A stretch of 64,000 nucleotides of DNA from assembly GCF_002234675.1 (NCBI RefSeq), contig NC_019870.2, positions 2,500,985 to 2,564,984 of the forward strand, read 5' to 3'. The notes under the pieces were generated by a model. The model searched no databases and was not told the DNA's origin. It worked only from the letters and a program-made list of their open reading frames with translations. A program made the translations under genes and the position numbers. Numbering within the stretch: position 1 is the first letter of the stretch; every line of letters starts with the position of its first letter. Below are positions 1 through 64,000 of the stretch, piece by piece. Source of the stretch: Oryzias latipes. Lineage: Eukaryota > Chordata > Actinopteri > Beloniformes > Adrianichthyidae.

Positions 1-3000
1 CTCAAGCTCCTTTATGTGGGCATGCTCCAGCCGGGTCTGCGTCTGTTAGTAAGAGAAAGCAGGAGGAGGAGAAGGAGGAGAACACACCAATGCAACACTC
101 GCATGCCGGCTTTGACGGGAGAAGGAGGACAGAAAAAGCAGCAGCTCCCTGCTGGACGTTAGATTTCTCTACAGAAATAAAGCCTTCTTCTGCCGGGTGA
201 GGATAAGGCACAAGCAGAGAAAAATGAAGAACAGGAACAGCTTTTAGAAACAGGCAGGATGAAAAATGTGGGAATGAAATATAATTAGAGCTTAAAGAAA
301 AGCTCAAAATGAAGAAAAAGTTCTGTTTCAGAAAAAATAATCAACTTTTACATTAAAAAAAGGATGGAAAGTATAGATTTAGGATGTTTGATCATTCAAT
401 GAAAATAAAGTGATGCTTCAGGTTACCTCCAGGTCTCCTTTGGTGATGCACGCCTCCTCCACACGAAACTGCAGGTCCTCCACCTTCCTGTCAGACGTCG
501 CAGTAGAGACCATCGTCATTCAGAGGCGGCAGCAGCTGCAACAGCTGCAGCAGGCCTCTAGAAAGCTAGAAAGGCCCACTCCGATAAAAAAAAAGAGGTG
601 TTTTTGGTGTTTTTTTGGTGTTTTGTGACATTTCCAAGTTTTTCTTTACTCAAATCACTGTGAATCAGGAGCAGACGACACAGTCTCCCTGCTCCAGGCT
701 CTCAGTAATGGGAAGGGGAAAGGGGGCGGGGTTGCTCTGTGCCAACATTCCCGCCCACAACTCAACTTCTAATGAACTCCTGCCTTTCTGTAGACATAAT
801 GTCCTAAAAAAAAAACTCAAGTTTTTCTGATTTTGGCTAAAAACGTCATAATCCTCCTTGAAGGACCACTGGCTTTGAAAATAGACCAGAAGATGATCGA
901 AGTGGGACTTTAATGTGGGGCCAAGGAGGACATGGGACCACCCACCTCTTCTCCTCCTCCAGCTGGTTGAGCAGCTCCACTTTGTCTCGATCTGCTGCCT
1001 CCACCAGCGAGCGCAGCTGGTCCAGCTTGGCCTCCATCTCCACGGCGTACTAAATCCACAGGAAGAAGATGTCGGCTCCTTTTCATGTTGAGTCTGAGCT
1101 CAGATCAATGACTTTCACAGTTTCTTTCTGCCCACAGGTGACGTTTCCCTTCAGAGCTTCTGTGAGGTTTCCACCCTTATTTAGCCCATGTCATCTTTCC
1201 CTCCTCCAGTTTGAGTCGCCGTCTTTTCTTAAGAGGAACTGGACATAGCTGCAGTTACAGTTTTTTCTGGTCTGTATGGAACTCAGTGAGGGCCAAAATT
1301 AGAAGGTTTTTTTTTTTTTTCCAGACCAATTTATGTAAAAATGTTGTTTTTTCCTGAGATAATGACACAACTGACCCTAATTTGTCTCATTTTTCCTAAT
1401 CTTTCCCTGTTATGTGTGTTTGTTATAGCTAACGTGCCAAAATCACACAAACTCATGATGTCACAGACTATAAAATGGCGTCAGAACCAGAAAGTGAAAT
1501 CCCACAGAAACGGTCTTAACTCAGCGCAGATGTAGTGCGAGTTAAAAATCTGCAGCAAGGATGAAGAGATTCGACAAAACCTCTGGGCTTTACAAAGACA
1601 CGTTTTCATATGGGGTCAAATCAGGATAAGCTTAAAGTGAAGGAAAAAATATATAAATGAGAAAAATACCGTTTTAAGCTCGGAAGTACATTTAGCAGAA
1701 AAATTGAAAATAAAGTCATTTTGAAAAATTATATTTCTTCAATTTGAAAAAAAAACTTGAAATCAGAACAACTAGCCTACCAAATTAAATAAAATAACGG
1801 TTATTCTGCTGTTTTAAATTTTCAATTTTTGTTTTTTCATTTCTCCCATACTTTCCTTTCACTCCTCAATTTTCAGTTTAAATTTATTTTTAAAGTTACA
1901 CGGGGGTGTGGCTATGATCCCATTGGCTTCTGGGACTTGAGTGACATCGGGTGACAGCTTATGCTGATGTCATTTCCATTACGGTAGCTATAATGCTCTC
2001 ATATTCACTGCATTTGCTGAAATGACCTTTCTGACTGAAAATAGAACTTCAGCAATATTTGAAAAACTATTACTACTAACAAAGAAAAAAAATATTTTTA
2101 AGACTAGTTATTTTAAATCAACTCTGGCAGTTTTTTTTCCTTTCTTTTTTTTGTGTATATCTATATTGTCAGTTTCTAATATATATATATTATTTACTTA
2201 AGTTTGTATTTTCAACAGCAGTTAGAAATAATTGTGCCTAATACATATTTTGTAGTTGTGTTATGTTCTTACACTTTACTTTTATAATGTTATATTTTTT
2301 TGATGTATTTTTCAGGCGTTCAATTAAAAACTAATTTAAAAAAAAGTAATGCTCTTCCAAATTTTGTACAGCAGATGAGGGATGTCACAGGCCACAGACG
2401 CTGTTCTGGAACAGAAGTGATATAACTTCTGTCACAAGAAATCGTTCCAAAAAACAACAACATATTTTTGGGGGTAAAAGTTTTAGGTTTATAGTTTTTC
2501 CAATTCTTTTGTATTTCTTCAATTGTACTTTTTTCGTTCAAATTAAAATTAATTTACAGCTATTTCTTATTTACCCTATTTTTCTAATTTACTTTTTTTT
2601 TCAAGTTCAAATTTATTTTTCTAATTTACAGCTTAGTTTTAAATTCACATATTTTTTTTCTTCAAAATTTACTTTTTTTTTAACAAATCAACTTTTTTTT
2701 CTCGAATTAACAACTTTTTTTTCTCAAATTAACAACTTTTTTTTCTCAAATTAACAAATTTTTTTCTCACATTAACAACTTTTTTTCAACTTGACTTTTT
2801 TCTTTTCAAATTTACAGCTTGTTTTTCAAAAATTATATATATTTTTTTCAAATTAACAACTTTTTTCTCAAATTTACAGTTCTTTTAAAAATATTTCTTT
2901 CAAGTTGACAATGTTTCTATATAGTTCAGACCTATGTTGAAAATCTTTTTTGTCTTTTCAAATGTACAAAATCAAATTTTCAGATGAACTTTCTGTTTTT

Positions 3001-6000
3001 TCCTCACTTTAATCTGAACCTGATCTGACCTCCGTATTTTCAGCTGATGAGATTTCAGGATTTTCTTTCAGACTCCACCTGTTCCCGGCCTTTCCTCAGC
3101 AGAACCAGCTCCTGCTGCACCTCCCCGGCGTGGCTGGTGGCCTTGGCGACCTCACACCTCTCCAGGTCCCTCTCCACCAGCAGCTGCTCGATGTGCTGCT
3201 GCTTCTCCTTCAGCGCTTCCTGCAGCGCCGTGGTGCCGGAGATCTTACGGGCGTACCGGGCCGACGTCTCTGTGAGCTGGAGAGCGGCACAAGCGGCGTT
3301 GGCTGATGTCACCACACTCTGACGCCCTCAGCACACACCCTTAGGCAAATCGAGCTACGCCGCAAAATTACTTTTAACTATTTTTTTAAAAGGTAAAAAT
3401 TAAAAAAAATTAAAATGTGTGTTTCTTTTATTTAAAGTCAAACTCCAAAGGCTGCAGTGCTTCTGCTCTGAGTCTGGGCCTCACCAGTCCCGCCCGGCTG
3501 GGTTTGCCGCTGATGGAGGAGGTGGCGGAGCTGAGCGAGCTGATGGAGGAGGCGCTGGGACTCCTCCTGAGCATGGATCTCCTCCCTGACCTCATGGCCT
3601 TTGTGGGGGTGGTGCAGGGGAACCCGATCCGCGTCACCTTATGGACCGGTGCGAACAGGCCGAACCGGGGCAAACACTGGAAGTACCTGGAAGGAAAGAG
3701 TTTAACCAAATATTAGTGCATCCTTTTTTTTAGCTGAATTTGTTTTTTGTTTTGTTTTTTCAAAGAAAAGTCTTGATTTCCGTTGACTTTTTTTTCCTGT
3801 GTTTTTAAAATTGTACCTTTGTATTTGTAATTGTGCCTATTCTTTTGTTTTAATTTGGCATCTCTTGAGCATTTTGTGTGATTGTTGTGACACAAAAAAG
3901 TTGTGAATAAATTCAATAATCATTTTAAACTGAAGGCTGCAAGACGAAACAACATTTTGAGGCTAAAGTAGATTTTTTTATTCAGTTACTGAAGAGCAAT
4001 CAGTCGCATAAGAAAAGCACAGCTTTGACTAAATTCCTTTTCAAACTCTATTTTTCATGTTTGTGAAAGACCAACGGTCAAACTTAAACAATCACACAAT
4101 AGCAGCACAATTTGTAAGTTTTACTGTACTTTTTTCAAAATAAAATGTTTTCTTTATTTTCAGAAAGAAACACGTTTTTCAGTCTAGTGTGGGTTTTATT
4201 TAAACGTGTCTGCTGGTCGCCAAGCTTTGAATTGAGTTTCTTTTAATTTTTTTTTTTACTAATACTTAATTAGAAGTTCCATTTTTTCTTCTTACCTTCC
4301 TTTTATTCTGGAATTAAATTTTAACATTCAATACACATGAATGCTCTAATTTCCATAAGTGGCCAAATTATGTACAAATATAGTTTTTTCTACACTAATT
4401 GGGTAAAAAAACTGTCTTGACTGCATGTACTGTGTGAACCAAATGGAAAAATGGGTTAAAAATCTGCAACAAGGATGAAGAGATTCAACCAAACTTCCTG
4501 ATTCACGTTTTCATATGGAGTCAAATCACAATAAGTGAATGAAATATATTTAAATTTGAAATATTCTATTTTAAACTCAAAAGTGCACGTTGTACACTTG
4601 ACAAAAATATTGAAAATATATTTATTTTTTCATTACAAAATATTACCAAATTAAAAATAAACTTATTGGTAACAGCTTCAGATTCAGTTTTTGCATTAAC
4701 AAAATGAAAAAAACTGAATTAAATCTAAGTGACCAACAGACAAATCGATAGGGCCTATTTTATGTAAAATTGACTTTTAGAGCTTTTCAGAGTATTATAA
4801 TGTTCATTCTCTACAAAAAAACAACCCCAAATCGGTATTTTGATCTGTTCACGTATTTCTGAGTATTCCTCTAATAACCGGCTCTCTCCCAATCCATAAA
4901 AACAAGCGGGATCTCACATTGTGACATCACAATGTGAGGAACCGCCCCTTCCAGGAAGAGTCTGCGCTGTCAGCTCCGCCCCCAAGCAAACACACACACT
5001 CCCACTTTCTCCATGGAGCTAGCGGTGATCGGCTACACGCTTTCGTAAGGCTCCACAATATTCTCATCCATCTTTGCTAAAGTTCAGATGTGGTTTGTTT
5101 TCGTGGGAGAAACGCTGACCTGCTGCCGAGGCCGCCTCTAGGATGATGTCATGAAATGGGCGGCACCCACAAGGAAAGAAAGGCGGAGCCTCAGAGATCG
5201 AGTCGTCTTACTTCCGGGTTGGAAAAGAACTCATATTTAATAAAAAAACATGTTCTTTAGTGTTTCAAGGGTAGTATATTCTCATATATATGGATATAGT
5301 TTGCTCTGAAAGGCTAAAGCATAGCAGGATACAGACCCTTCAACTATTTCACCTGATGAACCTGAACACTACATTTCTTTAAACACACATGGTATATTCC
5401 CAAACAGTAAATTTACACAAAAAGTACATTCACACAGGTCCACAGACTTTTAGTCATTTTACAAGGAGAACAAACCAGCTTACCCCCACTTTTATATAGA
5501 ATATGTGAAATGATCTTTAGCTGTGATTTTTATTTGAACTTGAGACACTTTATCGGTCATAAAGTTCAAGAGTTAAAGCCCCATCATCTGGGAAATTTTA
5601 CACACCTAGGTGTGTCGGGAACCATGTGGTGGTTTAATGCTGAGTGTCCAGCAGGGAAGCATCGGGTCCCATTTTTAGAGTCTTTGGTATAGCCTGGATT
5701 TGAACTCACAACCTTCCAGGTCACAGGACGGACACTCTACCTCAAGGCCACTGAGCATGTCAGTATCCCTGTCACAATGGAGTGTAGATAAGAAAACCTT
5801 AATGTCGCAGCCTTTGGGTTGGTTGGCTGGAAAAATTGGAGCTTTTTGGCCGAAGTTGTGGTGATTCATTGGACAAAGTTGCCGTGTCGGCAAAAATGTG
5901 TGGGAATTGAAATGATCACAATGCGGCAAAATTCTGGAGGGACTTAAAGATCTGTGATTTCCTGTTTTTGAAAATTACAGGATTTGTTTCACTTTAAATG

Positions 6001-8148
6001 CAGGAAATGTCCCTCATGAAGAAAAGGCGAGGTAACCTTAAAATTGTAAACTTTTGGTTGTGAGATTCAGTTATAGCAAAATCCTCCACAGTGATGTCGA
6101 GTGAATCTGAAGGGGATGGCCCCCATCTGACCCGCGGGTCATGCGTGACCTCACCTGGCCCCGGCTACGGCGCCGTCATTCTTGCCCAGAGGTTCGTCCA
6201 GCTCCACTCCACACCAGTCTCCTTTGGCGAAGTCCGTCTCCCCCAGGAAGCGCACCACTCCCGCCTTGCTGCCGCTGACCTGCAGCACAAAGATCCAGAG
6301 CAACAACTAAACCAAACGTTCTCGCGTCAAGGCTTCCCACCTTCGACGGCTGGTGCTTACCAGCACGCGGTCTCCCAGCCGCAGCTCCCGCCTGCTCTTT
6401 TTGAGGGAGTCTGGGTCTGACAGGTTGGACGCAGACTCGCTGGAGGCCGCCATCCGGGTGAGGGCGCTCATCTTTATGCCGGTGCCCTGAGCTGAACAAA
6501 CACAGAAACGTCTTCTTGGTGACGAGAAAAGAAAATGAAAAGGATTTTCAAAAATGTGGCAGACGGTCTTCAGGAGGCAAATCATCACTTTTTAGGGTAA
6601 GACTTTGCCTCAAACCTTACAGCCGTGTCAGGCAGCCACAAACGTATATTTGTGAAAATTGGTCATACGTGAATCTAAGTGGAAAAAGTGAGAAAGGTTA
6701 ATCCGTTTTCTGACGTTACCCGCCGAGCTGGAGCCGGCTGGCGCCGACTCGTTGGTAGCCCCGCCCCCTTGAGCTGGACTGGCCTGCCTCCTGCTCTCCT
6801 CTTTCTCCGGCAGAGCTGTTCTCGACAGCTTTGAGGGTCTGGTGAAGATGCCCCGCCCATCCTCACACTGGAAGTACCTGACGCCGGCCACCGACCCGTC
6901 ATTCTTGCCGATCGGCTCGTCCAGCACGATGCCTGCCCACTGGCCGGGCGCAAACTGTGTGCCTCCGACAAAGTGCACGTAGCCGGGCTTGTTGCCGTTG
7001 ACCCAGACCCTGTCTCCGGTCTGGAAGTCTGTGCTCGCATCTTGAGATGGGGAGGTCACGGTGGTGGGGGGTTTCTCAGGAGGAGGAGCCTTTGGAGCGT
7101 CTGAAATTAGAACCGTCTTAAACTTCACTGACGGGTTAAAAAAAACAACAGCGGAAGAGTTCTGCCTTTTTAAGAAAGCCTTTGGAATTTCAGCAGGAAC
7201 ATCGTCTCAGGAAAACACGTTATAACCCCCCAAAAAACAACAACAACAACGTTTTAACTTCCAGGTTGAAACGCAGTTGAAAACAAAAGTAACAGGAGCC
7301 AAGTCAGATCACCAGGTAAACATTAAAATAGAGGGGTCATTCACTCTAATGCAAAGTAAGTTAAATACTTACAGTCTGGTGTCTCCGTTTTAGCTTTTGA
7401 GACTCGGGTTTTGTCCGAATTCCTTCACGACTTTCTACTTAGTGCCCTTTATAGGGCGACCCCCAGATTAAAGTGCTGCCCACATCTACAATTCCAAAAT
7501 CCGGTGCCCTGGAAATTGCCCAGAAGTCTCTGCGTAAAACCAGTGTGCATAGAACGCTCGCCAGATTGGCTAATATAGACCACAATGCATTGCGTTTGAA
7601 ACATTTTTGTCTCCGGCAGCCCCGTGACCCCGAAAGGGACGAACCAGGTTTAGCAGATGAATGAATGAATGATGATTTTTCATGGGAGGAAAAAGTATTT
7701 TATTGTATTTTTATAATCCCTCCAGGTTTTCATCATCAGGACACGTGGATTCATAAATAGTCCTCGTAAAATGTTCATATTTACAAATTTTACTTCAGGA
7801 TATCTGTGATGTCATACTCGCTATACATAAAGTTTTAAAAAGTAGCGAGCATGGTGTCCAAACTGCTTCAAAAATCCAGGGCAATCGATAAAACTCTTTT
7901 GTTTCTTGTAGTTCAGACACAGTTTACTATCATCCCATTTGTAAAATATGGCATTAAAAAGGGGTGTGGCCTTCCATTGTCAGGTCGAAATGCATCCCAT
8001 AATTACATCATGACAATGTATGAAAAAACCATAATGAGAAGTTCTTACTGGATGACGGCGATGTTCTTTGTGGCACCCCAGACGGTCGGACTATTTTACT
8101 GGGAGGTTTCAGCCCGCTGGCTTTACTGGGGGCTCCCTGTTTGTCCAT
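1..8148 (-). CDS. clip1: CLIP-170 (CAP-Gly domain linker protein 1), 5' half, partial
   Basis: Microtubule plus-end tracking protein. Nine coding exons are seen, read right to left: 8049-8148, 6720-7100, 6361-6491, 6155-6279, 3485-3686, 3079-3276, 946-1049, 427-487, and 1-42 (continuing off the left edge). Together they make 448 codons in continuous phase with GT-AG borders. Residues 1-33 are a basic Ser/Pro head. CAP-Gly 1 is at about 58-127 and CAP-Gly 2 at about 196-262; each keeps the GKNDG tubulin/EB-binding motif (98-102 and 236-240). A Ser-rich basic linker (about 275-313) follows, then coiled coil from about 325 including [16 protein letters not shown]. Order and sequence match human CLIP1, judged from memory. 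The start ATG at 8148 was chosen because it opens the head exon; 5' UTR probably continues to an acceptor near 8198. The rest of the coiled coil and the C-terminal zinc knuckles lie outside. Teleost paralogue (a or b) cannot be told. Confidence 0.95.
690..905. repeat. interspersed repeat family C, copy 1
   Basis: Lies in a clip1 intron (488-945). It shares the core cccgcccacaactca, then tctaatgaactcctgcc, then agatgatcg with copies at about 17.7, 43.8-44.4 and (partly) 51.8 kb. It has no coding potential; non-autonomous element of unknown class. Confidence 0.55.
1050..3078. repeat. clip1 intron: AT-rich, repeat E copy 1 and T-rich minisatellite
   Basis: This intron has no gene. From 1540 to 1720 lies a sequence (ttaaaaatctgcagcaagg, then gatgaagagattc, then cgttttcatatgg) repeated at 4450-4620. 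From about 2580 to 2890 is a degenerate array of about 20-bp units of the form caaattaacaactttttt. The remainder is AT-rich with nothing recognised. Confidence 0.5.
4795..5225 (+). repeat. interspersed repeat family D, copy 1
   Basis: About 430 bp. It shares gtgacatcacaatgt, tccaggaagagtctgc, gctagcggtgatcggc and gggcggcacccacaagg with an inverted copy at 58,088-58,510. Contains a CpG-rich centre. Class unknown. Confidence 0.65.
5575..5765 (-). repeat. tRNA-derived SINE
   Basis: Read on the minus strand from 5765, it opens with a tRNA-like head: GCTCAGTGGCCTTGAGG (A-box-like) and GTTGTGAGTTCAAATCC (B-box-like). A body follows with ACCAAAGACTCTAAAAATGG and GACACTCAGCATTAAACC. The same head and body recur widely in percomorph genomes (recalled, not searched). 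The missing cloverleaf and the SINE body make a functional tRNA unlikely. Confidence 0.7.
6155..6491 (-). CDS. clip1: clip1 exons 3-4: CAP-Gly domain 2
   Basis: Two exons (6361-6491 and 6155-6279) joined in phase 0 encode the linker and second CAP-Gly domain: LRLGDRVLV then [32 protein letters not shown]. The final Arg-Tyr codon is completed by the next exon at 3686, which continues YFQC and [16 protein letters not shown]. The sequence is nearly identical to human CLIP1 as remembered. Confidence 0.94.
6720..7100 (-). CDS. clip1: clip1 exon 2: CAP-Gly domain 1
   Basis: This 381-bp exon carries the whole first CAP-Gly domain: [42 protein letters not shown] and [11 protein letters not shown]. 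It starts after a ..tttcag acceptor (exon base 7100) and ends before GTAACG. The one-base phase carries into exon 3 to encode Ala. This domain binds the acidic EEY/F tails of tubulin and EB proteins in the family. Confidence 0.95.
7441..7912 (+). repeat. interspersed repeat family A, copy 1
   Basis: In clip1 intron 1. Shares tccaaaatccggtgccctgg, atatagaccacaatgcattg and gacgtggattcataaatag with copies at 39.4, 55.3, 57.8 and (inverted) 62.3 kb. See the copy at 39,381 for ends. Non-coding. Confidence 0.65.
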
Positions 8149-8323
8149 GGGTGGGGGGTCCGAGGCCTTCCCCACCGCACAGTCCCAATGTGATGACGCT
8201 AGAAACCAGAGGAGCATTTAAGAACCAAACAGCACATCTGAGAGGGCTGAAGTGTAAAAAAACTCAACACTCATTTCATATTTTACACCAAATTTACAAG
8301 TAAGAGTTTTAGAAATGACTGAT

Positions 8324-8366
8324 GCCATCCATCCATCCATCCATCTAAACATCCATCCATCCATCT
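8324..8366. repeat. (ATCC)n microsatellite
   Basis: Two blocks of tandem atcc separated by taaac, just upstream of the clip1 first coding exon. Confidence 0.85.
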
Positions 8367-8559
8367 TCAAATCCACCGTGAGACTGAACACTTCAATTGA
8401 TAAATGTAAATGATGCTTTCAGAAACGTAGGTGTTTTCAGAACAGCACCATCTATTCTCCTTTCTTATAAAACTTAGTGACCCCCCGTGGTTTAACCCAC
8501 AGAGTGATGGAAATGTGTTGAAAACTCATCCAAACAGCCAGGTTAGCCTTCACCAATCC

Positions 8560-9200
8560 AAGCCCCGCCCAGGCCAGCCGGGGCGGCCCGATCAAAACAA
8601 CAAGCACACCTGGAGCTGTCAAACCGACGCTCCAGTCCCCGGCACCATCACGGATCGCTGTGACGCTCATAAACATGGAAATATGTGTTTTGCGTCCATA
8701 AACGCATCGTCGAGTGACGAGCCGAGGCGGGAGCGTTTTGTTTGTGTCTGGGTTCAAGAACAGGATAACTCACTGACACCCGAACGCCCCACCATCACCC
8801 ACCCAGAAAATAAACCCCTCGGAGCGTCAGCTCGGCGGGATTAAACCCACAACCGAAAACCCCTTTTAGTGGCGCAGAAAAAAACTACAGTCCCCGATGG
8901 ACTTCACAGCTAGCTAGCTTTAGCAAGTCAACACAGGCGGGGGTGACAAAAGACAACAACCGGACCCCGAGGTGATGTTAACGCCCACCGAGGCAGACGC
9001 TCACCGGGACCGCTTACTAGGTTTCCCCGCGTGGACCGGGAGTCAGCGGGGGTCGACGTGGGAGGGCGCGGAGTGCCTCATACCGCTACACGGGTTTCCA
9101 GACTCCAGTTTCCCTGCCCAGCCCGACCGATGCAGCCTGACGTCACCATGGGAACTGACGCTGCCTTCAGGGACACCAACACCGGCTTGTACATGACACG
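8560..9200 (-). promoter_or_regulatory. clip1: CpG-rich candidate clip1 promoter/5' UTR region
   Basis: This stretch upstream of the clip1 start is visibly richer in CpG than its AT-rich flanks (cgggaccgc, cgcgtggaccggg, gtcgacgtggg). It lacks a convincing protein frame. An untranslated first exon and promoter would be expected here, but no transcription start can be fixed from sequence alone. Confidence 0.35.
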
Positions 9201-11478
9201 ATCGGTCCACAGGGAAAGAAAAGTTTGTTTGTTTTTAAGCAAACTTTATTAACAGAACTTGATATCCATACTTAGCATCAGAGAAGCACAGAATGAACAG
9301 GAATGCCAAAAGAGAGAGAAAAATACACAAATTAGATTTAATTATGATTACAGAGCACATTTGAATACATCACAGCATCATAATGTTATTTCTGTTATTT
9401 CTGTATTTTGAAAAACATTTGTAATGTTTTCCTTTTTACAGTTTACATGTTTCGCAGACCGCATGTTTTTTACACTTTTGCAGCTGTATTTATTTAATAT
9501 TTAATATTTATATTTATGAAAAATTATCTCATTTTTGATAATTTTTCATAATAATTTTAGTAATATTTTTAATTATTTTATATAAATGTCATTTGTGATG
9601 TCCTTTATTGATGTTATATTATTTAGATTATTTCTGAATGTCGTTTGCTGCCACAGATAAATGAAATTTCCCCATTGTGGGATTAATAAAGTCATCCATC
9701 TATTTATGTATCACCAGATATTATTCATTCCTTTTACATTTTTAACTTCGAGTAAATTGACCTAATTACTTTCAATTTCATTTAAAGAAAAATCAAAAAC
9801 AATTTGCTTATAAGAAAAAGAAACACGAACAATCTGTTTTTTTATTTTGTTTTTTATTTTATTTTATTTTTTAGGGTTTAAATACATCTGCCCAAATTTA
9901 CATTTGACAAAAATAAAGGTAATGGTTTCTGGATGATTATTGCAAAAAGAACAGCTGGTGTTGATATCCTTTTGAAATCTATGGGAGAAGAAGATGATCC
10001 CGCTCAATATTTTTTTAATAAAAAAAGCAAAGAAAAGTTTGCTGGTGGAAAGAAAAGAAAACAATTTCTTGTTTTAAGAAAAACAAACTGTTCACTAAAG
10101 GGAATCAAAAGAGTTTTAATGTTTAGAATTTTCCAACACTTTTTTAAACTTTCTAATCTGTAGTAAAAAAATTTTTTTAAATGTATCACATCAATCCAAT
10201 TAAAAAAAGTAAAAAGCAACTCAAAAAATAGGATCAATAGAGCTAAAAAAAAATGTAGATTTACTAAAAATTTGCAAATTTTCAGAACGGAATTTTATGT
10301 TTTGTTTACTAAAGACGTCTTTTTATATCCCAAAAAATTCTGAAGACAAAAATCTCGTTTTTGTTTCATTCATGGTGACAACATGGCATGAATGAGCGTA
10401 AATGCAATTTCATTATTTTGCAGACACATTTCCATCCATCCATTTTTCCTGCCCTTTGAGGTCTTGGGGCTGCTGGAGCCTATACCAGCTGCTGTTGGGC
10501 AAAGGTGCGGTAAGTTCTGGACACATTATTAGTAAACCAAATATATATACAAGCTAATATTCATTAATGAGCGATGCATACCAGGAAGTAAATATAGGTT
10601 GAAACTTTGTACAAAATCATTGAGTAAAGCTGCGAGCGGCGTTGTTTGCCCCACAGCAATACCCACCTGTGCCATTGCCACCCCATTTTATTTCCCCACC
10701 CTGTGCGGGGGAAAAATTCATTAAAAAATGGTGGCTTTGGCTGGTTTTATCTCTGTAATGGCAGCATATACTGCCACACGCACAACAAAACAGCGCTAAT
10801 CAGGCAGTGACGGTCCTTGCAGTCCAGGACTGCTGCAAGATACAATTAAAGGACGAAATTCAGGATGAAACCCTGAACAGATCAGTTAAATTAATATTTA
10901 CTGTGGAGAAAAAGCATTTTAAAAAAAGAGTAACAGTGAAGTTTTCTTTAGATGTCATTTTCTTTGTGAATCTGAGAAGGATTTCATCAAAGAAACTCCC
11001 AGATCCGTGTCACGTTTGCTTTATTTCCGGCTGTTTATGCAGCACTGGTGATCTACTGAGACTACAGAGACTAATTTAGCAGCAGAGGAACAAACTGCGT
11101 CCCAACAGGAGAGTAAAAAGCAGCGGTTCAGTGAGTCGGCCTCTTTTTGGGTTCATAAAAGTCTTCACCAAAAAAATAACTGGTCTGCAATATGTTTTTG
11201 ATTTAAATGCTTGGTATGAAAAAGTAAAAATTCTGAAATCATAAAGTTTCCCTAATCATATGTCTTAAATAAAAATGTGTCAGCATCAATACCACTGTGT
11301 TTGATAAACCATTTTTTAAATCTTTTGGTTTTTACTAATTCAGTGTATTTATTTCTCCTGGTGACTCGGCTTTTCATCATTTTTACGTCATGAACAGTTT
11401 CATAAATTAACTGTTTCCTTCTAAAAATCACTTCTTTTCCTGCGTCTCAAACTCACATCGGCCTCATTTTTTCGATTT
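9200..11478. repeat. clip1-hcar intergenic region: degraded repeats
   Basis: No gene is supported. At 9640-9705 is a tail of the common fish LINE/SINE form (aaatttccccattgtggg, attaataaagt). At 9864-10064 (minus) is a LINE relic. At 10,435-10,510 is a fragment of a widespread fish repeat (ccatccatttttcctgc, ctggagcctataccagctg). The remainder is AT-rich and unrecognised. Confidence 0.5.
9864..10064 (-). pseudogene. decayed LINE ORF2 C-terminal fragment
   Basis: The minus-strand frame reads HRFQKDINTSCSFCNNHPET followed by ITFIFVKC. This resembles the C-x2-C...H...C knuckle near the C-terminus of L1/Tx1-type fish LINE ORF2 proteins (typically CxFCxxHPETxxHLFW.C). The frame is open for only 66 codons and the flanks are degraded. 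It is a molecular fossil rather than a gene. Confidence 0.45.
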
Positions 11479-12459
11479 TTAGATCCTCCTGCCTTCAACA
11501 GTGGAAATGTTCTCGAGAGCTTCCGGCCTGTCGGAGCGTCGCAGCACCTTGTTCAGAACCTTCCGGAAGGTTCCGCTGAAAACCGGACTGGAGAAGTAGT
11601 ACACGATGGGGTTGAGGACGCTGTTGAAGTAGGTGAAGCACACAGACGTGTAGAACGCCAGGTTGGCCTCCTCGAAGTGCCGGCACTGGTCGTACCACAG
11701 CTTGAGGACCCACACGGCGACGCGAGACACGGTGCTGGGGAAAAAGCAGGTGATGAAGATGAGGGCGACGGCCAGGACGAACTGCACGGCCCGCTTGACC
11801 TTCCCCTGCCTGTCCAGGGTCTTGTTGTTCAGCTGCAGGGTGATCCTGGCGGTGCAGAAGGCCACGATGGCGGAGGGCAGGAAAAACTGGAGGACATAGA
11901 AGGCGTTGTGCCAGGTGGAGAGCGGCGTGTAGCCCATGCAGATGTTGAAGCTCTCGCACTGCGTCCGGTTGCCGCTGTGGAAGAAGTGCTGGTCTGCCAG
12001 GAGGTAACCCGTCGCGAGGAAAATCAAGAACCAGAGGCCCAGCGACACCCACAGAGCATACCCCAGACCCAGACGGTTGACCCGGTTCAGAGGGTGGACG
12101 ATCTTCAAGTAGCGGTCGGCGGCGACGGCTGTGAGGAAGAAGATCCCAGCCGCGCGGTTGGCCGCCAGCAGGAAGAGGAGGATGCGGCACGCGGCGTCGC
12201 CGTAGATCCAGTTCTTCCCTCGCAGGTAGTAGTCCGCCCTGAAGGGCAAGCAGAAGAGGACGATGGAGTCTGCGACGGCCAGGTGAGTCAGGTAGACGGT
12301 GTTGGGCTTCCACTCGTCCATGTGGAAGACGAACATCCACAGCGCCACGAAGTTCCCCAGCAGCCCCAGCACGAACTCCAGGATCAGGACGGGAGGCAGG
12401 ACCCGGTCCAGGACGGGGGCCTCGAAGGCGCAGCAGACGTCAGGGCGCGACTGGTTCAT
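11479..12459 (-). CDS. hcar1: hydroxycarboxylic acid receptor-like class A GPCR
   Basis: Single-exon seven-transmembrane Gi-type receptor, 326 aa from Met at 12,459. An in-frame upstream Met at 12,522 would add 21 residues; the internal Met was chosen because the MNQS..CC start fits the family's short N-terminus. Visible features: N-terminal CC (9-10), GN in TM1, LAVAD (60-64) in TM2, Cys91, DRY (115-117), ECL2 Cys168/174 and NPIVY (283-287). Arg102 in NRAAG aligns with human HCAR1 Arg99/HCAR2 Arg111, and Arg246 in PSTVSR aligns with HCAR1 Arg240, the carboxylate-binding arginines. WKPNTVYL, DYYLR and AADRYLKIVHP favour HCAR1 (lactate receptor) over HCAR2 or OXER1. Position next to denr matches human synteny. 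The ligand in fish is inferred. Confidence 0.9.
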   Translation of the reverse strand: MNQSRPDVCCAFEAPVLDRVLPPVLILEFVLGLLGNFVALWMFVFHMDEWKPNTVYLTHLAVADSIVLFCLPFRADYYLRGKNWIYGDAACRILLFLLAANRAAGIFFLTAVAADRYLKIVHPLNRVNRLGLGYALWVSLGLWFLIFLATGYLLADQHFFHSGNRTQCESFNICMGYTPLSTWHNAFYVLQFFLPSAIVAFCTARITLQLNNKTLDRQGKVKRAVQFVLAVALIFITCFFPSTVSRVAVWVLKLWYDQCRHFEEANLAFYTSVCFTYFNSVLNPIVYYFSSPVFSGTFRKVLNKVLRRSDRPEALENISTVEGRRI

Positions 12460-13021
12460 GCCGGGAGCGGCTGCCTCGAAACGGGTCGGTAAAGAGGCGG
12501 TGTAGCCGCCGCACCGCAACAAACCCGTGTTTGCTCTTCATGCAAACAAAAGCATCTGCTGCTCCTCATCTGTGGGGAAGGGCTGTTGACCCAAAGGAGC
12601 GGAAACAGCCGTAAACCTTATCCGACGTGGCGAGCACCTTCATTAAAACTCTATTACACAGGGAAATGGCTGCACTCCCGGGAGGGCAGGAAAAACAAGC
12701 GGCCAGAAGAAGAGGAACCCTCGTCTGAGGGGAAGGAACACCGGAGAGAAGTCATGAGGCGAAAGACGGAAATTTATTAGCCTACAGTTTTGCTTGAGTG
12801 AAGAACATTTGTGAAGGACTCTGGTCAAACCACACCTTTGGCAAACAAGAGAAAGCAGCTAGGAACTAAAAAAAAAAAAAAAATGCCAAGTGAGAGTCCA
12901 AGTCCGCAGCTTTGTATGTACAGTAAATAAAATAGGTATAAAATGACTGAACGTGTACGTTTGGCCGGGCCGCTGCTGTCGACAGGTCACATCCGCTGCT
13001 GTAAAAGTGCATATTTGGTCT

Positions 13022-16000
13022 TCACTTCTTCACTTCACCCAGATCATCGATGCTGTCGTCGTCCACCTGAAACCGAGAGAAAAAATAAATCAGATGTCTG
13101 AGCTTCTGCCGGCCCGGCAGGGGCTCGATACGTCCACGTTTCAAGAAAGACTCTGGGTTTTGTCTGTAAAAAGCAGATTTATTTTTCTTGGAAGTTGAAG
13201 ACTCTCCTCCTTTTTCTCAATAATAATAATAATAATAATAATAATGCATTTTATTTGAATCGCCTTTCTTGCCACTCAAGGAAACTGTACATTACAGAAA
13301 ATACAATAAATACATAAAATCAAGACAATAAAATCAGCCAACGGATGGATGGGCAATCATAGCAGAAAGGCAGATTTAAAGAGGTGAGTTTGGAGTCTGG
13401 GTTTACAGACGGGCAGTGAGTCAACGATACGGAGGTCCAGGGGGGAGAGAGCTCCATAGTAGGGGGGGCCGAGCGGCTGAAGGCTCCGCTCCCCATGGTG
13501 GCCAGACGGATGGGGGGGGGTACAGAGAGCTGCAGGGACGAGGACGACTGTAGAGAGCGGGAGGAAGTGTAGATATGGAGAAGATCAGATAAATAAGATG
13601 GAGCCAGGTTATGGACAGCTTTGAAGTCAAAAGAAGAAGTTTAAATTATATTGTGAGTTTGATTAGGAGCCAGTGGAGTTGCTGAAGGGGGGGGGGGGGT
13701 ACGGTGGATGAGAGCGACTGAATTTTGGACCAGTTGGAGTAAACCAAGGAGAAGAGCATTACAGTAATCAAGGCGTGAAGTGACCAGACTATGAACGAAA
13801 AAGGAAGTTGAGTGGATAGTGAGGGGGGGGGGGGGGGGGCAAAGACGATTTAGTCAGTGGAAAATAGGCGGACCGAGTAATTCTGTTAATGTAGCGTGTA
13901 AAGGAGACTGAACTATTAAGAATGACAGCCAGACTCTTTACCTGAGGGGAGGGGGAACTAAAGCAGAGTCAGTGGAGAGCGTGTAATGTGGAACTTTTGA
14001 AACGGTGGATTTAGAGGCAACAAGTAATAGTTCTGTTTTATCACTATTAAGTTTAACAAAGTATTGAGTGAACTAGTTTTTAATTTCAAGTAAGCAGGAG
14101 GTTAAGGGGAGGAGGGTGGGATAGAGAGGAATTGGGTTTGCTGGAGAGGTAGAGCTGGGTGTCATCCGCATAGAATGAAAGTTGATATTGAATTTACAGG
14201 AGATGTTACCAAGTGGAAGGAGGCAAGTGATAAATAAGAGAGAACCGAGAACAGAGCCTTGGGGAACACCGGAAGAGAGAGATGAGGAATTTTAGCTGAA
14301 TGAACTGAGTGGCTCCCTTTGGGTTTTTATTAACGTAGTTAGCTTTGGATTTAGCCATCAGAGATGTTTTACCACAGGTGACTGAGGGGAATGGACTTGG
14401 AACTGGACTGGAGTCAAGTAATAGATGGGTGTGTGGGACAGAATCCAGAAGTTTTTCAAAATAAAAGTTCCTTTAGAATGAAAAATTAAATAAAAAACCA
14501 AAGGTACCTCTTTTTGTCTGCAGCCCCACACCAAGTGACTCATGGACCGCTGCTCATGCAGGCGGAAAATGACTCAACTTCAAGACTCCACACGCGGAAT
14601 TTGTTGTAAAAAAAAGTATAAAACGTTGGACTGACAGCTTGATTTACGACAGCGGTCTCACCTCAGGCCACTTCTCCTGGATGACGTCGATGATATCGTC
14701 TGTAAAATCTCCCTGAATGATGATTTCATCCTCCGCTGTGACTGAGGCACCACAGGAGAACTTCTGCGCGAAGAACCGCTGAGCCTCCTTAAGATCGATG
14801 TCTGCAAACCCGGAAAGTTCAGCATTGAGCTCGGAGCTGCAAAAAAACAAAATCAAAACGAAAAAAAAAAAAACTGCAAAACTCACCGAACGTCGCCAGG
14901 CCGCAAACCCGCGTCACGTATTTCTTCTTGGCTCTGGGGATTTTTGCTATTGTGACTTTCTGAGGCACCGCCTTCTTTTTCTGTTTGATCTGGCCCCTCC
15001 CACCTAAGAGGTGAAAGAAGAGTCAGAGTCACCTGAACATTTGAAGATGGACACACACGAAAGTGTATCCAAAAGGATTTATTTTTTAGAACTGGAGGAG
15101 CAGATTCTTACGGAGCCCCTAAAGGGACATTGAGAACGGGGGAAAGAAAACAATTGAAGTAAAATAAATAAATAAATAAAAAAACTAACTGGTGCTCACC
15201 AGTGAGTAATGGGGGCACACAAGATACCAGTTAGTAATTACCAGGCTGTTTTTTTTAAACTTAAACTTTTTTCTCCCTTCAATGTCCCTTTAGGGGCTCC
15301 ATAGTTTCTTCATATTTGGCGACGTGCCTCTTTTTTGCTTCTTCTTCTCCTCTTCTTCACCAGCAGGGGGAGCTTCTCCAGTGCCGGACTCCTGCTTGGG
15401 GGCTTTTGCTGCTGGACCAGTGGAGCACAAGAGGAAGAGGACGACATTAAAACCCACGGTGACCCTATTCCGATAGGAGCCAGATTTACTGTTAACAGAC
15501 TTTCTCCAGGTGTGGCAGGACTGATCCTGACATCCCAGATGGAGTACAACTTCACATTTTGTTTTATTTTGTGATAAAACACAGTTTATGGATACCACAG
15601 GGATCCCCTCAACCGTTTTAAACGTATCTGTGGCTCAGAGATTCGGAATTTGCAACTAGTAAAGAAAAAGTGAAGGACTTGGTCTTTAATGTACAAATTG
15701 TAATAGCCATTTAAAAACAAGAAATTAATTACAATTTAAAGCTACGAAAAGGTGCGTCAGTCAATAAAATCAAGAGATGACAATGACAAAGGAGTGTTAA
15801 ACTGATCATCAATGCCTAAGTGGCGTTAATTACCCCACCCCATCCCCTTTTGACCAGTCCTCACTCGACTTCCCCCCCTCTGACAAGGTAATTTATTTTT
15901 AAAAACAACACTTTTTTTCAAAATGGTGGCTTTTCTGTTAGTTTTATCTCCATAGCAACCATTTATTTTCTGGTTGTCTGGTTTGGCAAACAGGTTTATG

Positions 16001-17327
16001 TCATTTTTTTTAGAGGAATCTGTTAAAAGAATTTTTTGGATTTCTTTGGCATCCGAGTTTTTTTTTTTTTTTTTGTTTGCTTGTTTTCTTTAATCACGCT
16101 CAAATTTCTGATGTGTTTATATGGTAAGTTATGCTGTTTTGTTCAGCTTATTCCAGGAATTCAAAGAGAAAGTATTCCGGTAAAAAATACGAGAGAAAAA
16201 CTGGAACGCCACTTTTGGCGTTTAAAAATCCACAACTTTTAAATCAAACATTTTTTCCCCAAGTAGCTTCCCAATGATGCTTCAGGAGTCAGGAGGCGAT
16301 GAATTGGAATTACCCAAGAGGAGTTTAAATTGATAGGCGGGTCTAAAGGTGATTTCTCTTTTTACATTCAAGATGGTGGCCTTTTCCTGAGGTCAGAGGT
16401 CAACGCAACTTTGGTCGTGGTGCTTTCAGCTGAGTTTCAGGCTTGCTGTCCAGACCAACACCTGGATCAAGTGGGTTCCAGAGTGGTATGGAACGGAAGC
16501 AGGAGAGCGGCCACTCTAGCAGTAGAAACTCTGCCGTTTGCAGATGACACGATCGTCTTTTCCTCATCAGCCCTCAACCTCCAGCTCAGTGTGGGAAGGG
16601 TGAGAACCAGCACCTCCGAGTCTGAGGCCTCTTCCCTGTTAGGATGGAGTCGGGACACGTCTGCTCTGACGGACGGATGCATCCGCATCGCTGGAGTATG
16701 AAGACAGCCTGAGGACAGCCATGAGCTGTGGAACAAAGCTGCATCTGTCCTCCACACTGAGGACAGGAAAACTACTCCATCAGCTTCTAACGAAAGCACA
16801 ATGGCGTTTTGACCAGAAGAGTCCTCCAGAAGGGGAAGAGGAGGAGAGCGGAGGTCCAGGTTTCCTTACAGCCTCCACAACTCAGACCCGAATAAGCAGT
16901 AAACGGACGAAGTTCCACTTTGTCATTATATCAACATTATGGGAGAAATGGAGATCTTGGGAGAAACTTACCAACAGTCATCCTGGCAAAAACGTCGGGA
17001 AAATTCTTCTCTAGCCACTGCCTGCACTTGGCCGGCTCGGGCATGTACTCGCAGTACTGTGCAGAAGAACACAGATGGTTTGACGCCACGTCTGTCAGGG
17101 AAAAACACGAGCGCCGCATAAACGGAAACTCACCTCTGTTGGTAAGGAACAAACTGCAGGAAGAAAGGGGAAGCGGGATCAAAACCTCCAAGTAAACTCT
17201 GAGAAAAGCTGCGATAAATAAAAGCTCTTTGGACCGTACCTCCACAGTAAAGAACTTTCAGGGGGTACTTTGAATCCGGGTCAGCTGTTCCATGTTCTGA
17301 CCCAGGTTCCATTTCAGTAGTAGCCAT
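13022..17327 (-). CDS. denr: Density-regulated re-initiation and release factor (DENR)
   Basis: DENR pairs with MCTS1 to drive re-initiation after uORFs and recycling of 40S subunits in the cytoplasm. Seven coding exons: 17240-17327, 17134-17153, 16972-17056, 15328-15411, 14887-15003, 14662-14801, 13022-13066. Total 579 nt, 192 aa plus stop; human is 198 aa. The N-terminal zinc cluster is Cys28, 31, 38, 47, with the same 3-7-9 spacing as human. A Lys/Glu-rich linker ([20 protein letters not shown]) follows, then the SUI1/eIF1-like domain ([59 protein letters not shown]) ending [13 protein letters not shown]. The ATG follows a 5' UTR acceptor. Introns contain an L2 LINE, a TA-flanked MITE and a LINE relic. 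Splicing oddities are listed separately. Confidence 0.96.
13217..13245. repeat. (AAT)n microsatellite at LINE 3' tail
   Basis: About nine tandem trinucleotides abut the 3' end of the minus-strand L2 element, as expected for a simple-repeat LINE tail. Confidence 0.85.
13217..14285 (-). mobile_element. L2-clade LINE, 5'-truncated and decayed
   Basis: Lies in the last denr intron. Read on the minus strand it encodes [13 protein letters not shown] near 14,275, then [29 protein letters not shown] and a C-terminal [19 protein letters not shown] with [17 protein letters not shown]. These are the reverse transcriptase and C-terminal signatures of L2/Maui elements. Stops, frameshifts and G-runs interrupt it. 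The left (3') end runs into (AAT)n at about 13,217-13,245. Confidence 0.8.
15111..15301. mobile_element. TIR element (MITE) copy 1, 191 bp, TA duplication
   Basis: Terminal inverted repeats of about 22 bp (left CGGAGCCCCTAAAGGGACAT; right is its complement with a terminal mismatch) are flanked by TA at 15,109-15,110 and 15,302-15,303. The TA duplication suggests Tc1/mariner-type mobilisation. The interior holds actaactggtgctcaccagt and ataccagttagtaat, the seed of the array in the copy at 33,945. It lies in denr intron 4, ending 24 bp inside the GC donor. Confidence 0.85.
15327..15328 (-). other. denr: denr predicted GC donor (GC-AG intron)
   Basis: The exon must end AGA-G to join GT-GGG-AGG at 15,003 and encode KRGGRGQ. 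The intron then begins GCACGT, matching the GC-donor consensus GCAAGT at all but one base. A GT donor lying 30 nt upstream within the exon (GCTG then GTGAAG) is also in phase, but would delete the conserved [10 protein letters not shown] stretch. Confidence 0.65.
16510..16700 (+). pseudogene. non-LTR reverse transcriptase fragment
   Basis: The plus frame reads [20 protein letters not shown] then [11 protein letters not shown]. This resembles the FADD box and following SKSEA motif of fish Rex/CR1-like LINEs (FADDVVLLASS..DLQLSL, ..ISTSKSEA). It lies in a denr intron and is short and degraded. Clade is uncertain. Confidence 0.5.
17134..17153 (-). CDS. denr: denr 20-nt microexon (VCSLPTE)
   Basis: The sequence between ..ttcttcctgcag and gtgagt is 20 nt. 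With the G carried from exon 1 it encodes VCSLPTE, joining TyrCysGly to TyrCysGluTyrMet. It supplies Cys31 of the zinc cluster. Flanking introns are only 86 and 77 bp. Without it the frame shifts. Confidence 0.9.
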
Positions 17328-17689
17328 GACTAATTATCTGCAGAGAAAACAAATGCTAAAATTAGTCTGGAAAGCTATTGACTCAAAGAAAAATACTTTG
17401 TAAGTCTTCAAATCCTGACTTTGTGTGTTCAAATGTCAGTTCACCTTCAAAGAATCTCAATCAATAACCCAAATTAAAAGGAAAACAGTGTTCATACGCT
17501 TTTAAGATGAGTTGAAGACCCACTTTTAGGAAAATTCGGTTTTTAAAAAGTTCTTGTGGAATTTCTCTGATGACGACGGACTTAAAGAAAATAATTTCAT
17601 TTCTGACTATTTAATAATGAAATTATGAATCAGATGAAAAAAAAGACGTTTTTATATTTTGTTTACGGATCACAAGCTCTGCTCCATTC

Positions 17690-17975
17690 TGATGAATCCA
17701 CCTGCAGACAAATAGATCCGTGAACGTCTTTGTTTTCCTCGTCTAAAATGGAAACTGGATCTAATGTACGGCTGGATAGCTCTGATGTTGGTCGCCATTT
17801 TTGTTGCACCAGTAATGCTAGCTTGGGTTTGTGAGGGGCTGTAAGCTAGCGGGAGAGTGTCAACAATGGGATGATGGGATATCAGTGGAGGCTTCCTTCT
17901 AGGACCAACAGTCCCCGCCCACAACTCAAAGGGGAATTTCTAATGAACTCCTGCCGCTCTGCGAAATTTTTTTCA
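17690..17975. repeat. interspersed repeat family C, copy 2
   Basis: Shares gaggggctgtaagctag, ccccgcccacaactca and tctaatgaactcctgccgct with the copies at 0.7 and 43.8 kb. Upstream of denr. Non-coding. Confidence 0.6.
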
Positions 17976-18135
17976 ATTCAATTTTATTTGCATAGCCCAA
18001 ATTCACAACAACAGTCGTCTCAATGGGCTTCGTGCCGGTAATTGTAAAGTGAACATACAATCAAAAGGATCATAAAAGCATAGAATTCAATTGGAGAATA
18101 CTAAACTAGTACTAATACTAGATGAAAATATAGTT
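17975..18135. repeat. common teleost interspersed repeat fragment
   Basis: Contains caattcaattttatttgca, tagcccaaattcacaac and gtgccggtaattgtaaag, a repeat I recognise as widespread in fish genomes. Class not assigned. Confidence 0.5.
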
Positions 18136-19270
18136 GGAGTAGGATTTTAAGGCAAAGAGATTCCCAACCAAGTATTGAAGATGGACATATTATTTGGAAA
18201 ATACTTTATTTCGATTTGATTAGAATCTTGATTTTTGCTTAACTGGAAGTAAGTGGTGATTTCTCCAGAGTATGCTAAATTTCTGAAATCCTGTTTTTGA
18301 GGGTTTTATGAGCTGGAACCATAAATGAGGTAAAAATAAACACTTAGAGGGCCCTGACGCTATATTCTATGAAAGTAGATTTTTTTTTTGGTAATAGAAT
18401 AATGAAGATAAATATACTTTGCCACGATATTCTCATTTTGTGGTGAGAAGGGACAGTATGTCTCACTACAGCTAACATTTATTATACAGGTGCTTAAAGT
18501 TTGATTATTTAACCTTTAAGAATATTGTTAGATATGAAGTCAGAATGTACTAACCTGTACATTCTGGAAGGATTATTTTCAAAATCATCTAACAGGAAAA
18601 CAATATTCTTTCCTGTAATTATGGAGAAACCTCTTCACAATTAATGCTATTGCTAGCAGCCTCTTAGGACTCCTACCTTTGGAATTAAAGATTAAACACG
18701 GGGAATCCAAACAATTCAAAAACCATCTGCCACGTGAAATGGGTCTTTTTCCTTTACTGGGAGTTTTGTAATTTAACTTAAGGCCGAAGTAGACCAACCT
18801 TATGCAAAAAAAAGCTAGCCTGAGCGCGCAAAAACGTCGTCGTGATGGTGTTTTTGTCTGTGTTTTCAAAGAAATCTGACAAGAAAAGAAGTAAAACGAA
18901 CACAAACTCATCTTGTGTACTTTTCCTGACTCAACTGCGTCGACTACAACGCAAACCCTAGTGAAATGAGAGCCCTTAGAGACCGCTTCCAGAGGCTCCC
19001 ATTCACCACTTGATTACCCAGCTGTCACCGTTAGCCTAGCTTAGCGCGACGATCTTACCCAGAAGTCTGCGCGCATAAAACACATTTTACACTGAAAAGA
19101 AACACCCATCAACCTACCTCACACAGTTTTATCTAGATTTCCCGTATTTTCCCGAATAGGCCTCGTTGCATTATTAACTGTAGTTTGATTATTTAGTACA
19201 ACATTCTCAATGTAAAAGGTTTGGCTCGCGTACTGTCAGCACGCCTCGCGGAGCTTCGTGGTTGAGTTAT
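18136..19270 (-). promoter_or_regulatory. denr: denr upstream region with possible non-coding first exon
   Basis: The denr ATG exon follows a tctctgcag acceptor in its 5' UTR, so a non-coding exon must lie upstream. A minus-strand donor with intron start GTAAGATC at 19,058 follows a CpG-bearing segment (19,059 to about 19,260, with gcgcgca and cctcgcgg) and is a plausible first exon and promoter. The remainder, 18,136-19,050, shows no gene. Confidence 0.3.
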
Positions 19271-20754
19271 TACAGCGCTGGAAGTGCTGCAGCGCCACCT
19301 GGTGCTTCGGAGGTTAACTCATTTGCCTATAAACTAAAAAAATGCTAACTTGCAGGTGTCATTATTTATTAATGTTTTGTTACAAACTTTTTATTTCAGA
19401 AAATTAAAACAGATTGACAGATTTTATGTCATTTTTTGTTTATTGTTGGAGAACCTCACCTTGCTCAGAGTTGAAAATGATCTTTTGCAGATAACAGTGA
19501 ACAGAAATGTTAATTATGGGTATTGTCCCTGTTCAAATCATTGTTTATAAAAAATCCAGTGCTGCTCAGCAGGTGAGGCCGGGTCAAATCCGGTCGGTGT
19601 AATTTTGAAGTATTTTTGTAGTAATGGTTTTAAGAAACACGGGGTTACCATTGGTGTAAAGATCACTTTTCTATTTTCATCATTCATTTTTTTACTTCAT
19701 TTTGGAAGAAGTGTTCTCTTATTTCGAAAATAAATGTTTTGTTTCCGCTGATGACGTCAAACGTTCTTTTTTTTTTTAAATCTCCATGAAATTGTCTTTT
19801 CTTCTTTTCCCTTTTTTTCGTGACTCTTTTAGAAAATCAAGTGAAGATGAGCAGCTGGAGCCGGTGAAGGACAAATAACTTCATTCTTTGCTGTGGGAAG
19901 TTTTTTAACATAGTTGGACTATTTAGAAAAGTATTTTAAATAGTTGAAACAAGAGCGGGAAGGAAGGCTGGATGTGAGGTCGCACGCGGACGCTGAATTC
20001 GGTGAAAAAGAGGGAAAACGGACGGAAGTGATGGCTGACAGAGGAAAACCTTCAGAAGGAAAGGCAGTCCGCTCCCTCTGGTCAAAGGGTAAAACAGTTT
20101 CTATCGGGTTAGTTATGAATGTTGACTGTATATCACAGAGGTCTGCAATCTCTAACACTAAGAGACATTTGGTCCAGTTTTTAACCCAGTTCAACCTCAG
20201 TGTTTGGAAAAATACACTTCATTTATGTCTTTGTGGCATTAAAGCCCTCATTTATAACGTGTAGCTTTGAAACATTCACAACAACTTATTTATCACGGTC
20301 ATTTGTTTTTCCTCTAACTTTAACTTGACAGCAGTAACGTTCAAGTTCCTTTCAAATTAAAGCACATCCGGTGTCAAATGTCCTGGTGCAAAAATATGAG
20401 AAGATCAAACATGGTGACTTTGGGGTTTCTTCATCCTTTTTTCCTTATATTGGCAAAATTAAACTGGACAACCTCTGTGTAGAACCCCTTTTAAAAAGAT
20501 CTAAACATGTAAATGTAATTATACAGTTTAGAACAGCAACTACACACTGTTGTGCAGCAGATGATAACAATTTGAGCTTTTAGCTCATTCTAAGAATAAA
20601 TCAGTTGATTAAACACTTTACTATCATTCCTGAACCACAAACCCATCACTTATTTCAAATTGTTTGCAGTTTTCATCAAAATCAAAAGGCCACGATGCAG
20701 GAATAATAGAGTTACTAGTGGCTCCAGAGCCTCAGGTTGCAGACCTGTGGTATA
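19271..20754. other. denr-ccdc62 intergenic stretch, nothing recognised
   Basis: AT-rich DNA between the divergent genes. Short open frames at 19,944-20,264 and elsewhere have no recognisable motif or splice support. It may contain the ccdc62 promoter. Confidence 0.4.
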
Positions 20755-21365
20755 TGAGAACTGGACTGAGTGACCCCGCCCCTCGCGTTCCAAACAGGAA
20801 GTAGCCGCTGGCTCCAAGAAGCCCAAATCCCCTAGACTTCTATAGAGAATTAATCAACTGTTACCGTTCTCAGTCATTCTATTGGTCAGACTGAACATTC
20901 TTGTTTTTTCACTTTTAAGTGGACTCCCAACAAGCTCACGCCTGATTGGCGAGAGTGGTTGCCATAGGAACGTTGACTCAGACCCACTCAAACCAATCAC
21001 TGCTTTACTGATAATTTCCGGCTCCGACACGGTGGCGCCACTATTGTAAAATCGCTGCTGAAATGGACGCAGGTTGCTGAAGGTGGAAGTAACAATTTTC
21101 TATGGATGACATCACATTTAGTCACTCAGGGGTCAGAGCCAGCATTTCTATGGCAACCAGTCAGAAGTGAGCTTGTTGGAGGGCACACCCCTACCACTCT
21201 TAAGCAGCTACACATAATCTGTCAATCAAATGTTTTGGCCGTGGGGGGCCAGCAGGCTCCGCCTACTTTTAGTTCTCAATAGAAGTCTAAAAGATTTTGG
21301 CTTCTGGGAGCCAGCTGGAACTTGTTATTTGGAACGGCAAAGGGGAGGGGCCACTCAGTTCACTT
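20755..21365. repeat. long-armed inverted-repeat element, family B copy 1
   Basis: The left end (ctgagtgaccccgcccctc, gttccaaacaggaagt, ctggctccaagaagccc) recurs inverted at the right end (gggagccagctgg, tttggaacggcaaagg, aggggccactcag). The similarity extends inward over about 200 bp per arm (caacaagctcac, ggttgccatag). The whole is a fold-back element of about 610 bp. Related copies lie at 55.8 and 57.4 kb. Confidence 0.7.
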
Positions 21366-21638
21366 CCTAAGATAAACAGTCCAAGGTTTTGAAGAACAGC
21401 TCTGATGGGGGAGGAGCTTCAGAAACTGACCATCCAGTCATGACTGTTTCAGACGTCGCCGCTCAGCTTTGGCACAGCACTCCTGTCAAACAGGTCAGTG
21501 ACTCTCTCCTCAAACTGGAAGAGGTCTGAAGTTTCAAACATTTCTCCAGGGGCCTTAAAAACATTTGAATTCAATATCTTAATTTGCACAAACATACTTT
21601 TTCAGAGGAGCGTTGGGTCCGGTCAGCCGTCAGGGCCG

Positions 21639-24600
21639 ATGGACAGAAGTACAAACCCTGGGTTCAGAGGCTCTTCTTTGGATCCACCGGACTCTCACAG
21701 TCTTTATAGTTTGCAAGAAACAAAGGTAAGATCAGACCTGACTGCATATCAGTCAAACATTTCAGGCTGATTCAGATCTGCTGACTTTATCTGACCTGGT
21801 TTGCTAAGAATTTGAGTTGAGATGACTAAAAGACAAAACCAATTCCTTGATTTTACTCTGAAACTGTCCTGTTTCTTTTGGGTCCCAAAGCTCCCCGTGA
21901 ACGATCTGAGCGGCTCCACCATCCAGAGGCAGAGGAGGGAGATCCAGCTGCTGATGGAGGAGCTGAAGGACAGAGAGGTGGAGCTGAACGCCATGGCAAC
22001 CTCCCATCACAAACAGCATCAGGTCTGGGAACAAGACCGGCAGACGGTGCGGATGTTAGAGCAGAGGTGTGCACGACTACATGGTGAGGGTTCCAATTCC
22101 ACCCCAACGTCATCGTGTTTGTACTGTCTTTTAGGCCGTAGTGCCAACCGTCGTTAGGGGTGGATACGGGTTGTCTGGGGGTGGATAAACGGTCACGCAG
22201 GTGTCCCGCACATAATATATCAAGGTCGTAGTGCTCTTGATGAACCCATAGAGAGAAAAAGGTTCTTGCACATTTTGTTCTAAGGACATGCAGCAGGCAA
22301 CAGGTTGTAGTGAGCACTTATACAGCACATAAGGGTGAGACACAGGCATGTTGTATGTGTTTTGTAACTTATGGGCACTTGCATATCATGTGCACACCTT
22401 GTGCAAGCGCATTTTCCCCTTGGTCAGTAAAGAGCCAGTATTCGCACCTTACTTAACAACTAGAGTGTGGCGTAAGTACACTGCACAAAAGCATCATAAG
22501 TGTGTGCAACTTCCATTAACCTTACAAATACACCTCAATACCTCACACACGACGATGGTACGTTCCATTTTTGTGACGTCGCCTTGAGGTGTACGAGCCA
22601 AGGGGACGGCAAGACCTGCGCTCCTCTTGAAGCTTCCCACCGGTGTTGGGAGTGTACGTTCAACCCAATAAAAAGTCTATCTAAACACGTGCAAATGTGC
22701 GTTTTGAGCTTCACCTGCGGTTCCGGTGTTGTTAAAAACAAGTTTCTACGACTGTTTTTGGCCTCTGCGCACAAAACGTGAAGCCATTGCCAGTCAAACC
22801 AGGTTGAACTTTGATTTGGTGGTGACGTCTGGATGGCGTCCTTTTTAATTCAGGGAAGGTCATCATTCGTCTTGTAAACCCGTTTTGTCCCTTTCTGGGT
22901 CACGGGGCTAACAGAGCCTATCCCGGTCACTCGTGGGTAACCAGGTCGCCAGTCTGTCGCAGGGCAACAAATCACACACCCATGCATGAATCTATGTAGC
23001 ATGCACGGGGAGAACATGCAAACTCCACTGAGAATCCTCTCCTCCCTTGTTGAAGTTCTTTTTGCTCTTCCGTGTTGGCACAGAGGAGGTGCAGAAACGG
23101 AACGAGCTGATCGGAGCCGTGACCACGCGCATGCTGGCCGTGGAAAGCCGAGAAGAGGAGGCCCAGAAGGAGCTGAGCGCGGCCAGGCAGCAGCTCTGTG
23201 GTCTCCAGCAGGAGCAGAGGGTCATCAGAGACAGATGTCGGGACTGTGAGGTAGCGGCTCCAATCGACCCTCTGAGGTTTTTCTCTCCAACGCATCGGCC
23301 GTAGACATTTCTTTTGTCAGATGGGTTGATGTCAACAGCATCAGCAACAGTTCTTCTGCTCATATTCCAGGAGAAGAACCAGAGTCTCAGCTCCACCGTC
23401 ACGGCGCTGTCCACCCAGGTGGGCTCCCTGCAGGCCAGAGAGGAGGAGCTGAGCTCCATGCTCAGACTGAAGGTGACCGGATGAGACCTTCGGTTGGGAT
23501 CCGTCTGAAGCTCCCATGTGCGTCTGAGTGGTGTTTTTATCCGCCAGGAGAAAGATGCGACGGAGGCCGCGGCCCAGATCCTGAGCCTCTCTGGACGCCT
23601 TCGAGACGTGGAGGCGCTCCTGACAGAGAGCCGCTCGCAGGAGAGCAGACTCCTGAGAGACATGGACGACCACAAACGGCGTTCCAAAGAAGCCAAACAC
23701 GAAGCCTCATGGCTCAAAGGTACCCGACTCCCGTCTCCGTGGTGTAACAGATAGTGGAGCCGGTTTGGTTGATATTTCAGACAAATTGGGCATTTTTTTG
23801 GCACAAGAACCAAATTTGGCATGAATGTACGGACACAACCAGAATGCTCACACAGGGCGCCGGATAATAAGGAGGATTTCCTATTGTTGGAGATTATGGC
23901 GGGATATTTATGCCAACACGTTGCAAACAAAACATTCTAAGTAGCAAATGATAGTATTAAATATTTGCTTTCAAATACTTTATCTGTGCTTTAAATTTGT
24001 TTTTCTTCTCAAAATTTTTTTTGCTTAAGATATTAGGAAAAATATTTTTGCGTTGTTTTCCTATTTTTGGTCTCGTAAGTTTCAGTTTAGCGTGACAAAG
24101 CTGCCATCAAACAGCTGCTGATTGGTCCGGATTCTAACCAATCAGGGGTCTCTGTCTGGCGTTGTGCTCAGAGGCAGACATGGACTTTGTATCGGTTCAG
24201 TTCGAACGGGAATCTGCCGTTTTCAACCATTCAGGGGCGTTTCTTTCAGAGTAAAACCCAGAATACATACAAAAAGTACATTTTTGAAAGCAAGAATAAA
24301 AATTGAAAGCAAACATAAAAGTATTTGAAAGCCAAAATTTAATATTTTCATTTGCAACGTAGAAAGTTTTGTTTGCAACGTGGTGGCATAAATATTACTC
24401 CATAGGAGATTTCAAGGATTTCCAAACTGCAGTAAGGGTCACTTACTCTTCAGTTTCTAGCTGAGGTGCACCAACTACAGTAAAACACACGGGGCATTAT
24501 TATTTTTCCCCCACTACTACATGTGCTGCTTTGAAATGATCCTACATGGTACTAGGGGGGCTTTTATTTTGAAAGGAACTCATATCAACCTCTTTCAAAA

Positions 24601-25177
24601 GGTATAAACGTAAAAAAAAGTGTAATTTCTCTATATGTTTATAATTTATTGACACCAAAAACAATACTTTATTTGTATTTATCATAATAGAAAGAATAAC
24701 ATAAATACTAATCAGTTTGATCTTTCTAAAGACTTAAGACCTGAGCTAAACAAACCCTTTATATTCTTAGATTTGAAGTCTGGATTGAGATCAGAGTGAT
24801 GGTTAGAGTGTTTCTTGCACATGTGAACAGATCAGGTGCAGCAGCAGGCGGTGCAGAGCAGCACGCAGAGAGAGGAGATCATCCGACTGAAGCAGGAGCT
24901 GCAGCTTCTTCACAGAGACGTGGCTCTCAGCGGTAAACAAACCCAGTCCTGACTCCTGTGATGCGTCTGTCGTCTAAAGTCAGCTGCAGGTCTGACTCCG
25001 GGTTTGCACACAAAGTTTATGGGGACTTTGCTTCTACTGTGTGGTAGAACAATAGTTATGATATTAATGGAACATCTAAACTGGGCATTAACCAATAAAT
25101 CCTTATCAAATGAATAATAAATACACTACATGGTCGAAAAAAGTAACATGGTGGACATTTTATGCTAAAGCAAACCA

Positions 25178-25208
<31 letters not shown>

Positions 25209-28200
25209 AACTTGTCCTGTCCAACAGCTAGGCAGACACATGAGAGCTGAGGGCCTCTTGGGTTGGACATATTTTACTTTAACAAGAGGGGTTATTAATC
25301 TTCAGACAAACCAAAGGTATGTCTGAATAAACCCCTTTTGTAATTGAGGCCAAACTTTATTAATTTCAAACATGTCTGAAAATCTTTGGTGTTGGACCGG
25401 ACGGAAAAGGAAAGAGGGGAAGAAGAAAGAGGGACGTTAGAGAGAGGGGGGGTAGGGGGTGATAATAGGAGGGGAAGGGGGATAAGACCATGAAGCAGCA
25501 TAAAGCAACAAGTTTACTGGTTGTTAATCATTATGGTAAGGTTCAAATGTAAAAAAAAAAAAAAAAAAAAAAAAGGGCGGAGCCTGTCCACACACACACT
25601 CAAATGTTATAAACACACCTGTTAGTTGCAAAAATGTCCACCTGTCGACATGTACACAAAACAGATAGTGTTCACACGCATACTTATGCCTTAAAACCAA
25701 CTAGTGTGAAATATTTCAGTCATTCAGTCTGTTGAGCCAACACCTGTGCTCAGGTGAGTGTTTATGTTCTTCTAAAATGGATGGTGGAACGTGAAAAGAA
25801 GGAGGGAGAGTGCCCAGCCATCCCCACCCCAAGACCCCCACCGCACCAGCAGCGGCAGCCGGATTCCCCCCAACACCACACGGGAACCGGCAGGGAACAA
25901 CCGCCGCCCGGGCGACCAAGCCCGCCACCCAGGCCAGGGCCAGCAGGGCCGCCGCAAGGCCCCCAGAGCCAGAGAGCAGGGAGGCATGGAGGGAAAGAGG
26001 GCGCCGCCCCAGCCCAACCAGGAGAGCAGCCCCCCCGCCGCGCCGGGAGAACCCAACGCAGGGCCCCACCGGAGAAGGACGCCCACAGCCCCAGACGAGC
26101 ACCCCACCACCACCCAGGAGTTCCGGGCATCCCCCCGCCCCAACCCCAGGTACGGGCCAGGACCCCCCAAGGGAGACCCACTCCGCACTCCAGGCAGCCA
26201 TCCGCCCGGCCCACGGTTGGTCCAGGGAGGAGCGAGGCAGGGGCCCGCCGCCCCCGCCCAGGAGGGGGGAACCCCGGGGAAAAAAGAGGGCCCACAAGGG
26301 GTGTTGTAAATATGGCCCGACCAGGCTCGGCCACAGTTGGAAATTTGGCGGGGCCCAGCACTCAGGAGCAAGGACCAGAACCCACCCCCCAGGGACACGA
26401 ACACCCCCGGCTCAGATGTAATGTGAACCCCCCCACCGCGCGGAGAGAGCACCGCCGGGCCCAGGAAGCCAGCACCCGGGGACACAGCCGCCGTTGCAAA
26501 GGGGCCCGTACCCCCCACCAGGGAAGAGGCAGGGGACAGATGGTCCTAGGTCCCACCTTCCTTGCAAAATGTGTGTGCGTGTATGTGTGTTTGAGAGAGT
26601 GTGTGTGTGCATGTGTGTGTGTTTATGTTGGGATGTATATATTGAGGGGGGAGGGGTGTGTGTACTAAGGGGGGTGCGATTAAAATTGGCGGGTAGGGTG
26701 CTAGGAGGACATCCGCTGCTTGCTGGCAGTGATGTCCAAGCACCCCCCCTACCAAGGGCCCTACATGTCTAAGGTGCAAATAAAACCGAAAGAGGGGGGG
26801 CCCACTCCATACGGCAACCACAGGAGGGGGGTCACTGCCTACTAAACCCCCCCCCCAAGGCTCATCGCAGGCTAAGCCCCCCACCCCCTCACCCTATTAT
26901 GAGGTTATATGAGGAAGGGGGTAAGTTGGGGACAGATGATAGACTGTCCCCCGGTGGTCAAACAGCCGTCCCCCGCCCCCCCCCCCCCCCAGCAAGGGGG
27001 CCAGGCCCACCCAGCCCCGGGGCCCCACCCCCGGAGGCGCAGACACCCCAGGCCCAGCACCACCACCCCCACACAGAGAGAGGGGAGCCAGAAAGCGCCG
27101 GCCCCCCCCGGAGCAAGCCCAGGCCCCCACCCCCAAACGCCGGCCCTAGAAGAGCTCTGGTCAGGCCTCGACGGGACCGAGGCAGCCAACCGGCCGGGGA
27201 AACCGCCGATGGCCTCAGCGGAGACCCCGACCCGTCAACCCCCCCTGCCCCGTACCAATAGTAGCCCCCCCCCTCCCCCAGAATGCCCCCCCACAGGACA
27301 GGGCCGACAAGACCCCCATCCCACCCCACCCCCAGACCCCGCAGCCGAAGCGGATGACACCCAGAGCGACCGGGGGCCCCAAGAGGGTTGTCCCGTCCCG
27401 CCCCAGAGCCAGGGAAGGGCCGATCCCAGCCCCAGGTGTAGACGGGAAGCCCATCCAGCGCCGGTGGGCCCCCCCCCCGAGCAGCGCCCCCCGCCAACCC
27501 CCCCCAGCACAGGCAAAGGGACCACCCCCCCAAGCCAAGCCAGACCACCACCCCACCCCCCCCACCACGCACCCCCACACCCAAGCCCAGAGGACCACGC
27601 AGCGCCCCAGGCCGCCCCACCCAGGCGCCGGACCCGACCCCCCGACCAACGGAGCCCCCACCACCCCCGGCCAGGCACCGGAGGCCCCGACCCCCACCCC
27701 GGCCCACGGCAGAAGGGCAAGGAGCAGCGACGACCATGCCCCCCCACCCCCTAAGTCACGGAGTTAGCTATGGGAGACCAGAGAGACCGAATTCTTTCAA
27801 AGTTACTTGAACTTTGGGCTGACATTTTTTCCAAGCTGATATGATCAAGCAGCAGATTTCTGTGTTGACTTATATTTATATTTTTTTTGCTTTTCCAATT
27901 TATTAAAATAGTTTTTTTAGCAATGCAAAGAGTTATGAAAATGATAGAGCCTAATCCTCCTTCTACATCGATGGCACTCATGTCACCAAGCACACAAAGT
28001 GACGGTGAAGCTGTGATTGAAACCTTAAGCCAGACTGATAGATCGGCACATACCTGCTGCCAGAGAGCCTGGACAGGCGTGCAGAACCATAGTGCATGCA
28101 TGTAATTGTCGGGTAGATTACTGTCACAGTGCTGACAAATGTCTGAGTTACTGAGACCCATCTTGAACATCCTCTGTCCAGTGTAGTAAATTCTGTGAAG

Positions 28201-31200
28201 AGTTTTGAAATGGATTAGCTGCAGATTTGGATTTTTTGTCATTTTAAAGGTGTTTAGACAAAGTTCTGACCAAAAACTTTCATCTGTGCTGATGCTCAAA
28301 TCCGCATCCCATTTTGTTGTCGGAAGTGAAATATTGTTATCTAAATTACATAAAAGTTTGTATATTTTGGAGAGAGTTTTATTCATTGATAAATTGATCA
28401 GAGTGGTAACTACATCTGGTAGCTTTAAATCGTTGTCTCTGTATTTAAACTTTTTAGTAATAATTGATTTAAGTTGCTGATATTCCAAGAAGTTATATAT
28501 TCCATGTTTGTCTTGAAGTTCCTGGGGAGTTATGAATCTTCTATCAATAATTATGTGCTCTAGTTGTTTTATGCCCCCTGCTTGCCAAGCTGGGAAGTGG
28601 ATAATTTTTTTGTTTATGAGGATGTCTGGGTTGTTCCAGATGGGTGTCATTTTGCACGGTTGAATTGATGATTTTGATATTTTGAGAAATTCCCACCAGG
28701 CTGTTAAAGTGGCATTTATATTAATACTTTTGAAACAATCCTGTTTTTTAACTATTTGACTAATAAATGGAAGATCTGACAGGTTGATCTTTCCACATAA
28801 CGCCTGTTCCAAGTCTAACCATGAGTTGGTTTCTGGATTATTTTTTAACCATTTTAAGATGTATTGTAATCTATTTGCAAGAAAGTAATTGTGGAAGTTA
28901 GGTAATTCTAATCCTCCACAGCTTTTTGCAGATTTTAAAGTTTTTAGACTAATTCTTGCAGGTTTATTGTTCCATAGAAAGCTTGATATGGATGAGTCTA
29001 ATGTTTTGAACCATTTTAATGGCGGTTGTGTGGGAATCATTGAGAAGAGATAATTAACTTTGGGTAAGATTTTCATTTTAACCGTGGCTACCTTGCCCAT
29101 AAGGGACAAAGGCAGGTTGGTCCAGCGTGTTAGGTCGTCCTGTATGTTTTTCAGTAATGGGGTGTAGTTTAGCAGCACCAGTTCTGATATTTTGGGGGAA
29201 AAATAAATACCTAGATATTTTATATTGCCTGATTTAACTGGTATTGTGAGTCCTTGCTCCGCATTACTGTTCAGTGGTAATAAAACAGATTTATTCCAAT
29301 TAATGGAATAGTCTGATATAGAAGAGAATTCATTAATGATTGTTGCCGTTTCATTTACAGAATGTATATTACTTAAAAACAGTAATATGTCATCTGCATA
29401 GAGACTAATTTTATGATGGCTGTGTTTGGTTTTAATTCCTTTAATACTCTCATTCTGTCTTATTGCTGCAGCTAGAGGCTCGATAAATATTGCAAAAAGA
29501 GAGGGGGAGAGTGGGCAACCCTGTCTAGTTCCTCTTCCAAGAAAAAACCTGTTGGAAGTCTGTTTATTAGTTCTAACTGATGCATTGGGGTTGTGATATA
29601 ATATTTTGATCCAATTGATGAATGATTCTCCAAACCCAAACTTATGGAGGGCAGCAATGAGGAACTTCCAATTTACTCTATCAAAGGCTTTTTCAGCATC
29701 CAGTGATAGTATAGTCATTTCCTGGTTTTTGATGGTGGCAAAGTCTATTATGTTAACGAGTCTGCGGACATTGTCATCCGAGTGTCTGCCTTTGATGAAT
29801 CCAGTTTGATCAAAGTCAATTATGTGAGGAGTGACTTTTTCTATTCTCTGTGCTAGTGCTTTGCAGATAATTTTTACATCTGCATTAATTAAAGAAATAG
29901 GGCGATAGCTTGAAGGACTCGTGGGGTCTTTGTCTGGTTTTAGAAGAAGGATAATGTTGGCAGAGTTCATGTTAGGTGGTAGAGATTGGCTTTCATTGAT
30001 AAATTTTACCGTTTTATAAAACGTTGGTGCCAGTTGTTCCCAGAATTCCTTATAAAACTCTGCAGGAAAGCCGTCGGGTCCTGGTGCTTTGCTGTTAGGC
30101 ATAAGTAACAGAGCTTCATGAAGCTCAGACAACGAGAGCGGAGAGTCTAAATTTGTGATTTGATCTTCGTTTAACCTGGGCAGGTTTATATTGTTGAGAA
30201 ATGAGTTGATGCTTTGTTCTGATGGATTGATCTGTGGAGTGTATAAGTTTTGATAAAAGTCTTTAAACGCATTATTAATTTTTACCGGGTCATGGGTGAC
30301 ATTCCCTGTTTGGTCCATAATCGAAGTGATTGTTGATTTTTCTTTATTAATTTTAAGCTGATTAGCTAGAAATTTGCCAGATTTATTTGAGTTTTCATAT
30401 CTTTCCAGTCGAAGCCTTTGTATCTGGAATTGTGTTTGTTTATTGATGATGTCATTTAACTGCAGCTTTAAATTTTTCAGGTCCCCCAGTATGTGTTCCT
30501 GTGCAGAAGCAGCATAAGCAGTCTCCAGAGTTTTTATTTTATTTCCTAATTCTAATAAATCTGCTTTCTCCTTGCGTTTTTTATGCGTTGAATAAGAGAT
30601 GATTTTCCCTCTCATGACTGCTTTTGCTGCTTCCCAAAGAATACTTGGTGATATTTCAGAAGTATCGTTGAATTCTAAGAAGGTTGCCCACTCTTTTTTA
30701 AAGAATTCAATAAATTCCTGGTCTTTTAACAGAGACGTATTAAACCTCCAGGTTGAACCCGAGGGTCTGGGTACTTCCCTTGAAATAGTAACAGAAACTG
30801 GTGCATGGTCACTGATAATAATTGGATGAATGTTGGAACTTTTAATTTCTTTCAAAAGGGAGTTACTGACTAATAAATAATCTAAACGAGATTGTGAATG
30901 GTGAACTGGAGAAAAAAAGGTGAACCCCTTAGTGCTTGGATGACATGAGCGCCAAGCGTCGCAGAGACCCAGATCATTCATGTACTGCTTTAGAATACTT
31001 GCAGACTGCCATGTACGCTGGTTTGCTGCTGTGCTGAGTCTGTCAAGTTCAGGGTCCAAAACAAGGTTGACGTCTCCTCCTATAATGATTGTGGAGTCAG
31101 AGTGAACTGAGAGTGAGGTGAAGAATCTGTGAAAGAAGGAAGAGTCGTCAACATTAGGACCATAGATGCTGGCGATGCAAAAGTCTTTATTCTGAATGGA

Positions 31201-34200
31201 TATATTAATGATTACAAATCTGCCTTCTGGGTCAGTAACTGTATCCTTATGAGTAAATGTAACATTTTTATTAATCAAAACTGCAACCCCTCTTTGTTTG
31301 GAGTTGAAACTGGCAGAATACATAGCTGGATACTGGGAACAGCACAGGAGATGACCAGCTGATAAAGATAAATGGGTCTCCTGCAGCAGAGCTATATCTG
31401 CTTTAAGATCATTCAGGTGATTTAACACTTTCAATCTCTTTGGCCCAGAACCAAGTCCACGCACATTCCAGCTAACGATGTTAAGACTGTTCATAGCTGT
31501 TCTAACCGGGAGAGTGCAAGGCTAAATAGTGCGTGTGCCCGTCCGTGTGCGCGTGCCCGCTGTGCGTACCTGCTACACTGACAAGCGCTATGCGTTGTGG
31601 GTGAACGTGTCTTGGCTATGAGCTGCATGTTATGTGCGTCCTGTGTGAGCCTAAGTGAGGTTTTTGCAGTTTATCAACGTGTGTGTGCGGGATCGCGTGA
31701 GCATGCTCTTATGTGCGCTAGTATGCGCGCGCGCCCGTTCCGTGCATAAATAAATACTCACCGTGGTTGCGTTGACTTTACCTGATTCACATATGAGGAG
31801 ATGGGAAGGGGGGGGGGACAAGAGAAAAGAGAGAGGGAAAGAGAAAAAACAAAAACAACGAAACAACAACAGAAACATGAATGTGAGAGAAAGAAAAAAC
31901 ACTTTTCCTGAGAGGTGTGGATTATTGATGATCCGATTATTTCCTAGTTAAATAAGTTTGCGGGTTTCTTCTGGGCAGCGCAGATGTCAGTGCGCCTCTG
32001 AAAGCCTTCAGCACAGCCAGGGTGTTACCTCTGGGTCCCGGAACAGCTTGCCATTCACAAAAAGTTTATCAACGGCAACCACCGCGCGTGCTCCAGCAGA
32101 CAGGTGCTTCCTCCTCAGCGGGAAGAGGATTTTCCGCCGGCGGAGGATCTCGCCTGGAAACTGATCATTCACGCTGTATTGTGTGTCTTTCAGCTCTCGC
32201 CCTCTGCTTTTTACCAGCACCTTTTGTTTATAATGTTCAAATTTAGCAACAATAGGACGGGGACGCTGATTGTCCGGCCTCTTTCCTCCGAGCCGGTGAA
32301 CCCTGTGGAAGGAGATCTTCTGGACTTCTTCCTTGGGGAGTTTCAGGTGGACCTCTATAAAGGACTTAACAATGTTCTCCGGGACTTCCCCTGCCTCTTC
32401 TGGAATCCCTGCGAACACTAGATTGTCCCTCATGCTCCTCGCCTGAAGATCCAGGAGGGTTTCCTTGATGGATCGGTTTTCCTCAGAGAGACGGGCGGTG
32501 TCGTGGCCCAAGATCTTCACGGTCTCTCTGAGGGCCTGGTTCTCCGCTGCGAGCTCCTGCACCTGCTGTTGGCTGAACTCCAGAGACTCTCGCAGACCTT
32601 GGAATTCCTTATGGAGGATCTCCAGCAGATTTAAACGGCAATCAAGGCTGGAGAGCCTTTTATCAATTGAATCCAGGATATCACTCATGTTGCTGCCTGG
32701 GGAGGAGGCAGCCCCCGGGGAGTCTTCGGGACGGTTGCGTTTGGTGGACGGAGTGGCGGTGTTGGATTTCTTCATGAGGCAGGTATTGAAACACTCGTCG
32801 ATGTAATTCTCCAGATCCTCCAGGTCCTCCAGGTCATCCAGGCTGGCAAATGCTTGACAAACTTTTTCAGATTTTTATTTTTTAAACTTTCTGGATTATT
32901 TAAATATGGCGGTGTAATTAAATAAATCAAAAATGTTTGTTCACAACTTACGCGCCGCCAAGTAAACTCACCACACTCCTCTCGTCGGCTCTCGCGATAC
33001 TACAGCATCACGTGCTCCCTCCCAAACCATTACTACTAGTGTGGGGAACAACCAGCTAATACAAAGTGACCACCAATGTGCACACATTAACCCTTATTTT
33101 ATAAAAAACTAAACTATCTTTTTTCCAACTGTAAAAAAGGCAACAGGGTCAGAACGTTATGCTTTATCCCATCAGGAAACGGCTCTAAAACAGAGAAAAT
33201 CAGAAAAAAACCGTACAGACTGTGTGTCTTAATGAGGCGTTTCCTTCCCAAAACATTGATCCATTCAGAGAAAAGACAGAACTGTTTTTAGAGGGACTTT
33301 TGTCAGATTATCAAGGTGGACAGGTGGATATGGGACTCACGGAACAGGTCCTTCTCTGCCTAAATCTGAAGGGAACTGTTGTGCCTGTTTTCACCAGGAG
33401 AGGGCGACAGCTGGAAAGATGAGCTGCTGGATCTGTGCCGGTCCAAACAGGAGCGCATCATGGCAGAACTCCACTGCCTCAGGCAGGTAACCCATTAACA
33501 GAAGACGCACGAAAACACACTATCAGAAACAATCAGCTTCCTAATTCACTTTAAAACAAAGGAGATGTCCCGCATCAGGCCACAGGGCGGCTTCCTCATT
33601 CCTCATTCCCGTGTCTGAGGGGAAATTCTGGTTCAGCAGCATTTTTCCTGCCTGCAGGTCTTCTGCTGCTCCAGTCTGTGTCACGGACAGAGGCGGTTAA
33701 AAGTTAGCTCAACTCATTTTGGATGGCTTAGATATTGTTTTGATTTTACTCTAAACTTTCTGAAAAAGAAAGTCAACGTTGTTCAAAAGTTTCAGTTAAA
33801 ATCATCCATTATTATCCCGTCATGACACATTCATGAAGAAAACATCTGATTTGTTCCTAAAAAAAAACACCTTTGACAGGTTTGAGCACCACAGTCAGGA
33901 AATGTTCCCAAAAGATTCTCCTTGCACAAACCAAAAGCAGCCTACGGAGCCCCCAAAGGGACATTCAAGAAGAAAAATTAAAGTAATTAAAAAAAAGGTG
34001 TGTTGCTAACTGGTGCCCACCTGTAGCAGGTGGGAACCAGTTCCTTCTGCGCACCTGTTAGTAACTGGTGCCCACCTGTAGCAGGTGGGCACCAGTTCCT
34101 ACCTGCTACATGTGTACCAGTTACTAACAGGTGCGCAGTAGGAACTGGTTCCCACCAGTTAGTAACTGGTTCCCACCTGCTGGTTCCCACCAGTTACTAA

Positions 34201-37200
34201 CTGGTGCGGACCAGTTCCTACTGCGCACCTGTTAGTAACTGGTGCACACCTGTAGCAGGTGGGAACCAGTTACTAACTGGTGCACACCAGTTAGTAACAG
34301 GTGCGTGGGAACCAGTTCCGACCTGCTACATGTGAACCAGTTCCTACTGCATACCTGTTAGTTACTGGTGCACACCTGTAGCAGGTGGGAACCAGTTCCC
34401 ACCTGCTACATGTGAACCAGTTCCTACTGCATACCTGTTAGTAACTGGTGCACACCTGTAGCAGGTGGGAACCAGTTACTAACTGGTGCGAACCAGTTCC
34501 TACTACGCACCTGTTAGTAACTGGTGCACACCTGTAGCAGGTGGGAACCAGTTACTAACTGGTGCGAACCAGTTCCTACTACGCACCTGTTAGTAACTGG
34601 TGCACACCTGTAGCAGGTGGGAACCAGTTACTAACTGGTGCGAACCAGTTCCTACTACGCACCTGTTAGTAACTGGTGCACACCTGTAGCAGGTGGGAAC
34701 CAGTTACTAACTGGTGCGAACCAGTTCCTACTACGCACCTGTTAGTAACTGGTGCACACCTGTTAGTTGTCTGTTTTTTTTGTTGAAATTTTTTTTTTTT
34801 TAATTGTCCTGTCCAACAGCTGGGCAGACAGATGAGAGCTGAAGGCCTCTTGTGTTGGACATATTTTACTTTAACTCTATTTGAATTTTTTTTCTCCTTC
34901 AATATTTTTTAGGGGCTCCGTAACAACATTTTTTTTTGTTTGCATTGTCCAGGTGTGTGAAAATCAGAGGCAGGAGCTGCAGCTTCTACATCTGAACCAG
35001 GGAAGAGCTCCCGAAGCTCTGAGGCAGAAGACCAGTGAGAGGTGAAGCAAAACGGCAGACGGCGTGAGGTTTCACGCTACACAGTAACCCGCAGATGAAG
35101 CAAATTCTCTTTTAGGTTGAAATAACCTCAACTAGCATCCAGATGAGAAGACGATTAAGACGCAACTATGTCTGAAGAGTTTTTAGAATAAAATGCATCC
35201 AAAGTCAAAACATTCAAATGATTTCTGCTATAAATTTTGGCTTTTGTTTTTTTTAAGTCCACAGCTAAAATCAGAGGAAGCTTTAAATCCTTTGTGTTTT
35301 TTTCTGCATCCACCTTATTTAGCTAATAATGCATTTGATCTGCAGGAACGGCTTATTGATTTCCTTTTCATAAAATCCTGTGATCGTTCTTGATTTGCTG
35401 CTTTTTTGTGTCAAATGCTTGAGGTAATTTTAGCATCTATAGCGGTTCAGCTTTTTAAAAAAAAAACTGCTTTTAACGAGTTCTTGTGGCATTTCCTGAT
35501 GATGACGGGCAAATACTATATTTGACGTCATACGTTTATTTTAATTAGTTTAGAACAGACGTTTTTTTAACAGTACGGTAAATTTAACTTTTTATTTATA
35601 TTTTCAATGCTTTTCTCGATACTCTTTTAGTTTGTTTAGCTGATAAAACCTGTAACGGAGCTACGTTTAGCAGCTTATTGTCATTTATTGTTGGCATTCT
35701 GCAGCATTTATAATGTTTTTTAATTGATGTAGCACTTTAATCAACAGTTTCATGATTTAATTTGAGCATTTAAGTACTCTTCAGCGATGTTTTATGTCTT
35801 TATTTTTAGCTTCCATTAACAAATTTTGTTTTTAGTTTCCATTTGAAAGTTTTAACTTTGTTCTTTTAGCTCTCTGAACCTTTTTAGCCAAGATAACTTT
35901 AGGTTTTTGTGAGCTTTGTTTTCAGCATCTCTTAAATGAAATTAAACTGAAACGGGCACACTTTGACTCGGAAAGTAGAAAAAAAGCCTTTTTATAGATA
36001 ACCTTTGCCATTCTATGGAGAAAAATCCACAAACAAGGAAAGAAATACGTTTATTGTCTTTACATAAAAACTTACAATTAAAAATTAAAGTAAATCAGTC
36101 ATTAATGGGTCCTTTAACATTCCATTCTTTCACCTCAAACACAGATTTTGTGAAGAAACTTAAGACATTTCATCGGTTATTTTTACAAATGAGCTCTTCT
36201 AAAAATTTTAAAACGAGTAAAAGTTTGAAAGCATGACAATATAATTGACAGAAGTAACATGTTTTTGTGTCCCAGCCTCGGGGAGCCGACGTGTAAATGT
36301 GTAAACCATCAGTCGCCTTCATCGCTGGGAGGGAAAACGCCTCCACCTGTGCAGGATCCTCCTTACCTGACACAGGTGAGACACAAAATCCCCGTCACAA
36401 CTCACTCTAAACGTTTGATAGGAGTTTTAGAAAAACTGAAACATTTAAGTCATTTGTGATCTGATAAAAGGGTCAGAACCATAAACCTAAAGATTTGTAT
36501 CATTGTCTTTTACTGTGCATGTAGATGTGCTTTTATTGTGGAAAAACCCAAATCCTTCATTAAAGATGATCACTCTGTTGTGTCGTTGACACTTTGAGAC
36601 GCTGCATGTGGTGAAAGTAGGCTGACACGGAGAGCTAATTTGTTAAAAAGCTTAAAAAATAGAAATCAGAAGATCCTGTTTGGTTTAAATTGAATTATTA
36701 TTACTTGTATTTTTGTGTATTTATTGTATTTTTGTGTATTTGTTTATATACATTGACTAATATGTGAAAAGTATAGTGATAGGTTTAAATAAACTTTTCA
36801 AACATGTATTTTTTTGTGTTCAGTCTGACTTTATTTATTTTGTGTTTTATTTTATTGGACTATGTTTTATTGTTCTACACGTTTGAAATAAATCTCAAAA
36901 TTGAAGACAGGGTAGACGACAAAGTAAGAATTTAATTTGTTTCGCTGTATAAATACTTTTACTCTTACATCTAATTCAGACGTTTTTTTAACATTAAATC
37001 GTTTTTTCTGAGTTTACTCAACTTTTAGCAAAGTAATTATTTTATTTGTGGACCTGTCTCCTTTTTGGAAGATTTAAAAACTCAAAACAGAAAAAGTGAA
37101 GAAAAAAATAGGTGGAAAAAGCTGCTTTCTGGAAATTCACTCATTTTCACATCTTTTATGCACATTTTGCTGATTTTCCATGTATGAAATTTCAATGTAC

Positions 37201-38086
37201 GTCATACGTGTTTCTTGCCTGTCGACGTGCTCAGAAGTCCGTTGAGGATTTCAGGCGACGGGTCCTTATGTTCATTCATTTTTGAGCTGTTACGTAGTTT
37301 ACACGCAATTGTTTCGTAAATCGTCCACAATTGTGCGTGATTTTTTGCAAAATGAATACGTGGATTTGTGTCTTTCCACGACCGTTCCACGCTCGTCTAA
37401 CGTCTTTTCACGCATGAACCACCGATGTATAACTTTTATAGTGTGTGCACGGCTCAGAGATCATGTTCCAATTATGTAATTAATGCATGAATCACTAATG
37501 AATTGCATATAAACAGCACAATAATCGCGCACGAGTCATGTTCTACGTTTGTTTACGTGTTCTTTGCGTGGTTTCTTCTGGTTTTAGCGTGGTTCTTTTG
37601 TTATACATCTGTGAACATTTCACGTAAAGACAACACATTTTCCACGTATATTCATGTATGACCAATTTATATTTGTCCAATATGTGCAAAACATACAAAA
37701 CGACTGTGACACGACCTTTAAATTGAAGTTTTATTTGTGCGTCCCGTCAGGGAGGAGGTCATCTGTCCGGATCTTCTCTGCAGCGGCTGATGGACGAACT
37801 CCTGGTTTCTTCGGAGAAAACCGACTCCGCTGGTGATGGCGGAACCGTTCAACCACGTCACCCGGAAGGGTTTCCGTGGCGTCAGCAGCAGCCAAACGCC
37901 TCCCGGGTCCAGGTAGAGCGGTTTCATGAGGACTTTCTGTTTTCACAGGGTGTGGCATGGAGGCTGGAAGGTGCTGTGGTTTGGGGTGTCAAAAGATGCA
38001 ACTGGTTTTTGTTTTCACCCCAACAGGCGAGTCCAACTCCACCCGAAGCCTGCCCTTGTCCCAGTTCGGCGCCGTGGACGGCGTGA
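21639..38086 (+). CDS. ccdc62: Coiled-coil domain-containing protein 62
   Basis: Testis-enriched coiled-coil protein; mammalian CCDC62 is linked to oestrogen-receptor signalling and acrosome formation. Coding exons: 21639-21725, 21891-22083, 23084-23250, 23371-23472, 23548-23719, 24831-24932, 33398-33486, 34953-35041, 36276-36375, 37751-37912, 38027-38086. Phases are continuous. Landmarks shared with human: STIQRQRREIQLLMEELKDR, ALSTQVGSLQAREEEL, REEIIRLKQE, KDELLDLCRSKQER and LQRLMDELL. Predicted about 440 aa against 684 in human; the human central region is not seen, so it is shorter or exons were missed. The last junction is uncertain. Donor GTAGAG at 37,913 gives a 19-residue tail; an alternative GTCAGC donor at 37,881 would enter another open frame running to about 38,222. 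Intron 6 hosts an 8-kb L1, intron 7 an expanded MITE. Confidence 0.85.
22090..22665 (+). repeat. interspersed repeat family G, copy 1
   Basis: In ccdc62 intron 2. Shares gcaggcaacaggttgtag, gatggtacgttccatttt and aaggggacggcaagacc, in the same order, with the inverted copy at 47,985-48,255. Class unknown. Confidence 0.55.
22865..22990. repeat. common fish repeat fragment
   Basis: Contains gcctatcccggtcactcg, ggtcgccagtctgtcgcagg and cacacacccatgcatg, close to a fragment found across fish genomes. Degraded, in ccdc62 intron 2. Confidence 0.45.
23720..24830. other. ccdc62 intron 5, nothing recognised
   Basis: AT-rich intron of 1.1 kb without coding frames or recognised repeats. Confidence 0.5.
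25209..27750 (-). other. L1 3' UTR, extreme G-rich strand
   Basis: Between the ORF2 stop and poly(A). From about 25,800 to 27,750 the plus strand is dominated by C-runs (such as the run near 26,970-26,990), so the L1 sense strand is G-run rich with many potential quadruplexes. It also carries a GT/CA repeat (26,569-26,622) and a plus-strand A-run at about 25,551-25,576. Long Pro- or Gly-rich frames here are composition artefacts. Confidence 0.8.
27751..31494 (-). CDS. L1 ORF2 protein (endonuclease, reverse transcriptase)
   Basis: 1,247 aa. Residues 1-235 are an apurinic-type endonuclease with Asn10, Glu39 (QET), Tyr111 (YGP), Asp141/Asn143 (GGDVN), Asp205 and Ser-Asp-His 228-230. The reverse transcriptase spans about 440-760, with KAPGPDGFPAEFY, Asp599 (SLDAEKAFD), RGTRQGCPLSPSLF and the catalytic YADD at 699-702. 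A C-terminal knuckle C-x2-C-x9-H-x4-C is at 1120-1138. All catalytic residues are present and the frame is intact. It performs target-primed reverse transcription in the nucleus. Confidence 0.96.
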   Translation of the reverse strand: MNSLNIVSWNVRGLGSGPKRLKVLNHLNDLKADIALLQETHLSLSAGHLLCCSQYPAMYSASFNSKQRGVAVLINKNVTFTHKDTVTDPEGRFVIINISIQNKDFCIASIYGPNVDDSSFFHRFFTSLSVHSDSTIIIGGDVNLVLDPELDRLSTAANQRTWQSASILKQYMNDLGLCDAWRSCHPSTKGFTFFSPVHHSQSRLDYLLVSNSLLKEIKSSNIHPIIISDHAPVSVTISREVPRPSGSTWRFNTSLLKDQEFIEFFKKEWATFLEFNDTSEISPSILWEAAKAVMRGKIISYSTHKKRKEKADLLELGNKIKTLETAYAASAQEHILGDLKNLKLQLNDIINKQTQFQIQRLRLERYENSNKSGKFLANQLKINKEKSTITSIMDQTGNVTHDPVKINNAFKDFYQNLYTPQINPSEQSINSFLNNINLPRLNEDQITNLDSPLSLSELHEALLLMPNSKAPGPDGFPAEFYKEFWEQLAPTFYKTVKFINESQSLPPNMNSANIILLLKPDKDPTSPSSYRPISLINADVKIICKALAQRIEKVTPHIIDFDQTGFIKGRHSDDNVRRLVNIIDFATIKNQEMTILSLDAEKAFDRVNWKFLIAALHKFGFGESFINWIKILYHNPNASVRTNKQTSNRFFLGRGTRQGCPLSPSLFAIFIEPLAAAIRQNESIKGIKTKHSHHKISLYADDILLFLSNIHSVNETATIINEFSSISDYSINWNKSVLLPLNSNAEQGLTIPVKSGNIKYLGIYFSPKISELVLLNYTPLLKNIQDDLTRWTNLPLSLMGKVATVKMKILPKVNYLFSMIPTQPPLKWFKTLDSSISSFLWNNKPARISLKTLKSAKSCGGLELPNFHNYFLANRLQYILKWLKNNPETNSWLDLEQALCGKINLSDLPFISQIVKKQDCFKSININATLTAWWEFLKISKSSIQPCKMTPIWNNPDILINKKIIHFPAWQAGGIKQLEHIIIDRRFITPQELQDKHGIYNFLEYQQLKSIITKKFKYRDNDLKLPDVVTTLINLSMNKTLSKIYKLLCNLDNNISLPTTKWDADLSISTDESFWSELCLNTFKMTKNPNLQLIHFKTLHRIYYTGQRMFKMGLSNSDICQHCDSNLPDNYMHALWFCTPVQALWQQVCADLSVWLKVSITASPSLCVLGDMSAIDVEGGLGSIIFITLCIAKKTILINWKSKKNINISQHRNLLLDHISLEKMSAQSSSNFERIRSLWSPIANSVT
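32008..32775 (-). CDS. L1 ORF1 protein (coiled coil, RRM, CTD)
   Basis: 255 aa nucleic-acid chaperone of the L1 ribonucleoprotein (transposase_22-type). Residues 1-30 are basic and Ser/Pro-rich. About 32-113 form a heptad-rich coiled coil (trimerisation). About 117-196 form an RRM (RDNLVFAGIPEE, RPRPIVAKFEHYKQK). About 197-246 match the L1 C-terminal domain (FPGEILRRRKILFPLRRKH, LFVNGKLFRDP). The start is the first Met of the open frame and the stop is at 32,008. No frameshift is seen. Confidence 0.9.
   Translation of the reverse strand: MKKSNTATPSTKRNRPEDSPGAASSPGSNMSDILDSIDKRLSSLDCRLNLLEILHKEFQGLRESLEFSQQQVQELAAENQALRETVKILGHDTARLSEENRSIKETLLDLQARSMRDNLVFAGIPEEAGEVPENIVKSFIEVHLKLPKEEVQKISFHRVHRLGGKRPDNQRPRPIVAKFEHYKQKVLVKSRGRELKDTQYSVNDQFPGEILRRRKILFPLRRKHLSAGARAVVAVDKLFVNGKLFRDPEVTPWLC
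32776..33022 (-). promoter_or_regulatory. L1 5' UTR / internal promoter candidate
   Basis: The 247-bp sense leader is CpG-bearing. It contains CCGCCATATTT (YY1-like; plus-strand 32,902-32,912), CACGTG near the 5' end and a near-palindromic ATCGCGAGAG. Human L1 also has a YY1 site near its 5' end. Motif function is inferred. Confidence 0.45.
33996..34767. repeat. satellite array inside MITE, 76-bp units
   Basis: Built from gttagtaactggtgcacacc, tgtagcaggtgggaaccagt and tactaactggtgcgaacc. Unit starts at 34,437, 34,513, 34,589, 34,665 and 34,741 are exactly 76 bp apart with near-identical units. The left half contains older, shuffled units. Each unit contains the palindromes ACCAGTTACTAACTGGT and CACCTGTAGCAGGTG. 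Confidence 0.93.
34789..34876 (-). mobile_element. 5'-truncated L1 3'-end fragment
   Basis: After a plus-strand T-run, ttgtcctgtccaacagct to ggacatattttactttaac matches the last 75 bp of the full-length L1 (25,208-25,283). Similarity stops abruptly, as expected for a severely 5'-truncated insertion nested in the MITE. Confidence 0.75.
35042..36275. other. ccdc62 intron 8, nothing recognised
   Basis: AT-rich intron without coding frames of interest. A short motif near 35,480-35,520 (gttcttgtggcatttcc, tgatgatgacgg) resembles 17,545-17,580 and may be a small repeat fragment. Confidence 0.4.
37199..37648. repeat. ACGT-dense segment in ccdc62 intron 9
   Basis: Ten ACGT tetranucleotides occur in 450 bp (for example gtacgtcatacgtg, gtcgacgtgc, tttacgtgttc, ttcacgtaaag). 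The segment sits in an intron that is otherwise AT-rich. No coding frame. Probably a transposon relic; class unknown. Confidence 0.45.
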
Positions 38087-38716
38087 ACACGGGAACGCCG
38101 GACCTTTCCGTGGTGTTTTCCCGAAGTGACATTCAGGGACCCTGTACTGCGGGAAAAAACCTAAACAGATGTAGCTTAATGAAGACATTTTACAAAAAAA
38201 GAAATGTTGTTGTAACGTTATAAAGTTTTTATTGATATTTTCTGCATATACATCATTATTTTATTCTGATACCGACTAACATGGACAAAGAGGCCATTTT
38301 TAAACCTCTTTGAAAGCTTTATTTTACATTGAAGGTGGCATAAACCAGTCTTACAGGACGGAGGAGTGGCGTGTCGTCTTTCCAGTTTCACTGCCTCCAG
38401 ATTTACCTGCTGACTCTGAGGAAGTATCTGCTGTTCTCAGAGCTTCTCTCATCTTCTAACCTGGATGTTGTCTCGTTCCTCTTTGGTGTATTTTGAGGGA
38501 ATTTGAGGCCTGTGAATTTTTTTAACCCAGGCAGTGATAACTTTAACAGTAAATTGTCAACATTGGCCTCTTTTCGGCCCCAAAGAAGCTTTATTTATCT
38601 GGATCTGGATTTATTTGTGCTGTTGAAGGAGTGACGCTCTGAACGATTTGAGCTTCAAGATTAGGATCTTTGTTCTTTATTTTTTGGATTTTTTAATCTG
38701 ACTTCAGGTTAACAAT
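38087..38716. other. ccdc62-hip1r intergenic/UTR stretch
   Basis: Only about 0.6 kb separates the last ccdc62 exon from the hip1r start. A gacttcag acceptor at 38,700-38,707 just before the hip1r ATG implies a non-coding hip1r exon upstream. Nothing else was recognised. Confidence 0.45.
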
Positions 38717-41700
38717 ATGAGCAAAGCAAAAACCAAAGAAAAAAATGAAAATAAGACTGAAAAAGCTTTGGCTGCAGAAAAAGAACAGTTTGGTAAACAA
38801 CAGGTAAGAATTTCTTTAGTCTTTCCTTTCTCAACAACTTTGGTTTTCCTTTCTTACAACGCAGTTTTAACTGTTTTTTTTTCTTTTTACTTCGTCTTAG
38901 CCTAAAACCTAAAGTCTTACGGCTTGATTTAAAAAAAAACATGAAATGTTTCAGGTTCTCACATTTTCAGGCTGATTATGTAATATATTTTTTTATCGCA
39001 TTGGATATTTAAGCCAGTTTGCTGTACTAAAGTATTTAATTAGATTAGATGAGTATAAAGGAACTTTCTTCAGCAAAAAAGTTAGACAAATTCCTCATTT
39101 TAACATTACTCAGCGCTAAATTCAGAAAGACTGAACTTGGAGCATCTGTCTCTATAGTTACTGATTACATGATTTGCTTTGAGTTCTTTTGGAAAACATG
39201 TTTTTTTTGTTTGTTTTTTAATTGTTTCATTTATTTTTCAGCTCCAAAGCCTCAGTAAAATCGTGGCCACAACTGAAACACCACCTAAGGAGAAGTATGT
39301 ACGCAGTATCCTTTGAGGCTTTTTGTCACAAAACAAAACGATAACGTACAGTTTTTGGCTAAACCTAAACAAAACTTGTGTCCTTCCCTACACACTACTT
39401 GGTGCACTATATCAGGCGTTCACCTTTTTTTTTTTTGGGGTGTCCACAAATCTACAATAAAAAAAAAATTCAGTGGAAATTTCCCAGAATTCTCTGCAAT
39501 AATCCAGTGAGCATCTATGCTCACTGGATTGGTGAATATAGACAACAATGTGTTGCGTTTGAAATTTTTGTCATTTGAAAAAATGTATTTAAAAAAAGAA
39601 ATGAGTAAGTTTTCATGTTTAGAACACAACGGATTTATTCATATTTCATATTTAAAAATGGGTGACGCAATGTTTGACAGCTTTATAAATATATATTTTT
39701 TTTTAATTGTGTGTCTGAATAGCATTAAAATGAAAGGCCCTGAATTGTAATGCTGTATAGTCTTTAAGGGGTTAGGGTTAGTGAGGGAATTCAGACACAG
39801 CCAATATGGTTTTAAACAGATTTGGACTTAATTGACTTGGAAAAATGTTTAAAAAAATCCAAAAATCTTGATAGTGTCATGGTTTAAAGATTATCCAATA
39901 TTATTGATGTTACAGTCAAAGGTAAATGTACAGCATACATTTATACTAGGCTGTTATTTAAGCCACATAAAAGGATTTTTTTTACCCCCGAGATTATAGC
40001 ATTTTATTATTATTAAGTAAAATCGTACCTTAAAGTGGCTCCATATGTTACTAATATAATATTTCTGTCATATCAAGTGCCACTTGCCAATTATTGTCAT
40101 TCTTTTTTCATTTATTGTGACATTTTTGTCTTTATTAGTTATATAGAGAGACAGTATTTCAGACAAAAACAGACTTTTTAATCTATTCTAGATTTAGCTT
40201 TTTGTTGTAGGCAGATAAAAAAGCACCTCATTTGCACCACAGGTTTATAGCTTGTAGTTAGGTTTGTTGGGTAAACTGAGCTCTTTGTCATTGATACTGA
40301 TTATAAATATCAAAGTAAAACTACAAAAATCAGACGTTAACGTTGTCAGAACATACAATAATCACTAGGGAGGTCTCTCTTAGCCTCGGTTGGTATTTGT
40401 CATAAGTGTTGAGTGTCCTTAACAGTTTCAAAGGCATTATTTTGGGAACCTACAAAGAAACCGGAGCCACCACCTTCTGGTCCTACGCTGTGAACCTGCC
40501 TGTGTCGAGCAACTCGATGGTCAGCTGGAAGTTCTGCTACCTGCTGCACAAAGTCCTCAGGGACGGGCACCGAAATGTCAGTTCAGGATCTGCACCTCCT
40601 CGTTGGTTGTCCTGGATCTGCTGGTGATGATGAGATGTAACCGTCATTGTTTCTGGTTGATCCACAGAGTGTGGTAGATTCCCACAGACACAGCCGCACA
40701 GTCAGAGACATGGGGGTCTTATGGGTAAGTCTGGTCCCGTTGGAAAACAGATCTGAACGGTCCAAATCTTCATTGGTTTGTGTGTTTGCCTCAGCTGCAT
40801 TGAACAAAAGTGAGCTGAAAGTCACATTTTTATTAGAATAGTCTGAGAAACCATACTGATGAATATGTTGGGGGATAATATTTGAGGCTTGGCAGAACCA
40901 ACAATCGAATGCAAATGGACACCTGGAAGGGCATTGTCCTACAGGGGGAAAAAAAGCGTTGTCATGGTAACAGAACCTGCCTCTAACTCCGGTGTATGGG
41001 GACTAGCCAGCAGAGGAAGGTGGTTTATATGCCGAACGATGTGTTGAGGCCGTGTCACACAGCCACGACGGACATTTTTCGCATATTGCACGAATGAAAA
41101 TTGGTCGAAAAACACCAATCAGAATTGAGGATTCACCCGGACCATGGTTTAAGGTTTTATAAAGAACATTAGGATAACAACGGCATGAGTTTTCAATGGT
41201 TGCCATGACAGCCTTATGGGTGGGATGCAGTCATTATGTGTCAACCTTGAGAAATGATAAATATGAAGAAAAATGTGAAAACTTTTACAGTCCACGTAAT
41301 TTTAATTTTCTGTTCACAAATAGACATAAACTCTTATTTAAATATGTTTTTTTTGTCTTTTTTTATGATCTAATTTAGACATTTTTACACAGAACGATCG
41401 TGTGGATATAATTCAGGTTGTTATTGGTTTTTTTTTTCAGGGAAACCTGCATGATCGATACGGCCACATCGTTGCCCTGTACGCCAAATACCTTCACCTG
41501 AAAATGGAATTTCACGCAAAGGTGAAAACATCCGTTCTATTGGATGTTCTGGTGCTGTGTTTTACCTAATGTCCTTATCTTTAGCCATTCCTTTGTATTT
41601 TTGAGCTTTTGTTTGTTAGAGGCAGCTGTAAAACAAAGTATATTTAAAACATTTACAGCATTGTTATGGATTAAATTGTTTTTGATGTACTTTATGTGAT

Positions 41701-44700
41701 GGTTTGGATGAGTTTAAAGTCTAACACTTCAGTGAGGAGTTTTGTTGTAAGCACTGAATAAAATGAATGTAAAGTTGCATTAAATTGGGTAAATTTTGAT
41801 CAATTTAATACATTTCTTTGTGTCCAGCACAAGGTGATTCCAGGTAATATGGAGGCTACAGACGACACTTTGGAAAAGGAAGCAGGGACTGACATGACTA
41901 AAGTGTGAGTCTCCTTAATCAAATCTGAACCGAGTGCTTCTAAGAGGAAAAAAGGATGACATGTGTGTTTGTTTGTTGGTATTGCAGGTTAGATATGACC
42001 CAGGAGCTTCTGGATTCCCTGGATGCTGGACTAAAGATGGCTGAGACAGGTCAGATCTGAAACCTGCTCGTGTCCGTGCACACTCGGGTTCACCGGGCAG
42101 CAGAGCTGTGTTAGCTTCTAACCCGCTTGGCAACAGTTAGCACAACCGGCAGGCAACATGGCCTTGAGGCCAAAGGGATTTTACCGTCACCCCGTAGAAA
42201 TGTAAACCGTTTAAAGCAGGGGTCGGGAACCCATGGCCCGCGGCCATGTCTGGCTCTTTTGATGGCCACATCTGGCTCGCAGACAAATCTTTAATTGTTA
42301 AAAAAAAAAAAAAGTTTAATTAGACCAGTCCTTCTCGGGCGCGATGCGATGCCAGTTTGTAGCAGCCTGAAACCTGTGAATTGCCGTCCCGGCAGATGGA
42401 CGCTCCCACCTTTGAGAATGAAAAGGGGGGAGGGGTAGTGGGCACAGGCAGCAAGGTGAAACGGCGCTCTGATGAGAACACGCTGCCCGTCACATACCAC
42501 ACACTGCAGCGTGTGAGCATGGCTGTACTGACGTCTGCATGTGAGCAGTCTGTCTCACATCTAAAGAACATTCAGACCTATGATCACGTTTAACGGATGG
42601 AAGTCTCAACGGCTGCATGAACCTGAAACTCACCACGTATCAACCAGACTAGACCATCAGCAAAACTACCACGCAGCACCAGGAGTCACATTAATGGATC
42701 ATTTAATAGCAACAGCATAATGCAGCGTCCGTTTCCCACACTGAGGCGTGTGGAAATTAGCCTCTTTTAAGGTTCTTTATTCTGGTTACTGCAGGCCGTA
42801 ACCAACGCCGTACAACTTATTCAGCAACTCTCCCACCAAAAGACACCCCCCCCCCCTTCTTTTTATTCCCTCGCACCAGCCCTCCTATTTCCTTATTCGG
42901 CCCATAGCTGAACCCCATTGGTCCAAACTCCCCAGCGACAGGCTGAGTGACAGAACTGAGGGCCAACCAGCATCTCTGCTTGATGCGTTCAATGAACTCC
43001 GGAACTTAGAACGTAACCCAATCCAACTCAGTCAGCTACAATAGAATGTTATTAAAACTGAATCCACAGACTTATTGTACTTTAAAAGTGTTGAAATGCA
43101 CATAAAACGCACGCGTTCACTTGTATTTGGACAACATATTAAACATATTGTGTGGCTCTCACGAAATTACATTTAAAAATATGTGGCGTTTATGTCTCTC
43201 TCGGCCAAAAAGGTTCCCGACCCCTGGTTTAAAGCTAAATTTATGATTCTGAGGCAATGAAACCAGCAGCCAATCAGAGTTGGGCTCTTACGCTGGGTTT
43301 CCCCCAATATTTTCATTGGAACTTTTGCTTTACTGCTTTCTAGAAATATGTAAATAAACTGTACAGTTTGGATCCAGATACCAGCTCAGATGAGGAAAAC
43401 AAAGAGCTGCATGGATGTTGCAGCCTGTAGCACCTACGTCGCTGCTACAGGCGTTTTCTCTGCTTCTGATTCACAACGATTTGATAAAAGAAATCCTCAT
43501 AAATGCAGTTTAAATCTTTATATATATATTCTTCATCATGTGAAAAATGCTACATGTTGGAAACACATTTTTCATTGGAGTGGGTTTTTAAAAAGTATCA
43601 ATAATAAAATAGTTATTAGGAACCTAATTATGATAAAAGTAAAAATAAAAATAAATAAAAAAGGGAGGTACATAAGTTTGTCTATACATTTTTTAATCCC
43701 TATTTGACAAACATATTAAATGAATTCAGTGTGTGTCCTGTATATATAACTGCAAATATTAGGGGTGTGTGTTGGCAAGAGTCTGGCGATACGATACATA
43801 TCCCGATATCCCGATTTTCGTCGCTAATGTTAGGTTGGGGTATGAGGGGCTGTAAGCTAGACGGGGAGAGTATAAAAGAACAGGATGGTTGTCATTCTTA
43901 CAAGTAAAATGAAATTCAAAAAGTGCTTTCTTGTCTGTGCATCACTAAAACAAACTTCAAAACATATCACCTTGAAAACAAATATACATAAAAAGTGCAT
44001 TAATCTGTGGCTAATAACAGGAAAATAAAACTAATTTGTTGCCAGATAAAAGTGCATTTGTCATTAAAAGTGCATATTAATGAATGCACGCTTACAACTC
44101 AGAGGTAAATTTCTGATGAACTCCTGCCGCTCTGCAGAAGTTATGTCCTAGAAAACAACACCGGTTTTTAGATTTTGGCAAAGAAAAAAAAAAATTTGAT
44201 TACAGATCAGAAGATGATCGGCGTAGCCAAGGAAATCCAAAATTTTACTTTAGCCAATTTTCCTTAAAATGACTTAGACCTGTCCGTCAGCCTCAGGTGA
44301 CCAAAACATTAAGTGGTTGCTATGGAGATGAACCCATAGAATAGCTGCCATTTTTGAAAAAAAAAAAAATTATTTTTTTTTTTGGGGATAAATTGCCACA
44401 TGCATCCTGGACCATGGAGGCAGGGGGGTGGGTAGCCTTCACGGCCTATACCATGCTGCTTTAATTACATTTGTTTGCTACGTTCATTAATATGTCCCTA
44501 AATAAATGTTCGTTAAAGGACAGTTTATGGAACATGAATAGATGTTTTGATTGAGGACAAACATGTCCACGTCTTGAAATGACTTGTCCTCAAACGGGTG
44601 CCGTTTTCGTCTCTACGTTTGCAGTCCTGCGTCAGCTGGACGCCAACGGAGCCAAATCCACCACCCCGGCCGGACAGTGCAGACTGACTCCCCTCATCCC

Positions 44701-47700
44701 CCTCATCCTGGACAGCAGCTTCCTTTATCACTTCTCCGTCCGGTTGATGTTCAAGCTTCACAGTCGTGAGTGGAAACCCTTGCTTTGTTTGATCCCTCCG
44801 TGGCAGGTCCAGCTTTAAACCTCCTCCTCATTTCTGGTCCAGGTGTATCTTCAGATGTTCTTCTCGGACACAGAGAGAGGTTTCGAGACCTCTTCATGAG
44901 GTAGGTCTTCACTATTGGGCCAAAAGTCGTCTCTTTTTCCTCCTGTTTGGTTTACAGCTGTGTTTGCTCTGCAGCCTCACGCAGTTTTACAAAAGAGCCA
45001 GGGAGATGGAGTTCTTCAAAAGTGTGATCCAGATTCCTGATCTTCCAGATGTAGGGATCATGAACTTCCATGCGCATTTGTCCAGGGAGTTTCTTTCGAT
45101 TACATTTTGTCTTTTACTTTCTCTCGCGTCGCAGGAACCTCCAAACTTCCTGCGAGCTGCAGCTTTGGCGGAGTATAAAAAGCCAGTGGTTGTGATGCCG
45201 GGTGAGGACTACCAGGAGGAGGAGGTGGAGACTCATCCTGAGTTCAGGGAGACGCCCCAAATGCCTCAGGTACGCCTGAATATGCCCGAAATGAAAGGAT
45301 TTACTCCGCAGCCATGCTAACAGTTTGGTCTTTGTGGGAACAGTACTATTTGCTCAGCCAGATGGGAGCTCCTGAAGTTCCACCTGAACCCATAGAAACG
45401 GAGACTGATGGGTGGAGGAGGGAGATGGAGCCACTGAAACCAGAGATCCAGATCATCAAGAATGAGGTGAGATGGTTTGATGTCTGAGCTGTAAATATAG
45501 ACTTATTCAAGGGGATTTTTTCATGAATGCTGTCAGATTTATGTGTTATTTAAACTATAGATTTATAAAAAACAAAAGTTTCGTATTAGAACGTCATAAA
45601 CCAGGTCATTAGAAGTTCCTACAACAAAACAATAAAACTTTTTCTGTAAAGTATTAATGGCTGTGTTAGACAGAAAAGATCTTCCTAGTCAACATAAGGG
45701 AATGCTTTCCCACTCATCCACCAGATATATCAGCCAATCAGGCTAATCTTCCTTCTTTTTCCTCCTCTTCCTCAGGCTCAGAAGTCCGTAATCGAACTAA
45801 CGACTCAGTTGAGCCACCTGGAAGCCGAGCTGGATGTGCAGCGTACCCACAACCAGGTGGCGCTGATCGAAAACGAACACCTGAGGATGGAGGTGGAGGC
45901 TCTCCGAGCGGCTAATGTCGTCGGGGTGGGAGCGCAGATCGGCTACAAGGAGGCAGACGGTAAGTTTTGGTTTCTGAAGCAGAGACGGACGTCTGAACGT
46001 CTCAAAGTGAGATGTTTTTCCTGCTTCTGTTTGTCTGCAGGCAGAGCTCAAGCTGCAGAGCTTCGCTTCTCCCAGCTGAAGGACAGACACGCAGAGCTCG
46101 TCACCAGCCACGCTGACTTAATGAAGAAGGTCTGTTTGGTTTTTTGCTCACCTTCAGTCTCTAAACTCCAGTGAAAGACCGTCTCTGCTTCCTGACATCT
46201 CTGTGAAGAACGCTGAGGCGGTGAGGATGCTGTCCAGTTCAAAGCAGGAGCAGGACGATCTGCTCCGCACCAAGATGAATCTGGAGAAGGAGCTGGAAAA
46301 CCTCCGATGGGACAGACAGAACAAGGTGAAGCTCTTCATTCCAACGCCAGCCTCGTCCGTGACGCGGCTGAGCGCTCAACGATGGTGCTTCTACTCCATC
46401 AGGTGCAGCAGCAGCAGCAGGAGGTGGAGCGCCTCAGTAAGGAGCTGCAGGACCAGAGGGCGGAGGTGGCGCTCCTTCGCAGTTCTCTGGAGAGCAAAGA
46501 AACGGTGAGGAGGAGCCCTCAGCTCTATTTATCTAACCCTAACCCTCCAAACAGTTTTGTCTTCTGATTGGCTCTACCTGCGGCTGGTTTGGGCGGGACG
46601 ATGCCGGAGAGGCAGATGCCGATATACGTCCAAATAATAAATATCGGCGCAGATAATTAGCCTTGCTGATAATCAAGGACTGAGAGGGTTACAGACGAGT
46701 TGAAGGTGGAGGTGGGACGGCATCGAGGATCAGCTGATTGCTGTGGTGATCAGGAATCTCTGTGGATCATGACTTTTGCAGATGACACTGTGGTTTTTAG
46801 TGAGAGCAGGGAGCAGGTGGAAGACCATCTAGAGAGGTGGAGGTTTGATTTAGAGAAAGAAGGAATGAAGTTCAGCTGTAAGACAGAGCATCTGGGTGTA
46901 AATGAGAGGAACTCTAGTGGAGTGATGAGGTTACAGGGAGCAGAGGCGGGTCAACAGTCCAAAACGACAGGCTGCGGGGATAGCTAAAGGATCCCAAATG
47001 AAGACATGATCCTCCAAAACTCATTTCACCTTTTTGTGATGTTCCTTGAACCTCTTCAGGAGGGATCTCGTGTGAGCGGCACCTTGGCGGCACTGCAGGC
47101 CGAGCGGGACACGCTGCTGCGATCTGCCGCTGAGAGGGACGCAGAACTTTCCTCGCTGAGGCAGCAGGCGCAGCAGCAGCAGAGCTTCCTGGACCTGGAG
47201 AAGGACCGGATGAGCCGGGAGCTGGAGGCGCTGAGAGCTCAGCTGCAGCAGCAGGTACCCGCCGACAGGAGGGCCTCACCTCCACCACATCCGGTCAAGT
47301 ATTTATCTGACTGGAATGGGATTTTCCTCTTAGCTCGCCATCAACGCTGAGCAGAAGCAGGAGATCGACCGGCTGAGAAGAGAGCTGGACTCCACAAGAG
47401 CAGAACTGACCCGAGCGAACAGCGCGCTGCAAAGCAGAGAAATGGTGGGAGATTTCCCCTCGTTTTGTGGGGTTTGTTCGGTGGGACGATGGAGCGTCTA
47501 ACCAACGGGCCTGTTTTCCTCAGAGCGGCACTCAGCTCAGCAGCAGTCTTGCTGGGCTGCAGGCGGAGAAGGAGGCGCTGCTGCGGTCGGTTCGGGAGCA
47601 GGAGGCCGAGCTGAACTCCCTCCGGCAGCAGTCCCACTTTCAGCACAGCTCCCTGGAGCAGGAGAGGCAGAGGAGCAGCATGGAGCTGGGAAGCCTGCAG

Positions 47701-50700
47701 GCTCAGCTGCAGCAGCAGGTGCCCGCCACCGTGCGCCCCCGAGGTCGAGGCGACGCATCTGACGGCTCCGTTAACCGCCGTCTGTCTCCACAGGCCCACC
47801 GGGAAACAGAGCTGGCCCAGAAGCTGCAGAACGAGCAGTTCGCTCTGCTGCAGTGTGCGGTGGTGGAGGCCGAGGGCATCATCCTGGACGCCGTGGCCAA
47901 ACTGGACGACCCCATCCACATACGCTGCGTCAGCTCTCCCGGTAAAGACGCCCCGCACACACATTCACGATCCCATGAAACCGAGTCTTGACCCGCACGG
48001 GCCTCTAGGTTGTCGGGTCTGTGGAGGGTCGTAGAGAGGAGCAGCTGCATCTTTAGGGGAGCGCAGGTGCATCTTGCTGTTCCCTTGAGGCTCATATGGC
48101 CACCTCAAAACGAAGACGGAACGTACCATTGATGTGGGTGTGTTACGTGTATCATGTGTACCACTTACCCTTACATGCATACGTCTTCGCTACGACCTGT
48201 TGCCTGCAGAGAAAAATGAACATTTTTACTCTACGGGTTCACTGAGCAACAGAATGATCATATATTTGGAATTAATATATGTATTGATTTAGCCTCTTTG
48301 ATTGGTGGTTGAAGATCATTCCATAACCTGATACCCCGTATGGAAGTGCATCTTTCTTCAATTTTAGTTTAAATTAATGATATTTTGTTGTTCTACCATA
48401 AACTATTTTTGTTTATGTTTCTTCGTCGTTTCCTCCGTAAACAAAAACAAAAATCATCTTCTGATGAATTTATTTAATTGTGGAGTAAAATGGAATTTGA
48501 CTGAAAAGTGATCGTTCCGCCGTTTTCTCTCAGATTACCTGGTGAATCGAGCTGAAGTCACTCTGGGATCCATCGACAAACTGCAGCAGAGTCACCTGGT
48601 TTACCTGGGGAACAGGAACGGTAGGTCAGAGGTCGTCGGCGTCCCCCGTCTCTGTCTTCGCTGTCCTCATGCTGTTCGTCCTCTGCAGACGCCAGCGGCT
48701 TGCTGAGAGCGGTCACGCAGTTTTCCCACCTGGCGGCCGACACCATCGTAAACGGAGCGGCGACCTCCCACTCCGCCCCTGTGGATCACGCCGACAGTAA
48801 GACAGTCAGAGTTGCGGCGCCCTGAAGCTGGCGGGCGGAGAGCACACCGGTCACTGTTTGTGTCCCGCAGGTCTGAGCGACGGCTGCCGGGACTGCGCCC
48901 ATCAGTGCCTGCAGTTCCTGAAGGACCTGAAGTTCCAGGCCACGTTACCACAAGCCAACGCGGCTGCCATTCGCTACAGCGTGCAGCGCATCCTCGCCAT
49001 GGGTCAGGTGAGACGTGTGACCACCATTACAGACAGAGTCAGACCTCAACCCCGCCTCCCAAAATGACAATGAATGCTATAATAACCTTCAAGGATTACA
49101 TTTAATATAAAATTGATGACAGTAAACAATTATTCCACTAAAGTTTTTATTATAAAAATATTATATTTGGGTTTTTTCTCAGGTCTTTTCAGTCGTGTTC
49201 TGGCAGGATTTTGCTTTTCGGAGCAGCTGGACTTTATAAAAGTTGGTCTAGAATATCTCCTTCACTCTGTTAAAAACAGCAAAATAAAGATCGCAACCAT
49301 GTCTGTTCATGTTATCTCCATAAGTGCTGGGCTTTGGCCATCCTTAATCCTATGAAACACTGTAACCGTTTCACACCGTTCACACAATTTCCGTCCTTCC
49401 AACTGATTCCGACGGTGGGAAAAGCGGCTTTGTGCCGAAGCGCAACACGTCAGATTCCCCAAAGGTCCGTAACCTGTCGAAGAGTTACTTCAGTTCTAAG
49501 AGCAGGTGTTATTTTGCCGTCGCGGGCGACCGCTTCGGTGTGAAATGGTTAACAAGAGAAGCCCCCTGGTTGCCATGGCGATGGATTCTCAAGTTCCCCT
49601 GTCGCACGGTTCTTGTTCAGGATCTGCGGCCGAAAGGACAAGACGTGCTGAGAGAAGAGCTGGGCACCATGGTGGACAAAGAGATGGTGGCCACGTCCAC
49701 GGCCATTGAAGAGGCCGTGCTGCGTATGGACGTAAGGGAAAACGCGTCATCATCTCAATAGAAATGTAGCTTTCTGTCGGTCAGAAATACAGTTCTTTAA
49801 AGCTGCTTTTAGTATATTGGATTTCCTTCAAGCTACAAATCGTCACCTTCCTTTTCCAGGAGATTCTGACGCAGGCGAAGAAAGACACGACGGGCCTGAA
49901 GCTGGAGGTCAACCAGAGGTACGGTGGATCCAGACGTTTTCCTCTCTGTTCATGACCAATGTTTGATTCTCGTCTGTTTTACAGCATTTTGGGATCCTGT
50001 TCTGACCTGATGAAGGTAAGAATTCTGTCAAACCAGTCGTGATGTGTGTGGATTCTGGTTTAGTGGACGCCAAAGAAAAAGTCTGGTGGGTTTTTTCTCT
50101 CACCAGGCAGTTCATATCCTGGTGACGGCCGCAACCGACCTGCAGAAAGACATCGTGGAAGGAGGCAGGGTAAGTCTGTGATCCCAGATCTGACCCAAAC
50201 ACAACTGACCCAAACACAACTGACCCAAACACAACTGACCCAAACACAACTGACCCAAACATCAAACCCAAACACAACGCACCCAATGAACCCAAATACA
50301 ACAAACACAAACACAGCTCACCCAAACACAGCTCACCCAAACACAACTACACAAACCCAACAAACCCAAACCCAAAGAACCCAAACACAACAAACACAAA
50401 CACAATGAACCCAAAGCTGCTCTTAAAATGTCCTTAACCAGCGTAACAACAGAGACGATGATGAAGAGTTTGGTTTCTCCTCGTTTGTCCTGCAGGGGGC
50501 AGCATCCACAACTGAGTTTTACGCCAAGAACTCTCGCTGGACTGAGGGCCTGATCTCTGCCTCCAAAGCCGTGGGCTGGGGCGCCACTCAGCTGCTGTGA
50601 GCATCCGAAAGCCGCCAGTTTAGAAGACACTTCACCACGAAGCGCGTCACAACTTTTCCATCTTCTCTTTGCAGAGACTCGGCTGACCGGGTTGTGTGTG

Positions 50701-52897
50701 AAAAGGGAACGTACGAGGAACTCATCGCATGTTCTCACGAGATTGCTGGGAGCACCGCCCAGCTGGTTGCAGCCTCCAAGGTACAAAACCGCCTTTTTCT
50801 GATCAGTGCCACCATTACATGTATATTGGGTCAGAACCACGTCACCTGGATAGTTCTCACTGGCTGCTGGTGTTTCAGGTGAAGGCCGACCGCAGCAACA
50901 AGAAGCTGAACACGCTGCAGCAGGCGTCGCGGCACGTGAACGACATGGCCGCCGTGGTCGTGACCTCCACCAAACACGGCCAGAAGCAGATCTCTGATCA
51001 CGGTGAGACGCGTTCCAGAACTTTGAAGTTCACCTGTTTGAACCTTTTTGATCATCCCTCACCTGTAAACATTGGCGTTTGGTGCTTTGTAGGGATAATG
51101 GACTTCTCAGGAATGTCTCTGATCAAGCTGAAGAGGGAGGAGATGGAAGCTCAGGTAAGAAAACCCAAAAAGAAAGTGAGCCCTCTTCCAGATGAAAGGA
51201 TGATCTCATCTTCATCAGGTTTATTCACTTCAACAACAACACAGCATCTCCTTATGGGGAATTAGAACATTTTAACCTTTTAAAAAAACACTTATTTGGA
51301 AATATGAAGTCAATTATTGTTGTTTGAAAGGAAAATAAGTGAAATTTCAGGGTTTTTTGTGTTTTTGTTGAAAGTTTGTCTTTTCTAAAGGTGTAGAGAC
51401 TGGGCGGATCACCTCTGAATCGTACAAAATTGAGCTCTAACGACATTAAAACAACTATTCATAAAAATTTCACCGCTGCCACAAACTCACAAAACTCACC
51501 AAAGCTGGCAAACACCAAACACCCGGTGTGAGGCCCAGCTGAGGCCCACCCCGGGTAGAGGCCGTCCCTTTTATTACTGGCTAGAGTACGGGTGAAATCT
51601 AAACTCCTCCTGGGGATTCAGTCTATTACCTCTTAACTCCTCAAGTTAGAAATAACGTTTGTAGATTTCGAACGGCATTAGCGTAGCGAGCTCCCAAAAG
51701 CGCGAGCAACAGGAAAGCTCGCGCATTTTTTACTGGAATATTGTGAAAGGTTGATATATGAATCCCTGGCTCAAGCTGAACAAAACCATATATCATGCGA
51801 TATGAACATATGAGAAATGTGGGCGTGGCTCACAAAAAATCTCTGTTGCTAAGGAAATCCAAAAACTTACTTTTGCTGATTCTTCTAAAAATGACATCGA
51901 CCTGTTCGTCACCTCCAGGCGACCAAAAAATAAAATGGTTTCTATGGAGATTAAACCAATTGAAAAGCCGCCATTTTGAATTTTTTTTTTGTTTTTTTCA
52001 TGAATGTGTCATGTGGCATCAGGGTGTTACGTGCAGAGCGAGAGAGTAAGGGGCTATTCACGGCTTTAATTATTACTACTGTTATAAATTCTTATTATTA
52101 ATACATTAAAGTTTTACTTTACTATTTTCCCCTTTTATTCAATGTACATGTCATGGAAATATGAGGAAGGTAAATTGTTTAAGCATAGACTCCCTGAAGA
52201 AGTTCTCTGGATCTCATAGGTGAAGGTCCTGCAGCTGGAAAACCAGCTGGAACAGGAGCGCGTCCGCCTGGGGGAACTGAGGAAGAGGCACTACGATCTC
52301 GGGGCGTCTGGGCCCACCTCCAACCTAAAGGAGGAAGAGGACAGCTTCCCGCCGCCGCCGCCGCCCACTCTACTGGACTCCACTCCACTACCGCCATCCT
52401 TCAGTCAGTCCCAGCCCTATTTAAACCCCCAGGTGACACAGGCCTATATGCAGCCTCAGGTGTACACCCCCTCACAAACCTACACCCCCTCACAATCTTA
52501 CACCCCCTCCCAATCTTACACCCCCTCCCAATCTTACACCCCCTCACAAACCTACACCCCCTCACAATCTTACACCCCCTCACAAACCTACACCCCCTCA
52601 CAGCCCTACATCCCGCCTCAACCCTACATCCCAAACCCAGCCCAGAGTTACCCCCCTCCCTCGTCGCTCACATCCAGCCTGGCTCAGGCCAAACCTGCTC
52701 CTCAGCAGAACGCCACAGATTCCCCCAAGCACGCCTTCAAGAGACCCAGCATCTTCACCAAGTCTGGGAACCTGCTGAAGAACGCGGTGAGTCGGTTCTC
52801 CTTCTCGGATCCTCTTCTCTGTGCTGCTCAGGATGTTCAACGCTGAACTTTTTCATTTCAGTTCAAACGAGGAGAAACTGGAGGCGGAGAGTCCTGA
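38717..52897 (+). CDS. hip1r: Huntingtin-interacting protein 1-related (HIP1R)
   Basis: Endocytic adaptor linking clathrin coats to F-actin. 33 coding exons: 38717-38803, 39242-39305, 40434-40576, 40668-40724, 41441-41521, 41828-41904, 41988-42049, 44625-44765, 44843-44900, 44975-45050, 45135-45269, 45344-45466, 45776-45959, 46041-46129, 46209-46325, 46403-46504, 47060-47254, 47334-47444, 47524-47718, 47794-47941, 48534-48620, 48689-48796, 48871-49007, 49621-49731, 49860-49918, 49985-50015, 50107-50169, 50496-50596, 50675-50780, 50879-51002, 51093-51154, 52220-52786, 52862-52897. In-phase total 3,837 nt, about 1,278 aa (human 1,068). ANTH domain about 20-285 (FWSYAVNLP, KVLRDGH); coiled coil about 330-748; THATCH/I-LWEQ actin-binding domain about 750-1078 (LISASKAVGWGATQL, ACSHEIAGSTAQLVAASKVK). 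The Pro/Tyr-rich tail 1079-1278 is unlike human. Synteny favours HIP1R over HIP1. Confidence 0.96.
39306..40433 (+). other. hip1r: hip1r intron 2, predicted U12-type
   Basis: The intron begins GTATCCTTT, the U12 5' splice-site consensus. Before its 3' end it has TCCTTAAC (40,415-40,422), the U12 branch-point consensus, 11 nt before the acceptor ..ttcaaag. Splicing this way gives KEKYVRSIILGTYKETG, matching KEKHxR in HIP1/HIP1R. Family A repeat copy 2 (39,381-39,795) lies inside. Confidence 0.8.
39381..39795 (+). repeat. interspersed repeat family A, copy 2
   Basis: Left end cactacttggtgcactata; right end tatagtctttaaggggtta followed by gtgagggaattcagac, roughly inverted to each other. Core tttcccagaattctctgcaa and gaatatagacaacaatg. 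TIR-like organisation suggests a MITE. Confidence 0.6.
42217..43226 (+). mobile_element. hAT-type DNA transposon relic, 8-bp TSD
   Basis: TIRs CAGGGGTCGGGAACC and GGTTCCCGACCCCTG are perfect complements. They are flanked by GTTTAAAG at 42,209-42,216 and 43,227-43,234 (perfect 8-bp duplication, hAT hallmark). At 1,010 bp it is non-autonomous. It lies in hip1r intron 7. Confidence 0.92.
42520..42690 (+). pseudogene. hAT transposase C-terminal remnant
   Basis: The frame LTSACEQSVSHLKNIQ resembles the C-terminal dimerisation region of Charlie-like hAT transposases (CE.SFSHLK.IK). Stops follow within 20 codons. No catalytic core is present in the element. Confidence 0.5.
43815..44420 (+). repeat. 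interspersed repeat family C, copy 3
   Basis: Contains tgaggggctgtaagctag, tgatgaactcctgccgct, agaagatgatcgg and then aaggaaatccaaaa with ggttgctatggagat. It is the longest copy and links the shorter ones at 0.7, 17.7 and 51.8 kb. In hip1r intron 7. Confidence 0.6.
46403..47718 (+). CDS. hip1r: hip1r duplicated coiled-coil exon pair (exons 16-17 and 18-19)
   Basis: Exon 17 (47060-47254) and exon 19 (47524-47718) are both exactly 195 bp and align along their length. Shared blocks are LQAE, LLRS, AEL.SLRQQ and a final AQLQQQ. Exons 16 (102 bp) and 18 (111 bp) are also alike (Q.EV.RL..EL.., SLESKE / ALQSRE). A two-exon unit of about 99 residues has been tandemly duplicated (residues about 499-597 and 598-699). 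Confidence 0.85.
46690..46985 (+). pseudogene. RTE-type LINE reverse transcriptase relic
   Basis: In hip1r intron 16. The plus frame reads TDELKVEVGRHRGSA, then MTFADDTVVFSESREQVE, LERWRFDLEKEGMKFS and VNERNSSGVMRLQGAE. These match the RT palm and following region of fish RTE elements. An internal deletion removes the segment between the GSA box and FADD. It may be the same family as the element at 62.6 kb. Confidence 0.8.
47985..48255 (-). repeat. interspersed repeat family G, copy 2
   Basis: In hip1r intron 20, inverted relative to 22,090-22,665. Minus strand: gcaggcaacaggtcgtag, caatggtacgttccgt, aagggaacagcaagatg. Confidence 0.55.
49365..49549. mobile_element. small TIR element with TA duplication
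   Basis: ACCGTTTCACACCG at the left and its near complement CGGTGTGAAATGGT at the right are each flanked by TA (49,363-49,364; 49,550-49,551). 185 bp, non-coding, in hip1r intron 23. A MITE-like structure unrelated in sequence to the 15.1/33.9-kb family. Confidence 0.6.
50191..50414. repeat. 15-bp minisatellite in hip1r intron 27
   Basis: Tandem tgacccaaacacaac units (four perfect at 50,191-50,250) decay into cccaaacacaac variants. The array starts 22 bp after the exon 27 donor. Confidence 0.9.
51800..52060 (+). repeat. interspersed repeat family C, copy 4 (right part)
   Basis: Shares gctaaggaaatccaaaa, aaatgaca(t)c with gacctgt, ggcgaccaaaa and ctatggagat with 44,225-44,400. In hip1r intron 31. 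Confidence 0.6.
52463..52606 (+). repeat. hip1r: hip1r coding minisatellite (YTPSQ-x)8
   Basis: Eight 18-bp units within exon 32 encode YTPSQT/S/P hexapeptides (residues about 1160-1207). They are followed by diverged YIPPQP and YIPNPAQ. The tail is Pro/Gln/Tyr-rich, compatible with SH3 or WW ligands. Human HIP1R instead has a short Pro-rich cortactin-binding tail. Confidence 0.9.
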
Positions 52898-53001
52898 AGA
52901 CCGAAGGAGTCGATGATTCTAGTATTCACCTGAAAAAATGACAGGCTAACTCTTTAAATGACAAATTACTAATTAATTGCAATTTTTAAGTCAAACGTAG
53001 A

Positions 53002-53007
53002 AATAAA
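53002..53007 (+). terminator. hip1r: hip1r candidate polyadenylation signal
   Basis: AATAAA lies 105 bp after the hip1r stop, followed by T/TG-rich sequence. Confidence 0.5.
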
Positions 53008-53099
53008 TTAATGTTTATTATTTTTGTAATCTGACTGATGGTTTTGTTGTCTGAGCAATTTATTAAAAGCCCAAATTGATCCTAAATGTAAAGTTTTCT

Positions 53100-54380
53100 T
53101 CGTGTTTATTCCGTCTCTGTGCGAGCTCGGCTCTTCAAATATTTCAGGCATGCGCAGTAGAAACTGCAGTCTCACCACCGTGGAAACGAGAAGGGGGGTA
53201 AAGTTGGTACGAGGCAACAAACCGGAAATGGACAGTTTCGCCTTCAACATTAAAGGCAAAATTATCAAAAAAAAGAAACATTTTGACTTTGTATTGCAAT
53301 AAATAATAAAACACAAGACGAAAACTTTTGTATTTCCACACTAGCAAACACTGTTAAAGTACTACTTTTATATTGAATTAAGATTTATGGTTCAGAGTGA
53401 ATTTTGATCCATTATTCACAGACTGGATTGAGTACTAACACATTTTGTAAATATTAAAGCTAGGCTTATTAAATAGGTTTTTTTTTTATCTTCTGTGAGG
53501 ACACTTCAAATCAAACTCAAAAGATAAAAACTAAATCATCACCAGGACATTGGATGTTGGAATTGTTTTTACTGGTGAAACTGTTGTCCATTCAATGGTC
53601 ATCATTTAGGTAGCCTGCTTTTATTTTGAATGAACAACCAGTGTTAATTATTTCATTAAAGACAGAACTTTTGGCCAATTTTGTTAATGTAGAACACATA
53701 AAAAGAGAATTTACCTTTAAACAAGAAAGGCATGATATATGAGAGTTCAGGAACAGTTGCAGAAAAAAAAACGTTTTCAAGGATTAAATCATATTAAATG
53801 TAAAGAATTTTGACAGAAAATGTTTTATTTATAACAGTTTACAAAATCTTTAAATCGGTCATTTATAGTTCCTGTTTTTTTTGGTAAAAACCTATGAAAA
53901 CATGGAAATTCGAATAACTTTTACACATATTTTAGTACTGCAAAGTAAATGTGGTATCAGTGCATGCAGAAAGTAATATATTCTGTTGTAAAATATAAGT
54001 TTTGCTGAAGTCCCACTCCGATCATCTTTTTTTTAAAATGTTCCCGGTTGTCTTTTAATTTTGATTGTGCTGTTTTTAGACAAAATCTAAAAACTTGTGA
54101 CACGCAATATTGGAGAAATCCTCAGACGAAGAAAATGAAGACATACATGGATCTAGTGATCTACAAGTGTAAAGGAGTATCTTCTACGTCACAAACACAA
54201 CCTCTTGCAAACCCCCATTTTCATGCCTGCTCCTGATTCATAACAATGCGAAAAACTATATTTAGAAAATGCTATTTCAAGATAAATTTTCTTTATTTAT
54301 GTCCACCGACATCAGGGGAAAAAATGCGCCGGAGTGGGGTTTTAAACGTTAAAGATAGCATTAGCGTTTATACATTTATT
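53100..54380. other. hip1r-rilpl1 intergenic region, nothing recognised
   Basis: AT-rich. Short frames at 53,102-53,302 and 53,592-53,780 have no motif or splice support. Confidence 0.5.
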
Positions 54381-54701
54381 TTTCCCAGAAGGGTTTTATT
54401 GTGAAAAGGCCGTCGCCGGAAGTCTCCAGCATGGTGACCGCTGCTGGAAGAGCCTGTGGTGGGACAGCGATGGGTCACCGCCGATTTATACCTGAAATAA
54501 GAAATCGAAGTGAAGCCTGCTCTGCGGCGCGAATGGCGGGCGCGCGCTCAGTTTAGTGTTTTCCGCCGCGTGCCGGGTCAATCTGGACCCAGTTTGTGAC
54601 TCTTCGGCCGCAGAGATTAACTTAGCGGCTCGGCTGGTTTCGAGTCGGGAGGAAGTTTTCTGTGGCGACGGGAGCGCCGGGGAGGGCCACAACATCCCGA
54701 C
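54380..54701 (+). promoter_or_regulatory. rilpl1: CpG-rich rilpl1 promoter/5' UTR
   Basis: CpG density rises sharply (gccgtcgccgg, gggcgcgcgctcag, ccgccgcgtgccggg) immediately before the rilpl1 ATG and continues into exon 1. No TATA box was seen. The start site is not determinable. Confidence 0.55.
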
Positions 54702-57700
54702 ATGATGGAGGACGCCGGCTCGGCCCTGGAGAAGAACGTGGCTGACCTGACGGTGATGGACGTGTACGACATGGCCGCGGTGGTGGGTCAGGAGTTCGAG
54801 CGGATCATAGACCAGTACGGCTGCGAGGCTCTGTCCCGCCTGATGCCCAAAGTGGTTCGGGTTCTGGAGATCCTGGAGGTGATGGTGAGCCGCAGAATGA
54901 GTCCGGAGACCGAGGAGCTGCGGCTGGAGCTGGACCGGCTGCGGATGGAGCGGCTGGAGCGGCTGGAGAAGGAGAAGCGGCACCGACAGGTCAGGACGCA
55001 CCTGAACGCAACGCGCGCGCACGCGCACGAGTCCACCTCCACTCCAGCCGGAGATGTTAAAGGAAGCACACTATGGAGTTAATGATGCAGTCTGTGAAGT
55101 TTTTATGCAGAACTTTAAGTCGATGAAAACAAGCTTCACTGATTTTGACGTCACAAGCTGACGTCATTGTGGAAAATCCAACCTCCAGATCTCTAACCCC
55201 GACCACATCCAAAACATTAAAAAATTCTGCTGTTTAAATTTTATTAGAGCTCAAATTTTTGCATTATGTGGGGCGTGTTTTTGTTTGATTGGCATGTGGG
55301 TGGAGCCAATAAAGCTATATCCTTTGCCACGCCCCGCCTACACGATGCTGTGTCCGAATGGCGCTCCATGTTGGGCGTTCCTCATTTTGTGTGCTGTCCG
55401 AATCCACAATTCCAAATCCAGTGCCCTAAAATTTCCCAGAATCCTCTGCGAAAAACCAGTCTGTGGCGATGCTCACTAACTAGATCGGCGAATATAGACC
55501 ACAATGCATTGCATTGGAGCAATTTTTGCGCGAAATTTTTTTTTGTAAATAAATCATTCACATTTTCATCATCAGAAGACGTGGATTCATAAATAGTCGT
55601 CGTAAAATGCTCGTATTTGTTAGGTTGTTATTTCAGGCAACCAAATTGCCGTTTAAAAACAAAATCAGCGAGTGTGGCGTTTGAATCGCTTTTAAAATCC
55701 AGAGCACAAGAGAGTTTTTTGGTTACTAGTAGGCGAGGGAATTCATACGTAGTCCGGTTCATGTTTGCAGTGTGTTAAAGCTTGGCTTTTCAATGTCTCT
55801 ATGGCAACGACTCTGGCCAATGAGGAGTGAGCTTGTTGGAAGGCCACACCCCTAACACTCGAAACCAGGCTACACAAAAACTGTCAATTAAATGTTTCGA
55901 ATGTTGGAAGCCAGCAGGCTCCTCCTACTTTAATTGAGGCATCTGATTGGTCAGTTTTGAACTTGAACTACAAAAAAAAGAAAAAAAAAGAGGATTATCC
56001 AGAAGATGTTTACAAAATAGAATGACTGAGTAACAGCTGTTTGTATCTCTATAGAATCTGTGAGATTTTGGGTTTCTGGAGCCACTTCCTGTTTGGAATG
56101 CCAGGGGGCGGGGCCACAAACGAACAAAGCCTCAGGAAATATTCATTCGTTCATTCATTCTTTTACAGTAATTTACAAAGATTGTTGACATTAAAAAAAC
56201 AAACAACATAAATTTTGAGAGGATTTCTTCCAACTCTCTATTTAATTAGTAAAACTAGATATAAACGTCTGTAGAGTTCCAAACAGAAGTTGCACCTTTA
56301 TTGTTTATTTTAAGGAAAATGTTTAAAATGAAATATTATTACAAATTGACTTTTAAATTGAAGTCAGAAAAACTGCAGCCTTATTTATGTGGAATGTGTC
56401 TTAAGATCCGTCTTGAATTTTAATGGGATTAAATATTTTTTGTTTCTGTGAAAAAAACAAAACCGTCACAAACTCGACAGAGTTTCTGATCTAAATCAGA
56501 AACTACCAGCAGACCATGATGGGATTTTAAAAAGCCAAAGATGAATAAAAAAAATAATAATAATAATTAAAATAAGGCAGTTGTTTTACAAACATAAACC
56601 CCCATTCTTGATGTCTGGAGCGAACATCTGTTTTTGTGAAGATTCACAGACTTTTATTTTGAAGGAAACGTATCATTTCCTGTTTTCCCTAAAAAGAATG
56701 AATGAAAACTTTTCACCCTTTTTTATTAAGTGGATCACAGCAGAATCAGTCAGATTTTCACGGCTCCAAATCCGATCTTGGTTGTTTGTGGATGTGGCGG
56801 GCGGGTCGGCGGGCCGACGCCCACAGCTATAAACAGCTTCAGAGGTCAGCCTCTCGTGACCGGGTCACTCGTGACCGCCGTGAGAGGAAACTCTGAGCTG
56901 CCGGGGAATTTCTCACCAACGATGTCAGCAGGAAGGGGAGGAACGTCCCACGGGTCCTGAGAGGCGGAGCAGAAGTTCCTTTAACGCCGAGTCATGGCGT
57001 GGACGGCTTCTGCAGGTTAAACATCAATGAAGGATCAAAAAGACACGTTTGCTTTGAAAAAAAAACATACTTCCTGTTTAAAATAAAAAGATTTTTCTTC
57101 CATAGAGTGTTATATTCAGTTAAAGTGGGGCTTTTTAAAACATTTTCCTATGTCTGAGGCTTTCATGGGAGCAGCTTCAGGTCAGTGTCGAACCCTCAAC
57201 CCCGTGTGGAACGTTTTTATAGAAACTGTGGAAAACGTCGTAAAAGGTTGGCGTTGGTGACTCTTTCAGGTCCAGCGGTCTCTTCCCTCCATACATGTCT
57301 GTAAATGTTTCCTGATTTCCTGACTTTAATGATTCCACACTTTACTGTCAGCATCAAAGCTTTGAACTCTGACCTGAAAACACTGTAAATGAGACCTGGG
57401 CTGAGTGACCCCGCCCCCCCATGGCGTTCCAAACAGGAAGTGGCTCCAATAATCCAAAACCCCATCGACTTCTGTAGAGAACTGAACCGCTGTTACTGCA
57501 TCAGAAGAACCATGTCTGCTCACTTTATTGATCTTGATAATCCCCTGTTTGTTCTTCATATTCTTGCTGTAGTTCGTTATAAACGGACCAATCGGACGTC
57601 TCAATTCAAAGTAGGTGGAGCCTGCTGCCCACCCAATATTTGAAACATTTCAGCTGTTTTCTCGTGGCTCGCCTTCAAGTTGTGGGGGTGTGGCCTTCCA

Positions 57701-60700
57701 ACAAGCCCCCTTCTGATTGGTGGGAGTGGTTGCCATAGAAACGAACTTGGACCAATCACTAAGGAGGCTCCGAATCCCCTCACTACTCACTACTTGGTGC
57801 TCTATACTGGAGGGCATCCAAGCTTGGCAATTGTAGACCACAATGCATTGTGTTTGAATATGTCAGTAGAAAAATTGTATTTACATTTTTTTTTTTTTTA
57901 CAAATTCTGCAAGTTCTCATCATCAGAAACAGCAGCTCCATAAATAATTGTCATAAAATAAAAGGCCATAAATCCTGCTATTACAAGCCTTTCAGCGTAA
58001 ACTTTATCCATCATTTATGGTCATTTAGTACATTTGGCACACTATAGAACTATTTCTGAAAATTAAATATTAGTCGTTTCCACAGCTCATTTTCCTACCA
58101 GGAAGTAAGACGACTTTCGCTCCTTGTGGGTGCCGCCCATTTCATCATGTCATCCTAGTGTCGGCCTCGTTTCGTCTGCGTTTCGTCCACAAAAACAAAC
58201 AACATCCGAACTTTTACAAAGACGGATGTGCGAATTGTTAATATAAAAAGGAAAGCATTTTGGCCGATCACCGCTAGCTCCACGGAGAAAGTGGGCGTGT
58301 GTGTTTTAGCCTGAGGGCGGGGCTGGCAGTGCAGACTCTTCCTGGAAGGGGCGGGTCCTCACTCTGTGACATCACAATGTCATTTCGGTGGATTGGGAGG
58401 GGCTGGTGCTCAGAGAGCAGGTTTTTAGAGGACTACTCAGAGATGAATGGATCCAAAAAACACTTTGAGGTTGTTTTTTGTGAGGAATGAACATTATAAA
58501 ACACTTAAAAGCTCAACTTTGATTTGTGCTCTTATTAACGGTCGTTTTTGATGTTTTTCTTCATCAGCGTTTCTGGAAATGTTCGGTTTCTTTTGACCGT
58601 CAGGAGAAAGTTCAGACGGAAGAAACCTATTCCGACTTTTTCACCTTTTTTCTTCATCTTTTCTCTGAGCTCCACGAACATCTTTGAACATCTGGTTCCT
58701 CTGTTGATGGAGGAAGAACCTAAATAACAAGAATAAATATAAATGTGCTGAAGCTTAAATAACAGAGGGTTGCAGTGAACCTTTGAATCTTCAATAAAAG
58801 GACGTTTTTTCCGTTTTTGTCAGAAGTACTCACATGAAGGCCGTCGTGCAGGTGGAGCTGATGGATGCTTTGTGACTGCAGGAGCTGGAGCGGGTGGAGG
58901 ACGTGTGGCGAGGAGAAGCTCAGGATCTGCTCTCCCAGATCGCTCAGCTGCAGGAGGAGAACAAAGCCCTCCTCTCCAACATGTCCATCAATGACACCAT
59001 GAACGAGGAGGACCTGCAGAGGCACGAGGGTGAGAACGCGCGCTCCGACGCTCCAGTCAGGAATAAAAAGCTCCTAAAAACATAAATGTTTGACGACACT
59101 ACACAGGATTTTCCAGAAATCTCCTCAACGTTTCTGCAGGAGTGTGTTCAGAAACGTCGCTACATGTGAAGAGAATGTGGTTGAAATCTGACAAAGAGCT
59201 TCTCTGTGCTGCAGCGGCTCACAGAGGAGCCACAGATCCGCCGCAGACAGAGCCGCCTCAGTCCCTCAGGCCACCTGCAGGACGCAGACGCGTCTGCGTT
59301 GTTTCTCCATCTCACTCCTCCGCCTGCGCTTCCCCAGGTATGACGGAGAGGGAGAAGCAGGTGATGGTGAAGCTGAAGGAGGTGGTGGACAAGCAGAGGG
59401 ACGAGATCCGAGCCAAAGACCGCGAGCTGACGCTGAAGAACGAGGACGTGGAGGCCGTAAGCACAGGAAACCGGCGGAACCGCCGCTCCAGCTTAGAAAA
59501 TAAAAGCCTCTTTTTCGTCACATCATGGTGGAACATCTTATCTTAATTTGAGATATTTCACTTCAGCTTAATTGTTTGTACTTTTCCAGAAAAATCACAT
59601 TGATCCTTTTCTTTCGGCTCGACTCCAACAAGGATAGTTCAGGGTGATGCCCCGCCCACATGGAGGCCTGGTCCCTTCTGATTGGTCTAATGACACCAAG
59701 ACGCTGTAGTCTTTTTATCGAGTTACGTTTTACAACAGAAGTAGGTTTTTACAGCAGAGCTGCTCTTGTTAAAACAGTTTCTGGCTGAAGAGGAAGCTCT
59801 GTGGAAAGTTTTTTTTGACAGAATTAAAAAAAAGTGTTTAAAATGTCGCTAAACTTTTAAATATCATGAAAAACAGATTTTTGTGACCCAGAAAAACCCA
59901 AAACATACTTTTGAGTGTCTGGATAATTCAGACAAGTGGCGATATTCTCTAAACAAGAGTGACGAACGACTTTCAGCAACCAATTTTGCTGTGTACTGAG
60001 CTGCCCCCCTGTGGCCGTTTTCATGTATTACAGTTTGAGATTTTATGAAAAAGTGGTTACTCTGATGTGATCTTTAAGTTTAAAGCAGCATTTTTTATTA
60101 TTAGTAATAACTGTAAATGATTCAAAACATCAAATTCTTGTTTTATTTATTATAAAAGACATAAAATAAATAAATCTGTGCTTTTCTGCTCCGTGAGGAT
60201 CGTTTCTGAAGCAGATTTTCCCCTCTGTCTCTGCAGCTGCAGCAGCAGCAGTCCCGCCTCATGAAAATCAACCACGACCTGCGGCACAAGACCTCGGTGG
60301 TGGAGGCTCAAGGGAAGGCGCTCATCGGCCAGAAGGTAGAGCTGGAGGCCGCCGCTCAGGCCCAGGCGCAGGAAGTGTGCGCTCTGCGGCAGGAAGTGGC
60401 GCGATTACGGGAGCGACTTCAGGGAGGGCCGCCCGCAGGGGACTCTGGGAACGCTCCACCACAGCCGCCGTCCCCTGCCGAGGTAAAACGGCTGTTGGAG
60501 AGAAGAGCCCAAAGGTTTTGAGTGTAGAAAACAGAGCAGAGGCCACTTAAACCAAATGTTTTTGGATCATCGTTTCATTTTCTAACACGTTAATTTTATA
60601 ATTAATTATACTATTGATGACATAAAACGTATTTAAAGGACGTCACGTGACAAGATGATGCTCTCTCAATCTAAAACCTCAGATTTTTGTACAAAAATAG

Positions 60701-61351
60701 GTTCTAGCGGTGCCCTCTAGTGGTGACGTTCAACACGACACATTTTTTAATTTGCTGTTCAGTTCTGAAATGTTTCTGTGCTCTAAACATTTTTAAAATT
60801 AATTTCTTTGAATGTTCTTATTTCATTCCAGGGTTTTCGGCTTTTTAAAAAACAAACAAAGTTTTCTGTTATTAAAACCCGGATTTATGTGCTTGAAAGT
60901 CTTTAAATTAACTGATTTTCATCGGTTGAGCATTAGGCTCAGATTTTCCTCACAATCTGATTTTGCCTAAACAAAACCAGGATTTTCTTTTTTCAAATAT
61001 TTCAATATTTCGTTTCAACTTCCGTGTTGCAGATCAATGAATTTAAGTTCAGATTCGGCCGTTTTTTTATTTATTATTTATTTATGTTTCCAGAACTCAG
61101 TTTGAAACGTTCCTCTGAATTGAGCCTTTCAAAATAAAAGCTTCGGAAGGAAGTGACATCGTGGGTGAAGCTGAAATGAAGTGTTTTCACTCCACCAGTG
61201 TGGTCAAGCTGCTCAGGGTGGGTCGCGATGGCCCGACCCGTCTAAATGGACGCCCGCTGGGTCTGACCCGACCCCGCAGGTCCGGTCAGGCTCCCTCAGT
61301 TCTGAGGTTCATGAGGATGAGGAGGCAGAGGACGAAGCAGTGTTTTTCTGG
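54702..61351 (+). CDS. rilpl1: RILP-like protein 1, 5' part, partial
   Basis: Effector of LRRK2-phosphorylated Rab8/10 that acts at the centrosome and primary cilium. Exons: 54702-54989, 58882-59029, 59338-59456, 60237-60482 and, less surely, 61280-61351. Phases are continuous over 291 codons. The RH1 domain is in exon 1 (ALEKNVADLTVMDVYDMAAV, LMPKVVRVLEILE). Coiled coil follows (VEDVWRGEAQDLLSQIAQLQ, KEVVDKQRDEIRAKDREL, LMKINHDLRH). Exon 5 is acidic (HEDEEAEDEAVFF). The RH2 domain that binds phospho-Rabs (expected NRPRFTLQELRDVL) is absent, so the gene continues beyond the window. A second ATG one codon downstream is possible. Confidence 0.92.
55343..55745 (+). repeat. interspersed repeat family A, copy 3
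   Basis: In rilpl1 intron 1: ttcccagaatcctctgcg, atatagaccacaatgcattg, gacgtggattcataaatag and aaaatccagagcac, matching 7,441-7,912 throughout. Confidence 0.65.
55785..56120. repeat. family B element, copy 2
   Basis: Contains gagtgagcttgttggaa, agccagcaggctcctcctac, ctggagccacttcctgttt and ggggcggggccac, corresponding to the right arm plus terminal part of 20,755-21,365. Confidence 0.6.
57393..57762. repeat. family B element, copy 3
   Basis: Starts ctgagtgaccccgcccccc, gttccaaacaggaagtggct and proceeds to ccttccaacaagcccc and gtggttgccatagaaacg, like the left arm of copy 1. Confidence 0.65.
57779..58045 (+). repeat. interspersed repeat family A, copy 4
   Basis: Starts ctcactactcactacttgg; core attgtagaccacaatgcatt; tail ctcatcatcagaaac and ataaataattgtcataaaa. 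It abuts family B copy 3. Confidence 0.6.
58088..58510 (-). repeat. interspersed repeat family D, copy 2
   Basis: Inverted match to 4,795-5,225 (ccttgtgggtgccgcccatt, gccgatcaccgctagc, gtgacatcacaatgtcat). In rilpl1 intron 1, just upstream of exon 2. Confidence 0.65.
59457..60236. other. rilpl1 intron 3, nothing recognised
   Basis: AT-rich intron of 780 bp without a coding frame or recognised repeat. Confidence 0.5.
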
Positions 61352-62254
61352 GTAATGCCGAAGTTCAAGCCTGACTTTGCCTGTGTGATGCTGTGACAAG
61401 CCGGCAGAGGCGGTTTTGCATGACGTTTGCAGGACTAACCGAATCTGCAGCAGGTTGTTCTCCTCGACTGCAGCTGCAGACGTCCGTCTGCACCTAACAG
61501 CTCTGGAGTTTGTGCTTCACAATCATGAATCATGAAACTCAAAGCAACTCAGATGGAAACTGAAACTGAAATACTGCGTGAAACTGGTTTAAGTGTGAAA
61601 GGCAGAACCAACCTGAGCTCATTAGTTCCTCATTTCAGCCATAGTTGAAAGCCAGGATGAAGGCGAGGATTCTTTGATTTTACTGAGAGAGAGAAAAAGG
61701 AAAGGAATTTGACAATTTTGGCTGATGATTCACTCCCTGTCAGCCCAATCCTGTTTCACAGCCATTTCAGGGTTTTGTGATAACATTTTAATTTAAAATT
61801 CTGACAATAAACTTGACAGATTAGAGAGGAAAGCAAAAAAGTTTATGGACTAAAGCTGAAAAGTTTTTTTTAAATGATTGACTAAATCCTAAAAATAACA
61901 ATTGTGACATTTAACATTTAAATACTGGAATAAACAGACAGCAAACATCAATTTCTTATGGAATCTGCTGCGTTTTGGTGAAGTTTAGTTCCCGATTATC
62001 TATCTTTTGTTTGGGTGAAATGTCCGTTCTGCAACCAGCCACCAGGGGGCGCTCATCCCATGTCTGCTTTATTTTAAAGGGAAAATTATTCTGCAACCAA
62101 ACTTCTGCTCCATTGGATTTTTTTAAAGCTTTTTATAGCATATTTTATTTGTAAGTAATAATAAAAAAATACAGTCAAACTGCATGTGATACACTCACAT
62201 CTAAAGATATTTAAATATATTAATTTTATAGACATTTCCCCTGTCAGAACTCCT
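60483..62254. other. rilpl1 introns, no other gene
   Basis: Apart from the candidate exon at 61,280-61,351, this stretch is AT-rich with no recognised gene or strong repeat. Confidence 0.45.
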
Positions 62255-62600
62255 GCCCTTAACCCCTAACTACTAAAAAAATATATAGTGCGGGTCAATA
62301 AAGTGCCCTGAATTTTAAAAGCAATTCAGACACCATGCTCACTACTTTTTTCTTTCTTTCTTTTAAACGGCGGATATGACGTCATTGAGGTTGATGGTTT
62401 ATTTAAAAAATGACATAAAACATTTTTGGCTAAAATTGATCAGATGCAATGCATTGTGGTCTATATTCGCCGATCTAGTGAGCATCGATGCACACTGGTT
62501 TTTTGCAGAGACTTCTGGGAAATTTCCAGGTCACCTGATTTTGGAATTGTAGGTTATATCGGAATTCCCACCCTAACCCCTATATAGTGCGTTCGGCAGA
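62255..62600 (-). repeat. interspersed repeat family A, copy 5
   Basis: Inverted copy: gcaatgcattgtggtctat, cgccgatctagtgagcatcg, cttctgggaaatttcc, ending aacccctatatagtgcgtt. Lies directly upstream of the RTE element. Confidence 0.65.
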
Positions 62601-62639
62601 AATAAAGCTGAATTATTCCCAGGTTTCACACAATCTAGC

Positions 62640-64000
62640 CACAGGGGTTGCAAGCCAGTAACTTCTGTGTTGCGTCAGGAAGGGCATCCGGCGTAAAAAA
62701 TTGCCAAAATAACCATGCGAATCATCCACAACACTTTAGACATACCGGATCGGTCGAGGCCCGGGTTAACAACGACCGCCACCGATGCTGTTAACCTACA
62801 GGGTGTCGGTGGAAATTTGACTACTGTTGGTGGAAGAAAGAGGGGAGGCAGAAGGGTCCGTGGCCAGAGAGAGAAGGGAAAAGGCAGGAACATAGGTTTG
62901 AGAATAGGGACTCTTAACGTTGGCACAATGACAGGGAAAGGCAGAGAGCTGGCAGACATGATGGAGAGAAGGAAGGTAGATGTACTGTGTGTGCAGGAGA
63001 CAAGGTGGAAGGGCAGCAAGGCACGTAGTATTGGAGGAGGATACAAACTGTTCTATCATGGTGTTGATAGGAAGAGAAACGGGGTAGGAGTGATTCTGAA
63101 GGGGGAGTTTGTAAACAGTGTTCTAGAGGTGAAAAGAGTCTCAGACAGGATGATGAGCCTAAAGTTAGAAATTGAAGGGGTGATGGTGAATGTAGTCAGT
63201 GGGTATGCGCCACAGGTTGGCTGTGAGTTAGAAGTGAAGGAGAGATTCTGGAGTGAGTTGGATGAGGTCATAGAGAGTTTTCCCAGAGGAGAGAGAGTTG
63301 TTATTGGAGCAGACTTTAATGGGCATGTTGGTGAGGGCAACAGAGGTGATGAGGAGGTGATGGGCAGGTTTGGTGTGAAGGAAAGGAATCTGGAGGGACA
63401 GATGGTGGTGGACTTTGCGAAGAGGATGGAAATGGCTGTAGTCAACACTTACTTCCAGAAGAGAGAGGAACATAGAGTGACATACAGAAGTGGAGGTAGG
63501 AGTACTCAGGTGGACTACATCCTATGTAGACGAGGTCATTTGAGAGAGGTTAATGACTGCAAAGTGGTAGTAGGAGAGAGTGTAGCCAGACAGCACCGCA
63601 TGGTGGTGTGTAAGATGACTCTGGAGGTCAGGAAGAAGAAGAGAGGGAAAACAGAAAAGAAGACCAAGTGGTGGAAGCTACAGAATGAAGAAACTTGTGA
63701 GGAATTTAGGCAGAAGTTGAGGCAGGTCCTGGGTGGTCAGGATGAGCTTCCAGAGGACTGGGAAACTACAGCAGAGATTATCAGGGAAACAGGTAGGAAG
63801 GTGCTAGGTGTGTCATCTGGAAAGAGGAAAGACGGTAAAGAGACTTGGTGGTGGAATGAGGAAGTACAGGAATGCGTCCAGAGGAAGAGGTTGGCTAAAA
63901 GGAAGTGGGATGTAGAAAGGACTGAGGAAGGTAGACAGGAGTACAAGGAAGCGCAGCGTAAAGTGAAGAGAGAGGTGGCAAAGGCCAAACAGAAGGCTTA
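62640..64000 (+). mobile_element. RTE-type LINE, runs off right edge
   Basis: Starts around a leader with cgtcaggaagggcatccggc and ggatcggtcgaggcccgggt, a signature recalled from abundant fish RTE/Expander-like LINEs. It continues into an open frame at 62,715. Sense to rilpl1. The 5' end is not fixed. Confidence 0.85.
62715..64000 (+). CDS. RTE LINE polyprotein, endonuclease part, incomplete
   Basis: Open without a stop from ATG 62,715 to the edge (428 codons). After a basic leader (GGRKRGGRRVRGQR) comes an apurinic endonuclease: IGTLNVGT (Asn), VDVLCVQETRW (Glu), SGYAPQ, VVIGADFNGHVG (Asp, Asn), QVDYIL (Asp) and ARQHRMVV (His). A Lys/Arg-rich linker towards the reverse transcriptase follows. 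All endonuclease signature residues are present. The reverse transcriptase lies beyond the window. Confidence 0.85.
   Translation, partial: MRIIHNTLDIPDRSRPGLTTTATDAVNLQGVGGNLTTVGGRKRGGRRVRGQREKGKGRNIGLRIGTLNVGTMTGKGRELADMMERRKVDVLCVQETRWKGSKARSIGGGYKLFYHGVDRKRNGVGVILKGEFVNSVLEVKRVSDRMMSLKLEIEGVMVNVVSGYAPQVGCELEVKERFWSELDEVIESFPRGERVVIGADFNGHVGEGNRGDEEVMGRFGVKERNLEGQMVVDFAKRMEMAVVNTYFQKREEHRVTYRSGGRSTQVDYILCRRGHLREVNDCKVVVGESVARQHRMVVCKMTLEVRKKKRGKTEKKTKWWKLQNEETCEEFRQKLRQVLGGQDELPEDWETTAEIIRETGRKVLGVSSGKRKDGKETWWWNEEVQECVQRKRLAKRKWDVERTEEGRQEYKEAQRKVKREVAKAKQKA

Follow-up and report, generated by a model that had tools for sequence, protein, structure and literature searches.

Does the apparently complete LINE carried by this locus represent a recent insertion, and could it still serve as a source of new copies? 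In the window, that is, the whole 64,000-nucleotide stretch of Oryzias latipes DNA that was analysed, the sequence holds an L1-clade LINE of 7,840 bp on the minus strand (33022 to 25183), and the boundaries given in the original prediction are exact to the base. It is almost certainly a full-length L1-clade non-LTR retrotransposon that was inserted recently by target-primed reverse transcription, antisense in an intron of a coiled-coil gene. The element is flanked by a perfect 12-bp target-site duplication, CAAACCATTACT, with one copy on the poly(A) side (25171-25182) and the other at the 5′ end (33023-33034), and no further copy occurs on either strand of the whole window. The longest word common to the 30 bp outside each end of the LINE is likewise 12 bp, a length reached by none of 2000 random pairs of equal separation. 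If the T at 25182 is assigned to the duplication, the poly(A) tail, which reads as poly(T) on the plus strand (25183-25208), counts 26 A. Together with open reading frames and a match to human ORF2p, these exact ends bear out what had been proposed, namely a structurally complete, recent L1 with a perfect duplication and a poly(A) tail.

Established L1 biology suggests how such an arrangement would have come about. ORF1p would coat the LINE RNA, the ORF2p endonuclease would nick the plus strand at TTACT/ACTA, the reverse transcriptase would use the nick to prime on the poly(A), and the 12-bp duplication would arise when the second strand was joined. The L1 endonuclease consensus is TTTT/AA, and the putative nick site fits it only in part, which counts against the proposed insertion. 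Also counted against it is the position of the single AATAAA in the 3′ UTR, which begins 153 bases before the poly(A), coupled with the absence of ATTAAA from that region.

The intron that holds the element spans 8,465 bp on the plus strand (24933-33397), with GT and AG at its ends and flanking exons that join in frame. Specifically, the stretch that ends at 24932, once joined to the exon at 33398-33486, encodes QQQAVQSSTQREEIIRLKQELQLLHRDVALSGEGDSWKDELLDLCRSKQERIMAELHCLRQ, a product which we take to resemble CCDC62; two candidate donors were tried for this second exon, and the donor at 33487 reads GTAACC. Without the LINE and one copy of the duplication the intron would measure about 613 bp, and the distance from the duplication to the exon downstream of it is 363 bp.

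The assignment to the L1 clade follows from ORF2 (27751-31494, minus strand, read from 31494 to 27751), which encodes 1247 amino acids without an internal stop. It matches human L1 ORF2p (PDB entry 8sxt) over residues 4-1170 with an E-value of 2e-167, and the Pfam domains RVT_1 (E 1.1e-41) and Exo_endo_phos (E 2.5e-17) are both recognised. It carries NVRGLGS at position 10, QETHL at 38, GGDVN at 139, RLDYLL at 203, SDHAP at 228, SYRPISL at 529, DAEKAFD at 599, GTRQGCPLSP at 655 and YADD at 699; the endonuclease and reverse transcriptase motifs, with their presumed catalytic residues, align with those of human L1 ORF2p. Near the C-terminus, at residue 1120, lies a CX2CX9HX4C arrangement, the C-terminal CCHC motif expected of the L1 clade, and zf-RVT is matched with an E-value of 4.7e-4, under the Pfam gathering score. 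Among PDB and Pfam entries, in which the other non-LTR reverse transcriptases matched by ORF2 are those of R2 elements, ORF2 thus combines an APE-type endonuclease with a reverse transcriptase closest to that of L1, as the clade is defined. The YADD motif, where human L1 has FADD, would fit a member of the Tx1 group instead of L1 proper. Such an origin is considered unlikely. The extent of the match to human ORF2p speaks against it without being decisive, since Tx1 was not among the sequences compared; the single intronic site also gives no sign of site specificity, which one site could not reveal.

With L1 proper as the preferred assignment, ORF1 (32008-32775, minus strand, read from 32775 to 32008) occupies the expected place upstream of ORF2 and encodes 255 amino acids, again without an internal stop. 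Its relationships are harder to trace. No Pfam family is matched at the curated cut-off, the best hit being a coiled-coil family with an E-value of 0.0038, and PDB gives no convincing match (best E 0.047). The C-terminal 141 amino acids match no Pfam family and neither an RRM nor a CTD, with a best PDB E-value of 0.88, and this part is similar by eye to what we take to be the corresponding part of L1 ORF1p. In its N-terminal half ORF1 has the look of a coiled coil: weak matches to unrelated coiled-coil families, all under the Pfam cut-off, are found, and the heptad score, calculated on the frame extended upstream to 288 amino acids, is equalled in 15 of 500 shuffles. The prediction of two intact ORFs with their motifs holds, with caveats that concern the domain matches of ORF1 and its start. 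The true start of ORF1 is uncertain because its ATG stands in the context ACCTGCCTCATGAAG, presumably a weak one, and because the frame is open for 33 codons further upstream (32776-32874) through acidic, coding-looking sequence with a DLED repeat.

This upstream extension lies in the 247-bp 5′ UTR (32776-33022, minus strand), which also contains CACGTG, TCTCGCGA and AATATGGCGG. The latter two words each occur once in the window and CACGTG at six places, and promoter roles for all three are putative. An out-of-frame upstream ATG can be seen by eye in the 5′ UTR, where it begins a short frame, and the TGA that closes this frame overlaps the ATG of ORF1. Between the two ORFs lies a spacer of 513 bp (31495-32007, minus strand), in which CAGGTAAAG was seen by eye to follow a long pyrimidine tract; these are possible splice signals.

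How recent the insertion may be can be approached through the reading frames. On the actual codons, and with transitions and transversions at an assumed ratio of 2:1, stop-creating changes make up 2.8% of substitutions in ORF1 and 3.8% in ORF2. If indels are further assumed to occur at a tenth of the rate of substitutions, a divergence of 0.5% is enough to bring the chance that both ORFs are still open down to 5%, whereas without indels the same chance is reached at 1.8%. Because both frames are open, the sequence suggests a neutral divergence of about 0.5% or less since insertion under these rates. The estimate is a bound on decay since insertion and no demonstration of activity.

The LINE looks able to encode its own copying machinery, as is ordinary for L1, and this copy may itself still be able to move. 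That a young, complete-looking copy is nonetheless dead, through loss of the ORF1 start that its family has, missense damage or intronic silencing, is a serious possibility, to which we give somewhat less than an even chance. The presumably weak ATG context and the additional open, acidic and coding-looking codons upstream of it speak for a lost start, and set against inactivation are the presence of every ORF2 motif searched for and the 1,502 codons of ORF1 and ORF2 without an internal stop. As found, the value of the element is only that of a well-delimited candidate source L1, which would be easy to clone or genotype because its ends are complete, both of its ORFs are present and the empty site is clear.

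The preservation of the copy had been presented as something that sets it apart, on the grounds that L1 copies in fish are thought to be for the most part truncated or decayed. The first half of this argument stands to the extent that a lizard can speak for it: in the excerpts drawn on here, 170 of the 806 L1 copies counted in the published genome of Anolis are full-length and about 40% of the polymorphic insertions are complete, so that most L1 copies are truncated (PMC5389967). The second half does not, since complete young copies are common. The same excerpts describe the LINE families of fish, amphibians and reptiles as usually consisting of few, very similar and recent copies (PMC5389967), and more than 20 L1 lineages are reported to be active at once in zebrafish and Anolis (PMC5872511); from the two together, a complete young copy is to be expected. 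The element is therefore a complete, recent LINE-1 copy whose intactness is expected for L1.

What is mildly unusual is the 3′ region, which combines a long, G-rich 3′ UTR with a predicted structured 3′ end. Including the poly(A), the 3′ UTR extends over 2,568 bp (25183-27750, minus strand). Over the first 1,970 bp, G makes up 40% of the element strand, compared with 16% in ORF2. The composition shifts abruptly at the ORF2 stop, and a run of 24 T on the element strand lies not far past the other side of the block; both might indicate that a repeat of separate origin is nested within the L1. This is unlikely, however, as the G-rich block begins immediately at the ORF2 stop and no duplication around it was noticed in passing among the 20 of 38 direct-repeat families listed. 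The G-quadruplex motifs of the 3′ UTR, seven on the sense strand and none on the other, follow from composition and no claim is made that they are selected. Enrichment was rejected because dinucleotide shuffles give as many: over 200 shuffles of the whole 3′ UTR the mean is 4.91 and the highest count 11, and for the G-rich part alone the seven motifs compare with a shuffle mean of 7.76. The T run itself (25551-25574, minus strand) is located upstream of the poly(A) tail at a distance of about 340 bases; it is complementary to the tail and could pair with it in the RNA.

The 3′ end proper (25209-25356, minus strand) is predicted to form two stem-loops, with a terminal stem TGTCCAAC/GTTGGACA. 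When compared with shuffles, the 148 nt that immediately precede the poly(A), a length picked after the folds of nine lengths had been viewed, give a z of -2.90, and 2 of 200 shuffles are equally stable; 146 nt taken from the inter-ORF spacer give 0.94. The terminal hairpin alone (75 nt) was discarded as a structure that stands out, with a z of -1.19 and 29 of 200 shuffles equally stable.

A second, 5′-truncated copy of the LINE's 3′ end, with a short poly(A) of its own, lies elsewhere in the window (34801-34875, minus strand). In matching orientation it is 94.3% identical to the LINE over 88 columns (34789-34875), with four differences in the 72 columns preceding the tail. Its hairpin gives a z of -1.51, with 17 of 200 shuffles equally stable, and the 8-bp terminal stem is the same in both copies, which proves little with two sequences and no compensatory change between them. 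This sibling, about 94% identical, is the single relative seen in the window, where no near-identical copy of the LINE was seen and, by tblastn, no other ORF1- or ORF2-like stretch. The lack of a near-identical copy there, like the missing domain matches and the uncertain start of ORF1, weighs against the main reading. A tandem array with a 76-bp unit occupies 34001-34763 (5.6 copies with 96% matches at 34334-34763); it is built of inverted ACCAGTTACTAACTGGT-like words and ends about 25 bp from the truncated 3′ end. Elsewhere in the window lie two pairs of dispersed inverted repeats, 4780-5185 with 58514-58111 (77% identical) and 55798-56117 with 57739-57405 (74% identical), which are perhaps older mobile elements.

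One could imagine that the two stem-loops next to the poly(A) act as a handle and that a vertebrate L1 has here retained stringent recognition of its own structured 3′ end. We consider this improbable, and know of no SINE partner that shares the tail of this LINE. Stringent recognition has been proposed by Ohshima as the ancestral state of L1 in green plants, and a monocot L1 lineage is reported to have a stem-loop with compensatory changes; according to the portion of that work drawn on here, only three SINEs with L1 tails stand against over 800 L1-clade LINEs (PMC3747384). A conserved stem-loop in the 3′ UTR of human L1 has already been proposed (PMC5135761, likewise in excerpt). It would be of interest to have a vertebrate L1 that depends on a structure of this kind, and if the structure were needed for reverse transcription, the change from stringent to relaxed recognition in L1 would become testable in a vertebrate; here it is a lead only.

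Relatives were sought in prokaryote, phage, plasmid and viral DNA at limited sensitivity, and no L1 or Tx1 relative was found in these collections. Two phage and 12 plasmid records were matched, 13 of the 14 in the endonuclease part only and one in the reverse transcriptase part, and seven of them are annotated as exonuclease III. Scans of contigs, which used few exact peptides or bases and so reach close relatives only, gave either no pattern match or 35 stretches in viral contigs, none confirmed by tblastn, and 11 plus 247 candidate stretches in genome contigs, again with none confirmed. Rfam returned no match at gathering scores, and no tRNA gene was found. A literature search of partial coverage returned, among the matches listed, no description of this LINE or of any L1 from fish whose 3′ UTR is of this kind.

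The order of the ORFs, the poly(A) end and the duplication are those of L1 in general. Human LINE-1, as seen in the ORF2p structures 8sxt, 8uw3 and 9k6g, is alike in the domain order and motifs of ORF2, but the 247-bp 5′ UTR, the 513-bp spacer and the 2.57-kb 3′ UTR set this LINE apart from it. Fish L1 families are exemplified by Swimmer 1. In base composition ORF2 (35% A, 28% T) is AT-rich, as is reported of fish L1 families in the excerpt drawn on here (PMC7140322). A further likeness is found in the lizard study, where the L1AC16-20 elements of Anolis have a short 5′ UTR of about 230 bp, near that of the present LINE; complete elements of this type, however, measure 5 to 5.5 kb (PMC5389967), whereas the medaka copy reaches 7.8 kb, with 2.57 kb contributed by its 3′ UTR.
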